From positions 186,001 to 250,000 of the forward strand of contig NZ_JAIUZY010000003.1 of assembly GCF_020171625.1 (NCBI RefSeq): a stretch of 64,000 nt of DNA, given 5' to 3'. Positions 1 to 64,000 of this stretch are shown here, in pieces. A program made the position numbers and the translations under genes. Positions within the stretch are counted from its first letter, which is position 1. Each line of letters starts with the position of its first letter. The notes under the pieces are model-generated. The model saw nothing but the letters and a program-made list of their open reading frames with translations, had not been told where the DNA came from and did not search any database. This DNA is from Salipiger bermudensis (GTDB taxonomy: Bacteria > Pseudomonadota > Alphaproteobacteria > Rhodobacterales > Rhodobacteraceae).

Positions 1-763
1 CGTGGCCGGCGAGCATGAAGACCAGACCGCCAAGCGTGTCGATCTCTTCCTCGTCGATCTCCTTGTCGGCGGTGAGCGAAATGCCGGTCTGGGTCTGGAA
101 CTCTTCGAGCGGCGTGGTGGCCAGCGCCAGCCAGCTGCCGGATTTCTCGCGGAAGAAGTTGCGGCCCTCGTCGATATCGTGCTCGTCCTCGATCTCGCCG
201 ATGACCTGTTCGATCAGGTCCTCGATGGTCACCAGCCCGTCGACCCCGCCATATTCGTCGATCACCAGCGCCATGTGCCGCCGCTCGGTCTGCATTTTGG
301 TGAGCAGCACGCCGATCGGCATCGAGGGCGGCACGAAGACCAGCGGGCGCAGGATCTTCTTGAGGTCGAAATCCTCGTCGCTGCCATTGAAGCCGTGACG
401 AAGCGCGAAATCCTTCAAATGCGCCATGCCCACCGGGGTGTCGAGCGTGCCCGAAAACACCGGCAGACGGGTCATGCCGCTGTCGCGGAAGACCTGAACC
501 AGCTCGGATTTGGTGACGGTGTCGGGCACCGCGACGATCTCGGCCTTGGGAATCGCCACGTCCTCGACGCGCATACGCCGCAGGTTCATCATGCCCGGAC
601 GTGGCATGGCGACCGTGACGGAGGTGCTGCCAGGCTCCTGGCCCTGCCCCTCCTCCGGTTTCAACGCTTTGATGAGGCGGCGGAAAAGTCCATCGCCCGC
701 GGTTGCATCTGTCAGCTGCTGCGCGCTTTGCGCTGCCGTAGACGAGCCGTCGTTATCGCCCAT
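1..763 (-). CDS. corC: CorC/TlyC-family CBS-domain protein (partial)
   Basis: This is the N-terminal 254 residues of a cytosolic CBS-pair protein of the CorC/TlyC (hemolysin C-like) family, whose members are linked to magnesium/cobalt efflux or envelope homeostasis. The C-terminus lies beyond the left edge. A polar tail (residues 1-60) precedes the CBS pair at about 65-185, which has the family segments VEDVAIPKAEIVAV near 66-79 and IDEYGGVDGLVTIEDL near 168-183. The CorC/HlyC C-terminal domain begins near 200. The ATG at 761-763 starts MGDNDG. It lies 36 bases downstream of ybeY on the same strand, and the order phoH-ybeY-corC is common in proteobacteria, so co-transcription is likely. The family call is secure; the transport role is family knowledge only. 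Confidence 0.88.
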   Translation of the reverse strand, partial: MGDNDGSSTAAQSAQQLTDATAGDGLFRRLIKALKPEEGQGQEPGSTSVTVAMPRPGMMNLRRMRVEDVAIPKAEIVAVPDTVTKSELVQVFRDSGMTRLPVFSGTLDTPVGMAHLKDFALRHGFNGSDEDFDLKKILRPLVFVPPSMPIGVLLTKMQTERRHMALVIDEYGGVDGLVTIEDLIEQVIGEIEDEHDIDEGRNFFREKSGSWLALATTPLEEFQTQTGISLTADKEIDEEEIDTLGGLVFMLAGH

Positions 764-799
764 TGTTCCTATCCAAAAACGGGGCCGCGGCCCCAAGCG

Positions 800-1282
800 T
801 TACGAATATGGGTCCTCGATACCCATTTTGCCAAGTATTTCTGCCTCGAGAGTTTCCATCACCGTGGCTTCCGCGTCACTGATGTGATCGTAACCCAGCA
901 GATGCAGCGTGGCGTGAACCATCAGGTGGGTGATGTGATCCTCGAGCCGCTTGTCCTGTTCCGCCGCCTCGCGGGCGCAGGTTTCCCAGGCGATGGCAAT
1001 GTCGCCCAGCTCCTCGGGCATCCCGTCGGGTCCGCCCTCCGGCAGCACCTCGGGGTCGCGTTCCTCGGAGGGCCAGGACAGCACGTTGGTGGGGGTGGGC
1101 TTGGCGCGGAAATCGCCGTTCAGCTCGGCGATGCGGGCATCGTCACAGGCAAGAACGGCAATCTCGAAAGCGTCGGGGTCGAGGGCGAGATGCGACAGCG
1201 CGGCGCGGGCGGCGCGTTCGGCCAGAGCCTCGAGCCCGGCCGCCTCCCAGCGCGGATCTTCGAGGAGTGTGTCGGTCAGCAT
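800..1282 (-). CDS. ybeY: Endoribonuclease YbeY (rRNA maturation factor)
   Basis: A 160-residue zinc-dependent endoribonuclease that matures the 16S rRNA 3' end and acts in ribosome quality control. The metal-binding signature is complete near the C-terminus: His123, His127 and His133 in the segment HATLHLLGYDH. The frame stays open upstream to 1435, but that part is Arg/Pro-rich and overlaps an intergenic repeat. The start MLTDTLLEDP at 1280-1282 gives the usual family length. It sits downstream of phoH (159 bases, holding repeat unit D) and just upstream of the corC-like gene. Confidence 0.94.
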   Translation of the reverse strand: MLTDTLLEDPRWEAAGLEALAERAARAALSHLALDPDAFEIAVLACDDARIAELNGDFRAKPTPTNVLSWPSEERDPEVLPEGGPDGMPEELGDIAIAWETCAREAAEQDKRLEDHITHLMVHATLHLLGYDHISDAEATVMETLEAEILGKMGIEDPYS

Positions 1283-1317
1283 CAGGGCCTGGTCCTGCTT
1301 GTGTCTACGTCGCCGCC

Positions 1318-1393
1318 GGGGGCGCTGCCCCCGTCCCGGACCTGCGTCCGGGCCTCCCCCAAGGTATTTTGAACCAGAGAAGGACAAGGGGCG
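1318..1393. repeat. Dispersed palindromic repeat, unit D (single unit)
   Basis: A single unit of the window's intergenic repeat family, between phoH and ybeY. It has three parts. Hairpin I is GGGGGCGCTGCCCCC (1318-1332). Hairpin II pairs CCCGGAC (1335-1341) with GTCCGGG (1346-1352). The core at 1361-1393 contains GGTATTTTGAACCAGAGAAG and ends AAGGGGCG. Unit E at 54209-54279 has the same hairpin I and core but an unrelated hairpin II that is still self-complementary. Confidence 0.7.
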
Positions 1394-1441
1394 TATAGCG
1401 GCTGGCGTCGGGCGCGCAAGAGGCAGGCGCGCCACCGGATC

Positions 1442-2422
1442 TCAGCCGGCGACGTCCTGCTCGTAGGCCTCGATGATGGCAGCGACCAGCGGGTGGCGCA
1501 CGACGTCCTTGGCGCTGAAATAGTTGAAGCCGATTTTGTCGATCGCGGAAAGAAGGCGCTCGGCGTCCTGCAGGCCCGAGGGCACGCCGCGCGGCAGGTC
1601 GACCTGGGTGCGGTCGCCGGTGATCACCATTCGCGAGCCCTCGCCGAGGCGGGTGAGGAACATCTTCATCTGCATGGTGGTGGCGTTTTGCGCCTCGTCT
1701 AGCACCACGAAGGCGTTCGACAGCGTGCGGCCGCGCATGAAGGCCAGCGGCGCGATCTCGACGGTCTTTTCCTCGCGCATCTTGGCGAGCTGCTTGCCGG
1801 GCAGGAAATCGTTCAGCGCGTCGTAGAGCGGCTGCATGTAGGGATCGACCTTCTCCTCCTGCGTGCCGGGGAGGAAACCGAGACGCTCGCCGGCCTCGAC
1901 CGCCGGGCGGCAGAGGATGATCTTGTCGACCGCGCCGGTGATCAGCATGTTCACCCCCACCGCGACGGCGAGATAGGTCTTGCCGGTGCCGGCGGGGCCG
2001 ATGCCGAAGCACATCTCGTGCTGGTAGAGCGAGCGCACATAGGCCTTCTGGGCGTCGGTGCGCGGCTCGATCAGCTTCTTGCGGGTCTTGATCTCGACCT
2101 TGCCGCCCTCGAACATCTCGAGCTGGCCGCCGCTGGCCTCTTCCTCGGGCTCGGGGGCGAGGCGGAACTCGCGATCGATATCGGCCCGGCCCACCGAGCG
2201 CCCCTGCTCGAGCCGCTGATACAGCGCGCCGAGCACCTCGCGGGCGGCGGCCTGCGCCTCCTCGGGGCCGTGGATCGCGAGCTGGTTGCCGCGGCGCAGG
2301 ATCTGCACCCCGGTCCGGGTCTCGATATCGGTGAGGTTGCGGTCAAATTCGCCGCACAGATCGATCAGCAGCCGGTTGTCGGGGAATTCGAGGATGGCTT
2401 CTGTGAGAGTGCCTGTCGTCAC
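1442..2422 (-). CDS. phoH: PhoH-family ATPase
   Basis: A 326-residue cytosolic PhoH-like P-loop ATPase. The family pairs with YbeY in many bacteria and is implicated in RNA metabolism, but its substrate is not established. An N-terminal region (about 1-110) contains a KH-like stretch. The ATPase domain at about 115-326 has Walker A GPAGTGKT at 142-149 and the Walker B segment VVLDEAQN. The start is GTG at 2420-2422 with AGGAG upstream; a nearby ATG at 2424-2426 is out of frame. It is the first gene of the phoH-ybeY-corC set. Confidence 0.93.
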   Translation of the reverse strand: MTTGTLTEAILEFPDNRLLIDLCGEFDRNLTDIETRTGVQILRRGNQLAIHGPEEAQAAAREVLGALYQRLEQGRSVGRADIDREFRLAPEPEEEASGGQLEMFEGGKVEIKTRKKLIEPRTDAQKAYVRSLYQHEMCFGIGPAGTGKTYLAVAVGVNMLITGAVDKIILCRPAVEAGERLGFLPGTQEEKVDPYMQPLYDALNDFLPGKQLAKMREEKTVEIAPLAFMRGRTLSNAFVVLDEAQNATTMQMKMFLTRLGEGSRMVITGDRTQVDLPRGVPSGLQDAERLLSAIDKIGFNYFSAKDVVRHPLVAAIIEAYEQDVAG

Positions 2423-2510
2423 GCATGTCTCCTGCGCCTAGAGTCGGTCCCATGGTGCCAAGCGGTCCCGGGAAGGGCAAGCCCCGCAATGGCCCCCCTG
2501 CCCCCGCAAG

Positions 2511-2546
2511 ACGCAAAACGACCGCGCGATGGGCACCGCGCGGTCG
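2511..2546 (-). terminator. Rho-independent terminator of the minus-strand lipoprotein gene
   Basis: A perfect 10-bp stem (CGACCGCGCG at 2519-2528 with CGCGCGGTCG at 2537-2546) and an 8-base loop. Read on the minus strand it is followed by TTTTGCG. It lies 28 bases past the stop at 2574 and separates that gene from phoH. Confidence 0.85.
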
Positions 2547-2573
2547 TCTCTGTTCATCGGGCTCTGCACCGGG

Positions 2574-2879
2574 TCAGATCGGATCGCCGATCGACGAGGT
2601 TGCGCCCTGCTTGAATGCGCCGGTCGCCACCGTCGGCGGTGCCACGCCGGAGCAGATCGGTTTGCCGTAGCGGTCGTAGCGGCGGGCGAGATAGCCCTCG
2701 ACGCCATCGTCGGCGATCCAGTTGTCGCAGCCATCGGGATCGACCCAGATGCCCCACTTGATCTGCGAAAGATCGTCGCGGTCGACGGTGTTGCGGTCCT
2801 GGCTCTTGTCGGGGCCGGCATCGCAGGCGGAGAGCGCCAGCGCGGCGCCGAGGACGAGGGCAATGCGTACAGTCTTCAT
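2574..2879 (-). CDS. Small lipoprotein sharing a motif with the adjacent OmpA-type protein
   Basis: A 101-residue predicted lipoprotein of unknown function. MKTVRIALVLGAALALSAC is a lipoprotein signal peptide with the lipid-bearing Cys at 19. A motif at about 48-77 runs PDGC, then W, then DDGVEGY, an Arg, and a final GKPIC. The neighbouring OmpA-type protein has the same order at 67-95 (PDGC, W, DDGAEGY, Arg, GRPVC). The ATG at 2877-2879 was chosen over a start seven codons upstream because it begins directly with the signal peptide. It follows the OmpA-type gene by 10 bases, so the two are probably one transcript ending at the terminator at 2511-2546. Confidence 0.82.
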   Translation of the reverse strand: MKTVRIALVLGAALALSACDAGPDKSQDRNTVDRDDLSQIKWGIWVDPDGCDNWIADDGVEGYLARRYDRYGKPICSGVAPPTVATGAFKQGATSSIGDPI

Positions 2880-2889
2880 GGTCGTCTCC

Positions 2890-3513
2890 TCAGCGCACAC
2901 ACAGGATTTCGACGCGGCGGTTCTTCGCCATGCCCTCGGCGGTGCGGTTGGTCGCCACCGGGTATTCCTCGCCGTAGCCGCGCACGTCGATGATGCGGGC
3001 GCCGGTGCCGCGCGCCACCGAGGCCACCGCGTTGGCGCGGTTGTAGCTCAGGCGGCGGTTGTACTCGAGGCTGGCGCGCGCATCGGTGTGACCGGCGATG
3101 ATGAAGCCGAAGGCGGTGGCGCTGTTGAAAAACTCTTCCAGACGCGCCCGGCCCTTGGGCGAGATCGCGTACTTGTCGGTGGCGAAATACTGGTCGGAGT
3201 TCAGCGTGCCGCACACGTTGATGTCGCGGCAGACCGGACGCCCGTCCGGGGTCATGCGCGAGACTGCGTAGCCCTCGGCCCCGTCATCCATCACCCAGAT
3301 CTCGCAGCCGTCGGGTGACAGAGAGATGCCGGGCACGTAGCGCTCGCCGCGGATGGTGCGGGTGTTCTGGGTCGAAATCACCGGAGTGTTCAGGCCCGCG
3401 GCGTCGCCTTCGGCGGTCACCGGACCCGCAACGCCTGCGGCGGTTGTGCAGGCCAGCGCGAGCGCGCCGATCCCCCGTCTCACGGCCTGGGAAATACGTT
3501 TTGCCACAGCCAC
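2890..3513 (-). CDS. OmpA-family outer-membrane/periplasmic protein
   Basis: A 207-residue exported protein with a C-terminal OmpA-like peptidoglycan-binding domain (about 105-207). The peptidoglycan-contact motif is visible as GHTDARASLEYN (141-152), followed by Arg160 and NRRVEI near 198-203. Residues 1-35 resemble a signal peptide. Residues 67-95 carry the PDGC/DDGAEGY/GRPVC motif also found in the lipoprotein downstream. The start is a GTG at 3511-3513. No beta-barrel is present, so it probably anchors the motif domain to the cell wall; the motif's function is unknown. Confidence 0.85.
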   Translation of the reverse strand: MAVAKRISQAVRRGIGALALACTTAAGVAGPVTAEGDAAGLNTPVISTQNTRTIRGERYVPGISLSPDGCEIWVMDDGAEGYAVSRMTPDGRPVCRDINVCGTLNSDQYFATDKYAISPKGRARLEEFFNSATAFGFIIAGHTDARASLEYNRRLSYNRANAVASVARGTGARIIDVRGYGEEYPVATNRTAEGMAKNRRVEILCVR

Positions 3514-3701
3514 TGTCCCTGTCCCCTTGTGCTTGATGCCCGCCAGGCCCGGAGGCGTACGCGGCGGGCAAACGCTGACATATTTATACTACGTCAAAAC
3601 AGTAGCAGGTAATTCCGCGCTGTGAAGAAAAAACCACCACATATTGTGGTCTTACGCTGGACAAACCACTGCTCAACGCAGGATTGTCCAAAGTAAACGC
3701 G

Positions 3702-3731
3702 CAAAAACCGCGAGGCCTGCAGCCCCGCGGT
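3702..3731 (-). terminator. Likely terminator of miaB
   Basis: ACCGCG (3707-3712) pairs with CGCGGT (3726-3731), with extra pairing inside. On the minus strand the hairpin is followed by five T residues, 10 bases past the miaB stop. The rest of the 228-base gap up to 3513 holds the upstream region of the OmpA-type gene, including a short palindrome CCACATATTGTGG that I could not assign. Confidence 0.7.
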
Positions 3732-3741
3732 GAAGCTCAAC

Positions 3742-5049
3742 TCAGACGAGCACGCCTTTCAGGGAGTTGGGCCCGCTCTCGACGATCCTGACAGGGCGAA
3801 GATCGCCGGGCTGGAGCCCCTCCGCCGCCACGTGCACCGCGTGCAGGTAGTCCGACTTGCCGACCATCTGGCCCGGCAGGCGGCCGGTCTTCTCGAACAG
3901 CACGCCGACCTCGCGCCCGACCATGGCATCCTGCAGTGCGCGCTGCTGGCGCGTGAGCAGCGCCTGAAGCCGCTGCAGGCGGTCGTCCTTCTCGGCCTCC
4001 GGGACCTGCGGCCGCTCGGCGGCCGGGGTGCCGGGACGCTCGGAGTACTTGAATGAGAAGGCAGAGCCGTACTCCACCGCCTCGATCAGCGCCATGGTGT
4101 CGCGGAAATCGGCCTCGGTCTCCTCCGGGAAGCCGACGATGAAATCGCCCGACAGATGCAGGTCGGGGCGCGCGGCGCGCAGGCGCTCGATGAGCCGCAG
4201 ATACTGCTCGGCGGTGTGCTGGCGGTTCATCCGCTTGAGGATCTTGTCCGAGCCCGCCTGCACCGGCAGGTGCAGGTAGGGCATCAGCTTGTCGCAATCG
4301 CCATGCGCAGCGATCAGGTCGTCATCCATGTCGTTGGGATGCGAGGTGGTGAAGCGGATGCGCGCGAGCCCGTCGATCTTGGCAAGCTCGCGGATCAGAC
4401 CGGCGAGGCCGCGCTCGTGGCCGTGATAGGCGTTGACGTTCTGGCCCAGCAGGGTGAGCTCGCGCACGCCGCGCTCGACGAGGTCGCGGGCCTCGCTCAG
4501 CACCCGATCGGCCGGGCGCGAGACCTCGGCGCCGCGGGTATAGGGCACCACGCAGAAGGCGCAGAACTTGTCGCAGCCCTCCTGCACGGTGAGAAAGGCG
4601 GTGGGGCCGCGCTTGGCCTTGGGGCGCGATTTCAGCCGCTCGAACTTGTCCTCTTCGGGGAAATCGGTGTCGAGCGCCTTCTCGCCGCCGCGCGCCTTGG
4701 CCTCGAGCTCGGGGAGGCGGTGATAGCTCTGCGGGCCCACCACCAGATCGACCATCGGCTGGCGCCGCATGATCTCGGCGCCCTCGGCCTGTGCCACGCA
4801 GCCGGCCACGCCGATCCTGAGGTCCGGGCGTTCGGCCTTGAGCCCCTTGTAGCGACCGAGCTCGGAATAGATCTTCTCAGCCGCCTTCTCGCGGATGTGG
4901 CAGGTGTTGAGCAGGATCATGTCGGCGTCGTCGGGGCTGTCGGTCTGGACATAGCCCTGCCCGCCCATGGCCTCGGCCATGCGCTCGCTGTCATAGACGT
5001 TCATCTGGCAGCCATAGGTCTTGATGAAGAGCTTCTTGGGCTGGGTCAT
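3742..5049 (-). CDS. miaB: tRNA-2-methylthio-N6-isopentenyladenosine synthase MiaB
   Basis: A 435-residue radical-SAM methylthiotransferase that adds a methylthio group to isopentenyl-adenosine 37 of tRNAs. The N-terminal MTTase domain has its three cluster cysteines (Cys14, Cys50, Cys84). The radical-SAM motif CDKFCAFC supplies Cys159, Cys163 and Cys166. The C-terminal about 65 residues form the TRAM domain. The length is normal for MiaB, and YGCQMN and LNTCHIR fit MiaB better than the RimO or MtaB paralogues. The start [10 protein letters not shown] lies at 5047-5049. Confidence 0.96.
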
Positions 5050-5183
5050 GAAGGGGACTCCCGGTCGCGCGGTTCAAGAGCGGGCGGATAGCGCAAAACC
5101 GCGCGCGTGAAAAGGGTCTCGCGCGGGGTGCGGGGGCCTGAGGCGGCGCGCCGGACCGGAAGGTGCGCCCGGCCGCAGGGGCC

Positions 5184-5237
5184 GGCCTGCCTCCGGCGGG
5201 GATATTTTTGGCCAGAAGAAGACAGGGGCGCGGCGCT
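5184..5237. repeat. Dispersed palindromic repeat, unit C (single unit)
   Basis: A single repeat unit in the 327-base gap 5050-5376 between divergent miaB and the gene at 5377. It runs from CCTGCCTCCGGCGGGGATAT through TTTTGGCCAGAAGAAGACAG to GGGGCGCGGCGC. The CCTCCGGCGGG end matches the left ends of the paired copies A and B. The rest of the gap is GC-rich and I see no gene in it. Confidence 0.65.
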
Positions 5238-5376
5238 TGACCTTCCAGCGGCGGGAGGTCCGGGTGATGTCTGGGATCTCTGCGGGGCCGGAGGGGCGCC
5301 GGGGGGCACCTCACCTCGGCTTGCAAAGCCCCGCAAATTCCCCAATCCTCGAAGGCGCAGACGAGAGAGACAGACG

Positions 5377-6246
5377 ATGCATCACCAGAGCCTTTCAGAT
5401 TTCCTCGGCCGGGCGAAGGCCGCGCTGGGGGCTGGACCTGTGGCGATGGTGTTCTGCGAGGACGAGGCCGAGATCGACACCACGCTGCGCCACGCCCTGC
5501 GGTCGGGCTTTCGCTGCGTGATCAGCTTCATGCCGCCGCAGTTCGAGATGGCGCGCGACCTGCGCGCGCGGGTGCACCGGATCGACTACGACCTGCGCGT
5601 CGAGCGGGCGGTGCCGCGCGCGGTCGACGCGGTGATCGAGGCGGGGCCGGGCCTGTGGATGTTCTACTGCTACAACGCCGAGTACCTGTTCTACCCCTAT
5701 TGCGAGACCCGCACGATCAGCGAGATGCTGGCGTTCCACGCCGAAGAGCGGCGCAACGCGATGCTGGCCTATGTCATCGACCTCTATGCCGGCGATCTGC
5801 AGAGGTTTCCGGACGCGGTGTCGCTGGACGAAACCTATCTCGACCGCTCGGGCTACTATGCCCAGACGCGGCGTGATGCGGCCCGGCAGAACCACCCCAA
5901 GGAGCGGCAGCTCGATTTCTTCGGCGGGCTGCGCTGGCGCTTCGAGGAGCACGTGCCCGAAGATCGCCGCAAGATCGACCGCATCGCGCTGTTCCGGGCG
6001 AAACCGGGGCTGACGCTGCGAGAAGATCACACTTTCTCGGACGAGGAATACAACACCTATGCCTGCCCGTGGCACAACAACCTCACCGCGGCGCTGGTCT
6101 CGTTTCGCACCGCCAAGGCGCTGAAGCGCAACCCCGGCAGCAGCTTCGACATCGACGATTTCCGCTGGCGCAACTCGACGCGGTTCGCATGGCATTCGCG
6201 CCAGCTCCTCGATCTGGGGCTGATGGAGCCGGGGCAGTGGTTCTGA
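5377..6246 (+). CDS. Glycosyltransferase-2-like protein of uncertain function
   Basis: A 289-residue soluble protein that I recognise only loosely. The N-terminal third (VAMVFCEDEAEIDTTLRHAL, then a hydrophobic strand) looks like the Rossmann-like start of a GT-A fold of the family-2 type. The middle is rich in aromatic residues (MFYCYNAEYLFYPYCETRT), and a later block reads RQLDFFGGLRWRFEEHVP. There is no clear DxD motif, signal peptide or membrane segment. The start is the ATG at 5377-5379; the frame is open upstream to 5107, but that part crosses repeat unit C. A sugar transferase, or a related non-catalytic protein, is the best guess. Confidence 0.6.
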   Translation: MHHQSLSDFLGRAKAALGAGPVAMVFCEDEAEIDTTLRHALRSGFRCVISFMPPQFEMARDLRARVHRIDYDLRVERAVPRAVDAVIEAGPGLWMFYCYNAEYLFYPYCETRTISEMLAFHAEERRNAMLAYVIDLYAGDLQRFPDAVSLDETYLDRSGYYAQTRRDAARQNHPKERQLDFFGGLRWRFEEHVPEDRRKIDRIALFRAKPGLTLREDHTFSDEEYNTYACPWHNNLTAALVSFRTAKALKRNPGSSFDIDDFRWRNSTRFAWHSRQLLDLGLMEPGQWF

Positions 6247-6388
6247 GACCAACCCGCGCGATGCGGTCGGGCCTGCGTCACGGCGTCGGCTCGGAGGGGT
6301 GCCCAAGACCGCAGGGCCGAACGCGGTGATCGGCCCCGGGAAGCCGGGACCGATACTTTTGCAGTTCCTCAAGCCGGGGCCTTGAGCC

Positions 6389-7075
6389 TCAGTCGAACTG
6401 TTCCATGACGATATCGTCCTCGGGCACGTCGATCGACTGGAGCGCCTCAGAGATATCATCGAGCATCGCGTCGGGGCCGCAGACGTAGCAGATATCCTTG
6501 CCCGGGGTGACGTGCTCCTTCAGCAGGGTGGCATCGATCTCTCTGCCGTGCAGCGGGCTGTCTTCCTCGTCGGTGACGATGAAACAGGTCTTCAGGCCCG
6601 GCATCTTCTCGAAGCTGTCGCGCAGGATGATGTCGCGCTCGGCCTTGTTGGAAAACACCAGCGTGTTGCCCTCGAGCGTGCCGTTGCGGGCGAGCTTGTC
6701 GCGCAGGATGGCGATGAACGGGGTCACCCCGGCGCCGCCTGCGATGAAGACGCCGTCGCCCTTATCCTTGATGTAGCCCCAGATATCCTCGACCAGAACC
6801 GTGTCGCCCGGCTGCAGGCGTCCGATGCGCGCGGTCACACCGCCATGATCCTCGTCGTCTTCGGGGTAGGACTTGATAACGAACTCGAGCTGATCCTCGC
6901 CCGGCAGCGAGGTCATGGTGAAGGAGCGGATCTCGTCGCGCCATCCCTCCTGATCGAGCGCCATGTGGGCGGCCTGCCCGGGGGTGTACTCGAGATCGTC
7001 GGGACGGTCGAAGGTCAGGCGGTTGGTGTCGTGGGTGACCGGGGTGATGCTGCGAAGGGTAAGGGTGCGGGTCAT
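6389..7075 (-). CDS. Ferredoxin/flavodoxin reductase-like FAD oxidoreductase
   Basis: A 228-residue cytosolic flavoprotein of the ferredoxin-NADP reductase superfamily. The FAD-binding motif RSFTMTS lies near 50. The NAD(P)-binding half has GGAGVTPFIAILRD near 117-130 and the C-terminal YVCGPDAMLDD. There is no 2Fe-2S cysteine motif, so the protein is the reductase part only and its partner carrier is not encoded next to it. The start MTRTLTLRS at 7073-7075 was chosen because the upstream extension to 7156 is Arg-rich and unlike the family. Electron transfer between NAD(P)H and a ferredoxin or haem protein is the likely role. Confidence 0.85.
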   Translation of the reverse strand: MTRTLTLRSITPVTHDTNRLTFDRPDDLEYTPGQAAHMALDQEGWRDEIRSFTMTSLPGEDQLEFVIKSYPEDDEDHGGVTARIGRLQPGDTVLVEDIWGYIKDKGDGVFIAGGAGVTPFIAILRDKLARNGTLEGNTLVFSNKAERDIILRDSFEKMPGLKTCFIVTDEEDSPLHGREIDATLLKEHVTPGKDICYVCGPDAMLDDISEALQSIDVPEDDIVMEQFD

Positions 7076-7208
7076 GCTGTGTCTCCTTTTGGAAGACCAA
7101 CGACCGCTGCCCTTGGGGGGTTCCTGACCGCGCGAGCGGCGGACGAACCGCGGCACCCGGGCTGGAGGCGCGTCGCGAACTAAAGGTCGGTGCAGATATG
7201 CAGCGCGA

Positions 7209-7649
7209 TCAGCCGCGCTTGCGCAGCCGGATCACCACGTCGACCGAGGCGATCTCGGCACCCTCGGGGGCATCGGGCAGACGCGCGATGACCATGTCCT
7301 CGGCGGGCGCATCGGTCAGGTGACCATCATCTTCCCAGTAGAAATGCGGGTGATCGTGGGTGTTGGTGTCAAAGTAGCTGCGGGTGCCGTCAACGGTGAC
7401 TTCCTGCATCAACCCGGCATCGCAGAACGCGCGCAGCGTGTTGTAGACCGTGGCCAGCGACACGCTCTCGCCCTGTTCCTTGACGGCGGCGAAGAGGCTT
7501 TCGGCGGTGACGTGACGGTTCTTGCCGTCGCCAACCAGAAGCGCCGCCAGCGCCAAGCGCTGTCGGGTCGGGCGCAGCTCTGCCTGCGCCAGCCACTGCG
7601 TGCCTCTCTGAACGGCCTCTGCTGTCATTGCCTCATCCGATACGTTCAT
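7209..7649 (-). CDS. irr: Iron response regulator Irr (Fur family)
   Basis: A 146-residue Fur-superfamily regulator. The N-terminal winged helix (about 15-85) has RPTRQRLALAALL and SLATVYNTLRAF. The dimerisation half carries the His-rich motif HDHPHF at 98-103, characteristic of Irr, which senses haem status in alphaproteobacteria, rather than the cysteine-metal sites of many Fur proteins. It is divergent from fabA with 157 bases between, a neighbourhood that recurs in Rhodobacteraceae. The start MNVSDEAMTA at 7647-7649 gives normal Irr length; upstream codons to 7790 do not resemble the family. Confidence 0.87.
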   Translation of the reverse strand: MNVSDEAMTAEAVQRGTQWLAQAELRPTRQRLALAALLVGDGKNRHVTAESLFAAVKEQGESVSLATVYNTLRAFCDAGLMQEVTVDGTRSYFDTNTHDHPHFYWEDDGHLTDAPAEDMVIARLPDAPEGAEIASVDVVIRLRKRG

Positions 7650-7806
7650 CCACCCCCATATATAAGGAGTGAGCCGGCGGGATTTCAAACGAAAAACTCC
7701 AGATACACAACGGCGATGCGGCACAGCGGCAGGCTTGCAAGCTGCACTTTCACGGTGATAGAGGGGGCGGAACCTGAAACCCAAGCACACGAAGGGTCAG
7801 TCATCG

Positions 7807-8316
7807 ATGGCAGACTATCCCACCAGCTTCGGCAAGGAAGACCTGCTGAAATGTTCCCGCGGCGAGCTGTTCGGCGAGGGAAATGCGCAGCTTCCGGCCC
7901 CGCCCATGCTCATGATGGACCGCATCACCGATATCTCGGCAGATGGCGGCGCCCACGGCAAGGGCCACGTGCTGGCCGAGTTCGACATCACCCCCGACCT
8001 GTGGTTCTTCGACTGCCACTTCCCGGGCAATCCGATCATGCCCGGCTGCCTCGGGCTCGACGGGCTCTGGCAGCTGACCGGCTTCAACCTCGGCTGGCGC
8101 GGCTGGCAGGGGCGCGGCTATGCGCTTGGCGTCGGTGAGGTGAAGCTCACCGGCATGGTGCGCCCGGACCGCAAGATGCTGACCTACAAGATCGACTTCA
8201 CCAAGGCCGTGCAGACCCGCCGCCTGACCATGGGCGTGGCCGACGGCATCGTCGAAGCCGATGGCGAGGTGATCTACCAAGTCAAGGACATGAAGGTCGC
8301 GCTCTCCGAGAGCTGA
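7807..8316 (+). CDS. fabA: 3-hydroxydecanoyl-ACP dehydratase/isomerase FabA
   Basis: A 169-residue bifunctional enzyme of anaerobic-type unsaturated fatty acid synthesis: it dehydrates 3-hydroxydecanoyl-ACP and isomerises the trans-2 double bond to cis-3. The active-site segment [19 protein letters not shown] contains His71 and Asp85, matching E. coli His70 and Asp84. Length and start ([10 protein letters not shown]) are canonical. FabB, which elongates its product, begins about 1.1 kb downstream, with two unrelated genes between. A palindrome follows the stop. Confidence 0.97.
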
Positions 8317-8327
8317 CCCGTCCCCGG

Positions 8328-8347
8328 ACGGCGCCGCGCGGCGCCGT
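8328..8347. terminator. Bidirectional hairpin between fabA and the convergent gene at 8351
   Basis: A perfect 8-bp stem, ACGGCGCC (8328-8335) with GGCGCCGT (8340-8347), around a GCGC loop, between two convergent stops. T runs are short on both sides, so termination strength is uncertain. Confidence 0.55.
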
Positions 8348-8350
8348 TCC

Positions 8351-8584
8351 TCAATGCAGGCTGAGCAGAACCGCGATGTCGCGCGGGCTCAGCCTTGCCA
8401 CCAGCGCGCGCTCCTCGGGATGCAGCGCCGCGCCGCTCGCGATGTGCTGTTTCAGCCTCTGGGCAATCTCGCTGGTCGACTGGTAGTACAGGTCCGGCTG
8501 GTCGCGCCCGATCTCCTGCAACAGCCGCTGGAGCAGCATCTTGCGCTTCTCCGCGTCCAGATCCTTTCGCTTGTCCTGCAGCAT
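8351..8584 (-). CDS. Unknown small charged helical protein
   Basis: A 77-residue cytosolic protein I do not recognise. It begins MLQDKRKDLDAEKRKMLLQR, is strongly charged and should be mostly helical. No signal peptide, Cys motif or DNA-binding signature is visible. It is convergent with fabA and diverges from the gene at 8692, so it forms its own short unit inside the fabA-fabB interval. Confidence 0.6.
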   Translation of the reverse strand: MLQDKRKDLDAEKRKMLLQRLLQEIGRDQPDLYYQSTSEIAQRLKQHIASGAALHPEERALVARLSPRDIAVLLSLH

Positions 8585-8691
8585 GGGCTGGTCCCTCGCT
8601 CGTTTGCTCCTAGCTTTCGAGGTAAGCGCCGGCGCGCGGTTGTCCAGCGCGGCCCGGTGCCGCGCCCGCGCGAGGACTACGGAGAGCCGCC

Positions 8692-9321
8692 ATGTTTGCC
8701 GCGATCACCAAGCGCCTGCGCCGCCCCCGCTTCAGCGCCTTCGAGCCGCTCGACGCGCAGGGCCTCCAGCGCGCCGAGACGATGCGCGCGGCCCTCGACG
8801 GCCTCTCCGAAGATCCCTACCTAATGCTGGCCGACCCGGACTGGCGGCTGGTCTCGGTCTTCGACGACCTGCGCTATGATCGCGCCGACATGGACATGAT
8901 GACCGGCCCAATGCGCGCCTACGCCACCCGACGGCTGCAACCGCTGGGCTTCCGGCAGGCGACCGGCTCCATCCTTGAGAACCCGGCGCTCGACGTCCGG
9001 ATGCATATCCCGCGCTTCCGCGCGCTTGGCGCATCGCCCTTTGACGCGGTGCGCGACACGCCGCGGCGGGCGCAGGACTACTACCTCCTGACCCCTACCC
9101 AGACGGCGGCGCAGATGATCCTGCACTACCCGGTCGAGGCCGCCGTCGAGCGCATCAAGGTTCTGGTCGCGCGCCAGCCGGTGAACCTGCTGCGCCTGTC
9201 CGACTATCTCGAGCAGCGCCGCGACCATCAGGACGTCCTGCGCGCCATCGGTCACCTGAAATACGTGCAGCGCATGGCGGTGGAAAGCGCGCCGCTGCGC
9301 GGTCGCCGCGCCCTGCGCTGA
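8692..9321 (+). CDS. Unknown protein between fabA and fabB
   Basis: A 209-residue soluble protein without a family I can name. It begins MFAAITKRLRRPRFSAF and has a patterned alpha/beta sequence, including DPDWRLVSVFDDLRYDRADM and a C-terminal basic tail (PLRGRRALR). There is no signal peptide or membrane segment. GAGAGCC precedes the ATG. It points the same way as fabA and fabB and ends 93 bases before fabB, so it may be transcribed with fabB. A link to lipid synthesis rests on position only. Confidence 0.62.
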   Translation: MFAAITKRLRRPRFSAFEPLDAQGLQRAETMRAALDGLSEDPYLMLADPDWRLVSVFDDLRYDRADMDMMTGPMRAYATRRLQPLGFRQATGSILENPALDVRMHIPRFRALGASPFDAVRDTPRRAQDYYLLTPTQTAAQMILHYPVEAAVERIKVLVARQPVNLLRLSDYLEQRRDHQDVLRAIGHLKYVQRMAVESAPLRGRRALR

Positions 9322-9414
9322 GGCCCCCGCGCCGGTTCTGCAAAGGCAATCCGCGGCTTGCGTCCCCCCTGCCCCATGCCCTACATAGCCCCCAACAAAC
9401 ATATGGGAGGCACC

Positions 9415-10644
<1,230 letters not shown>

Positions 10645-10674
10645 TTATTGATACCTAACAGCGGATTACAGAAC

Positions 10675-11466
10675 ATGTCGGAGCTTCTGAAGGGCAAGCG
10701 CGGACTGGTCATGGGGGTGGCGAATGACCGCTCCATCGCATGGGGCATCGCGCGCGCCCTGCACGAGGCCGGCGCCGAGCTTGCCTTCACCTATCAGGGC
10801 GAGGCCTTCGGCAAGCGCCTGCAGCCGCTGGCCGAGAGTGTCGGAAGCGACCTCATGGTCGATGTCGACGTCACCGATGACGCCTCGCTCGACGCGGGCT
10901 TCGAGGCGCTGGCAGCGCGCTGGCCGACGATCGATTTCGTGGTCCACGCCATCGCCTTCTCCGACAAGTCCGAGCTCACCGGGCGCATCCTCAACACCTC
11001 GCGCAGCAACTTCCGCAACTCGCTCGACATCTCCTGCTACAGCTTCATCGAGGTGGCGCGCCGCGTGCATCCGCTGATGGTCGAGAACGGCGGGACGATG
11101 CTGACGCTTACCTATGACGGCAGCCAGCGGGTGTTCCCGAACTACAACGTCATGGGCGTGGCCAAGGCGGCGCTGGAATCGACCACACGCTACCTCGCCA
11201 ACGACCTCGGCCCCGAGGGCATCCGGGTGAACGCGATCTCGCCCGGCCCGATGAAGACGCTGGCCGGCGCGGCCATCGGCGGTGCGCGCAAGACCTACAA
11301 GTTCACCGAGCAGAACACCCCGCTGCGCTCCAACGCCACGCTCGAGGCGGTGGGCGGCACCGCGGTCTACCTGGTCTCGGACGCCGGCGCCTGCACCACC
11401 GGCGAGATCATCCGCGTCGATGGCGGCTACCACGTGCTGGGGATGCCGCAATACGACAACCTCTGA
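10675..11466 (+). CDS. fabI: Enoyl-ACP reductase FabI (NADH)
   Basis: A 263-residue enoyl-ACP reductase that performs the last step of each fatty acid elongation cycle. The catalytic pair Tyr157 and Lys164 (YNVMGVAK) and the cofactor segment GVANDRSIAWGIA are in place. The residue aligned with E. coli Gly93, in the triclosan/diazaborine-binding loop, is Ala94 (HAIAFSDK), a substitution worth noting. The start MSELLKGKRG was chosen over an upstream TTG. It lies 30 bases after fabB and 31 bases before hisH. Confidence 0.96.
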   Translation: MSELLKGKRGLVMGVANDRSIAWGIARALHEAGAELAFTYQGEAFGKRLQPLAESVGSDLMVDVDVTDDASLDAGFEALAARWPTIDFVVHAIAFSDKSELTGRILNTSRSNFRNSLDISCYSFIEVARRVHPLMVENGGTMLTLTYDGSQRVFPNYNVMGVAKAALESTTRYLANDLGPEGIRVNAISPGPMKTLAGAAIGGARKTYKFTEQNTPLRSNATLEAVGGTAVYLVSDAGACTTGEIIRVDGGYHVLGMPQYDNL

Positions 11467-11497
11467 ACCGGCCGCTGACCGGAAAGGACCGCACGAG

Positions 11498-12133
11498 ATG
11501 CTGACGGCGATCATCGACTACGAGAGCGGCAACCTGCACTCGGCCGAGAAGGCGTTCCAGCGCATGGCCCGCGAGACCGGCGGCGGGGAGGTCGTGGTGA
11601 CCACCGATCCCGAGACCGTGGCCACTGCCGACCGCATCGTGCTGCCCGGCGACGGGGCGTTTCCGGCCTGCGCCGCGGCGCTGCGCCGCTCGGGCTGCTT
11701 CGAGGCGATGGTCGAAGCGGTCGAGACCCGCGCCGTGCCGTTCCTCGGCATCTGCGTCGGGATGCAGCTGCTGGCGCGCAAGGGGCACGAGTACGAGGAC
11801 ACCGACGGGCTCGGCTGGATCGACGGCGAGGTCGAACGCATCACGCCGTCCGAGCCCTCCCTCAAGGTGCCGCATATGGGCTGGAACGATCTGGTGATCG
11901 ACCACGCGCACCCGGTGCTCGAGGGCATTTCGACCGGGGATCATGCCTATTTCGTGCACTCCTACCAGATGCGCATGACCGATGCCGCGCAACGGGTGGC
12001 GCATGTGGAGTACGGCGGAGACGTCACCGCCATCGTCGCGCACGAGACGGTGGTCGGGCTGCAGTTCCACCCGGAGAAGAGTGCCGAGACCGGCCTGCGC
12101 ATGATCGCCAACTTCCTCGCCTGGCGGCCCTGA
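11498..12133 (+). CDS. hisH: Imidazole glycerol phosphate synthase glutaminase subunit HisH
   Basis: A 211-residue class-I glutamine amidotransferase that passes ammonia to HisF in histidine biosynthesis. The nucleophile is Cys86 in GICVGMQ, and the His/Glu pair lies in QFHPEKSAE near the C-terminus. The oxyanion strand PGDGAFPAC is recognisable. The start MLTAIIDYES at 11498-11500 has GGAAAGGA upstream. It lies close behind fabI; hisA follows about 760 bases later with one opposite-strand gene between, and hisF is not in the window. Confidence 0.95.
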   Translation: MLTAIIDYESGNLHSAEKAFQRMARETGGGEVVVTTDPETVATADRIVLPGDGAFPACAAALRRSGCFEAMVEAVETRAVPFLGICVGMQLLARKGHEYEDTDGLGWIDGEVERITPSEPSLKVPHMGWNDLVIDHAHPVLEGISTGDHAYFVHSYQMRMTDAAQRVAHVEYGGDVTAIVAHETVVGLQFHPEKSAETGLRMIANFLAWRP

Positions 12134-12176
12134 CGCCATCACGTTTGCCCGGCGGCAGTGCCCATGGCACGTCCGG

Positions 12177-12302
12177 ACGCCTCCGGCGGGAGTATTTTTG
12201 ACGAAGAGAAGCCAGGGGCGCGGCGCTCATGTCTTCTTTGGTTCAAAAATACCTCGGGGGTGAATTGGCGCAAAGCGCCAAGAGGGGGCAGAGCCCCCTC
12301 CC
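12177..12302. repeat. Dispersed palindromic repeat, paired copy A
   Basis: A head-to-head pair of repeat units in the hisH-DUF2147 gap. The left unit starts CCTCCGGCGGG. Its arm 12191-12211 (AGTATTTTTGACGAAGAGAA...) pairs imperfectly with the right arm 12233-12254 (CTTCTTTGGTTCAAAAATAC...). The right unit ends with two hairpins: TTGGCGC/GCGCCAA (12265-12281) and GGGGGC/GCCCCC (12284-12298). The final hairpin is followed by TCCCTTGTTT and might also terminate hisH. Confidence 0.75.
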
Positions 12303-12369
12303 TTGTTTCCAAAAGCGCACTTCCGATCGGACCGGACAGGGCGCCCCCTGCCCTTGTGACGCCGTGGCG

Positions 12370-12756
12370 TTACTGCACCCTGCGCCAGGTCTGGCCCCGG
12401 CAAATGCCCAGCACGCAGCCCTCGACTTTCAGCCGGTCGCCCGAGAGGGCCATCTTCGAGTTGTAGGTCTTGTCGCGATCCGGCGCCCAGATCTTGCCAC
12501 CGCCATAGGCACCGCCGCCCTTGGGCGACATGCCCCAGATCATCTGCCGCCCGATATTGGGCGAGGCGATCGGCTGGCCGGAGCTGTCATAGCCCTTCCC
12601 CAGCGTGCCGCAGATCTCGGCGCCGCAGGTCGTGATGGTGACCAGGGCGAAGTTTCCGTTGTCGTCCGGTTGCGTCTGCCAGACTCCCTCCACCGGATCT
12701 GCCAGCGCCGCGGTGGCAAGGCCGATCAGCCCCACCGCCAGTGCAAGTGCTTTCAT
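12370..12756 (-). CDS. Secreted DUF2147-family protein
   Basis: A 128-residue exported protein of the DUF2147 type; its function is unknown. A signal peptide (MKALALAVGLIGLATAALA, cleavage near ADP) precedes VEGVWQTQPDDNGN. Four cysteines form two close pairs (TTCGAEIC and EGCVLGIC), which suggests disulfides. The start at 12754-12756 gives the signal peptide directly; the longer upstream frame is not family-like. It lies on the opposite strand between hisH and hisA. Confidence 0.85.
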   Translation of the reverse strand: MKALALAVGLIGLATAALADPVEGVWQTQPDDNGNFALVTITTCGAEICGTLGKGYDSSGQPIASPNIGRQMIWGMSPKGGGAYGGGKIWAPDRDKTYNSKMALSGDRLKVEGCVLGICRGQTWRRVQ

Positions 12757-12889
12757 GGCTCGTCTCCTCCCTCTGAGCAATGTATCGAGAGCGTGACGCA
12801 AGCACCCGATTCCGTTCAACGTTGACGCGGGGTCGGGTTTCATGAGACCTCGCGTCACGAGACCAGACAGAGACGGAGCCGAGCGAGCC

Positions 12890-13612
12890 ATGATCCTTTA
12901 CCCCGCGATCGACCTGAAGGACGGCAAGGCCGTGCGCCTGCTGCGTGGCGACATGGACAAGGCCACCGTGTTCAACGACGACCCCGCCGCGCAGGCGCTG
13001 GAATTCGTCGCCGCCGGCTGCGAGTGGCTGCATCTCGTCGACCTCAACGGCGCCTTCGCCGGCGAGCCGGTCAACGCCGCCGCGGTCGAGGCGATCCTCA
13101 GCCAGACCAAGACCCCGGCCCAGCTGGGCGGCGGCATCCGCGACATGGCCACCATCGAGCGCTGGCTCGACAAGGGGCTGGCCCGCGTCATCCTCGGCAC
13201 CGTGGCGGTGGAGAACCCGGCGCTGGTGCGCGAGGCGGCGGCGGCGTTCCCCGGCAAGATCGCCGTCGGCATCGACGCCCGCGACGGCCGCGTCGCCACC
13301 AAGGGCTGGGCCGAGGTCACCGATGTGGACGCGGTCGATCTGGCCCGGAGCTACGAGGATGCCGGCGTCGCCGCGATCATCTACACCGACATCAACCGCG
13401 ACGGCGCCATGCAGGGGCCGAATGTCGAGGCCACAGCCGCGCTGGCCCGCGCGGTGACGATCCCGGTGATCGCCTCGGGCGGCGTGTCGTCGCTCAAGGA
13501 TCTCGAGGAGCTGCGCGATTGCGGCGCGCCGCTCAACGGCGCGATCTCGGGACGGGCTCTCTACGACGGCGCGCTCGACCTCAAGGCGGCGCTGAAGGCC
13601 CTCGCCGCCTGA
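12890..13612 (+). CDS. hisA: Phosphoribosylformimino-5-aminoimidazole carboxamide ribotide isomerase HisA
   Basis: A 240-residue TIM-barrel isomerase that opens the ribose ring of ProFAR in histidine biosynthesis. The catalytic aspartates lie in YPAIDLKDG (Asp8) and YTDINRDG (about 129). The phosphate-binding glycines are in QLGGGIRD and IASGGVSSL. The start [10 protein letters not shown] at 12890-12892 is the family start. The downstream neighbour converges with a 5-base gap. Confidence 0.95.
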
Positions 13613-13617
13613 GCCTC

Positions 13618-14619
13618 TCAGAGGGCGATATCAAGCGTGACCGGGAAGTGATCCGAGGCGTCGAGCAGCGCCTCGCGCAGCTCTGGCGTGCGCCAGCAGT
13701 GCGGATCGTCGAACGGGTGCCAGATGCGCCATGACGGGCGCCTCCGGGCAAGATCTTCGGACACCATGATGTAGTCGAGCAGCGCCTGCATGTAGCGCTC
13801 CTCGGGCTTGAGATAGAACCGCGCCGTGGTCGGCTGGGCGACGAATTTCGCTGCCAGCGCCTGCGCCGCGTGGGGATCGTAGAGCGGTGGACCGCCATCG
13901 CCCAGCACGATCTCGACCGAGCTACGCCCGAACAGGTGCTCGTACTCGTCAAGCCCGGGGCCGTCGTTGAGATCGCCCATGACCACGACACTCTCGCCCG
14001 CCGCGAGCAGCCCCTCGACCCGGCGGCGCAGCCAGATCGCCTGCGCCAGCTGCTTGCGGCGATTGGCGATCGACAGGCGCATGGCCTGATCGCGATTGCG
14101 CGCGCCGTGGGGGGCCTTTGACTTCAGATGCGCCCCGATCAGTCGCAGCACCGCGCCCGAGGCGGTCACCGCCTCGACCTCGAGCGGCGGCTTGGAGAAG
14201 CTGACATTGTCGCGGGTGGCATCGACGTCGAGGTCGATGTGAAAAACCCGGTCGAATCGCGGCGCCTCGGGGCTCTCTTCCGGGGCATGGCGCACCTTGA
14301 GCACCGCGGGGTCGTAGAGCAGCGCGATTTCCTGCTGCGTGTCGTTGACGAAGCCGGTCAGCACCGCGCGGGCGCGCAGGTCGAAGGCTTCGGCAAACTG
14401 CATCAGCGCGCGGCCGGTATCGCGGCGGGAATTGCTGTCGGGGGCCTCGATAATCATCACCGCATCGGCCTCCAGCGCGGTGAGGACGGTACCGAGGGCT
14501 TCGATCTGCCGCTCGCGGGTGATGCCGTGCCGGGCCGACCAGCCGCCATCCCTCACAAGTTGTCCGGCATCGTCGAACAGCGCGTCGAACCACTCGATGT
14601 TGTAGGTGGCGAGGCGCAT
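13618..14619 (-). CDS. Endonuclease/exonuclease/phosphatase family protein
   Basis: A 333-residue EEP-superfamily metal-dependent hydrolase. Motifs appear in order: LATYNIEW with the metal-binding Asn and a Glu, MIIEAPD, GAHLKSK, VVMGDLNDGPG and the terminal DASDHFPVTLDI, so the catalytic set looks complete. There is no signal peptide. The superfamily includes nucleases and phosphodiesterases, so the substrate cannot be named. The start MRLATYNIEW is at 14617-14619, five bases after the TerB/J-domain gene, which suggests co-transcription. Confidence 0.85.
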   Translation of the reverse strand: MRLATYNIEWFDALFDDAGQLVRDGGWSARHGITRERQIEALGTVLTALEADAVMIIEAPDSNSRRDTGRALMQFAEAFDLRARAVLTGFVNDTQQEIALLYDPAVLKVRHAPEESPEAPRFDRVFHIDLDVDATRDNVSFSKPPLEVEAVTASGAVLRLIGAHLKSKAPHGARNRDQAMRLSIANRRKQLAQAIWLRRRVEGLLAAGESVVVMGDLNDGPGLDEYEHLFGRSSVEIVLGDGGPPLYDPHAAQALAAKFVAQPTTARFYLKPEERYMQALLDYIMVSEDLARRRPSWRIWHPFDDPHCWRTPELREALLDASDHFPVTLDIAL

Positions 14620-14624
14620 CGGCC

Positions 14625-15308
14625 TCAAGCCGCGCGCTGCGCCGAGATCTCTTCCCAGGCGTGGTTGATGTCGATCAGGCGCTTCTCGGAGAGCTTGACC
14701 GCCTCGGGGGGCACGCCGCGCGCCTGCATCACGTCGGGGTGGCTGTCGCGCACCAGACGGCGCCATTGCTTGCGGATCTCGTCGAGCGGATCGTCGGGCG
14801 AGACGCCGAGCACGGCGTAGGGATCGGGCGGCGCGTCGGGCACGAAGCGGGCGCGGATGGAGCGGTAGTCGCCTGGCGCGACCTCGAAGATCTCGGCCAC
14901 GCGGTCGAGGAATTCCTCTTCGGCGGGATGGTAATGGCCATCGGCCATGGCGATGTAGAACAGCCCCTCGAGCAGGTCGCAGATCGGCCCCGTGCTGTCT
15001 TCGAACATGCGCCGGATGCGGCGGGCGTATTCCTCGAACCCGGCCACGTCCTGCCGGGCGAGGTTGAAGACCCGCGCCGCCGCGGCCTCGTCCTCGGGGG
15101 CGACCTGGAAGACCTCGCGGAAGGCCAGCACCTCGTTGCGGGTCACCTGCCCGTCGGCCTTGGCCATCTTGGCCGAGAGCGCGATCACCGCGATGGTGAA
15201 GGCGACGCTGCGCTCGGGCGGCTGGCGCAGGCGGTCGAACACCGCGCCAAGGCCCTCGCCATTGGCGAGCGCAGACAGAGCCTCGGAGATGCGGGTCCAA
15301 ATCGACAT
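14625..15308 (-). CDS. DjlA-like TerB plus J-domain co-chaperone
   Basis: A 227-residue protein with an N-terminal TerB-like helical domain (about 35-150; AKADGQVTRNE and AMADGHYHPAEEE repeat the acidic loop) and a C-terminal J domain (about 162-225). The J domain has its HPD tripeptide at 190-192, so it should stimulate a DnaK-type ATPase. The layout matches DjlA, but I see no clear N-terminal membrane anchor, so a soluble form is likely. Co-transcription with the nuclease-family gene downstream is probable. Confidence 0.86.
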   Translation of the reverse strand: MSIWTRISEALSALANGEGLGAVFDRLRQPPERSVAFTIAVIALSAKMAKADGQVTRNEVLAFREVFQVAPEDEAAAARVFNLARQDVAGFEEYARRIRRMFEDSTGPICDLLEGLFYIAMADGHYHPAEEEFLDRVAEIFEVAPGDYRSIRARFVPDAPPDPYAVLGVSPDDPLDEIRKQWRRLVRDSHPDVMQARGVPPEAVKLSEKRLIDINHAWEEISAQRAA

Positions 15309-15349
15309 TCGGGGATTTTAGTGCGTTGGGCGGGTGAAGTCAGCGCGGT

Positions 15350-15829
15350 TCAGACAAATTTCTGCATCAGGACGAGGTCCATCCAGCGGCCGAACTTGTA
15401 GCCGACCTGCGGCAGGCGGGCGACCTCGGTGAAGCCGATGGCGGCGTGAAACACCACGCCTGCTGGGTTTTCCGCCGACACGCCGGCGAAAAGCGAATGC
15501 ACGCGCTGGCCGCGGGCGACGTCTTCGAGGGCCATCATCAGCGCCCGGCCCACCCCGCGACCTCTTGCCTCAGGGGTGAGGATGACGGTGTGTTCCTTGG
15601 TGTGGGCGTATCCCGGACCGCTGCGGAACGGAAAGAAGGTGGCAAAGCCGAGCAGCGCACCCTCGGCCTCCGCAACGAGGAACGCGTCGCCGCGCGCGGC
15701 GATATCGCCGGCCAGCCCCTCCCGGGTCTTGAGCGCGGTCGTAAACGTGATGGCCGTGGTCTCGATCCACGGGTTCCACAGCGCCGCGAGCGCCGACGCG
15801 TCCCCTGCCCGCGCGGCGCGCAGGATCAT
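15350..15829 (-). CDS. GNAT acetyltransferase, phosphinothricin acetyltransferase-like
   Basis: A 159-residue GNAT N-acetyltransferase. The acetyl-CoA motif is EARGRGVGRALMMAL (88-102). The segments WNPWIETTAITFTT near 18-31 and the HTKEHTVILTPEARG block resemble the Pat/Bar (phosphinothricin, methionine sulfone) subgroup. The substrate is not determined. Its ATG overlaps the stop of the VOC gene by 4 bases (ATGA), so the two are translationally coupled. Confidence 0.85.
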   Translation of the reverse strand: MILRAARAGDASALAALWNPWIETTAITFTTALKTREGLAGDIAARGDAFLVAEAEGALLGFATFFPFRSGPGYAHTKEHTVILTPEARGRGVGRALMMALEDVARGQRVHSLFAGVSAENPAGVVFHAAIGFTEVARLPQVGYKFGRWMDLVLMQKFV

Positions 15830-16446
15830 TGCAGGATGCGGCGCTGGCCCTGAGGGGTGCGCAGCTCGGCGCGCAGGCCGGGCTTCGGGCCGGTGACGAA
15901 GGAGACCAGCGGCGCATCGAGGAACGGCGCCAACAGCGCCTCGAGCTTGTCGGCCTCGGGGTGGGTGACCTCGAGCGTCTCGAGCCATGTCCCGGAGGCC
16001 GAGAGCATGGCTCCGGCGCGCACAGGGCTTTTCCATTCAATCAGCGCCGGGAACATGCCGTCGAACGGCAAGCGCCCGTCCTCGGGCACCGACATCACCC
16101 ATTGCAGCCGCCCGCGTTCGAGATCGACGGGCTTGCCGGCCATCGGCAGCGCCGCGAGCGCGGCGGACATGTCCGGCACCCTGCAGATCCACTTGTCGAG
16201 CCGAGCGGGGCCCGAGAAATCATCGAGCCCGAACCAGCGCGCGTCCTGTGGCGGAGGGGCCGCCGGGTCGATGGCGATGGCCTCGAGATAGAGCCCCTGG
16301 CCAAGGCCCAGGAGCTGGTTGTGGGTGCCGTAGCGCGGGTGCTCGCCGCCCGGCAGCAGCGGCATGCCGATCGCGGCCTCGGCGTGGGCGACCGCCTCCT
16401 CGAGGCTCTCGCCCGCCACCGCGATATGATCCAGTTCCAGCTTCAT
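15826..16446 (-). CDS. VOC (glyoxalase-like) superfamily protein
   Basis: A 206-residue cytosolic protein with a glyoxalase-like domain. It opens with the typical MKLELDHIAVAGESLEEAV, followed by HPRYGTHNQLLGLGQGLYLE. The putative metal residues are His7 and a Glu in YLEAIAID. Substrate unknown. The start at 16444-16446 is the first codon of that domain; the upstream frame to 16728 is not family-like. The gene overlaps the downstream acetyltransferase by 4 bases. Confidence 0.8.
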   Translation of the reverse strand: MKLELDHIAVAGESLEEAVAHAEAAIGMPLLPGGEHPRYGTHNQLLGLGQGLYLEAIAIDPAAPPPQDARWFGLDDFSGPARLDKWICRVPDMSAALAALPMAGKPVDLERGRLQWVMSVPEDGRLPFDGMFPALIEWKSPVRAGAMLSASGTWLETLEVTHPEADKLEALLAPFLDAPLVSFVTGPKPGLRAELRTPQGQRRILQ

Positions 16447-16726
16447 CCGTCGCTCAGGTTTGCTTCGTGCATCCGAGTTACGATAGGCCTGCGGCCCGGC
16501 TGTGCAACGGCTAAAATGCATCAGCGCCCGGGGTTTGCGCGCGACCACGTCCCTGTAGGTGGGCCTTGGCGAAGGCGCCGCGCGCTGATCTGCTCGGGGG
16601 AGCCTCGGAAGACGGGCGTGACACGCCGGCGGCAACGTGAAATTCGGCGGCGGAGAGAGGCCGGAAGCTCGCCGGGCACCGCAGGCATCGTCCTGCCGAG
16701 GCGCGCCTCCGACACGATCCCTCCCC
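16447..16726. other. Intergenic region between the VOC gene and methylmalonyl-CoA mutase
   Basis: About 280 bases without a gene I can support. It must hold the promoter of the VOC-acetyltransferase pair, but no clear -35/-10 pair or repeat unit is visible. The mutase terminator follows at 16727-16760. Confidence 0.4.
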
Positions 16727-16760
16727 AAGAAAGCAACGGGCCGGGGACGATCCCCGGCCC
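16727..16760 (-). terminator. Terminator of methylmalonyl-CoA mutase
   Basis: A perfect 10-bp stem, GGGCCGGGGA (16738-16747) with TCCCCGGCCC (16751-16760), around a 3-base loop. On the minus strand GTTGCTTTCTT follows. It lies 8 bases past the stop at 16769. Confidence 0.82.
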
Positions 16761-16768
16761 CTGCCCTG

Positions 16769-18898
16769 TCAGTCTCGCGCCTCGCGGATCAGCTTGAGGA
16801 TGTCCTGCGCCGCGTCGGGGATGTTGGTTCCGGGGCCGAAGATCGCCTTCACACCCGCATCGTAGAGGAACTTGTAATCCTGATGCGGGATCACCCCGCC
16901 GCAGATCACGATGATGTCCCCGGCGCCCTGCGCCTTCAGCGCTTCGATGAGCTGCGGCGCCAGCGTCTTGTGGCCGGCGGCCTGGCTCGAGATGCCGATG
17001 ATGTGCACATCGTTGTCGATGGCGTCCTGCGCCGCCTCGTCGGGCGTCTGGAACAGCGGGCCCACGTCGACGTCGAAACCGATATCGGCAAAGGCGGTGG
17101 CGATGACCTTGGCGCCGCGGTCATGGCCGTCCTGCCCCATCTTCACCACCAACATGCGGGGCCGGCGGCCCTCCTCCTCGGCGAACTCTTCGACCGATTT
17201 CTGGATCGCGGCAAAGCCCTCGTCGCCTTCGTAGGCGGCACCGTAGACGCCTGCCAGCGTCTTCACCTCGGCCCGGTGACGGCCGAACACTTTTTCCATC
17301 GCCATGCTGATCTCTCCGACAGAGGCCCGCGCGCGGGCTGCTTCGACGGCCGCCTCGAGCAGGTTGCCGCCCTCCTTGGCCCGACGCTCGAGCTCGCCCA
17401 GCGCCGCGTCGCAGGCGGCCTGATCGCGGCTGGCGCGGATGCGCTCGAGCGCCGCCACCTGCCCGTCGCGCACCTTGGCGTTGTCGATGTCGAGGATGTC
17501 GAGCTCGTCTTCCTTCTCGAGCCGGTACTTGTTCACGCCGACGATGACGTCGTCGCCGCGGTCGATATCGGCCTGACGCTTGGCGGCGGTCTCCTCGATG
17601 CGCAGCTTGGGCATCCCCGAGGCCACGGCCTTGGTCATGCCGCCCATCTCGTCGACCTCCTCGATCAGCGCCCAGGCCGCCTCGGCGAGATCGGCGGTCA
17701 GCTTCTCGACGTAATAGGAGCCGGCCATCGGATCGACGACCTTGGTCACGCCGGTCTCTTCCTGCAGTATGAGCTGGGTGTTGCGGGCAATGCGGGCCGA
17801 GAACTCGGTCGGCAGCGCGATGGCCTCGTCGAGCGCGTTGGTGTGCAGCGACTGGGTCCCGCCCAGCACCGCCGACATCGCTTCATAGGCGGTGCGGATG
17901 ACGTTGTTGTAGGGGTCCTGCTCGGCAAGGCTCACCCCCGAGGTCTGGCAGTGGGTGCGCAGCATCTTGGAGCGCGCCGACTTGGCGCCAAGCTCGGTCA
18001 TGATGCGCGCCCACAGCATCCGCGCGGCGCGCAGCTTGGCGATCTCCATGAAGAAGTTCTTGCCGATGGCAAAGAAGAACGACAACCGCCCGGCGAACTT
18101 GTCGATGTCCATGCCGGCATCCATCGCCGTCTTCACGTATTCCTTGCCGTCCGCCAGCGTGTAGGCCAGCTCCTGCACGAGGTTCGCGCCAGCCTCCTGC
18201 ATGTGGTAGCCGGAAATCGAAATCGAGTTGAACTTGGGCATCTCGTTCGAGGTGTACTCGATGATGTCCGAGATGATCCGCATCGAGGGTTCCGGCGGAT
18301 AGATATAGGTGTTCCGCACCATGAACTCTTTTAGGATGTCGTTCTGGATCGTGCCCGAGAGCAGCGACCGGTCGTGGCCCTGCTCCTCGCCGGTGACGAT
18401 GAAGTTGGCGAGCACCGGGATCACCGCGCCGTTCATCGTCATCGAGACCGAGACCTTGTCGAGCGGGATACCGTTGAACAGCACCTTCATGTCCTCGACC
18501 GAGTCGATCGCCACGCCGGCCTTGCCGACATCGCCCACAACGCGCGGGTGGTCGCTGTCATAGCCGCGGTGGGTGGCAAGGTCGAAGGCCACCGACACCC
18601 CCTGTTGCCCGGCAGCCAGCGCCTTGCGGTAGAAGGCGTTGGATTCCTCCGCCGTGGAGAAACCGGCATATTGCCGGATCGTCCAGGGCCGGCCCGCATA
18701 CATGGTCGCCTTCACGCCACGGGTGAACGGCTCGAAGCCCGGAAGCTCGCCGATCTGCGGCAGCCCCTCCACATCTTCGGCCGTGTAGATCGGCTTGACC
18801 TCAATGCCCTCCAGCGTCTTCCAGGTCAGATCCTCGAGCGGGCGGCCCCGCAGTTCCTTTTCAGCGAGTGCCCGCCAGTCATCCACCTTGGCTGTCAT
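16769..18898 (-). CDS. scpA: Methylmalonyl-CoA mutase (single-chain)
   Basis: A 709-residue adenosylcobalamin enzyme converting (R)-methylmalonyl-CoA to succinyl-CoA, the final step of propionyl-CoA assimilation. The large TIM-barrel domain (about 1-560) has [20 protein letters not shown] and the substrate-loop segment near 60-85. The C-terminal B12 domain carries [10 protein letters not shown] with the cobalt-coordinating His592 and the [10 protein letters not shown] strand. Length fits the catalytic chain, and no separate small subunit is present nearby. pccA and pccB lie on the same strand about 2 and 7 kb upstream. The epimerase gene is not in the window. Confidence 0.95.
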
Positions 18899-19271
18899 CG
18901 TCCTGTCCTCTCTTCTGTGAAGCCGGCGGCCAGTGCCTCCTGTCCCTGCCGGGCTTCAGGGTCTCTCTCAGTCCTGCCGTTCCATGCGCCCCGGCGCGGG
19001 GCCGGAACCGGTGGTCGGTGTGTCTCCGGCGCCAACGCGCCGCCGGGCCGTGGCGGAGCGGGCGACCGTGCCGTCCCCCCTCGTCGGCCCGCCATCGTCC
19101 GCGCCCCCTGCTCCGCGGGTCGTGCCGGCGCGGCGCGCGACGGTGTCTGGATCCCTCATGGAGGGCATCGCCCTGCACCTCGCAGGATCACCGGGTGCGC
19201 CGGCCAAGACAGCGGCAAATCGGGTAAATTCCTCGCGATCCCACGGCAAACGTTGTGAACCCGGGGGGCTC
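18899..19271. other. Intergenic region between mutase and DUF4174 genes
   Basis: A 373-base divergent gap. It is GC-rich with several short inverted repeats (for example around CCCCGGCGCGGGGCC near 18990) but no convincing gene on either strand. It must contain the promoters of both flanking genes; I could not pick reliable boxes. Confidence 0.4.
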
Positions 19272-19754
19272 ATGACTATATCTTGGCGCATGAACCGCCG
19301 CATGACCCTCGCATCGCTCGCCTTTTTCACCTTCGCCGCCAGCCTCGGCGCAGCGCAGGGGGCAGAGACACCCGAGACTCTCGACGAGACCATCCGCCCG
19401 GCGGGCGAGTCGACGCTCGACGAGTTTCTCTGGGTCAAACGGTCGCTGGTGGTGTTCGCCGACAATCCGGCAGATCCGCGATACGTGCAACAGATGCAGC
19501 TGATCGCCGAACGGCTCGATGCGCTCGCGGATCGCGACGTGGTGGTCATCACCGACACCGATCCGGCGGCGGACACGCCGATCCGCCACGCGTTGCGCGC
19601 CCGCGGCTTCATGTTCGTGCTGATCGCCAAGGACGGCACCATCCTGCTGCGCAAGCCCGCGCCTTGGGATGTACGCGAGATCTCGCGTTCGATCGACAAG
19701 CAGCCGTTGCGCAAACAGGAGGTCCGCGACCGCCGCGGCCTGCCTGACCGGTGA
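19272..19754 (+). CDS. Secreted DUF4174-family protein
   Basis: A 160-residue exported protein. The signal peptide is MNRRMTLASLAFFTFAASLG with cleavage near AQGAETPE. The mature part resembles DUF4174, a thioredoxin-like fold without the CxxC pair: LDEFLWVKRSLVVFADNPAD, VVITDTDPAADTPIRHALRA and a DVREISRSIDKQPLRKQE tail. Starts at 19272 and 19290 are both possible; 19272 is listed because a GGGGGG stretch precedes it. It interrupts the otherwise minus-strand propionate locus. Confidence 0.82.
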   Translation: MTISWRMNRRMTLASLAFFTFAASLGAAQGAETPETLDETIRPAGESTLDEFLWVKRSLVVFADNPADPRYVQQMQLIAERLDALADRDVVVITDTDPAADTPIRHALRARGFMFVLIAKDGTILLRKPAPWDVREISRSIDKQPLRKQEVRDRRGLPDR

Positions 19755-19807
19755 GCCGAACGGCGGTGAAGATTGAAATGCACGCCGCACCGCGCTATAT
19801 TCAGGGC

Positions 19808-19909
19808 ATGGAAAAGCTCATCACATATCTGCAGCGGATCTTCCTCAAGCCGCTCCCCGAGCCGGTCGAACGCTCGCCGTATCGGTCTGGCCCGAAGATC
19901 AGCTACTGA
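19808..19909 (+). CDS. Possible 33-residue small protein
   Basis: A short frame starting MEKLITYLQRIFLKPLPEPV and ending GPKISY. The first 15 residues would form an amphipathic helix; the rest is basic and Pro-rich, as in some peripheral membrane mini-proteins. It lies 54 bases after the DUF4174 gene on the same strand. The ribosome-binding site is weak (CAGGGC directly before ATG). I do not recognise a family; conservation in relatives would decide whether it is real. Confidence 0.4.
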   Translation: MEKLITYLQRIFLKPLPEPVERSPYRSGPKISY

Positions 19910-19919
19910 GTTCAAAGCC

Positions 19920-20939
19920 TTAATCATCTGAACGCTCCGCATCTCCGGCGCGTTCATCGTTGCGCGACTCGTCCGCGCCCTCCGGCACCAGCGCCTCGAA
20001 ATTCGGGCGCGTGCGGCTGATATTTTCCTCTGCAAGCAGTGCAAAAACTTCCGGCTCGACCTTTTGCGGCCGCGTCCGCGCGTTGAGCGCCAGCCACGCC
20101 TGACAGCCCATCCGCACGGTCTGAAGCTGCACCTCTTCGAAATCGAAATAGATCGCCGCCCGCCGCGCCCGTCCGAGCCGCCGATAGGCGGCGCCGTTCA
20201 AGTCCTTCGCCAGCCGAAGCCCGTCGCCAAGCTGGGTGTAGAAGCCGATCACCGGCTGCATCACATCCTCGGGCAGAAGCTGGAGGTTCGGCGCGAGCGT
20301 GGTGAGCACCACCGGCTCTTTCCCGCTCGGGACGAAGGGCTCGTAGCCGTCCGCCGCGATGCGCTCGGCGACGCTGCGCCCCGCTTTGTCATGGCCCAGC
20401 ATGGCGGCAGTCACCCCCTGCAGGCGCGCCTCTGGCGCGGCACCCGCAGGCCCCTCGCGCTCCCAGAGCGCGAGAATGTCCGAAAGGTAGTCGTAGACCT
20501 CGGAGCGCAGCGCCAGCAGCGTCTCGTTCAGCGCCTTGTCGCGGGCGCTTTCCTCGCGCCATGTCTGCACGAGGAAGGTGAAGACCCAGCCCGCGGCGAC
20601 CACCCCGCCCGCCATGAGCCCCTGATACAGGTAGCGCGGGTTCTGTGCCCCCTCGGCCTGGATGCCGTCGATCACCGGCAGCAGCGCCAGCACCGAGGCC
20701 ACGCCCAAAAGCGAGATCGGCGCCGCGACCAGCGCCGCCTTCCACAACACCCGCAGGACCTTGGCATCGAAGATGCAATAGGCAATGAGCAGCACGCCCG
20801 CGAAGATCACCAGCCGTTGCGGCAGGCTCTCGGGAAGCGCGGGCCGGACGAACAGAAGCCAGAAGGCAAACAGCACCAGCCCTGGCGCGGCGACGCGCTC
20901 CAGCCTGAGACCGCCATATGCCCGCTTCTGTCCGTCCAT
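19920..20939 (-). CDS. Membrane protein of unknown function downstream of pccA
   Basis: A 339-residue protein with four predicted membrane segments in the first 130 residues (about 18-35, 42-58, 66-88 and 108-125) and a cytosolic C-terminal half of mixed alpha/beta character ending in an acidic tail (DESRNDERAGDAERSDD). No enzymatic motif is recognised. It starts 7 bases after the pccA stop, so it is almost certainly in the pccA transcript. A role in propionyl-CoA metabolism is not shown by the sequence. Confidence 0.75.
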   Translation of the reverse strand: MDGQKRAYGGLRLERVAAPGLVLFAFWLLFVRPALPESLPQRLVIFAGVLLIAYCIFDAKVLRVLWKAALVAAPISLLGVASVLALLPVIDGIQAEGAQNPRYLYQGLMAGGVVAAGWVFTFLVQTWREESARDKALNETLLALRSEVYDYLSDILALWEREGPAGAAPEARLQGVTAAMLGHDKAGRSVAERIAADGYEPFVPSGKEPVVLTTLAPNLQLLPEDVMQPVIGFYTQLGDGLRLAKDLNGAAYRRLGRARRAAIYFDFEEVQLQTVRMGCQAWLALNARTRPQKVEPEVFALLAEENISRTRPNFEALVPEGADESRNDERAGDAERSDD

Positions 20940-20946
20940 ATCGGTG

Positions 20947-22947
20947 TTACTCGAACTCCATGATCACATCGTCGACCGCGAGGCTGTCGCCCGGACCGGC
21001 GTTGATCTTCTTCACGGCGCCGCTGCGCTCGGCGCGCAGGATGTTCTCCATCTTCATCGCCTCGACGGTGCAGAGCGCCTGCCCCTCCTGCACCTCTTCC
21101 CCCTCGGCGACGTTCATCGACACGATGAGACCCGGCATCGGGCAGAGCAGCATCTTGGAGGTGTCGGGCGGCTGCTTCTCCGGCATCTTGCGCGCAAGCT
21201 CGGCCTGGCGCGGCGTGCGCACGTGCACCTTGAGATCGGCCCCGCGCGAGCGGATGCGGAACCCGCCCGAGATCTTGCCGACCTTGAGCACCAGCGGATG
21301 GCCGTCGACGGTCATGTGGGCCAGCGCATGGCCCGGCGTCCAGTCGCCCTCGACCCGGATCACGGCGCCGTCGGCGAAGGTGACGCTCGAGCCGGTCTTG
21401 TCGGCGGCGATGGTGACGTCGAAGCTCTCGCCCTGCAGCGCGATGTTCCACGCGTCACCGACCTTGCGCTCGTGGTTGTCGAGGGTGCCCGAGATACGGG
21501 TGCGCCGGATCTCGGCCACCCTGTTCATCGCCGCCGTTGCCGCCGCCACCTCGCGCAGCGTCTGATCCGACAGCGTGACGCCCTTGAAGCCGTCGGGATA
21601 CTCCTCGGCGATGAAGGCGGTGGTGATGTCGCCGGAGATGAAGCGCTCGTGGTCCATGACCGCGGCCACGAAGGGCAGGTTGTGCCCGATGCCCTCGACC
21701 TCGAAGCTGTCGAGCGCGTTGCGCATGGTCTCGATCGCGGCCTCTCGGGTCGGCGCCCAGGTGCAGAGCTTGGCGATCATCGGGTCGTAATACATCGAGA
21801 TCTCGCCGCCCTCGTAAACGCCGGTGTCGTTACGCACGATGCCCTCGCCCAGTTCGCCCTCTGCCGGCGGACGGTAGCGCGTCAGGCGGCCGATGGAGGG
21901 CAGGAAGTTGCGGTAGGGATCCTCGGCATAAAGACGGTTCTCGATGGCCCAGCCGTCGATCTTCACGTCGTCCTGCGTGATCGAGAGCGGCTCGCCATCG
22001 GCGATGCGGATCATCTGCTCGACCAGATCGATGCCGGTGATCAGCTCGGTCACCGGGTGTTCCACCTGCAGGCGGGTGTTCATTTCGAGGAAATAGAAGT
22101 TCTTGTCGCCATCGACGATGAACTCCACCGTGCCAGCGGAGGTGTAGCCCACGGCCTTGGCCAGAGCCACGGCCTGCTCGCCCATCGCCTTGCGGGTCTC
22201 TGCATCGAGGAACGGGCTCGGCGCCTCTTCGACGACCTTCTGGTTGCGGCGCTGGATCGAGCATTCGCGCTCATTCAGCCAAAGGCCGTTGCCGTGGGCG
22301 TCGCACAGCACCTGGATCTCGATGTGGCGCGGCTGGGTGACGAATTTCTCGATGAAGATCCGGTCATCGCCGAAGCTGTTCGCAGCCTCGTTCTTGGACG
22401 ACTGGAAGCCCTCGCGCGCCTCCTCGTCGTTCCATGCGATGCGCATCCCCTTGCCGCCGCCGCCGGCGGAGGCCTTGATCATCACCGGGTAGCCGATCTC
22501 GCCGGAGATCTTCACCGCCTCGTCGGCATCCTCGATCAGGCCCATGTAGCCGGGCACGGTGTTCACCCCGGCCTCCTTGGCGATTTTCTTGGAGGTGATC
22601 TTGTCGCCCATGTCCTCGATGGCGCGCTTCGGCGGCCCGATGAAGGCAACGCCCGCCGCGTCGAGCGCGTCGGCGAATTTGGGATTCTCGGAGAGGAAGC
22701 CGTAGCCCGGGTGCACCGCCTGCGCGCCGCTGTCCTTGACCGCCTGCATGATCTTGTCGATGACGATATAGGACTGGTTGGCCGCCGGCGGGCCGATATG
22801 CACCGCCTCGTCGGCCATCGCCACGTGCAGCGCGTGCTTGTCGGCGTCGGAATAGACCGCCACCGTCTTGATGCCCATCTTCTTTGCCGTCTTCATGACC
22901 CGGCAGGCGATCTCGCCCCGGTTCGCGATCAGGATCTTGTCGAACAT
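20947..22947 (-). CDS. pccA: Propionyl-CoA carboxylase biotin-carboxylase/biotin-carrier subunit (alpha)
   Basis: A 666-residue subunit that carboxylates biotin with ATP and bicarbonate and hands it to PccB to make methylmalonyl-CoA. It opens FDKILIANRGEIACRV, the biotin-carboxylase start. The ATP-grasp loop is SAGGGGKGM and the later block is FIEKFVTQPRHIEIQVL. The C-terminal carrier domain has the biotinylated Lys632 in VEAMKMEN. The intervening BT-type domain fits propionyl-CoA carboxylase rather than acetyl-CoA carboxylase AccC, which lacks the fused carrier. pccB lies about 2.7 kb upstream with small genes between. Confidence 0.95.
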   Translation of the reverse strand: MFDKILIANRGEIACRVMKTAKKMGIKTVAVYSDADKHALHVAMADEAVHIGPPAANQSYIVIDKIMQAVKDSGAQAVHPGYGFLSENPKFADALDAAGVAFIGPPKRAIEDMGDKITSKKIAKEAGVNTVPGYMGLIEDADEAVKISGEIGYPVMIKASAGGGGKGMRIAWNDEEAREGFQSSKNEAANSFGDDRIFIEKFVTQPRHIEIQVLCDAHGNGLWLNERECSIQRRNQKVVEEAPSPFLDAETRKAMGEQAVALAKAVGYTSAGTVEFIVDGDKNFYFLEMNTRLQVEHPVTELITGIDLVEQMIRIADGEPLSITQDDVKIDGWAIENRLYAEDPYRNFLPSIGRLTRYRPPAEGELGEGIVRNDTGVYEGGEISMYYDPMIAKLCTWAPTREAAIETMRNALDSFEVEGIGHNLPFVAAVMDHERFISGDITTAFIAEEYPDGFKGVTLSDQTLREVAAATAAMNRVAEIRRTRISGTLDNHERKVGDAWNIALQGESFDVTIAADKTGSSVTFADGAVIRVEGDWTPGHALAHMTVDGHPLVLKVGKISGGFRIRSRGADLKVHVRTPRQAELARKMPEKQPPDTSKMLLCPMPGLIVSMNVAEGEEVQEGQALCTVEAMKMENILRAERSGAVKKINAGPGDSLAVDDVIMEFE

Positions 22948-23003
22948 CCTCGTCCCTTTCCTTCGTATCCCTCAGGCCGTGCCGCGTCCCCGGGCGCCGC
23001 CAC

Positions 23004-23038
23004 GAAAAAAGCCACCGGAGCGTGCGGCTCCGATGGCT
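23004..23038 (-). terminator. Terminator between the small lipoprotein gene and pccA
   Basis: An 11-bp stem with one mismatch (AGCCACCGGAG pairing with CTCCGATGGCT) followed on the minus strand by six T residues. It lies about 50 bases past the stop at 23086 and upstream of the pccA start, so some transcription of the upstream genes ends here and pccA may have read-through or its own promoter. Confidence 0.82.
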
Positions 23039-23085
23039 TCGATGTCTCTATGGTCGCCGCGCGAGACGCGGCGAAGATCAGGTGA

Positions 23086-23295
23086 TCAGTTGCAGTACTG
23101 CGGGGTGACGTCGTCGCAGACGACGCCTGCGGTCGCGCCCACTGCTGCGCCGACCATGCCGTCGCCGCCCACGGCGCGGTCGATGAGATAGCCACTGCCG
23201 GCGCCGATGCCCGCGCGGCCGAGATCAGAGTTCTCACAGGCTGCGACGGTGAAAAGGCCAAGGATGGCGGCGATGCGAACGGCGTATTTAGCCAT
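23086..23295 (-). CDS. Small glycine-rich lipoprotein
   Basis: A 69-residue predicted lipoprotein. The signal peptide MAKYAVRIAAILGLFTVAAC ends at the lipid-bearing Cys20. The mature part has a glycine-zipper-like repeat (GRAGIGAGSG and GMVGAAVGATAG) as in many outer-membrane-associated small lipoproteins, plus two C-terminal cysteines. AAGGGAACAG precedes the ATG at 23293-23295. It has its own terminator downstream. Confidence 0.82.
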   Translation of the reverse strand: MAKYAVRIAAILGLFTVAACENSDLGRAGIGAGSGYLIDRAVGGDGMVGAAVGATAGVVCDDVTPQYCN

Positions 23296-23650
23296 GAGTT
23301 CTGTTCCCTTTGGTCGTGTTGCGTTGTCGGGTGATAAACGCCACAGAACGCGACCGAGTTCCATAAGAAGTTCGCGCCCTCGACGGCACAGGCGCCGACC
23401 CGCCGAGCGGTGGCGAAATACCGCGACTGCCCGGCAGTGCGCCGGGAAAGAAATGCGGACGACGGACCAGGGGATGTGCCACGCCGCCCGCGAGTGGAAG
23501 GGTAACGGTATCTGCGCGGGCCCCTGCGGTGGCACCGGACAGCTCGCAACACCTGAAGACTGCCCGACTCCCCGGCACACGCATAGCGGTATCCGCCGAT
23601 CGCTTGCGCGTCGGCATCGCTCCGCTCAGCGCGGGCCGGGACAGGCAGCA
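23296..23650. other. Intergenic region upstream of the small lipoprotein gene
   Basis: 355 bases with no gene I can support on either strand. It presumably contains the promoter of the lipoprotein gene at 23086-23295; no repeat unit, tRNA or clear operator was found. Confidence 0.4.
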
Positions 23651-24013
23651 TCACGCCCAATCTTCGTTTTCCTCGAAGGCGTCGGGAAAGGAGGCGCGGG
23701 CGGCCTGCTCGTCGATGACCAGCAACGCCTCGTAGCTCTCGGGATCGAACGGGTCGTCATAGGGCAGCACTTCGCGCCCGAAGAGCCAGCTGATCCGCCC
23801 GGCATCGAGATTGCCGCGCTCGAACGGCTCGGTTCCGAAATGCTTCCAGAGCGAGGCCATGAAGGCCAGATCGGCGCGCTTGTCGGCGGATTTGCGGTCG
23901 CGATAGCGTTCGCGTCGGATGATCGCGGTCACCCCGCGAGGGTTGGCGCGCCGGATGACGAACTGGTAGTCGGTACCGGGAAGACGGCCTGGAAAGCCGC
24001 GGTGTTTCAGCAT
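23651..24013 (-). CDS. Unknown protein within the propionate locus
   Basis: A 120-residue soluble protein that I do not recognise. It begins MLKHRGFPGRLPGTDYQFVI, has a basic middle (RRERYRDRKSADKRADLAF) and an acidic C-terminus (FPDAFEENEDWA). No signal peptide, Cys motif or membrane segment is present. It lies on the same strand as pccB and pccA, isolated by gaps of 355 and 573 bases, so it may have its own promoter. Confidence 0.65.
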   Translation of the reverse strand: MLKHRGFPGRLPGTDYQFVIRRANPRGVTAIIRRERYRDRKSADKRADLAFMASLWKHFGTEPFERGNLDAGRISWLFGREVLPYDDPFDPESYEALLVIDEQAARASFPDAFEENEDWA

Positions 24014-24556
24014 GGTGTCCTCGTAAGACGGAGCCTGCGCGCAAGCGCCTGACCGACGATCCCGCCCTGCCCGCCGATCCGACAGGCGCCGAAAGGGCGC
24101 GTGCCGGGATCAGCCGGTGCGCGTGCGGGTCCGAAGGTCGCTCCGGTTCTGTTTCTGGTTATCGTTCTGGGTCCGGGGGCCGCTGTCGTCACTGGCGCTG
24201 CCAGTCGACGCGGGCTCGGGATCGCGCATATATCGCGGCAGGCGGCCAGCCACGCGGCGCTCACCGCCGGCTCCGAGCCGTATCGCGGGGCGGCGCGCAA
24301 GCACGTCCGCTCCCCCTGCGAAATCGCAGGTGTCAGCACGCGGCTGGCATGGCCCCGACGCGGGCTGCGCACAGCCTGCGGGGTCCGGCACCACTGCACC
24401 GACCGCAACGTCTCTGACATATGGTGATACTCTCGGCTTCCCGTTTGCGTCAGGGGCGCGGCGGATGCGGCGGCCCGAGGCTTAGAAGAGCGGCACTCCC
24501 GGGAAGACAGGCCAAGATCTCGGTCATCAGGACCGTGAGATCGCAGGGCCTGGGGA
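24014..24556. other. Long intergenic region without a convincing gene
   Basis: About 540 bases. One minus-strand frame at 24110-24394 reads VVPDPAGCAQPAS and ends NRSDLRTRTRTG, but it has no ATG and no ribosome-binding site. Plus-strand frames through the same bases look no better. No repeat unit is present. It could hold a decayed gene, a non-coding RNA or only regulatory DNA. Confidence 0.35.
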
Positions 24557-24580
24557 TGGGCGGGCCGGGAGGCCCGCCCA
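24557..24580 (-). terminator. Strong hairpin after the 45-residue lipoprotein gene
   Basis: A perfect 10-bp stem, TGGGCGGGCC (24557-24566) with GGCCCGCCCA (24571-24580), and a 4-base loop, 6 bases past the stop at 24587. There is no T run on the minus-strand side, so it may stabilise the 3' end rather than terminate by itself. Confidence 0.6.
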
Positions 24581-24586
24581 ACAGTC

Positions 24587-24724
24587 TTACTTGTACTTGC
24601 CGGTGTAGACGGGCTCGGTCGTGATCGGCTCCGGATCGACGACAACGAACTCTTCTTCCTGCTGGCCGCACGCGGCGAGACCAAACAGACCAAGCATTGC
24701 AAGCACTTTGATGCTCTTGGACAT
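24587..24724 (-). CDS. 45-residue small lipoprotein
   Basis: A very short predicted lipoprotein. MSKSIKVLAMLGLFGLAAC gives a signal peptide with lipid-bearing Cys19. The mature 27 residues are acidic and Pro-rich (QQEEEFVVVDPEP, then YTGKYK). The start codon at 24722-24724 follows AGGAGAATAAG on the minus strand. A 214-base upstream gap with an AT-richer stretch near 24830-24900 probably holds its promoter. Function unknown. Confidence 0.78.
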   Translation of the reverse strand: MSKSIKVLAMLGLFGLAACGQQEEEFVVVDPEPITTEPVYTGKYK

Positions 24725-24938
24725 CTTATTCTCCTGTCACATTCTACGGAACCGACATGAGCCTTCGGCCCTGTCCGTCCTCGTTCCGAGGTTCCGATTG
24801 CTTGGGTGCAATCAACCCCCAACATAGCCCAAACTTTTGCGGGACAATATCGATCATGAGCGCATAGATCATTTTGTGGCTCGAAAGCCTCACAGTTGAG
24901 CGGGACCACGCTTCTCTCTGCAAGATATTGTGGGAGCA

Positions 24939-25331
24939 TCAGAAAGCCTCCCAGATGCAGCGGTCCTCGCCGATGGAGTAAGCCTCGAAATATTGTGCGA
25001 TTTCCGGGCTCGCCACGCCGAATTCGACGGGAACCTCCATCAGCGAGATCAACACGCGCGAGGGCGGCGGGCCAACCTCGGAGAGTCGCGGCAGCGCGTA
25101 GTCCTGACACAGCCGATCCATGTCCCCCGACACCTCGGAATGGGCGCGCGGCGAGTCACCGCCGATCTCGGGGGCGACGAAGCGGAACCGATAGATCGGC
25201 CCCGTGCCGACCGGCTCCTCCCGGACGACATCGTGAAACGTCACCTCCATGCCGGAGGGCACGGGGACAGGCTCCCCCATCGCCGGCAGCGACGCGGCAG
25301 AGAACAGTAGGACCGTGGCCCAGACGCTCAT
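24939..25331 (-). CDS. Secreted DUF6497-like protein
   Basis: A 130-residue exported protein. The signal peptide is MSVWATVLLFSAASLPAMG with cleavage near GEPVPVPSG. The mature domain (FRFVAPEIGGDSPRAHSEVS, then LISLMEVPVEFG and DRCIWEAF) fits the DUF6497 type, of unknown function. Two cysteines could form a disulfide. Its ATG overlaps the stop of the upstream gene by 4 bases, so it is translationally coupled and part of the pccB transcript. Confidence 0.78.
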   Translation of the reverse strand: MSVWATVLLFSAASLPAMGEPVPVPSGMEVTFHDVVREEPVGTGPIYRFRFVAPEIGGDSPRAHSEVSGDMDRLCQDYALPRLSEVGPPPSRVLISLMEVPVEFGVASPEIAQYFEAYSIGEDRCIWEAF

Positions 25332-25666
25332 CGCGACCACCTCAGCCAGCGGCGGCGGTTGTCGTCGTCGTGCAGGACGGCGGCGAGCCGCGCCTCGGCA
25401 AGCGCGCGCGGGGCGGCGGCGTCGAGCTGCCCGCCGGCGCGCAGCACCGTCGCGCCGTCTACCTCGCGCACCGACACGCAGGGAGAGAAGCCGCGCAGGG
25501 AGCGCAGCGCCCGCCACAGATCCTGCCGCACCTGATGCGCCAGCCGGGCCTTGCGGCCCACCGGCGGCAGCCGCGTCTCGACGCTCAGGTCGAAGCGCGC
25601 CGGCAAGCGGCGTGCGAGGATCAGTGCGCCCTCGGATTCCTGCGTATGCCAGCCTTTGCGGGCCAT
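25328..25666 (-). CDS. Unknown protein directly downstream of pccB
   Basis: A 112-residue basic soluble protein: MARKGWHTQESEGALILARR, then RFDLSVETRLPPVGRKARLA. I do not recognise a family. The start at 25664-25666 has GGGAGGGAC upstream. It lies 22 bases after the pccB stop and overlaps the DUF6497-like gene by 4 bases, so pccB and these two genes form one operon. A role in carboxylase assembly or stability is possible but rests only on context. Confidence 0.7.
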   Translation of the reverse strand: MARKGWHTQESEGALILARRLPARFDLSVETRLPPVGRKARLAHQVRQDLWRALRSLRGFSPCVSVREVDGATVLRAGGQLDAAAPRALAEARLAAVLHDDDNRRRWLRWSR

Positions 25667-25688
25667 GACGTCCCTCCCCAAGGCCGGC

Positions 25689-27221
25689 TTAGAGCGGGAT
25701 ATTGTTGTGTTTCTTCCACGGGTTGCTGAGCGTCTTGTTGCGCAGCATGGCGAAGGCGCGGCTGACCCGGCGACGGGTCGAGCGCGGCTGGATCACCTCG
25801 TCGATGAAGCCGCGCTCCGCCGCCACGAAGGGGTTGGCGAAGCGGTCCTCGTAATCCGCGGTGTGCTGGGCGATCTTCTCCGGGTCGCCAAGGTCGGCGC
25901 GGTGGATGATCTCGGTCGCCCCCTTGGCGCCCATCACCGCGATCTCGGCGGTGGGCCAGGCGTAGTTCACATCGCCGCGCAGGTGCTTGGAGCTCATCAC
26001 GTCATAGGCGCCACCATAGGCCTTGCGGGTAATGACCGTCACCTTCGGCACCGTGGCCTCGCCATAGGCAAAGAGCAGCTTGGCGCCGTGCTTGATGACG
26101 CCCCCGTATTCCTGGCTGGTGCCCGGGAGGAAGCCCGGCACGTCGACGAAGGTCAGGATCGGGATCTCGAAGCAGTCGCAGAAGCGCACGAACCGCGCGG
26201 CCTTCTTCGAGCTGTCGATGTCGAGACAGCCCGCCAGCACCATCGGCTGGTTCGCCACCACGCCCACGGTCCGCCCCTCGAGACGGATGAAGCCGGTGAT
26301 GATGTTCTTGGCGTGCTCTTCCTGGATCTCGTAGAAATCGCCCTCGTCCGCGACCTTCAGGATCAGCTCCTTCATGTCGTAGGGCTGGTTGGCGTTTTCC
26401 GGGATGATGGTGTCGAGCGAGTCCTCGACCCGCGCTACGTCATCGAAAAACGGCCGCACCGGCGGCTTCTCGCGGTTGTTGAGCGGCAGGAAGTCGACGA
26501 GGCGGCGCACCTCGGCGAGAGCCTCCACATCGTTCTCGAAGGCACCGTCGGCGACCGAGCTTTTCTTGGTGTGGGTCGAGGCGCCACCAAGCTCCTCGGC
26601 GGTCACCACCTCGTTGGTCACGGTCTTGACCACGTCGGGGCCGGTGACGAACATGTAAGACGTGTCCTTCACCATGAAGATGAAGTCGGTCATTGCGGGC
26701 GAGTAGACCGCGCCGCCGGCGCACGGCCCCATGATGACCGAGATCTGCGGGATCACGCCCGAGGCCTCGATGTTGCGCTGGAAGATCTCGGCATAGCCGG
26801 CAAGGCTGTCGACGCCTTCCTGAATCCGGGCCCCGCCCGAGTCGTTCAGGCCGATGACCGGGGCGCCGTTCTGCATCGCCATATCCATGATCTTGCAGAT
26901 CTTCTGCGCGTGGGTGGCCGAGACGGAGCCGCCCAGAACGGTGAAGTCCTGACTGAAGACATAGACCATGCGGCCGTTGATCGTGCCCCAGCCGGTGATC
27001 ACCCCGTCGCCGTAGGGGCGGTTCTTCTCCATGCCGAAATCGGTGCAGCGATGGGCAACGAACATGTCGTATTCTTCGAAGCTGCCCTCGTCGAGCAGCA
27101 GCTCGATGCGCTCGCGCGCGGTCAGCTTGCCCTTGGCGTGCTGGGCGTCGATGCGCTTCTGACCACCTCCGAGCCGGGCACCCGCCCGCCGCTCTTCGAG
27201 TTCTTGCAGAATGTCCTTCAT
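25689..27221 (-). CDS. pccB: Propionyl-CoA carboxylase carboxyltransferase subunit (beta)
   Basis: A 510-residue carboxyltransferase that moves the carboxyl group from PccA-biotin to propionyl-CoA. Crotonase-fold blocks typical of acyl-CoA carboxylases are present: [40 protein letters not shown] and [17 protein letters not shown]. The start [14 protein letters not shown] at 27219-27221 is preceded by AAAGGAAAGGGAC. It heads the minus-strand propionate locus; a candidate PccR-type operator lies just upstream. Confidence 0.95.
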
Positions 27222-27278
27222 GGCCGTCCCTTTCCTTTGCCGAGACCATACAGAGGCCCGATGTCCGCTCAAGTCAAA

Positions 27279-27307
27279 TTCGGCAAATTTGCAAAATCTG
27301 GAAACCT
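27279..27307. promoter_or_regulatory. Candidate PccR/ScfR-type operator upstream of pccB
   Basis: TTTGCAAA occurs at 27288-27295, flanked by partial copies (TTCGGCAAA at 27279-27287; GGAAACCT at 27300-27307), and CTGCAAAA lies further on. In Rhodobacter, PccR binds TTTGCAAA-N4-TTTGCAAA before pccB to induce propionyl-CoA assimilation. Only one half-site is perfect here, and no pccR gene lies in the window. The gap to the MFS gene is shared. Confidence 0.45.
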
Positions 27308-27397
27308 CCTGTCCCGCTAATTGAATAACTGCAAAACATCCGCCCGGAAATCTTTACAGAATGGACAAGCCCCGATTTCAGCCCTACCCATCCGGGC

Positions 27398-28624
27398 ATG
27401 GATAACGCGCCCAAGGTCCGCTTTCTGGACCGCACCACACCGCCTCACATCGTCACGCTCATCCTCCTCGCGGGCCTCTCGGCACTGGCGATGAACGTGT
27501 TCCTGCCGTCGCTGCCCAAGATGACCGAGCACTTCGAGACCAAGTACCGGGTCATGCAGCTCTCGGTGGCGATCTACCTCGCGGTCAACGCGGCGCTGCA
27601 GATCGTGATCGGTCCGATTTCGGACAAGTTCGGACGGCGCCCGGTGATCCTCTGGGGCGTCGGGCTGTTCCTGCTGGCAACGCTGGGCTGTATCTTCGCG
27701 CCCAACATCACCATCTTCCTCGCGTTCAGGATGTGTCAGGCGGTGGTGGTCACGGCGATGGTCCTGAGCCGCGCCGTGGTGCGTGACATGGTCCCGCAGG
27801 ATCAGGCCGCCTCGATGATCGGCTACGTGACCATGGGCGTCGCGGTGGTGCCGATGATCGGACCGGTGATCGGCGGCGTGCTCGACGAGATCTTCGGCTG
27901 GCAGTCGACCTTCTGGATGCTGTTCCTGCTTGGCGCGGCCATCCTGTGGATGAGCTGGCGCGACCTTGGCGAGACCTCGGTCTCGCGCGGGCTGTCGCTG
28001 GGCCAGCAGTTCCGCGAGTATCCCGAGCTGTTCCAGAGCCCGCGCTTCTGGGGCTATGCGCTGACCTGCGCCTTCTCCTCGGGCGCCTTCTTCGCCTATC
28101 TCGGCGGCGCACCGTTCGTCGGCACCGAGGTGTTCAGCCTGTCGCCCGCCGCGCTCGGTTTCTTCTTCGGAGCACCGGCGGTAGGCTATTTCGCCGGCAA
28201 CGGGCTGTCGGGCAAGCTCTCGGCGCGGGTCGGCATCAACAGGATGATCTTCTGGGGCTGCATCTTCAACACCGCCGGCCTCGGCACCGCGCTGCTGGTC
28301 TTCGCGGCGGGCTTCCAGTCCGAGTGGACCTTCTTCGGCTTCATGACCTTCGTGGGCCTCGGCAACGGCATGACCATCCCCAACGCCACCGCCGGCGCGC
28401 TGTCGGTGCGCCCGCACCTTGCGGGCACCGCCTCGGGCCTTTCGGGCGCGATCATGATCGGCGGCGGCGCGGCGCTCTCGGCGCTGGCCGGCGGACTGCT
28501 GCAACCGGGCACCGGGGCGTGGCCGCTGCTTTGGCTGATGTTCCTCACCGCGGTGGCCTCGATCATCTCGATCCTGCTGGTGCTGCATCGCGAAAGGCGC
28601 CTTGCGGGGCTCGGAACGCTCTGA
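27398..28624 (+). CDS. MFS transporter, Bcr/CflA-type multidrug efflux family
   Basis: A 408-residue inner-membrane transporter with twelve predicted membrane segments. The signature GPISDKFGRRPVILWG lies in the loop between segments 2 and 3, and SRAVVRDM follows in segment 4 (the proton-antiporter motif of the DHA1 group). MNVFLPSLPKM and MIGPVIGGVLDE match Bcr/CflA members. The drug or metabolite exported is unknown. It diverges from pccB. Confidence 0.88.
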   Translation: MDNAPKVRFLDRTTPPHIVTLILLAGLSALAMNVFLPSLPKMTEHFETKYRVMQLSVAIYLAVNAALQIVIGPISDKFGRRPVILWGVGLFLLATLGCIFAPNITIFLAFRMCQAVVVTAMVLSRAVVRDMVPQDQAASMIGYVTMGVAVVPMIGPVIGGVLDEIFGWQSTFWMLFLLGAAILWMSWRDLGETSVSRGLSLGQQFREYPELFQSPRFWGYALTCAFSSGAFFAYLGGAPFVGTEVFSLSPAALGFFFGAPAVGYFAGNGLSGKLSARVGINRMIFWGCIFNTAGLGTALLVFAAGFQSEWTFFGFMTFVGLGNGMTIPNATAGALSVRPHLAGTASGLSGAIMIGGGAALSALAGGLLQPGTGAWPLLWLMFLTAVASIISILLVLHRERRLAGLGTL

Positions 28625-28819
28625 GCGCCGCAGGGCGTCCTGCCCGAGATCCGCTCCCCCGGCACGCACGTCGCAAGGTCGGGAAATTGCGCCGAAAGCG
28701 CCACAATCTGAGCCAAGTGGCGCCCGAATGCCCCCCTATCCCCCTTGTCAGACCGCGACGCCCCCTGTGGCAGAAGCGCGGATTGTGTGGGTTAACGAGG
28801 ATCGGGGCGGGACAGCCGG

Positions 28820-29845
28820 ATGAGAGATTACGCAACACCGTATGATACGGACCTGATGGGCAGCGGCCTGTTGGGCGACGACCTGTTCGACCGTCCGGCC
28901 GGTGCGCGCGCCCCGGCGATGACCGAGCCCCGCGTGGCGGTGATCCTGCCCTGCTACAACGAGGCCGCGGCGATCGGACAGACCGTGCGCGCCTTCCGGG
29001 CCGCCCTGCCCCGCGCCGAGATCTACGTTTACGACAACAATTCCACCGACGACACCGCAGCACTCGCCCGCGCCGCCGGCGCCCTCGTCCGACACGAGCC
29101 CCGCAAGGGCAAGGGCAACGTCGTGCGCCGGATGTTCGCCGACGTCGACGCCGATGTCTACGTCATGGCCGATGGCGATGCGACCTACGACGCCCCGAGC
29201 GCGCCCGCGATGATCGCGCGGCTCCGCGAGGGCGGGCTCGACATGGTTAATGGCGCCCGGCGCAGCCGCGACGACGCCGCCTATCGCGCCGGCCACAGGT
29301 TCGGCAACCGCCTGCTGACCGGGCTGGTGCGACGCCTGTTCAGCCGCCAGTTCGACGACATGCTTTCGGGCTACCGCGTGTTCAGCCGCCGCTTCGTCAA
29401 GAGCTTCCCCGCCCTGTCGCAGGGCTTCGAGATCGAAACCGAGCTGACCGTGCACACGCTGCAACTGCGGATGCCCGCCGACGAGATCGAAACGCCCTAC
29501 TATGCCCGCCCCGCGAACTCGACCTCCAAGCTCTCGACCTGGTCCGACGGCTTCCGCATCCTCAAGATGATCGGCCTTCTGGTGAAGGAAGAGAAGCCGA
29601 TGCAGTTCTTCTCGGCCATCGCGGCGCTGCTCTTCCTGCCCTCGGCGACGGTGTTCCTGTCGGTCCTCGGCGACTTCCTCGAGACCGGACTGGTCGCACG
29701 CTTCCCCTCGCTCTTCGTGTCGCTCTCGGGCATCGGGCTGGCGGCGCTGTCGCTGGTCTGCGCGGTGATCCTCGAGACCGTGGCGCGTGGCCGCCGCGAG
29801 GCGCGCTACATGACCTATCTGCAGATCCCCGGCCCGCAGGGCTGA
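28820..29845 (+). CDS. GT2 polyprenyl-phosphate glycosyltransferase (DPM1/GtrB-like)
   Basis: A 341-residue membrane-attached GT2 enzyme. The N-terminal GT-A domain has ILPCYNEAAAIGQTVRAF, VYDNNSTDDT and the metal-binding ADGDATYDAP. Two C-terminal membrane segments lie at about 275-293 and 300-320. This matches dolichol/undecaprenyl-phosphate sugar transferases (DPM1/GtrB), which charge a lipid with a hexose for later transfer. MTEPRVAVILP at residue 34 is an alternative start. A GtrA-like gene follows convergently, and a GT-C-like gene lies beyond. Confidence 0.85.
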   Translation: MRDYATPYDTDLMGSGLLGDDLFDRPAGARAPAMTEPRVAVILPCYNEAAAIGQTVRAFRAALPRAEIYVYDNNSTDDTAALARAAGALVRHEPRKGKGNVVRRMFADVDADVYVMADGDATYDAPSAPAMIARLREGGLDMVNGARRSRDDAAYRAGHRFGNRLLTGLVRRLFSRQFDDMLSGYRVFSRRFVKSFPALSQGFEIETELTVHTLQLRMPADEIETPYYARPANSTSKLSTWSDGFRILKMIGLLVKEEKPMQFFSAIAALLFLPSATVFLSVLGDFLETGLVARFPSLFVSLSGIGLAALSLVCAVILETVARGRREARYMTYLQIPGPQG

Positions 29846-29866
29846 GGCCGGTCGCGAGGGATGCGC

Positions 29867-30286
29867 TCAGCGGTGCAGGATACGGCGCGAGCCGAGGAAG
29901 TTCACCCCCATCCCGGCGGCGGTCGCGGGCACCAGCGCCAGCACCGGCTGCGCGGCCGCGGTCTCGCTCAGGTGCAGCGCCAGCAGGAAGGTGGCGTAGT
30001 TGATCGCAAGGCCCAGCCCCATGGCGAGGACGTAGTGCAGGAACTCGGCCAATGTGGGCGCCGCCGAGGTGCGGAAGGTCAGGGTCCGGTTGATCGCCCA
30101 GGTCGTGAGCACCGCGGCGAGGAAAGACGGCACCCGCGCCAGCCCGGCGGGACACCCCAGCGCAAGCAGCGCCGAGAGCACGCCCGCATCGACGCAGAAC
30201 CCGGCCAGCCCGGCCAGCGCGAAGCCGCCAAGATGGCGCCGCCGCGTGCCTGCGGCCGTCTGTCGGGAGCGCTCGGACACGGGCAC
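29867..30286 (-). CDS. GtrA-family membrane protein
   Basis: A 139-residue protein with four predicted membrane segments (about 18-38, 43-64, 83-102 and 112-130). The family signature is seen in SFLAAVLTTWAINRTLTF and the late GMGVNFLGSRRILHR. GtrA proteins are thought to flip polyprenyl-phosphate-linked sugars across the inner membrane. The start is GTG at 30284-30286. It is convergent with the GT2 gene and divergent from the GT-C-like gene. Confidence 0.85.
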   Translation of the reverse strand: MPVSERSRQTAAGTRRRHLGGFALAGLAGFCVDAGVLSALLALGCPAGLARVPSFLAAVLTTWAINRTLTFRTSAAPTLAEFLHYVLAMGLGLAINYATFLLALHLSETAAAQPVLALVPATAAGMGVNFLGSRRILHR

Positions 30287-30447
30287 CTCGCGGTTGCGGA
30301 TGCCACGATATGCGCCGCAGCCCCCACGTCGGGCAAGGCCGACACGCCGCGCGCGCCGGGCGCTGTGGCGACCCAGCCACGCGCTTTGGCCACGCCGCCC
30401 CCGGCGCCGCGCGCCGTTAACGAGTTAGAATCGTCAGAGCCGTCAGA

Positions 30448-32250
30448 ATGACCCAGCATCCCGCGCCACACAGCCCGCTCCTGCGATGGCTGCCCGCCAT
30501 CGCCTTCGCCTATGTCGCGCTGATGATGCTGGCCCGCGCCCCTGCCGGGCCCGAGCTGCTTTTTGCGCTCGGCAACGACTCGGCGATGCGGCTGGTGAGC
30601 GTCCGCGATCTGCTCGCCGGTCAGGGCTGGTTCGACCTGACCCAGAGCCGGCTCGGCCTCGAAGGCGGGTTCGAGATGCACTGGTCGCGCCTGATCGACG
30701 CGCCGCTGGCGGGGCTGGTGCTGCTCTTCGACCTGTTCGCCGATCGCCTGCACGCCGAGGCGCGGGCGCTCACCGTCTGGCCTCTGCTGATGCTGGCCGC
30801 CGTCGTCGCGCTGGTGACACGGATCGGCACGGCGCTCGGCGGCGCCGCGGCGGGTCCGGTGTCCGGGGCGCTGGCGGCTGGCATGTTCTGGGGCGACGCC
30901 CGTTTCCTGCCCGGCGCCATCGACCACCACAACGCGCAGGTCGCGCTGCTTTTGCTGCTGCTCTGGGGCGTGATCGACCGCCGCGACCGCCGCGTGCTGC
31001 CGGTGGCGGCGGGTCTGGCGCTCGCCGCAAGCCTCGCCATCGGGGTCGAGACCCTGCCCCTACTGGCGCTCTGCACCTTCGGCATGGCGGGCTTCTGGCT
31101 GGCCCACGGCGCGGTCGAGCGCGGCCCGGTCCTGCGCTTCGCGCTCGGCGCGGTCGGCGGGCTGGCGCTGCTCTTTCCCGCGCTCGCCCCCGCCTCGGCC
31201 TATGCGGGCGGCTATTGCGATGCCTTTGCCATCGACCTCGCACTGCCGGTGGCGCTTGGCGTGGGCGCCATGGCGCTGGCCGCGGCAACCGTGTCGCACC
31301 GCCCGCTTAGGACCCGCGCGGGCGTGCTGCTCGGCCTGTTCGCCGGGGTCGGTGCCCTGACGCTGGCCGCCACGCCCGCCTGCCTCTCGGAGCCCTACGG
31401 CGCGCTCGATCCCTATCTCGACGCCCGCTGGATGGCGTTCGTGCGCGAAGCCCGCAGCCTCGCGGACCTGATCGCCACGGACGCCGAGCCGTTCCTCTTC
31501 GGCTACTACCTGCTGGGCCTCGCGACACTCGCGCTGGCGCTCTCTTACGCATGGCGCCGGCGCAGCGGCGCGTGGCTGCTGGTCGGGATCCTGATCGGCT
31601 GCGCCCTCGCCATCGGCAGCTACCAGCTGCGCGGCGTGTTCGCGCTCACCGCGCTCTCCGCCCCGGTGATGGGCGTCACGACCGCGGCCCTGCACCGCGG
31701 CTGGCGCGACGGGCGCGGCACCGGCTGGGGCCTCGCGGCACTGGCCTTCACCCTGCTCGCCCTTCCGATGAGCTGGGTGCAGCTTTCAAACGGCGCCGAG
31801 ACTCTGACCCAGCATGTCGCCCGTTCCGGCAACGCCACCCCGGCCGCGCCAGACCGCGACACGCTGGCCTGCTTCACACCCGGCGCCATGGCCGCGCTCG
31901 CCGCGTTGCCCGAGGGCGTGGTTTCAGCGCCGTCGAATTTCGGCACCCGCGTGCTGCTGCACAGCGGACATCGCACGCTCTCGGCGCCCTATCACCGCAA
32001 TCAAGATGGGATGCGCGCGCAGCTCGAGATCACGCTCGCCGCAACCCCCGAGGCCGCACGCGCCGCGCTCCAGAAATATGGTGTCGACTACATGCTGGTC
32101 TGCCTGAAAGACCCCGAGCTGAGCACCCTCGCCAGGGCGGGCTTCGACGGCTTTGGCTATGCTCTGGAGAGCGGCGCGGTGCCCGGCTTCCTGACCGAGA
32201 TCCCGACCGATGCCCCCGAGAGCGCCCTGCGCATCTACCGGGTCAACTGA
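30448..32250 (+). CDS. GT-C-like integral membrane glycosyltransferase
   Basis: A 600-residue protein with about eleven predicted membrane segments across residues 10-440 and a periplasmic C-terminal domain of about 160 residues. A conserved-looking early loop reads HWSRLIDAPLAG, and a second acidic/His loop reads GAIDHHNAQVALL; loops of this kind carry catalytic acids in GT-C enzymes such as oligosaccharyltransferases. The C-terminal domain contains KYGVDYMLVCLKDPE. No exact family is recognised. Next to GT2 and GtrA, it would fit the enzyme that moves the lipid-linked sugar onto its target. Confidence 0.68.
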   Translation: MTQHPAPHSPLLRWLPAIAFAYVALMMLARAPAGPELLFALGNDSAMRLVSVRDLLAGQGWFDLTQSRLGLEGGFEMHWSRLIDAPLAGLVLLFDLFADRLHAEARALTVWPLLMLAAVVALVTRIGTALGGAAAGPVSGALAAGMFWGDARFLPGAIDHHNAQVALLLLLLWGVIDRRDRRVLPVAAGLALAASLAIGVETLPLLALCTFGMAGFWLAHGAVERGPVLRFALGAVGGLALLFPALAPASAYAGGYCDAFAIDLALPVALGVGAMALAAATVSHRPLRTRAGVLLGLFAGVGALTLAATPACLSEPYGALDPYLDARWMAFVREARSLADLIATDAEPFLFGYYLLGLATLALALSYAWRRRSGAWLLVGILIGCALAIGSYQLRGVFALTALSAPVMGVTTAALHRGWRDGRGTGWGLAALAFTLLALPMSWVQLSNGAETLTQHVARSGNATPAAPDRDTLACFTPGAMAALAALPEGVVSAPSNFGTRVLLHSGHRTLSAPYHRNQDGMRAQLEITLAATPEAARAALQKYGVDYMLVCLKDPELSTLARAGFDGFGYALESGAVPGFLTEIPTDAPESALRIYRVN

Positions 32251-32643
32251 GGCGCCCGGTCCCAGCGCGCGGACGCGATGCCTCTGCCATTCGGTTCAGA
32301 ATCGACGAACGGGACGGGGATGGACGGCCTGAGCAAGACTCACGCATCACCCCTGCCCTGCCGATTGCGATGAGGGCGCGGAGAGCCAGCCGGACCACGA
32401 CCGTCGAATCGAGACGCTCGCAACGGCTTGAGTTGATTGAGAACTTGGAGACACCGGCTCGCCGCGGCATGTTTTCGCAGAGCGTTCGCGGCGCGGACGG
32501 TCCACACAGGCCGATGCCAATAAAGGCGACGCAAGAGCGAGACGCAGCGGATCGAAACAGGAGGAAAAATCCAGCAGTATAGACCCGGTCGACACCGGAG
32601 GTCCGGTTCGCCCGAAGGCTCGCTCACCGATGTTCGGAGAGAA
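32251..32643. other. Intergenic region between the GT-C-like gene and tRNA-Leu
   Basis: 393 bases, less GC-rich than the surroundings. No gene or repeat unit is supported on either strand. It would contain the 3' flank of the tRNA gene (minus strand) and the end of the GT-C-like transcript; no clear terminator hairpin was found. Confidence 0.4.
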
Positions 32644-32730
32644 TGGTGCGGTCGAGAAGACTCGAACTTCCACGGGAGTTACCCCACAGCGACCTCAACG
32701 CTGCGCGTCTACCAATTCCGCCACGACCGC
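32644..32730 (-). tRNA. tRNA-Leu(GAG)
   Basis: An 87-base gene on the minus strand with encoded CCA. Acceptor arms GCGGTCG and CGACCGC pair fully, the anticodon stem is CAGCG/CGCTG around loop TTGAGGT (anticodon GAG), there is a long variable arm (GGGG/CTCC type) as in leucine tRNAs, and the T-arm loop is TTCGAGT. It reads CUC and CUU codons. No other tRNA gene was found in the window. Confidence 0.95.
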
Positions 32731-32910
32731 ACTGTCCTGACTTGGTGAAGGGGTCTCTACAAAAGCCTGCGGGGGATGAAAAGAGGGAAATGCACCGACG
32801 CGAAGATTTTTTCATTTCCCCGCGAACAGCGGCATTCCGGCGCCCCGTCTCCCTCCAGGCGGGGCCATGTGCTCTTGACGCCCTGCCCGACTGGGCCTAG
32901 CCGATTTGCC

Positions 32911-33561
32911 ATGACCGAGTGGATCACATCCGATGGCCTGACCGGCTATGAAGAGGCCGTGGCCTTCATGGAGGCGCGCGCCGCCGCCATCGCCGCGGGC
33001 GAGGCCGACGAGGCGATCTGGCTGCTCGAGCACCCGCCGCTCTACACCGCGGGCACCTCGGCCCGGGCGGAGGATCTGCGCGAGCCCGGCCGCTTCCCGG
33101 TCTATGACAGCAAGCGCGGCGGGCAGTACACCTATCACGGCCCCGGCCAGCGGGTGATCTACGTCATGCTCGACCTCAACCGGCGCGGGCGCGACATCCG
33201 CCGCTTCGTGCAGCAGCTCGAGGCCTGGGTGATCGCGGCGCTGGCCGAGTTCAATGTCACCGGCCACATCCGCGAGGGCCGGGTCGGCGTCTGGGTCGAG
33301 CGCCCCGACCGGCCACACCTGCCCGACGGCCGCATGACCGAGGACAAGATCGCCGCCATCGGCATCCGCCTGCGCAAATGGGTGAGCTTCCACGGCATCT
33401 CGATCAATGTCGAACCGGATCTGTCGCATTTCGAGGGCATCGTGCCCTGCGGCATCACCGAGTTCGGCGTCACCAGCCTTGTCGATCTCGGCCTGCCGGT
33501 CTGCATGGCCGACATCGACGTGGCACTGAAGCGCAGCTTCACAGAGGTCTTCGGCGACTGA
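32911..33561 (+). CDS. lipB: Octanoyl-ACP:protein N-octanoyltransferase LipB
   Basis: A 216-residue lipoate-pathway enzyme that moves octanoate from ACP to apo-lipoyl domains of ketoacid dehydrogenases. The active-site motif [15 protein letters not shown] holds Cys180, and the catalytic Lys146 is in [22 protein letters not shown] (68-80) is the family signature. The start [10 protein letters not shown] at 32911 gives the usual length; the upstream frame to 32776 is not family-like. lipA is not in the window. Confidence 0.95.
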
Positions 33562-33566
33562 GCCGC

Positions 33567-34028
33567 TCAGGGCAGCGGCTTTTCCATGTAGATGCGCCGC
33601 AGTCCGTTCTCCTCTGCACGGTGAGTCTCGGCATAGCCGCGCTTGGTGTAGATCGCGACGTTTTCGACCATGCTCACATGGGTGTAGAGGCGAATCGCGG
33701 CAAAGCCCTGCTGTCGCGCCTCGGCCTCGGCACAATCAAGCAGCAGGCGGCCATAGCCCCGGCCCTGCGCCCGCGGCGCGACGGCGACATTGTCGAGCAG
33801 CATGTGCGTGCCTTCGGGGATCAGGACCAGCAGCCCCGCCACCCCGTGCGCGTCGCGCAGGATGCGCAGCCGTCCGGCGGCCACATGGGCGGCGTAATCG
33901 TCACGCATCGGCCCGGGCGTCTGGCCCATCCGCGCCACGTAGGGCCGGTAGGCCGCGTCAACGACTGCCTCGATCTCCGCAAGCTCGGAGGCGACGGCAA
34001 TCACGGGCGCGGGCGGCGAATCGTTCAT
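33567..34028 (-). CDS. GNAT-family N-acetyltransferase
   Basis: A 153-residue GNAT protein. The acetyl-CoA-binding motif APRAQGRGYGRLLLD lies at about 83-97, preceded by the strand LLDNVAV. The later YTHVSMVENVAIYTKRGY block is typical of the RimI-like fold. Substrate unknown. It is convergent with lipB (5-base gap). Confidence 0.85.
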   Translation of the reverse strand: MNDSPPAPVIAVASELAEIEAVVDAAYRPYVARMGQTPGPMRDDYAAHVAAGRLRILRDAHGVAGLLVLIPEGTHMLLDNVAVAPRAQGRGYGRLLLDCAEAEARQQGFAAIRLYTHVSMVENVAIYTKRGYAETHRAEENGLRRIYMEKPLP

Positions 34029-34178
34029 CGAAGGGGGGCCTTCCGGGAATCGACCGGAGCGACGCTCAGGGGAGCGCGCCGCTCCGGTCAGGCGCGCTGT
34101 CCGGGTGGGGACGACACTGACAGGCGCGCAGATGCCCGACAGCGGTCGGACAAGGGGAGATTTTTTGGAGACGCCCGG

Positions 34179-34373
34179 TCAGGGCACGCGGAACATGTCG
34201 TCTCGAAGGTCGTCATGTGTCAGCCCATGCTCGTGGAGGTCGTCGTCTGACATCGATCGCAGCGTCGCGCGCTGGTCGAGGACCTCCTGTCTGCGGCTGC
34301 AGAACGGCGCCGAAATCCAGCGCGAAAATGTACGCCAAAATGAAACGAAAACCGAATGCTGGAAAGAAGCCAT
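34179..34373 (-). CDS. DUF1127-family small protein
   Basis: A 64-residue basic protein. The C-terminal half, LRSMSDDDLHEHGLTHDDLRDDM, is the DUF1127 (YjiS-like) module. The family is small and poorly understood; some members in other alphaproteobacteria affect RNA turnover, phosphate metabolism or stress responses. The ATG at 34371-34373 follows GTGGAGACG; a GTG five codons upstream (34386-34388) is possible. It diverges from ctaD. Confidence 0.75.
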   Translation of the reverse strand: MASFQHSVFVSFWRTFSRWISAPFCSRRQEVLDQRATLRSMSDDDLHEHGLTHDDLRDDMFRVP

Positions 34374-34617
34374 CGCGGGCGTCTCCACTCTTTAAAAAAG
34401 TCACTTGTTATTAATGTCTTCACCCTACCACCAAATCGAGATGCCTGCAGGTAGGGAAAACCTGACGCCTCCGGTCCCCTTCCGTCAAGTCGCGGATTGA
34501 GACAGCCGAGGGTTGAGCGCAGAAGCGCCGATCAGGTAAAGGCAGAGCTCGGGCATGCCCGCGCCGCCCCCATTGGGAGGGCGTAGCCCTCTCGCAAGGG
34601 AGGTGCGACAATAAAGT

Positions 34618-34631
34618 TTGATCCAGATCAA
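34618..34631. promoter_or_regulatory. FNR box upstream of ctaD
   Basis: TTGATCCAGATCAA is a perfect match to the FNR/FnrL consensus TTGAT-N4-ATCAA. A possible -10, TATATT at 34637-34642, lies just downstream, so the box sits where the polymerase -35 region would be; that position favours repression under low oxygen. The rest of the 366-base gap 34374-34739 holds a GAGGGCGTAGCCCTC palindrome near 34577 and the strong AGGAGG site at 34728-34733 before the ctaD ATG, but no gene. Confidence 0.85.
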
Positions 34632-34739
34632 ACCCCTATATTGCCGCATCCTTAGGGACATTCTAAAAGAGACACTTGAAAGAGAGGTGGGTTGTGGTTT
34701 TCGAGCAGCCGCCAGGGACGGACCAACAGGAGGCAGACA

Positions 34740-36413
34740 ATGGCAGACGCCGCCATTCACGGCCACGAACATGAGGATAACCGGGGGTTCTTCACCCGCT
34801 GGTTCATGTCTACGAATCACAAGGATATCGGGATTCTGTACCTGATCACCTCGGCGATCGTGGGCCTCATTTCGGTGAGCTTCACCGTATACATGCGACT
34901 CGAGCTCATGGAGCCGGGCGTTCAATTCATGTGCATGGAAGGGGCGCGCCTGATTCCGACCGCGACCGAGAACTGCACACCCAACGGCCACCTCTGGAAC
35001 GTGCTGATCACCGGACACGGCATCCTGATGATGTTCTTCGTGGTGATTCCGGCGCTCTTCGGCGGCTTCGGCAACTACTTCATGCCGCTGCAGATCGGCG
35101 CGCCGGACATGGCGTTCCCGCGGATGAACAACCTGTCGTTCTGGCTCTACGCCGCGGGCACCACGCTTGCGATCTGCTCGGTGTTCTCGCCCGGCGGCAA
35201 CGGCCAGCTCGGCTCGGGCATCGGCTGGGTGCTGTACCCGCCGCTCTCGACCACCGAGGCAGGCATGTCGACCGACCTCGCGATCTTCGCGGTGCACGTC
35301 TCGGGCGCCTCGTCGATCCTCGGCGCGATCAACATCATCACCACCTTCCTGAACATGCGTGCCCCGGGCATGACGCTGTTCAAGGTGCCGCTCTTCGCGT
35401 GGTCGATCTTTGTCACCGCGTGGCTGATCCTGCTGGCCCTGCCGGTTCTGGCCGGCGCCATCACCATGCTGCTGACCGACCGCAACTTCGGCACCACCTT
35501 CTTCGATCCCGCAGGTGGCGGCGACCCGATCCTCTACCAGCACATCCTGTGGTTCTTCGGCCACCCGGAAGTGTACATCGTGATCCTGCCGGGCTTCGGC
35601 ATCGCGTCGCACGTGATCGCCACCTTCTCGCGCAAGCCGGTCTTCGGCTACCTGCCGATGGTCTGGGCAATCATCGCGATCGGCGCGCTCGGCTTCGTCG
35701 TGTGGGCGCACCACATGTACACCGTCGGCATGTCGCTGCGTCAGCAGAGCTACTTCATGCTCGCCACCATGGTGATCGCGGTGCCCACCGGCGTTAAGAT
35801 CTTCTCGTGGATCGCGACGATGTGGGGCGGCTCGATCGAGTTCAAGACGCCGATGCTCTTCGCCCTCGGCTTCCTGATCCTGTTCACCATCGGCGGCGTG
35901 ACCGGCATCGTTCTGAGCCAGGCCGGCGTGGACCGCGCCTATCACGACACCTACTATGTCGTGGCGCACTTCCACTACACCATGTCGATGGGTGCGGCCT
36001 TCACCATCTTCGCGGGGGTCTATTTCTACCTGCCGAAGATGACCGGCAAGATGTACAACGAGACGCTGGGCAAGCTTCACTTCTGGATGTTCTTCATCGG
36101 CGTGAACCTGACCTTCTTCCCGCAGCACTTTCTGGGCCGCCAGGGGATGCCGCGCCGCTACATCGACTACCCGGAGGCCTTCGCCACCTGGAACTTCGTG
36201 TCGAGCTGGGGCGCGCTGCTCTCCTTCGCCTCGTTCCTGCTGTTCTTCGGCATCGTGATCTACACGATCCGCAAGGGCGCACCGGCGACCGAGCGCAACC
36301 CGTGGAACGAATACGCGGACACGCTCGAGTGGACCCTGCCCTCGCCGCCGCCGGAGCACACCTTCGAGCAGCTGCCGAAGCGCGAAGACTGGGACAAGCA
36401 GCACGCGCACTGA
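34740..36413 (+). CDS. ctaD: Cytochrome c oxidase subunit I (aa3-type) CtaD
   Basis: A 557-residue catalytic subunit of the aa3 cytochrome c oxidase in the inner membrane, with about twelve membrane segments. Visible ligands are the haem a His in [11 protein letters not shown], the CuB His and cross-linked Tyr in [14 protein letters not shown], the CuB His pair in WAHHMY and the haem His pair in [11 protein letters not shown]. The D-channel entrance Asp is in [12 protein letters not shown]. The start [10 protein letters not shown] is preceded by AGGAGG. The FNR box upstream fits repression when oxygen is low. Subunits II and III are not adjacent. Confidence 0.97.
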
Positions 36414-36439
36414 GCGCCACGCTGATCCCTTAGAGACCA

Positions 36440-36472
36440 AAGGCCCCGGAGCACGCTCCGGGGCCTTTTTCT
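36440..36472 (+). terminator. Rho-independent terminator of ctaD
   Basis: AAGGCCCCGGA (36440-36450) pairs perfectly with TCCGGGGCCTT (36457-36467) around a 6-base loop and is followed by TTTTTCTTTC. It ends ctaD as a single-gene transcript. Confidence 0.95.
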
Positions 36473-36636
36473 TTCGCGCCTCCTGATCTGCCTCGCGCGA
36501 CGTCCAGACGGCGCGCCCCTTACGCATCGGCAAGCTAGGCTTGGCCCTCACCGGCATCGGCAACGCCACCATAGCTGCCTCTCCGCGACATCTTTCTTGT
36601 CGACCGACCCGCCGGAGGTGTTAGATTTCGCCCGTC

Positions 36637-37134
36637 ATGCCGTATCGCTGGGAACAGACCGAGACACCGACCGACCGGGCAGAGCTGCATCTCTGGCCGC
36701 ACCAGTCGCTCTCGGCCGAGGGTTTCTCGATCTTCATCCTGAGCTTCTTCCTGCTGGCGCTGATCCCGTTCTTCGGCCTGATCGGCACGGTGCTGCTCTG
36801 GGGACTGCTGCCTTTCATGCTGGTCGTCGTGATCGGCATCTGGGTCGCGATCCGACGCAACAACCGCGACCGGCAGATCCTCGAAATCCTCACCATCGAC
36901 CACGAGACCCTGCGCCTCGTGCGCCACAACCCGCGCGGGCCGGATCAGGACTGGGAGGGCAATCCCTACTGGGTCAAGGTCGCGATGCACGAGCGCGGTG
37001 GCCCGGTGCCCTATTACGTCACGCTGCAGGGCAGCGGGCGGGAGGTTGAGATCGGCGCGTTTCTGAGCGAAGACGAACGCAAGACCCTCTTCGCCGAACT
37101 GAGCGACCGGGTGCGCGTGCTCGCTCACCCCTGA
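36637..37134 (+). CDS. DUF2244-family membrane protein
   Basis: A 165-residue inner-membrane protein. Two predicted membrane segments lie at about 28-48 and 52-70 (FSIFILSFFLLALIPFFGL, then LLWGLLPFMLVVVIGIWVAI). The cytosolic part is of DUF2244 type (LTIDHETLRLVRHNPRGP, DWEGNPYWVKV). The family often lies near cytochrome oxidase genes, and ctaD is directly upstream. Its role is unknown. No strong ribosome-binding site precedes the ATG. Confidence 0.82.
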   Translation: MPYRWEQTETPTDRAELHLWPHQSLSAEGFSIFILSFFLLALIPFFGLIGTVLLWGLLPFMLVVVIGIWVAIRRNNRDRQILEILTIDHETLRLVRHNPRGPDQDWEGNPYWVKVAMHERGGPVPYYVTLQGSGREVEIGAFLSEDERKTLFAELSDRVRVLAHP

Positions 37135-37163
37135 CGCCGCCCCGGTCCCTGCAAGGATTTCTC

Positions 37164-38060
37164 ATGGCCCAGGCCCCCGCCACGCCCAAGCTGAAACGCG
37201 CAAGCCTGCGCCTCGCGGCCACCCTCGCCCCGTCGCTGGCCGCGCGGCTGTCGCCGGCGCCCTCGGAGCAGGCGGCGCTGGCGCTGAGGAGCGCGGCGCG
37301 CGGCACGCCCCGACCGAAAGCGGAGAAGGTGATCTTCCTCGTGCCGCTGGTCGGGCCGCATCACGTGGGCGACTGGCAGGCGGTGACCGAGCGGCTACAG
37401 CAGACCGTCGAGAGCTTTCGCCGGCAGAATGGCGCGTGGGAGGCGGTGATCTGCTGTCAGGAGCGCCCGCCCCTGCCCGACGATCCCCGGCTCAGCTGGC
37501 TGCCCTTTGACGATCCGACGCCGGGCAACGACAAGTGGCGCAAGCTGGCCGCGCTTTGCGACCACCTCGCCACGCGCGAGGGCGGCCCGGGCTATGTCAT
37601 GAGCTTCGATGCCGACGACCTGCTGCGCGACGGCACGGTGTCCGAAATGCTTGAGCGGCAGGAGGCCGGCTACCTCGTCGAGACCGGCTATGTCATGGAC
37701 CACGCCACCGGCGACGTCGCGCTGGCCGGTCCGCGCCGCCTGTCGATGCCCCTGCGCAAGCCGTTCTGGAAGCTCTGCGGCTCGTGCTCTGCGCTGCTGC
37801 ACGACCCCAGGCTAACCGAGAGCGCGGCCTTCCTGAGAGAGATGACCGCGCACGAGCACCGCATGTTTCCGTATCTGGCGGCGCTGGCCGGGCGCGACCT
37901 GTCGGCGCTGCGCCGGCCCTCGGTGCTCTACGTTCTCAATCACGGTGAGAACTTCGGCGCGCGGCGCGGGCGGGTCGGGTTCAAGACCCGCTTCGTGCAG
38001 CGCTTCCGCGTCGCTCCACGGGACTGGGCGGCGGCCCGGAGGCAATTCCCCGAGCCCTGA
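37164..38060 (+). CDS. Glycosyltransferase-2-like (GT-A) protein
   Basis: A 298-residue soluble protein with a GT-A-like core from about residue 54 (KVIFLVPLVGPHHVGDW). A metal-binding SFDADDLL motif lies at about 149-156, and a substrate-side stretch GYVMDHATGDVAL follows. The N-terminal 50 residues are basic and Ala-rich. AAGGA precedes the ATG. It lies 29 bases after the DUF2244 gene. The acceptor is unknown; a surface polysaccharide role is the usual guess. Confidence 0.7.
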   Translation: MAQAPATPKLKRASLRLAATLAPSLAARLSPAPSEQAALALRSAARGTPRPKAEKVIFLVPLVGPHHVGDWQAVTERLQQTVESFRRQNGAWEAVICCQERPPLPDDPRLSWLPFDDPTPGNDKWRKLAALCDHLATREGGPGYVMSFDADDLLRDGTVSEMLERQEAGYLVETGYVMDHATGDVALAGPRRLSMPLRKPFWKLCGSCSALLHDPRLTESAAFLREMTAHEHRMFPYLAALAGRDLSALRRPSVLYVLNHGENFGARRGRVGFKTRFVQRFRVAPRDWAAARRQFPEP

Positions 38061-38106
38061 GCAACAGTCCCGCCGCCAGCGCTCCTTTCGGAGAGGCCTT
38101 AGAAGA

Positions 38107-38574
38107 TCAGCCCGCCGCGGCGAGCCGGTCCTTGACCATCGGGCCCACGGCGCCGAAGTCCATCCGACCCTGGTAGCGCCCCTTGAGCACCCCCATCACG
38201 CGACCCATGTCGCGGATCGAGCTGGCGCCGACCTCGGCCATGGCCTCGTCGATGGCCTGCGAGATTTCCTCGTCGCTCATCGGCTTGGGGAGGAATTCCT
38301 CGATCACCTCGACTTCGGCCAGTTCCTGCTCCGCGAGGTCAAGCCGTCCGCCCTCCTCGTAGGTCCGCGCGCTTTCCTTGCGCTGTTTGACCATCTTCAC
38401 CAGCAGCGCCAGCAGTTCGGCCTCGTCGACCTTGGACTCGCCATCCGCGCTCCGAGCCGCGATGTCGCGATCCTTGAACGTGGCGTTGATAAGCCGCAGC
38501 GTCGACAGCCTGTCGCTCGCCCGGTCCTTCATCGCCTGCTTGGTCGCAGCCGAGATGCGTTCTCGCAATTGCAT
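38107..38574 (-). CDS. yqeY: GatB/YqeY-domain protein
   Basis: A 155-residue YqeY protein: MQLRERISAATKQAMKDRAS, the LSTLRLINATFKDRDI block, and the C-terminal MGRVMGVLKGRYQGRMDF helical tail. YqeY is related to the tail domain of GatB, which binds tRNA for amidation; its own function is not settled. Length and start are canonical. It is divergent from carA across about 200 bases. Confidence 0.88.
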   Translation of the reverse strand: MQLRERISAATKQAMKDRASDRLSTLRLINATFKDRDIAARSADGESKVDEAELLALLVKMVKQRKESARTYEEGGRLDLAEQELAEVEVIEEFLPKPMSDEEISQAIDEAMAEVGASSIRDMGRVMGVLKGRYQGRMDFGAVGPMVKDRLAAAG

Positions 38575-38770
38575 GGAAACGATTATCCCCGTTGACGTTT
38601 CAAGCGCCCAACCTACCGAAAGGCCCGGCGCAGCGCAACTCTGCGCGACCTACCGCCAAGCCATTGATTTACAACACATTCCGTTTTCAGGATAGCTCTT
38701 GACCCCAAGTCCCGCGCACCTTACCTAAGGCGCAATTTGCCGTCTGCCAGCTGCCAAGAGGAGTCGCGCC

Positions 38771-39910
38771 ATGCCGCCGATCGCCAAACCTACCGCCTGC
38801 CTCGCCCTTGCCGATGGCACGCTGTTCTACGGGCAGGGGTTCGGTGCCACCGGCCAGACCGAGGCCGAGCTCTGCTTCAACACGGCCATGAGCGGCTATC
38901 AGGAGATCATGACCGATCCGTCCTACGCGGGCCAGATCGTCACCTTCACCTTCCCGCATATCGGCAATGTCGGCGTGAACCCCGAGGATGACGAGACGCA
39001 GGATCCGGTGGCCGCGGGCATGGTGGTCAAGTGGATGCCGACGCAGTCGTCGAACTGGCGCGCGGTGCAGGAGCTTTCCGAGTGGCTGGCGTCGCGCGGG
39101 CGCATCGCCATCGGCGGCGTCGACACGCGGCGGCTGACCCGCGCCATCCGGCAATCCGGCGCGCCGCACGTGGCGCTGGCGCATGACCCCGACGGCAACT
39201 TCGACGTCGAGGCGCTGGTCAAGGCCGCGCGCGCCTTCCCGGGCCTGACCGGCGTGGATCTGGCCAAGGGCGTGACCTGCGCCCAGAGCTACCGCTGGAA
39301 CGAGATGCGGTGGGCCTGGCCCGAGGGCTACGCGCCGCAGACCGCGCCCAAGAAGAAGGTGGTCGCCATCGACTACGGCGCCAAGCGCAACATCCTGCGC
39401 TGCCTCGCCTCGGCCGGCTGCGACGTCACCGTGCTGCCTGCCAGCGCGACCAAGGACGAGGTGCTGGCGCACAATCCCGATGGCGTGTTCCTGTCGAACG
39501 GCCCCGGCGACCCCGCCGCGACCGGCGCTTATGCCGTGCCGATGATCAAGGGCATCCTCGACGATACCGACCTGCCGGTCTTCGGGATCTGCCTCGGCCA
39601 CCAGATGCTGGCGCTGGCGCTTGGCGGCAAGACCGTCAAGATGAACCACGGCCACCACGGCGCCAACCACCCGGTCAAGGAACTGCAAACCGGCAAGGTC
39701 GAGATCACCTCGATGAACCACGGCTTCGCGGTCGACGGCCAGTCGCTGCCCGACGGTGTGGTCGAGACCCATGTCTCGCTTTTCGATGGCTCTAACTGCG
39801 GCATACGCATGAGCGATCGGCCGGTGTTCTCGGTCCAGCACCACCCCGAAGCCAGCCCCGGCCCGCAGGACAGCTTCTACCTGTTCGAGCGCTTCGTTCA
39901 GGCGATGTGA
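38771..39910 (+). CDS. carA: Carbamoyl-phosphate synthase small (glutaminase) subunit CarA
   Basis: A 379-residue glutaminase subunit feeding ammonia to CarB for arginine and pyrimidine synthesis. The class-I amidotransferase nucleophile is Cys274 in GICLGHQML, and the His/Glu pair lies in QHHPEASPG near 355. The N-terminal domain has ELCFNTAMSGYQEIMTDPSY. The start at 38771 follows AGAGGAGTCGCGCC. carB is not adjacent. No coding gene lies between yqeY and carA. Confidence 0.96.
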   Translation: MPPIAKPTACLALADGTLFYGQGFGATGQTEAELCFNTAMSGYQEIMTDPSYAGQIVTFTFPHIGNVGVNPEDDETQDPVAAGMVVKWMPTQSSNWRAVQELSEWLASRGRIAIGGVDTRRLTRAIRQSGAPHVALAHDPDGNFDVEALVKAARAFPGLTGVDLAKGVTCAQSYRWNEMRWAWPEGYAPQTAPKKKVVAIDYGAKRNILRCLASAGCDVTVLPASATKDEVLAHNPDGVFLSNGPGDPAATGAYAVPMIKGILDDTDLPVFGICLGHQMLALALGGKTVKMNHGHHGANHPVKELQTGKVEITSMNHGFAVDGQSLPDGVVETHVSLFDGSNCGIRMSDRPVFSVQHHPEASPGPQDSFYLFERFVQAM

Positions 39911-40002
39911 TTGCGGCAAAATTTCGGCGCGCCGCGCCGGAATTAACCGACGCTTTACCATAAGTCTCCAGAACCCTTCCTGTTTCGGTACAGGAGGGGT
40001 TC

Positions 40003-41832
40003 ATGCCAGAGAGCAGACCGGTCTTCCGCTCGACCCGCTTGCCACGCGGGGCCGACGCCGTGGCGCCCGCGGCTTCGACCGGCGCCGGGCCGAGGCCGTT
40101 CTCGGTCGCGCCAGAGCGCGGAACGCAGTTTTCGGAAGCCCCCGCCCCGGTTTGGCGCGGTGCCGTTCCGCAACTCTCGCGCGACCAACGCCCGCCCGAT
40201 CCCGCCCTCGCCCCCCTGCTGCCGCCAGAGCTCTGCCTGCGCTACGCCGCCCTGCCGTGGAGGCGAGACGGCGACATCCTGTATCTCGCGACCGCACGAC
40301 CCGAGCGTTTCGACGCGGCGCGCGCCGCCCTTCCCCCGGGGTGTGGCGAGGTGGCCATGGCCACCGCATCTCTCGCCGACATCCATGCCGAGATCGCCGC
40401 CCGCCATGGCCCCGCGCTGGCCCGCGACGCCGAAACCCGTCTGCCCCCGGAGCTGAGCTGTCGCGATCTGAACCGGCTCACACCGCGTCGGGCGCTTGTC
40501 GGTGGCGGCTTTGCGCTGACCGGGCTGACCACCCTCGCCCTCGCCCCCGCGGTCTTCTTCGTCGCTGCGGCCTCGCTTGCCATCGCGGTGCTGCTGCTGG
40601 CCCAGATCACCCGCCTTGCCGCGCTACTCGCCAGCCGCCACCCGGCGCCGGACGCAGCCCCGCGGGCCGCGCGTCTGCCGCGCATCTCGCTGCTGGTGCC
40701 GCTCTTTCGCGAGGAGCGCATCGCGGCGGCGCTGCTCGACAGGCTCTCAAGGCTCGACTATCCGCGCAACCGGCTCGAGGTGCTGCTGCTGCTCGAGGCC
40801 GGCGACGACACCACGCGGGCAGCGCTCTCGGCCATCCGACTGCCTCCCTGGATGCGGGTGATCGAGGTGCCGACCGGGCCGATCGCCACCAAGCCGAGGG
40901 CGCTGAACTACGGCCTGAGCTTCGCCCGGGGCGATATCGTGGGGATCTACGATGCCGAGGACTCGCCCGCCCCCGACCAGCTTCTCAGGGTGGCCGGACA
41001 TTTCAGCCGCGCCCCGCCCGAGACCGCCTGCCTTCAGGGCATCCTCGATTTCTACAACCCCCACGCCAACTGGCTGTCCCGCTGCTTCACCATCGAATAC
41101 GCCACGTGGTTCCGCCTCGTGCTTCCGGGGCTCGCCCGGCTCGGCTGCCCCATTCCGCTCGGCGGCACCACCGTGTTCTTCCGCCGCGGCGCGCTCGACC
41201 GGGTCGGCGGCTGGGACGCCCACAACGTCACCGAGGACGCCGACCTCGGCATTCGGCTCGCCCGCTTCGGCTATGTCACGGACCTCGTGCCGCTGGTCAC
41301 CCGCGAGGAAGCCAACAACCGGGCATGGCCGTGGATCCGGCAGCGGTCGCGCTGGCTCAAAGGCTACATGATCACCTGGCTGGTGCACAGCCGGAGGCCG
41401 CTGGTGCTGCTGCGCAACCTCGGCGCGTGGCGGTTCCTCGCGATGCAGATCCTGTTCCTCACCACGATCCTGCAGTTCCTGCTCGCCCCCGCGCTCTGGA
41501 GCTTCTGGCTGCTGCTGCTCGGCTGGCAGCCCGCCGCGCTCGCCGGCCTCGATGGACCCCAGACGCAGACGCTGTTCGGAGGCTTCCTCGTCGCCGAGGC
41601 GATCTCGCTGACCGTCAGCGTCGCCGCGGTCGCACGCAGCCCCCACCGGGGCCTGCTGCCCTGGGTGCCGACGCTGTTTCTGTATTTCCCGCTGGCCACG
41701 GTGGCGATCTACAAGGCGCTGTTCGAGCTCGTCACCCGCCCGTTCTATTGGGACAAGACGATGCACGGCCACTCCGCCCCGGACCACGACGGCGCCGACC
41801 TGCCCGAGCGCACCCCGCGAGGAATGCCCTAG
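40003..41832 (+). CDS. Membrane GT2 glycosyltransferase with GspE N-terminal-like domain
   Basis: A 609-residue protein with three parts. Residues about 62-135 resemble the N-terminal domain of GspE-type ATPases (MshEN): LLPPELCLRYAALPWRRDGD, ILYLATARPE. A hydrophobic hairpin at about 165-205 follows. Then comes a GT2 domain of the processive type: ISLLVPLFREERI, DAED at 317-320, TEDADLGIRL at 410-419 and QRSRWLKG at 447-454, then several membrane segments. The AGGAGG-like CAGGAGGGG site supports the ATG at 40003. Its stop overlaps the convergent GntR gene by 4 bases. Confidence 0.82.
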   Translation: MPESRPVFRSTRLPRGADAVAPAASTGAGPRPFSVAPERGTQFSEAPAPVWRGAVPQLSRDQRPPDPALAPLLPPELCLRYAALPWRRDGDILYLATARPERFDAARAALPPGCGEVAMATASLADIHAEIAARHGPALARDAETRLPPELSCRDLNRLTPRRALVGGGFALTGLTTLALAPAVFFVAAASLAIAVLLLAQITRLAALLASRHPAPDAAPRAARLPRISLLVPLFREERIAAALLDRLSRLDYPRNRLEVLLLLEAGDDTTRAALSAIRLPPWMRVIEVPTGPIATKPRALNYGLSFARGDIVGIYDAEDSPAPDQLLRVAGHFSRAPPETACLQGILDFYNPHANWLSRCFTIEYATWFRLVLPGLARLGCPIPLGGTTVFFRRGALDRVGGWDAHNVTEDADLGIRLARFGYVTDLVPLVTREEANNRAWPWIRQRSRWLKGYMITWLVHSRRPLVLLRNLGAWRFLAMQILFLTTILQFLLAPALWSFWLLLLGWQPAALAGLDGPQTQTLFGGFLVAEAISLTVSVAAVARSPHRGLLPWVPTLFLYFPLATVAIYKALFELVTRPFYWDKTMHGHSAPDHDGADLPERTPRGMP

Positions 41833-42473
41833 TCGATCTTGTGACTGTCGAGCTTGAGCCGCGTCACGAAGGCCACCGAGATGTGGTCGCGCAGCGCCTT
41901 GTAGGCGGCATCTTCATCACGCCGCGAGATCGCATCGACGATGGCCTTGTGCTCGGCCAGAGCGATCTCGCCCCGGCCCTGCGCCGCGAGCGAGGTGGTC
42001 GCCATCAGCGCCATGGAGCGGTGCACGAGATCAAGCTGCTGCACGAGAAAGCGGTTGTGCGACGCGAGATGGATCCGCTTGTGAAAGCGCCGGTTGGCCC
42101 GGGCCAGCACCGAGGGATCGTCGAGCAGCGCCCGGTCCTCGCTGACCATGTCGCGCATCACCTGGATTTCTTCCTCGGTGGCGTGGCGCGCGGCCAGCCG
42201 CGCCGCCAGCCCCTCGAGCTCGGTGCGCACCACGTAGAGCTCGGCCATCTGGTTGTGATCGAGCGAGGCAACGATCAGCGACCGCCCGTCGCGCGCCAGC
42301 AGAGACTGCGTCTCGAGCCGCTGCAGCGCCTCGCGGATCGGCGTACGAGACACCCCGAAACGCTCGGCCAGCTCGCTCTCGACGAGGCGGTCTCCGGGGC
42401 GGTAGACGCCGGAATCGATGGCCTCGAGGATCAGCGTGTAGGCGTCCTTGTTCGGGGTGCGGATCTGGGTCAT
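41829..42473 (-). CDS. GntR-family transcriptional regulator (FadR/FCD subgroup)
   Basis: A 214-residue regulator. The winged helix (about 10-75) has RPGDRLVESELAERFGVSRT and REALQRLETQSLL. The effector domain is of the FCD type (MAELYVVRTELEGLAARLAA, FHKRIHLASHNRF), which usually binds a metal and a small carboxylate. It is divergent from the HAD gene by 99 bases and might control it. The target is not known. Confidence 0.88.
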   Translation of the reverse strand: MTQIRTPNKDAYTLILEAIDSGVYRPGDRLVESELAERFGVSRTPIREALQRLETQSLLARDGRSLIVASLDHNQMAELYVVRTELEGLAARLAARHATEEEIQVMRDMVSEDRALLDDPSVLARANRRFHKRIHLASHNRFLVQQLDLVHRSMALMATTSLAAQGRGEIALAEHKAIVDAISRRDEDAAYKALRDHISVAFVTRLKLDSHKID

Positions 42474-42572
42474 GCAAGTCTCCTCGGGGGGTTGCGCGAC
42501 GATAGCGCCATCAGGCCGCCGGGATCAATGCGCCCATTGCCGCGCTGCCGCGGCGGGATTAGGATCATGGCC

Positions 42573-43217
42573 ATGGTGAAACAGCATTTTTCTCACGTGC
42601 GTCACTGGGTCTTCGACCTCGACAACACGCTCTACCCGCCCGCGGCCCGGCTCTTCGACCAGATCGAGCGCAAGATGACCGATTTCGTCATGCGCATCAC
42701 CGGCGCCGATCACGGCGAGGCCGACACCCTGCGCAAGACCTACTGGCACCTGCACGGCACCACGCTGGCCGGGCTGATGGCCGAGCACAAGATCGATCCC
42801 GAGGCCTATCTCGAGGAGGTGCACGACATCACCTTCGATGCGCTCACCCCCGATCCGCATCTAGCCGAGCTGATCACCGCGCTGCCCGGTCGCAAGATCG
42901 TCTACACCAATGGCAGCGCCCCCTACGCGGCGCAGGTGCTGCGCGCGCGCGGGCTGGATGCGGCCTTCGACGCGATCTACGGGGTCGAGCACGCCGGCTA
43001 CCGCCCCAAGCCGGAGGAAGGCGCCTTCCGCGCCGTCTTCGCGCTCGACGGCACCGATCCCACGCAGGCCGCGATGTTCGAGGATGACCCGCGCAACCTC
43101 GCCGCGCCGCACGCCATGGGGATGCGCACCGTGCACGTGGCCCCCGAGCGCGGCGTGGGCGATCACATCCAGCACCACACGGACGATCTCGGCAGCTTCC
43201 TGCGCGGCCTGCGCTGA
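42573..43217 (+). CDS. HAD-family phosphatase, pyrimidine 5'-nucleotidase type
   Basis: A 214-residue HAD hydrolase. Motif I is HWVFDLDNTLYPP with Asp15 (nucleophile) and Asp17; motif II is IVYTNGSAPY; the Lys of motif III is in YRPKPEEGAF; motif IV is AAMFEDDPRN. The C1 cap and sequence resemble SDT1-type pyrimidine 5'-nucleotidases. A start two codons upstream (42567) is possible; 42573 has better AGGA spacing. Confidence 0.85.
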   Translation: MVKQHFSHVRHWVFDLDNTLYPPAARLFDQIERKMTDFVMRITGADHGEADTLRKTYWHLHGTTLAGLMAEHKIDPEAYLEEVHDITFDALTPDPHLAELITALPGRKIVYTNGSAPYAAQVLRARGLDAAFDAIYGVEHAGYRPKPEEGAFRAVFALDGTDPTQAAMFEDDPRNLAAPHAMGMRTVHVAPERGVGDHIQHHTDDLGSFLRGLR

Positions 43218-43374
43218 GCTGTCGCGCATCTTGCCCGCTCGCCCGAGCGCGCAGGGTGCGACATTTCGTGCCTGCGGCAATTCTGCCAGATGCCCTGCGG
43301 CCTGAGGCCCCTTATCTCCCCTGCACACCCGCCGCCCCCGGGCGGTGCCGCGACACCCGCTAGGAGATCTCAGC

Positions 43375-43593
43375 ATGACCATGGCCACCGCCGCCGACAC
43401 CGCCCTCACCGCTTCCCAAACCCGCCGCGAGGGACCCAGCCTCGAGGCCAAGCTCTATGCCGGCATCGCCCTGTTCCTCGCGCTGGTGATCGCCGCGACC
43501 GTCACCTGGGGCGCCGTCGGTCTCGCCATGTCGGCGCTGGCCTGCGTGCCGGTCTGCTACGGCGCGATCCTGCTGATCACCATAGGCAAGTAA
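43375..43593 (+). CDS. Small membrane protein (two segments)
   Basis: A 72-residue hydrophobic protein of unknown function. Two predicted membrane segments: AGIALFLALVIAATVTWGAV and LAMSALACVPVCYGAILLIT. The N-terminal 25 residues are polar. TAGGAGATCTCAGC precedes the ATG at 43375-43377. It sits between the HAD gene and the ubiH-like gene on the same strand. Confidence 0.72.
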   Translation: MTMATAADTALTASQTRREGPSLEAKLYAGIALFLALVIAATVTWGAVGLAMSALACVPVCYGAILLITIGK

Positions 43594-43649
43594 GGCACAT
43601 GGCCTCCGGCGCCGGCCTGCCCTAGATAGAGAGGCAAAGGAGAGCGGCC

Positions 43650-44843
43650 ATGGATTACGACATTCTCATCTCGGGCGGCGGCATCGCGGGTCTGACCGCG
43701 GCCGCCGCCTTCGGCTCCGCCGGGTTCTCGGTGCTGTGCGTCGACCCGGCCCCGCCGGTGACCGAGCGCGAGGCCGCGGGCGCCGACCTGCGCACCACCG
43801 CCTTCCTGCAGCCGGCACGGGATTTCCTCGACCAGTGCGGCCTCTGGGCCCGGCTCGAGAGCCACGCCATGCCGCTGCAGGTCATGCGCATCATCGATGC
43901 CGGCGGTGAGCGTCCCGAGCCGCGCGTCACCCGCGATTTCGACGCCGAGGACATCTCCGAGCGGCCGTTCGGGTGGAACCTGCCCAACTGGCTGCTGCGG
44001 CGCGAGATCTCGGCGCACCTGCACGAGATGCCAGGGGTGGACTTCCGCCCCGGCACCGGCACCACCACGCTCTTCACCCGCGAGGCCGGCGCCCGTGTCG
44101 GGCTCTCCGATGGCACCCACGCCAATGTGCGCCTGGTGATCGCCGCCGACGGGCGCAACTCGCCGATGCGCCGCGCCGCCGGGATCGGGGTCAGGACCAC
44201 GCGGTTCGGCCAGAAGGCGCTTGCCTTCGCGGTGACCCACCCGATCCCGCATGGCAACGTCTCGACCGAGATTCACCGCACCGGCGGGCCGTTCACCCTC
44301 GTGCCGCTGCCAGACCTCGACGGCCAGCCCTCCTCGGCGGTGGTCTGGATGGAGGAAGGCCCGAAGGCAGAGGCGCTGTTCAAGCTCGACACGCCCGCGC
44401 TCGAGGCCGCGATGTCGGAACGCTCCTGCCACATTCTGGGGCCGCTGACGCTGGCCTCGCAGCGCACGCTCTGGCCGATCATCGCCCAGCACGCCGAGCG
44501 CCTCGCGGGGGAACGGCTGGCGTTGGTGGCCGAGGCCGCGCATGTGGTGCCGCCGATCGGCGCGCAGGGGCTCAACATGTCCCTCAACGACCTGCGCGCG
44601 CTGCACGCGCTCGCCCTCGAGGCGCCCGAGCGGCTTGGCGACCGGCAGATGCTCGAGCGCTACCACCGCCAGCGCATCCTCGACATCCGCGCCCGGGTGG
44701 CCGGCATCACGCTGCTCAACCGCACGTCGATGCTGTCGGCGCCGCCGCTGCGCGACGCCCGCGCCAAGGCGCTCGACGCCTTCTACGGCATCGCGCCGGT
44801 GCGCCGCACACTGATGCAGCTGGGGCTCGGCACCCGAACCTGA
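43650..44843 (+). CDS. ubiH: UbiH/COQ6-family FAD monooxygenase
   Basis: A 397-residue flavoprotein hydroxylase of ubiquinone biosynthesis. The FAD-binding start is ILISGGGIAGLTAAAAFGSA. The second FAD/NAD motif is VIAADGRNSPMRRAAGI, and the late GD-type motif is AEAAHVVPPIGAQGLNMSLND. UbiH, UbiF, UbiI and UbiL are hard to separate by motif alone, so the ring position hydroxylated is uncertain. AAAGGAGAGCGGCC precedes the ATG. A terminator within repeat copy B follows. Confidence 0.86.
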   Translation: MDYDILISGGGIAGLTAAAAFGSAGFSVLCVDPAPPVTEREAAGADLRTTAFLQPARDFLDQCGLWARLESHAMPLQVMRIIDAGGERPEPRVTRDFDAEDISERPFGWNLPNWLLRREISAHLHEMPGVDFRPGTGTTTLFTREAGARVGLSDGTHANVRLVIAADGRNSPMRRAAGIGVRTTRFGQKALAFAVTHPIPHGNVSTEIHRTGGPFTLVPLPDLDGQPSSAVVWMEEGPKAEALFKLDTPALEAAMSERSCHILGPLTLASQRTLWPIIAQHAERLAGERLALVAEAAHVVPPIGAQGLNMSLNDLRALHALALEAPERLGDRQMLERYHRQRILDIRARVAGITLLNRTSMLSAPPLRDARAKALDAFYGIAPVRRTLMQLGLGTRT

Positions 44844-44910
44844 GCCGCGCCCCGGGCTCGTGTCCCCCGCCGTGCCCTTGCCAGAGATCCCGCCGACGGC
44901 ACGGTCCGGC

Positions 44911-45015
44911 CTGCCTCCGGCGGGAGTATTTTCGACGAAGAGAAGCCAGGGGCGCGGCGCTCATGGCTTCTTTGGTTCGAAAATACCTCGGGGGTGAATT
45001 GGCGCGCAGCGCGAA
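44911..45015. repeat. Dispersed palindromic repeat, paired copy B
   Basis: A head-to-head pair like copy A. The left unit starts CTGCCTCCGGCGGG; its arm (44925-44945, AGTATTTTCGACGAAGAGAA...) pairs with the right arm (about 44967-44988, CTTCTTTGGTTCGAAAATAC...). Where copy A has TTTTTG facing CAAAAA, copy B has TTTTCG facing CGAAAA, so both arms changed together. A TTGGCGCG/CGCGAA hairpin follows, and a last GC hairpin is listed as a terminator. Confidence 0.75.
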
Positions 45016-45044
45016 GAGGGGGCAGCGCCCCCTCCTTTTTTTTC
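45016..45044 (+). terminator. Terminator at the end of repeat copy B, downstream of ubiH
   Basis: AGGGGGC (45017-45023) pairs with GCCCCCT (45027-45033) around AGC and is followed by CCTTTTTTTTTC. It shows that the repeat's terminal hairpin can act as an intrinsic terminator in this copy. Confidence 0.85.
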
Positions 45045-45108
45045 ATAGAGGCGCACCTTCAATCCGACAGGCGACAGGCGACAGCCCCCCGTCCTGCGGA
45101 AGTGCCAG

Positions 45109-46233
45109 TCAGACGACCTCGTCGAGCACCGCCTCCAGCCGGGCCACGGTGCCGTCGACATCGGCCAACTTGTCGAGCCCGAAAAGCCCGAGGCGGAAGG
45201 TCGAGAACGTGGCAGGCTCGTCGCATTGCAGCGGAACGCCGGCGGCGATCTGGGCGCCTTTCTCGGCGAATGCCCGACCGGTCTTGATCTCCGGATCGGC
45301 GGTATAGCTCACCACCACGCCGGGCGCGGCGAAGCCCTCGGCGGCGACCGAGGCGATGCCACGCGCGGCCAGCGCCGCGCGCACCTTGTCGCCCAGCGCC
45401 CACTGCGCGGCCTTGGCGGCCTCGAAGCCCATTTCCCGGGTCTCGATCATCGCGTCGCGGAACATCTTCAGCCCATCGGTCGGAAGGGTGGCGTGATAGG
45501 CGTGGCCCCCGGCCTCGTAGGCGGCCATGATCTCGCGCCATTTCTTGAGGTCCATGGCGAAGGAATTCGCGGTGGTCTCCTCCATCCGCTCCAGCGCCCG
45601 CTGCGACAGCATGACAAGCCCGGCGCAGGGCGTGGCCGACCAGCCCTTCTGCGGCGCCGAGATCAGCACATCGACGCCGGTCTCGGCCATGTCGACCCAG
45701 ACGCAGCCGGAGGCGATGCAGTCCAGCACCATCAGCGCGCCGACCTCGTGGGCGGCCTCGGCCATGGCGCGGATGTAATCGTCGGGCAGGATGATGCCGG
45801 CGCTGGTTTCCACGTGCGGCGCAAAAACGATCTGCGGCGCCTCGCGGCGGATCGCCTCGACCACCTCCTCGATCGGCGCGGGCGCGAACGGGGCCGTGGG
45901 CGCGTTGCCGGTCTGGCGCGCCTTCATCACCGTGACCTCGCCGCCGAAGCCGCCCGCGTCGAAGATCTGCGACCAGCGGAACGAGAACCACCCGTTGCGC
46001 ACCACCAGCGCCTTGGCGCCCTGCCCGAACTGGCGCGCCACCGCTTCCATGCCGAAGGTGCCGCCGCCCGGCACCAGCGCCACGCCCTCGGCGCCGTAGA
46101 CCTCGCGCAGCATCGACGAGATGTCGCGCATCACCTGCTGGAAGTCGGCGGACATGTGGTTGAGTGAGCGGTCGGTGAAGACGACCGAGAATTCCTCGAG
46201 CCCATTGGGATCGACATCATCGCGCAGCGGCAT
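45109..46233 (-). CDS. Class V PLP-dependent aminotransferase
   Basis: A 374-residue cytosolic enzyme of fold type I. The PLP-lysine is Lys196 in ISAPQKGWSATP; the PLP-Asp is in MVLDCIASG; PHVETSAGIILPDDYI is the class V substrate block. Family members include alanine- and serine-glyoxylate and aspartate-glyoxylate transaminases, and the exact substrates cannot be read from the sequence. The other genes of the beta-hydroxyaspartate cycle are not nearby. The start MPLRDDVDPN is at 46231-46233. Confidence 0.85.
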   Translation of the reverse strand: MPLRDDVDPNGLEEFSVVFTDRSLNHMSADFQQVMRDISSMLREVYGAEGVALVPGGGTFGMEAVARQFGQGAKALVVRNGWFSFRWSQIFDAGGFGGEVTVMKARQTGNAPTAPFAPAPIEEVVEAIRREAPQIVFAPHVETSAGIILPDDYIRAMAEAAHEVGALMVLDCIASGCVWVDMAETGVDVLISAPQKGWSATPCAGLVMLSQRALERMEETTANSFAMDLKKWREIMAAYEAGGHAYHATLPTDGLKMFRDAMIETREMGFEAAKAAQWALGDKVRAALAARGIASVAAEGFAAPGVVVSYTADPEIKTGRAFAEKGAQIAAGVPLQCDEPATFSTFRLGLFGLDKLADVDGTVARLEAVLDEVV

Positions 46234-46361
46234 GGCAAGCTCCTGTCTGTTTGCCCCTCGATACCCCATCGCGCCGCAAACGCAACGCCTCCGAAGGGCG
46301 GCATGGCGGGACGGCGGGCGGGGCGATTGCCGCAGGCGAGCGCCGTCCCGCCTCCCGACGA

Positions 46362-46826
46362 TCAGACCGGCCCGGGGCGGCGCTCCTCGCTCAGCATCAC
46401 GTTGGCCTCGACATTGCCGACCCCCGGCAGGGTCATGATGCGCCGCCGCAGAACGCGCTCGAAATCCGGCAGGTCGCGCGCCACCACCCGCAGCCGGTAG
46501 TCGAAGGCGCCGAGCACGTGGTCGACCACCTGCACCTCCGGGATCGCCCGCACCGCGCGCTCGAAATCCTCGAGGCTGACCCGGCCCTTGGTCGCAAGCT
46601 TGATGCCGAGGAACACCGTCACCCCGAACCCCAGCCGCTCGAGATCGAGATCGAGCCGCGCGCCCCGGAACACGCCCGCCGCCCGCAACCGCTGGATGCG
46701 GCGCCAGCAGGCCGGTTGCGACAGGCCCAGCCGGCGCCCGAGCGCCCCGGCACTGGCATTGGCATCCTCGGCCAGCGCCCGGATCAGGGCGCGGTCGATC
46801 TCGTCGAGGTCTTCGAGCGCGCTCAC
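46362..46826 (-). CDS. Lrp/AsnC-family regulator, second of a tandem pair
   Basis: A 154-residue regulator. The N-terminal helix-turn-helix (DEIDRALIRALAEDANASAG, then LGRRLGLSQPACWRRIQRL) is followed by the RAM/AsnC-ligand domain with FLGIKLATKGR and VVDHVLGAFDYRLRVVARD. The start is GTG at 46824-46826, overlapping the stop of the upstream Lrp gene by 4 bases (GTGA), so translation is coupled. Amino-acid sensing is the family role. Confidence 0.88.
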   Translation of the reverse strand: MSALEDLDEIDRALIRALAEDANASAGALGRRLGLSQPACWRRIQRLRAAGVFRGARLDLDLERLGFGVTVFLGIKLATKGRVSLEDFERAVRAIPEVQVVDHVLGAFDYRLRVVARDLPDFERVLRRRIMTLPGVGNVEANVMLSEERRPGPV

Positions 46827-47278
46827 AGCGGCACCGTTTCGTCGGATTTCACCAGCGACACATGCATCAGCGCCTCGATATCGGCGATATGCGGCAGGGT
46901 GAGCAGCTTCTCCCGGTAAAGCGCCTGGTAATGCGCGAGATCGCGGGCGATCACCGCAAGGCGGATGTCGACCGAGCCGAGGAAGGTCTGGATCTCGGTT
47001 ACCTCCGGCACCCCGCGCGCGCCGGCGAGAAACTCGTCGAAGGCCCTCGGATCGGTCTTTTCCAGCGTCACCCGCAGCATCACCTCGATGTCGTAGCCGA
47101 GCGCCGGCCAGTGCACCACGCCGCGCACGCCGCGCAGCACGCCGCCCTCGCGCATCGCCGCCAGCCGCCGCGCCAGCGTCGAGGGCGTGACGCCCGCGCG
47201 CTCCGCCAGCTCGGTCGACGGCGTCTCCGGCGCGGCCTGATACTGGCGCAGGATGCGCCGGTCGGTATCGTTGAGCAT
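46823..47278 (-). CDS. Lrp/AsnC-family regulator, first of a tandem pair
   Basis: A 151-residue Lrp-type regulator: MLNDTDRRILRQYQAAPETP, the helix-turn-helix LAERAGVTPSTLARRLAAM, and the ligand domain with TEIQTFLGSVDIRLAVIARD. It is only distantly similar to the second Lrp gene. The ATG at 47276-47278 was chosen over a start 20 codons upstream inside the octamer region. It diverges from ilvC by 135 bases across the repeated CCGCAAAT octamers and may control ilvC and its own operon. Confidence 0.88.
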   Translation of the reverse strand: MLNDTDRRILRQYQAAPETPSTELAERAGVTPSTLARRLAAMREGGVLRGVRGVVHWPALGYDIEVMLRVTLEKTDPRAFDEFLAGARGVPEVTEIQTFLGSVDIRLAVIARDLAHYQALYREKLLTLPHIADIEALMHVSLVKSDETVPL

Positions 47279-47285
47279 GATTTCC

Positions 47286-48436
<1,151 letters not shown>

Positions 48437-48450
48437 TCGCTCTGTGATCC

Positions 48451-48505
48451 ATCCGGCCGCCCTGGCCGGATCAGGCCCGCGCCCTCACCGGCGCGGGCCT
48501 TTGCG
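48451..48505 (+). terminator. Two hairpins ending ilvC
   Basis: The first hairpin pairs ATCCGGCC with GGCCGGAT (48451-48471). The second pairs AGGCCCGCGCC with GGCGCGGGCCT (48473-48500) and is followed by TTGCGTT. The T run is short. The convergent small gene at 48518 lies just beyond. Confidence 0.7.
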
Positions 48506-48517
48506 TTGCGGCAGCGC

Positions 48518-48712
48518 TCAGAGCACCTCGCCGCGTCCGTGTCGGATCGCAGCGTCGATCTCTGGGGCGGAGGTGCACCACTCGTCGCCCTTGGCCAGCC
48601 AGACCGCGTCGCGGGTTTCGGCCGCGACGGTGATACGGGCCTCGGTGATTTTGACGATTTCCGGTGGCAGCACGGACAGGAAGAGGAAGAGCGCTTCGGC
48701 GGTCAGGCACAT
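48518..48712 (-). CDS. Small unknown protein convergent with ilvC
   Basis: A 64-residue protein: MCLTAEALFLFLSVLPPEIV, then ITEARITVAAETRDAVWLAK. The hydrophobic first 20 residues may form a helix, but the mature part is soluble. AAGGA lies 9 bases before the ATG on the minus strand. I recognise no family. Confidence 0.6.
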   Translation of the reverse strand: MCLTAEALFLFLSVLPPEIVKITEARITVAAETRDAVWLAKGDEWCTSAPEIDAAIRHGRGEVL

Positions 48713-48778
48713 GAGGAGAGATCCTTCAGCATGAGTTGGTCCGGTCCTCCCTCCCTCACCCTAAGCAAAGATCGCGTG

Positions 48779-48817
48779 AATCAAGAGGGCCGATGCTGCG
48801 TTGCAGCACCGGCCCTC
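48779..48817 (-). terminator. Terminator of the GntP permease gene
   Basis: A 15-bp stem with one G-T mismatch (GAGGGCCGATGCTGC, 48785-48799, with GCAGCACCGGCCCTC, 48803-48817), followed on the minus strand by TTGATT. It lies about 55 bases past the stop at 48872. Confidence 0.75.
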
Positions 48818-48871
48818 CGCGTTTCCGTCCTGATCTGAGCGCGCCGCCCAGAAAAGCGGCGGTTTCGGACC

Positions 48872-50257
48872 TCAGAGGCCCAGCGAGCCCAGCACGATCA
48901 CCGCGATCGTCGCCAGCACAGGGATCGCCACCGCCACCACGAAGATGTCGCCGTAGCTCTTCTTGTGGGTCAGGCCCGTGATTGCCAGCAGCGTGATGAC
49001 CGCGCCATTGTGCGGCAGCGCATCGAAGCCGCCCGAGCTCAGCGCCGTGACCCGGTGCATCAGCTCCATGCTCACGCCCTGCGCCTGCCCCATCTCGGCG
49101 AACTGCTCGCCGAGCGCGTTCAGCGCGATCGACATGCCGCCCGAGGCCGAGCCGGTGATCCCGGCCAGCACGTTCACCGCCACCGCGAGCGAGGCCACGG
49201 GGTTGTTCGGGAACAGCCCCAGCACCGCGTCGCGGATGATGCCGAAGGCCGGCAGCGAGGCGATCACCGCGCCGTAGCCGACCTCGGAGGCGGTGTTGAA
49301 CACCGGCAGGAGCGAGCCCATCGTGCCGGTGTTGACCGTCTCCAGCACATCCTTGAAGCGGCGCCAGTTGAGCGCGATGGCCAGCAGGATCGACAGGGTC
49401 AGCGAGACGATGATGGCCCAGATCCCCGCGACCGAGCTCAGCGTGGTCTCGCCGTATTGCGGCTCGGCGAGGTAGTCGGCGGACATGGTCGGAATCACCA
49501 CGTAGGTGAACAGCGCGTTGAGGCCGATCACCGCCACCACCGGCGCGATGGCCACGGCGAAATTCGGCAGCTTCACGTCCGAGGGCAGCGTGCTGTCGGC
49601 GCCGGTCGTGTCGTGCTCGCCATAGCCCTCGCCCCGTCCTTGCGCGCTGGCGCGGCGGCGGTTGAGCCACAGCGTGCCGCCGCCCAGCATGATCAGGCCG
49701 GCCAGCGTGCCGAACAGCGGCGCGGCGAATACGTTGGTGCCGAAGAACGGGATCGGGATGGCGTTCTGGATCGCCGGGGTGCCGGGAAACGCCGTCATGG
49801 TGAAGGTGAAGGAACCCAGCGCGATGGCCGCCGGCAGCAGCCGCTTGGGCACGTCGGCGCGGCGGAACAGTGCGTTGGCGATGGGATAGATCGCGAAGGC
49901 CACCACGAAAAGCGACACGCCGCCGTAGGTCAGCACGCCGCAGGCCAGCACCACGGCAAGGATCGCCTGCCCCGGCCCGACCCAGTCGACGATGCGCTCG
50001 GCGATGGTGCGCGCGGCGCCGCCATCGGCCATCACCTTGCCGAAGATCGCGCCCAGCAGGAAGAGCGGGAAATAGGTGATGACGTAGCCGCCGAGGCTTT
50101 CCATGAAGACCTGCGTGTAGGTCGCCAGCACCGGCAGACCGCCCGACATCAGCACCGCCAGCGCCGACAGCAGCGGCGCGAGGATCAGCACGTTGATCCC
50201 GCGATAGGCGAGATACATCAGCAGACCCAGCGACAGGACGATTCCGAAAAGACCCAT
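48872..50257 (-). CDS. GntP-family permease
   Basis: A 461-residue inner-membrane permease with about twelve predicted segments. GntP-like blocks include GVSLFVVAFAIYPIANALFR, GTPAIQNAIPIPFFGTN and ITGSASGGMSIALNALGE. The family transports gluconate and related hydroxy- or ketoacids by proton symport; the substrate here is not determined. It stands alone without a sugar-acid operon. Confidence 0.85.
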   Translation of the reverse strand: MGLFGIVLSLGLLMYLAYRGINVLILAPLLSALAVLMSGGLPVLATYTQVFMESLGGYVITYFPLFLLGAIFGKVMADGGAARTIAERIVDWVGPGQAILAVVLACGVLTYGGVSLFVVAFAIYPIANALFRRADVPKRLLPAAIALGSFTFTMTAFPGTPAIQNAIPIPFFGTNVFAAPLFGTLAGLIMLGGGTLWLNRRRASAQGRGEGYGEHDTTGADSTLPSDVKLPNFAVAIAPVVAVIGLNALFTYVVIPTMSADYLAEPQYGETTLSSVAGIWAIIVSLTLSILLAIALNWRRFKDVLETVNTGTMGSLLPVFNTASEVGYGAVIASLPAFGIIRDAVLGLFPNNPVASLAVAVNVLAGITGSASGGMSIALNALGEQFAEMGQAQGVSMELMHRVTALSSGGFDALPHNGAVITLLAITGLTHKKSYGDIFVVAVAIPVLATIAVIVLGSLGL

Positions 50258-50715
50258 CTGTGATTCCCCTCAAGTTGTATCGACACCCGAGGTAGCCCGC
50301 GAGATCGACGAGGGCCAGCACCGTCGCAGAAACTTCACCGCCATGATGTCGCATGGGAAAATCCGCCCACGGGATCGGCAGCAACGGCGCCTTGGCGTGA
50401 TAGTTGAGCGTGATGGCCGGCCCTACAATGGCGCCCCCGGTCTCTTCAGGCGGCCCTGCACGGAGGGCCACCCTGACGGGCGGCAGCGGCACGGCGCGAT
50501 GCAGCCGCCTGCCGCCGAATGCGCGGGGAGATAGAGAGGATCACCAGACCATGTCAGGCACGGCGCGGAGAGCCCCGACATACCGTCGGGATCGGCCGCA
50601 AGGATCGGCCCGAGAGAGCCATGCGTCGAACCTCCGGGGCTGAATTCCCCCGAAGGCGCCACCGCCCGAGGGCGGTGAAACCCGGGCGGTTAAGCGGACG
50701 CGGGCCGGGCCGGGT
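50258..50715. other. Intergenic region between the permease and protease-like genes
   Basis: 458 bases without a gene I can support. Near the pseudoprotease stop a hairpin CACCGCCC/GGGCGGTG (about 50659-50677) may end that gene. The permease promoter should lie near 50260-50330, but no confident boxes are visible. None of the repeat units is present. Confidence 0.4.
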
Positions 50716-52491
50716 TCATTCCCAGCAGCTGACCTTCACGGTCATCGCGCCGGCGGCGGCGGTCAGGTCCTCGGGCGCCATGGCGGTCTCGCCCTGCGCC
50801 ACCGAGCTGCGCAGCCCGGCGTCGTTGAGAAAGGCCTGCAGCGCAGAGGCATCGACGGCAAGGGCGACATCGTCGGGCAGCGCCCGGCCGTCCTGCGTCT
50901 TGGGCAGCAGCATCCCCAGCACGGCGCCGCCGGCATCCACCACCGGGCCGCCCGCATCGCCGGCCTGCGCCGCCAGTGCGAGTCTGTCGAACTGCTCTTC
51001 GCCGTGCAGACCGCGAATGTCCTCGAGGGCGCCGAAGGTCAGGGTGGGCGCGCTCAGCACGCCGCCGAACGGGTAGCCCGCCACGGCGACCTCGGAGGCG
51101 AGCTGCGGCCTGCCCTGCCGGAAGGAGGCCACAGCGCGCGGGGCGAGCGCGCTCTCGGGTCGCAGCAGGGCGGCGCCGAGCGCCGGATCGCGTGCCGCCA
51201 CCGTCGCGTCGTAGACATCGTCGAGGGTGATGCGCCCGCAGGTGGCCACCGCGTCGGACGAGGTCACCACCGCGCCGCCGGCATCGACAAAGAAGCCCGA
51301 AACCGTGGCGATGGGCCTGCGGATCTCGAGGCCAGAGACAAGATCGACCGCCTGCCCCGCGTCGCTGACCCGGGCCGGGTCGAGCACCGCGTCGGAGGTG
51401 GCAAAGCTGGATTGCATCAGGCCAAGGACACGCGTGCGCCGCTCTTCGTCGCCGACGGGCCAGATCAGGGTGAAGCCCTTGATATGCCCGTCGCGCAGGC
51501 TGACCTCGGTGTGGCTGGTGATGCGGCTGTTGGTGCCGGTCAGGGTGAAGCCGCTGCCGGTGCGCTCACGCGGGCCTTCGAGCGGCACGATTTCGAGCGT
51601 CTGCATGATCTCGTAGAGACCGCCCATGCTCTGGCGGTCGCCGGGCTGGCTGATCAGCAGCACCCGCGCCTGCAGATCGCCGGTGGGCTCGTAGAGCGCG
51701 AAGGGGGCCTCGTAGCGGTCGAAGCCGACGACGGCGGTGGGCATCTCGATGCGGATGCCGGCGCGCTCGTCCTGCACCAGCCGCATGTCGAGCCCGTCGA
51801 GCACGGCATTGTACTGGCCCATAAGGGCGGCGCGCTGCGCGGTGGTCAGGATGCCGGTCGCGTCGAAGCCGTTCTGCGACTGCCACGCCGCCATGGCGTT
51901 GCGGGTGCCGGCTCCGAAGGCGCCGTCGATGCCGGCGTCGTAGACCCCGGCCCAGCGCAGGGCGATCTGCAGTTGTTCGCGCTGCGCCCGGTTGAGCTGC
52001 GCCTCGCTGGCGCGAGCCTCGCGCGGGGTCTCCTCGATCGCTGGCTGCGGCGCGGGCTCGCGCTCGGGCGCGGCCTCGACCACAGGTGTGTCGGACGGCG
52101 TTTCGGCGCGCGGCTCAGCGGGCTCGGGCTGCGGCGCCGTCTGCACCGGGGCGTCGGTGGCAAGCCCCGCCCCCACCGGCCAGAACTGGTCGCGGTATTC
52201 CGAGCTTGCGGCGAGATAGCTGTCGCGCGGGATCACCCCGTTGGCGCGGAGGTTGCGCAGCAGCTGCCCGGCATCGTCGGGGCTGTAGGGGCCCAGCGCA
52301 ATGCCGTACCAGCCGCCGCCCAGCGAGAAGCCGTTGACGTTGTCGAGCCGGCTGGCATAGCCGCGCAGCGCCGCCTCGGCCTGCGTCAGGCTCGGCTGCG
52401 CCTCGATCTGGATGAACACCCGCTCCTGCGCGATGGCAGCCTGCGCGACCAGCACGGTCGTCGCGCCCGCCATCAGTATTGACCTCAACAT
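50716..52491 (-). CDS. SPOR/peptidoglycan-binding protein with catalytically dead trypsin-like domain
   Basis: A 591-residue secreted protein. A signal peptide (1-21) is followed by a SPOR-like domain at about 24-100, a Pro/Glu/Ala-rich linker (about 110-160), a peptidoglycan-binding helical domain (about 165-230, AGVYDAGIDGAFGAGTRNAM), a beta-rich region and a trypsin-like domain from about 395. The catalytic His position reads TSSDAVATC (Asp413) and the Ser position reads GDAGGP (Ala513), so protease activity is not expected. It lies just upstream of glyQ on the opposite strand. Confidence 0.83.
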   Translation of the reverse strand: MLRSILMAGATTVLVAQAAIAQERVFIQIEAQPSLTQAEAALRGYASRLDNVNGFSLGGGWYGIALGPYSPDDAGQLLRNLRANGVIPRDSYLAASSEYRDQFWPVGAGLATDAPVQTAPQPEPAEPRAETPSDTPVVEAAPEREPAPQPAIEETPREARASEAQLNRAQREQLQIALRWAGVYDAGIDGAFGAGTRNAMAAWQSQNGFDATGILTTAQRAALMGQYNAVLDGLDMRLVQDERAGIRIEMPTAVVGFDRYEAPFALYEPTGDLQARVLLISQPGDRQSMGGLYEIMQTLEIVPLEGPRERTGSGFTLTGTNSRITSHTEVSLRDGHIKGFTLIWPVGDEERRTRVLGLMQSSFATSDAVLDPARVSDAGQAVDLVSGLEIRRPIATVSGFFVDAGGAVVTSSDAVATCGRITLDDVYDATVAARDPALGAALLRPESALAPRAVASFRQGRPQLASEVAVAGYPFGGVLSAPTLTFGALEDIRGLHGEEQFDRLALAAQAGDAGGPVVDAGGAVLGMLLPKTQDGRALPDDVALAVDASALQAFLNDAGLRSSVAQGETAMAPEDLTAAAGAMTVKVSCWE

Positions 52492-52649
52492 CCCTGTATC
52501 TGTCCCTTGCGTCGGAAATCTTCTTTTGCTCTGGCGACGTGTTTAACAGAGCCGGTCGGGGCGTCACCTCAAAATATGGTCAGCCCCGCAATTGACCCTT
52601 GCGCCTGTGGCGCATAATCAGTCCGCAACTCTCAGACAGGGCCGATGCG

Positions 52650-53579
52650 ATGACCGACACCAGCACCAAACCGCGGAGCTTCCAGGAGATCATCCTGCGA
52701 CTGCAGACCTATTGGGCCGCCAAGGGCTGCGCCGTCCTGCAGCCCTACGACATGGAAGTCGGTGCCGGCACCTTCCACCCGGCCACCACGCTGCGCGCTC
52801 TCGGTTCCAGACCCTGGGCCGCCGCCTACGTGCAGCCCTCGCGCCGCCCGACCGACGGGCGCTACGGCGAGAACCCGAACCGGCTGCAGCACTACTACCA
52901 GTTCCAGGTGCTGATCAAACCGTCGCCGCCGGACCTGCAGGCGCTCTATCTCGGCTCGCTCGAGGCCATCGGCATCGACATGTCGATGCACGACGTGCGC
53001 TTCGTCGAGGACGACTGGGAAAGCCCGACGCTGGGCGCCTGGGGGCTTGGCTGGGAGGTCTGGTGCGACGGCATGGAAGTGTCGCAGTTCACCTATTTCC
53101 AGCAGGTCGGCGGGCATGACTGCACCCCGGTGTCGGGCGAGCTGACCTACGGGCTCGAGCGCCTTGCGATGTACGTGCTGGGCATCGATCACGTCATGGA
53201 AATGCCGTTCAACGATCCGCAATCACCGCAGCCGCTGCTCTATGGCGACGTGTTCCGCCAGACCGAGGAGGAATACTCGCGCTGGAACTTCGACGTGGCC
53301 GACACCGAGACCCTGCTCAAGCACTTCGAAGATGCCGAGGCCGAGTGCCAGCGCGCGCTCGACGCCGAGGCGGTCGATCCCAAGACCGGCAAGCGCATCA
53401 TCATGGCCCACCCGGCCTATGACCAGTGCATCAAGGCCAGCCACCTCTTCAACCTGCTCGACGCGCGCGGCGTGATCTCGGTCACCGAGCGGCAGGCCTA
53501 TATCGGCCGGGTGCGGGCGCTGGCGAAAGCCTGCGCCGACGCCTTCGTGATGACAGAGGCCGGCGGCCACGCGGCCTGA
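52650..53579 (+). CDS. glyQ: Glycyl-tRNA synthetase alpha subunit GlyQ
   Basis: A 309-residue class-II synthetase subunit that activates glycine. [30 protein letters not shown] and the long glycine-rich block [20 protein letters not shown] identify it. The start [10 protein letters not shown] is at 52650-52652; upstream codons to 52599 are not family-like. glyS lies about 1.7 kb downstream with two small membrane-protein genes between, all on the same strand. Confidence 0.96.
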
Positions 53580-53626
53580 GCCGCGCGGCACGGCAACCAG
53601 AAACCGACCCGGACCGGAGCGCAGAC

Positions 53627-54142
53627 ATGAGCGGCAAGATCCTCGGCATCGCCATCATCGTGACCGCCCTGCTCTTCGGGGCCGGTGTCTACTACTTCCA
53701 GGTCTTCCATTACTACGAGCGCGTCGAGGACGATGCCGGTCAGGTCTTCCTGACCCCGCTCGGCGGCGGCACGCCAGAGCATATCGCCTATGGCGATTTC
53801 GAGGGCATCGACGCCATCAGCTCGCCGATCCGCTTCCGGGGCTGCTTTACCACGCCGGAGCGTCCGCAGGCGCTCGACGCGCGGTTCGAGCGCTACGACG
53901 GCGCCGAGCCGCGCAACGCGCCGTTCTGGTTCGGCTGCTTCGACGCCGAGGCCATCGGCGCGTTGGTCGAGACCGGCGAGGCGCATGTCTACACCGCGCA
54001 GCGCAACATCGAGTACGGCATCGACCGGGTGGTCGCGGTGACCGAGGACGGGCGCGGCTACATCTGGGAAGAGATCAACGATTGCGGCGACAAGTCCTAT
54101 GACGGCACGCCGCTCGGCGAGGACTGCCCGCCGCGCGACTGA
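53627..54142 (+). CDS. DUF6446-like membrane-anchored protein
   Basis: A 171-residue protein with one N-terminal membrane anchor (SGKILGIAIIVTALLFGAGV) and a periplasmic domain with four cysteines (including RGCFTTPE, FGCFDAEA, NDCGDKSY). YTAQRNIEYGIDRVVAVTED is typical of the DUF6446 type found between glyQ and glyS in relatives. Function unknown. It is 47 bases after glyQ. Confidence 0.8.
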   Translation: MSGKILGIAIIVTALLFGAGVYYFQVFHYYERVEDDAGQVFLTPLGGGTPEHIAYGDFEGIDAISSPIRFRGCFTTPERPQALDARFERYDGAEPRNAPFWFGCFDAEAIGALVETGEAHVYTAQRNIEYGIDRVVAVTEDGRGYIWEEINDCGDKSYDGTPLGEDCPPRD

Positions 54143-54208
54143 CCGCAGCGGGACGGGGCGCGGCCTTCTTTCCTGCGGTTGCGCCGGGTCCGGGGCCGGC
54201 CGACATCC

Positions 54209-54279
54209 GGGGGCGCTGCCCCCATCGCAGCGGGGCTGCGATTCCCCCGAGGTATTTTCGAACCAGAGAAGACAGGGGG
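54209..54279. repeat. Dispersed palindromic repeat, unit E (single unit)
   Basis: A single unit in the DUF6446-DUF1206 gap. Hairpin I is GGGGGCGCTGCCCCC (54209-54223), identical to unit D. Hairpin II pairs ATCGCAGC with GCTGCGAT (54224-54242), unrelated in sequence to D's. The core runs CCCCCGAGGTATTTTCGAAC then CAGAGAAGACAGGGGG (54244-54279). Confidence 0.7.
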
Positions 54280-54355
54280 TTGCGCGCCCAAGGACAGATT
54301 GCGCGGAACCTTTTGCGGGGTCTGGGCGCTGTCTCCACAACCGAGGAGTACAGTG

Positions 54356-55216
54356 ATGACAGACAAAGCCCCCGCGTGGGTCGTTCCCGTAATGCGCGCC
54401 GGTTATGCCGCGCGTGGTGCCGTTTATACCGTGGTCGGGGGGCTTGCCCTGCTGGCCGCCTTGAGAGGCGGACAAGCCGAGGGCACCACGGATGCGTTGG
54501 CCGATCTGCGCAGCGTGCCGTGGGGCGTGGCGCTACTCTGGGCGATCGCCATCGGCCTGATCGCCTACATGGTGTGGCGCCTCATCGATGCGTGGATGGA
54601 TCTCGAGTGCCACGGCACCGACGGCAAGGGCATCATCGCCCGCGTCGGCCAGGCGGTGACCGGGGTGATCCACGGGGCCATCGGCGTCTCGGTGGCCTCC
54701 ACCGCCATGGGCAGCGGCGGTAGCGGAGGTGACGGCGCACAGACCGCCACCCAGAAGCTGATGTCGATGCCGTGGGGTCCGTGGCTGGTGATGGCGGCCG
54801 GGCTCGTGACCATCGGCGCCGGCATCTACTATGCCCACAAGGGTCTGACCGAGAAATACAAGCGTGACATCCGCGTCACGCCGCTGGCGCGCAAGCTCGA
54901 CCCGGTGATGAAATTCGGTCTGGTGGCCGAAGGCGTGGTCGTGGGCATCATCGGCGTGTCGATCTTCTATGCCGGCATGACCGTCGATCCCAGCGAAGCG
55001 GGCGGCGTGGGCACGGCCCTCGACCAGATCCGCTCGGCCGCCTTTGGCCGCATCCTTCTGGGCGTGGTCGCGGTTGGCCTGATCGGCTTTGCCGTCGAGA
55101 ACTTTATCGAAGCCGCCTACCGCATCGTGCCGCGGCGCTCGGGCGACGACGTGATGACGCTGGCGCGCCGCGCCAAGCTCAAGGCCGAAGGCAAGCTGAA
55201 CGAGGTTTCCAGCTGA
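54356..55216 (+). CDS. DUF1206-family membrane protein
   Basis: A 286-residue inner-membrane protein with six predicted membrane segments in three repeated pairs. The repeated start motif is RAGYAARGAVYTVVGGLALL (14-33), with later weaker copies near 96 (GQAVTGVIHGAIGVSVAS) and 188 (KFGLVAEGVVVGIIGVSIFY). This internal repeat defines DUF1206. Function unknown. GAGGAGTACAGTG precedes the ATG. It ends about 100 bases before glyS. Confidence 0.82.
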   Translation: MTDKAPAWVVPVMRAGYAARGAVYTVVGGLALLAALRGGQAEGTTDALADLRSVPWGVALLWAIAIGLIAYMVWRLIDAWMDLECHGTDGKGIIARVGQAVTGVIHGAIGVSVASTAMGSGGSGGDGAQTATQKLMSMPWGPWLVMAAGLVTIGAGIYYAHKGLTEKYKRDIRVTPLARKLDPVMKFGLVAEGVVVGIIGVSIFYAGMTVDPSEAGGVGTALDQIRSAAFGRILLGVVAVGLIGFAVENFIEAAYRIVPRRSGDDVMTLARRAKLKAEGKLNEVSS

Positions 55217-55313
55217 CGGCTAACCGCTGGACCTCTGCCCCTTGGGCCGTTATCCACCGAGACGAACAACAGCCCGTGCCGATCCCGGCGCGGGCGGATG
55301 CTTTGGTGAGACT

Positions 55314-57416
55314 ATGCCCGACCTTCTGATCGAACTCTTTTCCGAGGAAATCCCCGCCCGTATGCAGACGCGCGCTGCGGAGGATCTGAAGAAACTCGTC
55401 ACCGACGGTCTGGTCGAGAACGGTCTGACCTATGCCGGCGCCGCCGCCTTCTCGACACCGCGCCGTTTGACGCTGACCCTGAGCGGCCTGCTCGAGGCCT
55501 CCCCCGCCACCCGCGAAGAGCGCCGCGGCCCGAAGGTCGATGCGCCGGAGAAGGCCATCGAGGGCTTCCTGCGCGGCGCCGGGGTGAGCCGTGAGCAATG
55601 CGAAGCGCGCGAGGACAAGAAGGGCACCTTCCTTTACGCGGTGATCGAGAAGCCGGGCCGCCCGGCCTCCGAGATCGTGGCTGAGGTGCTCGAAGCGGCG
55701 ATCCGCAACTTCCCCTGGCCCAAGTCGATGCGCTGGGGCGCAGGCACGCTGCGCTGGGTGCGCCCGCTGCACCGCATCCTCTGCGTGCTGAGTTCCGAGG
55801 CGGGCGACACGGTCGTGCCGCTGGAGATCGACGGCATCGCGGCGGGCCGGACCACCGAAGGCCATCGCTTCATGGGCGATGGCCCGTTCGAGGTGACGTC
55901 GTTTGCCGATTACGAGACCAAGCTGAAGCGCTCGAAGGTCGTCCTCTCGGCCGAGGAGCGCGCCGAGACCATCTGGCACGACGCCACCAACCGCGCCTTT
56001 GCTCAGGGGCTCGAGGTGGTCGAGGACCGCGGCCTGCTGGCCGAAGTGGCCGGTCTGGTCGAGTGGCCGGTGGTGCTGATGGGCAAGATCGACGAAGAGT
56101 TCCTCGAGCTGCCGCCGGAGGTGTTGCAGACCTCCATGAAGGAGCACCAGAAGTTCTTCTCGGTCCGGAATCCGTCTACCGGGCGCATCGAGGGGTTCGT
56201 CACGGTCGCCAACGTGGAAACCTCGGATGACGGCGCGACCATCCTCGCGGGAAACAACAAGGTGCTCTCGGCGCGCCTGTCGGACGCCAAGTTCTTCTGG
56301 GAGAACGACCTGCGCGTCGCGAAGAGCGCCGGGCTCGAGGCTTGGACCGAGCGGCTGGGCAACGTGACCTTCCACAACAAGCTCGGCTCGCAGCGCGACC
56401 GCATCGAGCGCATCGCGGCGCTGGCGCGCGAGCTCGCGCCGATGGTGGGCGCCGATGCGGCGCTCGCCGAACAGGCGGCGCGCGTGGCCAAGGCCGACCT
56501 CAGCTCGGAGATGGTCTACGAATTCCCCGAGCTTCAGGGGCTTATGGGCCGCTACTACGCCGAGGCCGCCGGCCTGCCGGCGGAGGTCGCCGCGGCCTGC
56601 GAAGAGCATTACTCGCCGCTTGGACCGTCGGACGAAGTGCCGACCGCACCGGTCTCGGTCACCGTGGCGCTGGCCGACAAGCTCGACACGCTGACCGGCT
56701 TCTGGGCCATCGACGAGAAGCCCACCGGCTCCAAGGACCCCTACGCGCTGCGCCGCGCTGCCCTTGGCGTGATCCGGCTGGTGCTGGTGAACGGGCTCAA
56801 GTTGCCGCTGCAAGCCCCGGGCGGTCCGCTCGAGGCGCCCTTCAGCATGTACGTCAAGTCGATGGACATGCAGGGGCTGGAAGAGAAAAGAGCCGACCTG
56901 CTCGCCTTCTTCCACGACCGCCTCAAGGTGTACCTCAAGGGCGAAGGCGTGCGGCACGACGTGATCGACGCGGTCTTGGCGATGCCGGGCAATGACGACC
57001 TCGCGCAGGTGGTGCGCCGCGCCACGGCGCTTGGCGAGGTGCTGGGCACCGAGGACGGCGCCAACCTCGTTCAGGGCTTCAAGCGCGCCAACAACATCCT
57101 CACCCAGGCCGAGGAGAAGGACGGGGTCGAGTACAGCTTCGGCGCCGATGCCAAGTTCGCCGAGGTCGACGAGGAAAAGGCGCTCTTCGCCGCGCTCGAT
57201 GCCGCCGACGCGCGCATCAAACCCGCGCTCGCAAACGAGGATTTCGCCGAGGCGATGAGCGCCATGGCCGCCCTGCGGGCGCCTATCGACGCCTTCTTCG
57301 AGGCGGTGCAGGTCAATGCCGAGAGCCCGGTGGTGCGCCGCAACCGCCTCAACCTGCTCTCGCGCATCCGCATGAGCTGCCTTCAGGTGGCCGACCTCAA
57401 CCGGCTCGAGGGCTGA
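55314..57416 (+). CDS. glyS: Glycyl-tRNA synthetase beta subunit GlyS
   Basis: A 700-residue subunit for tRNA binding and complex activity. It opens [18 protein letters not shown]. The HD-like region contains [20 protein letters not shown], and the C-terminal half has the anticodon-binding domain with [20 protein letters not shown]. Length is canonical. With glyQ it forms the tetrameric enzyme. The PPDK-like gene follows after 185 bases. Confidence 0.96.
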
Positions 57417-57601
57417 CCGGGCGTTGCCCGAAAGCCCTTACCCACCAAAGACTTGCGGTGCGCGTGCCAAGATTTCTTGCACGCGCCCGCCCCGCGGTGG
57501 CAGTCTTGCTGCAGCGCCTTTACCTTACGTACTCGTGAAAAGGTGATGGTGCGGTTGCCCTGATCCGGGGTATGCTGCACTGCGGAAAAACAGGATCTCC
57601 C

Positions 57602-60157
57602 GTGCCCGACACGCTGCGACAGGACCAGGACCCGCGGGTCACGCTCATCACCCCATCGGCGCCGATCTCGACGCCGAGCCACGGGGGGCGTGCCAAGTGC
57701 CTGCAGCGTCTGGTGCGGCTGGATCTGCCGGTGCCGCGCACCGTCGCGCTGAGCTTCGAGACCGTGCACCGCATCGCCGCGGGCGAAATGCCCGACGTGC
57801 TGGCCATCCTCCGCGAGTTCAATCCCGGCGCCCTGCTCTGCGTGCGCCCCTCCTCGGAGGACCCCGATTGGGGCGGGCCGGGCTCGGTGCTCAATATCGG
57901 CATGAACGACGCCGCTTTCGTCGAATACTCCGAGCGCATGGGCGCGGCGCTGGCCTCGGATCTCTACAAGCGCTTCGTCACCGCCTATGCGATCCACGTG
58001 GCGCGGCTCGATCCGGATGTCTTCGAAGAGATTGACAGCCCCGGTCAGGAAGGCCTGAGCGACGTGCTGCGCTGCTACGAGGAAGAGGCCGAAGAGCCCT
58101 TCCCGCAGGACCCCGCGGTGCAGCTCGCCGAGGTGCTGCGCTCGATGGCGCGGGCGTGGGAGGGCACCACCGCGCGGCTGCTGCGCCAGGCCAAGGGCGC
58201 GCCGGTCGATGCCGGGCTTGGGCTCATCGTGCAGGAGATGGCGCTGGGGCTCGGCGCAGGCGAGTGCGGCTCCGGCGTGCTGCAACTGGTCAATTCCGAG
58301 ACCGGGCAGCCGCAGATCACCGGCCGCTACATGAGCCAGAGCCAGGGCCGCGAGGCGCTGCAATGCGAGCAAAGCTCTCTTTACCTCGAGCGTGACCCCC
58401 GCGGTCCCTCGCTCGAGGAGCAGGCGCCGGAGGCCTTCGAAACGCTGAAAGGCTATGCCGCGCTGGTGCGCCGCCGGCTGCGGGCCGAAATGCAGATCGA
58501 GTTCACGCTCGAGAACGGCGCCGTGCACATCCTCGACGGGATGCGGGTGAAGCGCAGCGCGCGCGCGGCGCTGCAGATCGCCGTGCGGCTGGCCAATGAC
58601 GGCATCATCTCGCAGCAGGAAGCGCTGATGCGGGTCGAGCCGCGCGGCCTGTCCGAGCTGCTGCACCGCCAGATCGACCCCGAGGCCGAGCGCGATGCGA
58701 TCGGGCGCGGCGTGGCGGCCTCTCCCGGCGCGGCGACGGGCCGAATCGTGTTCTCCTCGTCCGAAGCGCAGGCCAGTGCCGCGCGTGGCGAGCCCTGCGT
58801 CCTCGTCCGGCGCGAGACCTCGCCGGAGGACGTGCGCGGGATGCACGCCGCTGTGGCGGTGCTGACCGAGCGCGGCGGCGTGACCAGCCACGCGGCGGTG
58901 ATCGGCCGCGGCCTTGGCCTGCCCTGCGTGGTGGGCGCGGCGCGCATGGGTTTCCGCCTCAACGACCGCTTGCTGCTGGCCGAGGATGGCCGCCGCTTCC
59001 GCGAGGGCGACACCATCACCGTCGATGGCACCTCCGGGCAGGTGCTGGCCGGAGCACCCAAGATGATCGAGGCGGCGCTGGACGAGACCTTCCACGTCTT
59101 CATGTCCTGGGCTGATGCCGAGCGCGACATCGGCATCCGCGCCAATGCCGACACCCCCGCCGACGCCACCACCGCGCGCAATTTCAAAGCGCAGGGCATC
59201 GGGCTTTGCCGCACCGAACACATGTTCTTCGAGGCCGAGCGCATCACCCCGATGCGCGAGATGATCTTCGCCGACAGCCCCGACGACCGGAAGACCGCCC
59301 TCGCCCGCCTTCTGCCGATGCAGCGCACCGATTTCATCGAGCTGTTCCGCATCATGGAGGGGATGCCGGTCTGCATCCGCCTGTTCGACCCGCCCCTGCA
59401 CGAGTTCCTGCCGTCGGACCGCGCCGGCCTGCGCGATCTGGCCGAGGCGCTCGACCTGCCGGTCTCGGACGTGACCCGTCGGGTCGAGAGCATGGGCGAG
59501 TACAACCCGATGCTGGGGATGCGCGGCGTGCGGCTCGGCATCGCGGTGCCCGAGATCTACGACATGCAGGCCCGCGCCATCTTCGAGGCGACGCTCGAGG
59601 CCTCCAAGGAGGGCGCGCCGGTGGTGCCCGAGATCATGCTGCCGCTGGTCTCGGCCTGCCGCGAGGTCGAGCTGGTGCGCAACCGCATCGACGCGGTGGC
59701 GGCGGCGGTGCGCAACGAGCGTGGGCGCGATTTCGACTATTCGCTCGGCGTCATGGTCGAGACCCCGCGCGCCTGCCTGCGCGCGGACGAAATTGCGCAG
59801 CACGCGCATTTCCTCAGCTTCGGCACCAACGACCTGACCCAGATGACCTATGGCCTGTCGCGCGACGACGCCGGACGCTTCATGTCGCACTACGTGCATC
59901 AGGGCGTCTTCCCCGAGGACCCGTTCCATGTGCTCGACTCCGAGGGCGTGGGCGAGCTGATCCGGATGGGCGTTGAGCGCGGTCGCGAGGGCAATGGCGG
60001 TGTCATGCTGTCGGTCTGCGGCGAGCATGGCGGCAACCCCGAATCGATCGCCTTCTGCCGGAATGCCGGCATTGATTACGTGAGCTGTTCACCGTTTCGC
60101 GTGCCGGTTGCGCGCCTCGCTGCCGCGCAACTCGCGATAAGAGACAAGATCGGGTAG
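57602..60157 (+). CDS. Pyruvate phosphate dikinase-like protein with altered ATP-site motifs
   Basis: An 851-residue PPDK-related protein. The phospho-carrier domain is intact (His430 in TERGGVTSHAAVIGRG) and the C-terminal PEP/pyruvate TIM barrel keeps the terminal Cys829 (VSCSPFRVPVARLA) and RTEHMFF. The N-terminal nucleotide domain departs from PPDK: RPSSEDPDWGGPG stands where RSGA...SMPGMMDT is usual, GSGVLQLVNSETG replaces the SGTGV-F-RDP loop, and LDGMRVKRS replaces the LQTRxGKRT motif. GTG at 57602 has AGGA upstream; ATG at 57572 is possible. It may be a diverged, possibly ATP-independent enzyme. Confidence 0.82.
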   Translation: MPDTLRQDQDPRVTLITPSAPISTPSHGGRAKCLQRLVRLDLPVPRTVALSFETVHRIAAGEMPDVLAILREFNPGALLCVRPSSEDPDWGGPGSVLNIGMNDAAFVEYSERMGAALASDLYKRFVTAYAIHVARLDPDVFEEIDSPGQEGLSDVLRCYEEEAEEPFPQDPAVQLAEVLRSMARAWEGTTARLLRQAKGAPVDAGLGLIVQEMALGLGAGECGSGVLQLVNSETGQPQITGRYMSQSQGREALQCEQSSLYLERDPRGPSLEEQAPEAFETLKGYAALVRRRLRAEMQIEFTLENGAVHILDGMRVKRSARAALQIAVRLANDGIISQQEALMRVEPRGLSELLHRQIDPEAERDAIGRGVAASPGAATGRIVFSSSEAQASAARGEPCVLVRRETSPEDVRGMHAAVAVLTERGGVTSHAAVIGRGLGLPCVVGAARMGFRLNDRLLLAEDGRRFREGDTITVDGTSGQVLAGAPKMIEAALDETFHVFMSWADAERDIGIRANADTPADATTARNFKAQGIGLCRTEHMFFEAERITPMREMIFADSPDDRKTALARLLPMQRTDFIELFRIMEGMPVCIRLFDPPLHEFLPSDRAGLRDLAEALDLPVSDVTRRVESMGEYNPMLGMRGVRLGIAVPEIYDMQARAIFEATLEASKEGAPVVPEIMLPLVSACREVELVRNRIDAVAAAVRNERGRDFDYSLGVMVETPRACLRADEIAQHAHFLSFGTNDLTQMTYGLSRDDAGRFMSHYVHQGVFPEDPFHVLDSEGVGELIRMGVERGREGNGGVMLSVCGEHGGNPESIAFCRNAGIDYVSCSPFRVPVARLAAAQLAIRDKIG

Positions 60158-60319
60158 GCTCGCGCGCCTCGCACCACAACATCTATAATCTTAACAGGAA
60201 ATTTGGGCCGGAATCCGCGCATCTCGGCCCCCTGCGCTGGACCGCTTGGAACAATTTTAATAGTCACGCCGCGATTTTTGGGGAAATCGCCGCCTGGGAA
60301 GTGACGTAAAGAGGGACAG

Positions 60320-60949
60320 ATGATTAAGGCTATGTTTACCGCGCTGGCACTGCTGGCGACGGCCGCTCCGCTTGCTGCCGAAGTGAAGCAGGACAGTATC
60401 CGCAATCTGGTAAGGCTCGAACAACGCGGGCTGAGCACCGCGACCAAAGCACATCTCAACGCGCTCGTCTCGCCCAATACGCGGGCTGGCGGGTTTTCGT
60501 ACGACCGGGCGTGGCTTGAGAGCCAGCCCAAGGCCAGCGGCGGTGCGCAGTGGGAGTGCCTTGCCGAGGCGCTCTACTTCGAAGCCCGCGGCGAGACCGT
60601 GAAAGGCCAGTTCGCCGTGGCCGAGGTCATTCTCAACCGCGTCGACAGCGCAAAGTTCCCGGATTCGGTCTGCAGCGTCATCCGTCAGGGCACGGGCCGC
60701 AAATACGCCTGCCAGTTCACCTATACCTGCGACGGCAGCCCCGAGCATATCGGCGAGCCCCGCGCCTGGGAGCGCGTCGGCAAGGTCGCCAAGATCATGC
60801 TGTCGGGCGCGCCGCGCGCGCTGACCGGCGGGGCCACCTACTATCACACCACCGCGGTGAACCCGTCGTGGTCGCGCAAGTTCAACCAGACGGCCGCGAT
60901 CGGCGTGCACCAGTTCTATCGTCCGGACTACCGCATCAGCAGCAACTGA
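60320..60949 (+). CDS. SleB-type cell-wall hydrolase
   Basis: A 209-residue secreted protein. The signal peptide is MIKAMFTALALLATAAPLAA, cleaved before EVKQ. The Hydrolase_2 (SleB-like) domain spans about 75-209: CLAEALYFEARGE with the catalytic Glu88, AEVILNRVDSAKFPDSVCSV, and CQFTYTCDG. It probably cleaves peptidoglycan in growth or division. AAAGAGGGACAG precedes the ATG. Confidence 0.87.
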   Translation: MIKAMFTALALLATAAPLAAEVKQDSIRNLVRLEQRGLSTATKAHLNALVSPNTRAGGFSYDRAWLESQPKASGGAQWECLAEALYFEARGETVKGQFAVAEVILNRVDSAKFPDSVCSVIRQGTGRKYACQFTYTCDGSPEHIGEPRAWERVGKVAKIMLSGAPRALTGGATYYHTTAVNPSWSRKFNQTAAIGVHQFYRPDYRISSN

Positions 60950-61125
60950 CGCGGGCGCGGCGCAAAGCGCCGCTTTCCGGCCCTCGCGCCCGGCCAATCG
61001 CTGCGATAGGGTGTCGGGCAACCCGCCCGGCCCTCCCCTCTTCGGGAGAGGCGCGCGCCTGTCGTCAGCCTCTCGCAAGAGATCTGCCGCGGCGGCCCCC
61101 TGACGACCAGATGCGAGGGCCCCTC

Positions 61126-62037
61126 ATGGCCGATGAAATCCGCCTTGCCTTTGCGCACCCCTCCGAGCGCGCCATTGCCACCGAGGGCGAGGCGCCGCGC
61201 GACCGCATTTCACTGCGCGAGCACGTGCGCGAGGTCGAGATCGGCGCCTTTCAGGCCGAGCGCGGCCACACCCAGCGCATCCGCTTCGACGTGGTGGTCG
61301 AGGTCACGCCCTCGGGCGGGCCGCTTGATGACGATGTCGACCGCATCCTGAGCTATGACCGGGTGACCGAGGCGATCAGCACCGAGCTCGAGGCCGAGCG
61401 CCTCAACCTGCTCGAAACGCTGGCCGAGCGCATCGCCGAACGCATCCTGCTCGAGCCTCGGGCGATGCGCACTTTCGTCCGCATCGAGAAGCTCGACCGC
61501 GGCCCCGGCGCGCTCGGGGTCGAGATCGTCCGCACGCGGCGCGATTTCGGCGCCCATCTCAACGAGGTGGCGCAGTCCCGGCCGCACCCGCGCATCGTCT
61601 ACCTGTCGAACGCCGCCATCGCCTCGGACGCGCTCGCCGGCTGGATCGACGGCTTCGCCGCCGAGGCCACGCCGGTGATCCTCTGCGTCGGGCTGCCGGA
61701 TCTGGAGCGACCGCAGGCGGGTCACCCGCTGGCGCAGCGCCGCGTCGACCTGCTGGCCATCGAGCAGAATGGCTGGGTGCTGGCGGCGCGCGATCCGCGC
61801 TGCAAGGTGGTCTCCACCCGCACCGAGCTCGACTGGGCGATGAAGAACGGCCAGATCTGCGTCTGGGCGCCCTCCAAGATCGTGCTCGACGCCACCCAGG
61901 GCCCGGCCTCGCAGCCGCGGGACTCGGTGGCGCTGGCAGGCTGGTTCGCCGAGCACATGGACGCCTCGGAGCTGGTGGTGATCGGCGAATCCCTGCCCGA
62001 GGATGTCACCGTGCCGGCGCGCGCTGTCACAGTCTGA
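61126..62037 (+). CDS. folB: Dihydroneopterin aldolase FolB with C-terminal extra domain
   Basis: A 303-residue protein. Residues about 25-145 are a FolB domain (LREHVREVEIGAFQAERGHT, ILSYDRVTEAISTEL, LLETLAERIAERI and the catalytic-type VRIEKLDRG). A second domain of about 150 residues (PHPRIVYLSNAAIASDALAG to the end) carries VVIGES and DSVALAGWFAEHMDA, which recalls the end of amino-acid-kinase folds. FolB alone is usually about 120 residues. It precedes folP (56 bases), the next folate gene. Confidence 0.8.
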   Translation: MADEIRLAFAHPSERAIATEGEAPRDRISLREHVREVEIGAFQAERGHTQRIRFDVVVEVTPSGGPLDDDVDRILSYDRVTEAISTELEAERLNLLETLAERIAERILLEPRAMRTFVRIEKLDRGPGALGVEIVRTRRDFGAHLNEVAQSRPHPRIVYLSNAAIASDALAGWIDGFAAEATPVILCVGLPDLERPQAGHPLAQRRVDLLAIEQNGWVLAARDPRCKVVSTRTELDWAMKNGQICVWAPSKIVLDATQGPASQPRDSVALAGWFAEHMDASELVVIGESLPEDVTVPARAVTV

Positions 62038-62093
62038 AACAGGCGGCGACGGCGCTGCTTGCCAATTCCGGCGCGCGGCGTCACAACCCGGTC

Positions 62094-63110
62094 ATGCGAG
62101 ATTATTACCGCCCCCTCGTCCGCTCCGACGCCCCCCGCCCCGAGGATGCCCGGCCGCTGGCCGGTGGCCCGCGCTGGTTTTCCCACGCCGCCCGGCATCG
62201 CCGCGACGGCAGCGTCACGCGGGTCCCCGCCTCCGAGATCCCCGACGCCGTGCTCGACCGCCTGACCGCGCCGCGCGCGCCGCTGCTCGGGCTCGACATG
62301 GGCCAGCCGCAGATCATGGCGATCCTCAACTCCACCCCCGACAGCTTTTCCGATGGCGGGCTCGACGGTTCCAGCACCGAAGCCGCGCTGCGCGGCCGGC
62401 GGCTGATGACCGACGGTGCCGACCTCCTCGATATCGGGGGCGAGAGCACCCGCCCCGGCGCCGAGGAGGTGCCCGCGGGCGAAGAGATCTCGCGCACCGA
62501 GCCGGTGATCCGGGCGCTGGCCGGCGTGCCGATCTCGATCGACACCCGCAAGGCCGCGGTGGCGAAGGCGGCGATCCGCGCCGGCGCGGCGCTGGTCAAC
62601 GATGTCTCGGGCCTCACCCACGATCCGGCGCTGGCGGAGTATTGCGTCGAGAACGCCCTGCCGGTCTGCATCATGCACAGCCAGGGCGATCCGCAGACCA
62701 TGCAGGACGCGCCGCGCTACGACGACGTGCTGCTCGATGTCTACGATTTCCTCGAAACGCAGGTCGAGATGCTCGAGGCCAAGGGGCTGTCGCGCGACAA
62801 GATCGTGGTCGACCCGGGCATCGGCTTCGGCAAGACGCAGGCGCACAACCTCGCGCTTCTGAACGGGCTGGCGCTGTTTCACGGCCTTGGCTGCCCGATC
62901 CTTCTTGGCGCGTCGCGCAAGGGCTTTGTCGGCCGGATCGGCGCCGCGCCCGACCCTGCGAAACGCGCCCCCGGCTCGATTGCCGTGGCGCTCGCCGGGA
63001 TTGCCCAGGGGGTGCAGATCCTCCGGGTCCACGATGTCGCACAAACCCGTCAGGCCATCGCGCTGTGGCTGGCGGTCGAACAGGGAACAGGAGCAGGCCA
63101 TGACGCGTAA
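62094..63110 (+). CDS. folP: Dihydropteroate synthase FolP
   Basis: A 338-residue TIM-barrel enzyme joining dihydropterin diphosphate to p-aminobenzoate; sulfonamides target it. [11 protein letters not shown] lies at 79-89, [11 protein letters not shown] later, and IDTRKAAVA and GASRKGFVG supply binding residues. Residues 1-65 form an N-terminal extension ([20 protein letters not shown]) compared with E. coli. The 3' end overlaps glmM by 11 bases, so the two are coupled. Confidence 0.95.
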
Positions 63111-64000
63111 GCTTTTCGGAACCGACGGGGTGCGCGGCACCGCCAACAGCTTCCCGATGACCGCCGAGATGGCGCTGATGATCGGCGCCGCCGCCGGGCG
63201 CTACTTCCGCCGCGAACAGGGCGGCGTGCACCGGGTGGTGATCGGCAAGGACACGCGCCTGTCGGGCTACATGTTCGAGAACGCGCTGACCGCGGGCCTC
63301 ACCTCGACCGGCATGAACGTGCTGCTTCTGGGCCCGGTGCCGACCCCGGCGGTGGGGCTGCTGACGCCGTCCATGCGCGCCGATCTCGGCATCATGATCT
63401 CGGCCAGCCACAACCCGGCGGATGACAACGGCATCAAGTTCTTCGGCCCCGACGGCTTCAAGCTGTCCGACGAGGCCGAGGCCGAGATCGAGGCGCTGGT
63501 CGAGGCCGGCGTGGCGCCGGCGCAGGCGGGCAATATCGGACGTGCGAAACGCATCGACGACGGCCGCTTCCGCTATCAGGAGCGGCTCAAGGGCACCCTG
63601 CCCCACGGCATGCGGCTCGACGGCATGAAGGTGGTGGTCGACTGCGCCAACGGCGCCGCCTACAAGACCGCGCCCGAGGTGCTCTGGGAGCTCGGCGCCG
63701 ACGTGATCCCGCTCGGCACCTCTCCGAACGGGCTGAACATCAACGACAATTGCGGCTCGACCAAGCCGCAGGCCGCAGCCGAGGCGGTTGTGGCGCATGG
63801 CGCGGACGTGGGCATCTGCCTCGACGGCGATGCCGACCGCATCCTGCTGATCGACGAGACCGGCACCATCGCCGACGGCGACCAGATCATGGCGCTGATG
63901 GCCGCCCGCTGGGCCGAGGAAGACCGGCTCGTCGATGGCACGCTGGTCGCCACGGTGATGTCCAATCTCGGGCTCGAGCGCTTCCTCACCGGCCGCGGCC
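63100..64000 (+). CDS. glmM: Phosphoglucosamine mutase GlmM (partial)
   Basis: The first 300 residues of the enzyme that makes glucosamine-1-phosphate for peptidoglycan and LPS; the gene runs off the right edge. [20 protein letters not shown] opens it. The phosphoserine loop is [12 protein letters not shown] with Ser103, and the metal loop is [10 protein letters not shown]. It starts inside the last codons of folP (11-base overlap), with GGAGCAGG upstream of the ATG. Confidence 0.95.

Follow-up and report, generated by a model that had tools for sequence, protein, structure and literature searches.

Introduction

The closest described counterparts of the repeat reported here are REP elements, REPINs and the DUS of Neisseriaceae. 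In the available part of Di Nocera 2013 (PMC3733652), REP families carry GTAG or CGTC tags, GTAG REPs have RAYTs, CGTC REPs are without a dedicated transposase, and REPs lie mostly between convergent and codirectional genes. REPINs, as presented in the accessible part of PMC3116915, are inverted doublets tied to RAYTs. The accessible part of PMC3630211 describes DUS that differ in dialect between species, form inverted pairs associated with terminators, and are common within genes.

Here we analyze a repeat from a 64,000-nucleotide stretch of the Salipiger bermudensis genome (the window), in which a preliminary description had singled out two intergenic copies, A and B, recalling REP/BIME elements. 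The repeat proves to be spread across the Rhodobacterales, a much studied order of marine and photosynthetic bacteria. No description of the family was found in the open-access literature, with an earlier account elsewhere being possible, and Rhodobacterales names are absent from the available parts of PMC3733652, PMC12306157 and PMC1852404. An Rfam scan of the whole window placed a tRNA alone above its gathering score, and the best match around copy A was weak (15.6 bits against a gathering score of 50).

Results

Anatomy of the copies in the window

Copies A and B are both real, being 94% identical across 123 nt, and each contains two units placed head to head, as had been proposed: a left unit and an inverted right unit (Table 1). 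The units form the 30-nt arms of a long imperfect hairpin, H1, with complementarity of 77% in A and 80% in B, and the sequences quoted in the preliminary description, TTTTTG facing CAAAAA in A and TTTTCG facing CGAAAA in B, match those present. In the general plan of a copy, H1 is followed by two further hairpins, H2 and H3, to which the copies of the same genome (own copies) usually add a T-run. Copy B indeed ends in a clear terminator-like site, with H3 (GAGGGGGC-AGC-GCCCCCTC) followed by C and T8; the corresponding end of copy A is weaker in a pattern scan. Relative to dinucleotide shuffles, the predicted folds have z scores of -3.16 for A (0 of 200 shuffles as good) and -3.57 for B (1 of 200).

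Both copies occupy convergent gaps. Copy A begins 43 nt past a glutamine-amidotransferase gene and has a DUF2147 gene opposite, and copy B lies past a FAD-binding-domain gene, with a class-V aminotransferase gene opposite. Together with three partial copies (Table 1) they would make up the five copies counted earlier in the window. Separately, a second repeat module, about AGGCGCACCTCCGGTGCGACAGGGGGCAGCGCCCCCTCTTTCTTT, is present 3´ of H3 in many own copies, in some of them (for example locus L012) as head-to-tail repeats.

Table 1. Features of the repeat in the window
Feature	Position (nt)	Strand	Sequence or context
Copy A, whole	12177-12302		
Copy A, left unit = left arm of H1	12179-12211	+	GCCTCCGGCGGG-AG-TATTT-spacer-dialect-GAAG
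Copy A, right unit, inverted = right arm of H1	12233-12260	-	CTTCTTTGG-TTC-AAAAATA-CCTCGGGGG
Copy A, H2	12265-12281	+	TTGGCGC-AAA-GCGCCAA; H2 covariation in relatives
Copy A, H3 and tail, terminator-like	12282-12309	+	GAGGGGGC-AGA-GCCCCCTC, then pyrimidine/T-rich tail
Copy A, degenerate downstream tail module	12311-12360 (approximate)	+	GCGCAC...GACAGGG...; 40-copy alignment, by eye
Copy B, whole	44911-45035		
Copy B, left unit	44913-44945	+	TATTTTCGACGAAGAGAAG
Copy B, right unit, inverted	44967-44994	-	
Copy B, H2, imperfect	44999-45015	+	TTGGCGC-GCA-GCGCGAA
Copy B, H3 and T8, strong terminator-like site	45016-45043	+	
Copy B, downstream tail module	45046-45090 (approximate)	+	AGGCGCACCTTCAATCCGACAGG...; 40-copy alignment, by eye
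Single left unit	5189-5221	+	Dialect GGCCAGAAGAAG; gap between gene starting at 5049 (-) and + gene
Single right unit with H2 and H3	54209-54271	-	Between DUF6446 and DUF1206 genes
Single right unit with H2 and H3	1318-1382	-	Behind phoH-like gene (1442-2422, -)

A dispersed family spanning the Rhodobacterales

A and B belong to a dispersed repeat family that spans the Rhodobacterales. BLAST of the own genome gave 43 matches; 40 are full length, with identities of 86-100%, and represent a minimum given that 40 of 161 candidates were scored. Such numbers set the repeat well beyond chance. Twenty-nine copies, of which 22 are own and 7 from the genus, were used to build a covariance model (R1), which gave 74 matches in the own genome. 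R1 matched in all 20 genus genomes searched, the own genome and others that had supplied copies to the model among them, with 2-74 matches each and up to 150 candidates scored; in some cases two of these matches may be readings of a single place on opposite strands. At E<=1e-4, a match was present in 80 of 198 sampled genomes of the family Rhodobacteraceae, for each of which no more than 18 candidates were scored.

A scan of named genomes for the left unit yielded at least 118 stretches. Among the matches listed, 76 of 80 stretches carry Rhodobacterales names, and the remaining four come from metagenome assemblies labeled Alphaproteobacteria (two), Hyphomicrobiales and Sphingomonadales. Plasmid matches include two, from Salipiger sp. 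CCB-MM3 and S. profundus, at the coordinates of matches in G014 and G017. In 57 of 198 genomes from the family, the bare pattern GGGNNTATTTN{7,12}GAAG turned up 10 times or more, against a maximum of 6 for its reversed control in any of them; some of these counts are raised by overlapping GAAG ends, and 19 family genomes have zero. Outside the family, 2 of 187 genomes reached 10, and both were set aside as carriers: in G303 the reversed control itself gave 12, and in G356 49 of 51 matches are one identical unrelated stretch. The latter, GGGAATATTTATTAAATGAGAAG, is a different repeat, with 49 copies on contig C1 and others of a genome from another alphaproteobacterial family.

In assembly G000, four contigs (C7, C13 and C15, in the first 245 nt, and C1, at its end) terminate about 120 nt away from a copy, which suggests that the repeat may break short-read assembly.

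A bipartite unit with species-specific dialects

The basic unit reads GGGNNTATTT-N2-4-dialect-GAAG, where the dialect is a block of 7-8 nt characteristic of the species and a GC-rich flank lies on the TATTT side. Units are solitary or form an inverted left/right pair, in which H2 and H3 are attached to the right unit. Within the own genome, GACGAAGAGAAG of the left unit is found in 39 of 40 copies. Sequence logos from three genomes (41, 22 and 19 pattern matches of 24 nt, other lengths excluded, with GGG, TATTT and GAAG imposed by the pattern) show two or three nearly free spacer positions after TATTT (0.17-0.73 bits), an intermediate edge position (0.85-1.1 bits) and a dialect block at 1.56-2.0 bits, apart from one position at 0.83. 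The block is thus nearly fixed inside a genome and differs among genomes, reading CCCAAAGAAG in G157, AACAGAAGAAG in G171 and CGACA(A/C)TGAAG in G206. Identity of the middle of the H1 stem is 0.78 within 20 genomes and 0.57 over 210 genome pairs (80 rows). Some genomes (G121, G161, G182 and G221) have two or three dialects side by side, in matched pairs and some mixed ones.

The arms of H1 behave as independent copies of one motif

The preliminary description had read the double change between A and B as compensatory, and so as a sign of maintained pairing. Among the 40 own copies, the left and right letters at this position are TT/AA in 25, TT/GA in 5, TC/AA, a mismatch, in 2, TC/GA in 1 (copy B) and TA/GA in 1, with other letters in 4 and 2 unscored; the double change is therefore found in one of the 40. 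In alignment A1, composed mostly of own copies, double changes occur at 13 of 50 pairs and 87.4% of cells pair as against 85.8% after shuffling, and three adjoining H1 positions, columns 26, 27 and 28, lack a pair in 22, 27 and 20 of the 29 copies.

Covariation in relatives, which had been suggested as a check, at first sight looks overwhelming. An alignment from other genera (81 rows from 68 loci, 13 rows being opposite-strand readings) has double changes at 41 of 49 pairs and a covariation score of 0.408, compared with 0.157 when shuffled and at most 0.096 when slid. This signal is misleading, because the model that retrieved the loci gives credit for pairing, and the arms turn out to behave as independent copies. 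Where the spacer falls inside the helix, pairing is far below that of the dialect block. The 150 distinct places yielded 116 in-register doublets. The first, second and third positions past TATTT are paired in 54, 57 and 82 of these, and positions 4-13 in 101-115, the latter values being raised by a filter that asks for pairing of the block. The spacer positions are Watson-Crick pairs in 45, 42 and 62 doublets (shuffled, 36.0, 29.6 and 52.5), values reached by 30, 6 and 31 of 1000 shuffles. In the alignment, the three spacer pairs are formed in 58.9% of cells, compared with 48.2% in shuffles, none of 500 of which was as high, and the dialect block pairs in 96.1% as against 65.6%. A spacer somewhat above chance is what would be expected from inverted copying of doublets, or from a small role of pairing.

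Units also do without a partner, or take one of another dialect. In G171, 20 of 21 units (from 20 stretches picked from the pattern listing, a partner being defined by at least 18 of 24 pairs) have no inverted partner and all 21 share AACAGAAGAAG; R1 finds six doublets in the same genome, so single and paired forms coexist. In the named loci, a pairing partner is present for 11 of 83 left units. In G157, the right unit is missing from 2 of 20 units absent from the listed model matches, 6 more are doublets with a single dialect and 12 are doublets joining different dialects, and the ten doublets among the model matches are each of one dialect; pooled, 16 of 28 doublets have matching dialects and 12 differ, from samples biased in opposite directions, the non-model units against pairing and the model matches towards it. 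In the own genome, 4 of 40 copies have another dialect in the right arm with the left arm unchanged. From the spacer, the one-arm units, the mixed-dialect doublets and the lone right-arm changes, H1 is better read as two inverted motif copies, and in the genomes examined its arms are independent copies of one bipartite motif. On the same four observations we reject maintenance of the H1 helix. More generally, covariation among matches to a structure model can mimic selection for pairing when both arms copy one motif.

Copies lie at gene ends

With our own gene caller, no called gene contained any of the 135 copies considered, which comprise 28 from the genus, 68 from the family and 39 of the 40 own; one own place was dropped since no fetched stretch contained all of it. 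Among the 122 copies with both neighbors called, 66 are in convergent, 51 in tandem and 5 in divergent gaps. The window as a whole has 62 gaps, and 11, 39 and 12 of them are of these three kinds; the convergent excess has p 2e-6, against a control that is rough in taking gaps of any length. A preceding gene of the same sense ends at a median distance of 51 nt upstream in own copies (29), 40 nt in the genus (25) and 38.5 nt in the family (48). Of twelve plasmid records with a match, for which the gene table is incomplete, ten have no feature beneath the match, one is unannotated and one (H4) has the gene kfoC. Of seven records inspected further, six have listed genes on both sides of the match, and in one the sole listed gene is beside it.

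Of the 85 left units in 80 named loci, 83 fall outside called genes, and of the 75 with both neighbors called, 3 are in divergent gaps. Within tandem gaps both orientations are about equally frequent (23 and 20), which counts against a pure RNA terminator motif. A hairpin of at least 7 bp stands on the GC side of only 19 of 84 left units of named genomes (shuffles, 4.6%), and on the other side of 7 of 84. The notion that this mini-hairpin and TATTT form a second terminator was dropped, as it is flagged in copy B and absent in copy A.

H2 and H3 have terminator-like features

H2 covaries: its positions pair in 96.7% of cells, compared with 56.0% in shuffles and at most 44.7% when slid, while its sequence varies freely, a result that carries the same structure-model bias as that for H1. 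The core of H3 is nearly invariant. At least five T within 12 nt past H3 are found in 36 of 39 own copies. The count drops to 6 of 28 in the genus and to 11 of 66 in the family, where two copies were excluded for lack of a recognizable H3. A GC-rich hairpin with a T-run at gene ends is therefore a property of the own species and not of most of the wider family.

Variation at orthologous sites and the search for a RAYT

At site B, the element is present in G018 and G227, G016 has an element with other arms, and G001 has an extra gene and a right half. The module is missing in G007 (56 nt), in G004 and G012, which have GTAGGGTGGGC-type hairpins, and in G006 and G017, which have other hairpins. 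The hairpins of G004 and G012, which are other species of the genus (GTAGGGTGGGC...GCCCACC, loci L177 and L176), look like classical GTAG REPs. At site A, an extra gene accompanies the element in G018 and a short plain hairpin takes the place of the element in G017, and in G227 the two sides are far apart, with the left side running into an N run, which points to a break in synteny at or near the element. The extra open frame of G018 (L182), about 1.2 kb, directly adjoins the element and is perhaps a transporter, a guess made by eye. Presence and absence at orthologous gaps indicate that copies have been gained, lost or replaced; by eye, neither a clean empty site nor a target duplication was seen at sites A and B in the relatives.

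The preliminary description had suggested a search for a REP-associated transposase gene. RAYT (Y1_Tnp, PF01797) gave 0 hits in the own genome, with the control positive in 8 of 14. Within the family no association was seen, either by model (4 of 80 carriers, 14 of 118 others) or by unit pattern (5 of the 57 genomes that reach 10 matches, 13 of 141 others). We thus reject RAYT as the mobilizer, and a REP-like repeat with no apparent RAYT needs another copying mechanism.

Discussion

Our data describe a repeat family of the Rhodobacterales whose members sit at gene ends, and we consider it on balance probable, by a narrow measure, that they act as gene-end (termination) modules that also hold a site for a putative co-evolving factor. 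Such a module would mark and enforce the 3´ boundary of transcription units, with H2, H3 and the T-run presumably terminating transcription in vivo, and the inverted pair would supply a boundary to both genes of a convergent pair. The differences in dialect between species suggest a putative partner that reads the repeat; this trans-acting factor would read the dialect block and change along with it, and we infer that copies spread, by whatever mode, and homogenize within a genome. A bolder version, which we put forward tentatively and think rather unlikely as it stands, is an order-wide and quickly re-spelled gene-end code, in which a putative factor binds TATTT-N2-4-dialect units beside terminators and co-evolves with them, such that each species, sometimes with two or three dialects per genome, would have its own code for the boundaries of transcription units. 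The bipartite dialect motif offers a way to look for a reading factor, through a comparison of dialects with proteins over many genomes.

Weighing against a boundary role are the weak T-run outside the own species, the small share of left units with a GC-side hairpin, their two orientations in tandem gaps and the plasmid match beneath an annotated gene. The presence and absence of the module at orthologous gaps means that gene ends can do without it, which also argues against a boundary role and fits a selfish repeat of the REPIN kind. On that view the doublet would be a non-autonomous, miniature mobile element that some enzyme copies, gene ends would simply be where insertion is tolerated, and the terminator would be incidental. 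The many near-identical copies per genome (40 full-length own copies), the greater similarity of dialects within than between genomes and the synteny break in G227 are what such an element might leave behind. However, Y1_Tnp was not found in the own genome and is unassociated in the family, doublets are not everywhere the dominant form (20 of 21 units in G171 and 72 of 83 named left units have no partner), and, by eye, sites A and B show no clean empty site or target duplication. We regard a selfish origin as possible, but would sooner bet against it.

Two further readings seem to us much less probable. Selection on the pairing of H1 itself, as an RNA stem or a DNA cruciform with compensatory changes, could account for the highly paired dialect block and for a spacer in which positions 1-3 beat most of 1000 shuffles, and yet the search that produced these copies scored structure, the first two spacer positions, although within the helix, are paired in no more than about half of the doublets, three neighboring H1 columns of A1 are mostly unpaired, 12 of 28 G157 doublets join different dialects, none of the four own copies with another right-arm dialect has a matching left arm, and one-arm units retain the same sequence. 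Pairing as a selected feature of H1 is thereby largely refuted, and we hold it to be quite improbable. By analogy with DUS, the dialect motif might instead serve as a signal for DNA uptake or recombination, its copies enriched because cells preferentially take up their own DNA, often as inverted pairs at terminators, and the dialects and the inverted pairs at gene ends do resemble what the accessible part of PMC3630211 describes. Against this stand the low numbers, at most 101 pattern matches per family genome with a pattern that catches part of the units, and the intergenic position of 83 of 85 left units, whereas the same part of that source has intragenic DUS as common; we think this reading very improbable. 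The gene-end module with a putative co-evolving reader remains the one that we prefer.

Compared with known systems, the family has a REP-like layout and DUS-like dialects, yet fails the tests of tag and RAYT. The likeness to REP/BIME elements drawn in the preliminary description is borne out by the single and head-to-head units, the high copy number, the extragenic position at gene ends and the terminator-like end, and does not extend to the tags or the RAYT: reading through the 40-copy consensus of the own genome and the logos of the three genomes shows neither GTAG nor CGTC. Like REPs, BIMEs and REPINs, the repeat is extragenic and present in many copies, occurs as single and inverted-pair units in convergent and codirectional gaps, and has species-specific variants; it differs in being bipartite with a free spacer, and not one palindrome, in joining arms of mixed dialect, and in its attached, covarying hairpins. 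The balance of forms varies, with 40 full-length doublets in the own genome, and singles prevailing in the G171 sample and the named loci. CGTC REPs are likewise without a dedicated transposase, but our repeat shows no CGTC tag, has another sequence and layout, and represents a REP-like system apparently without a RAYT. With DUS, as far as the available part of their description goes, it shares species dialects and inverted pairs at terminators or gene ends, and differs in its longer motif and nearly always intergenic position. DUS copies are also more numerous. Intrinsic (Rho-independent) terminators are matched by H3 and the T-run behind stop codons in the own species, and by an H2 that covaries; to our knowledge, such terminators need no conserved bipartite motif with a species-specific block, and it is this block, nearly fixed within a genome and rewritten between genomes, that sets the family apart from them.
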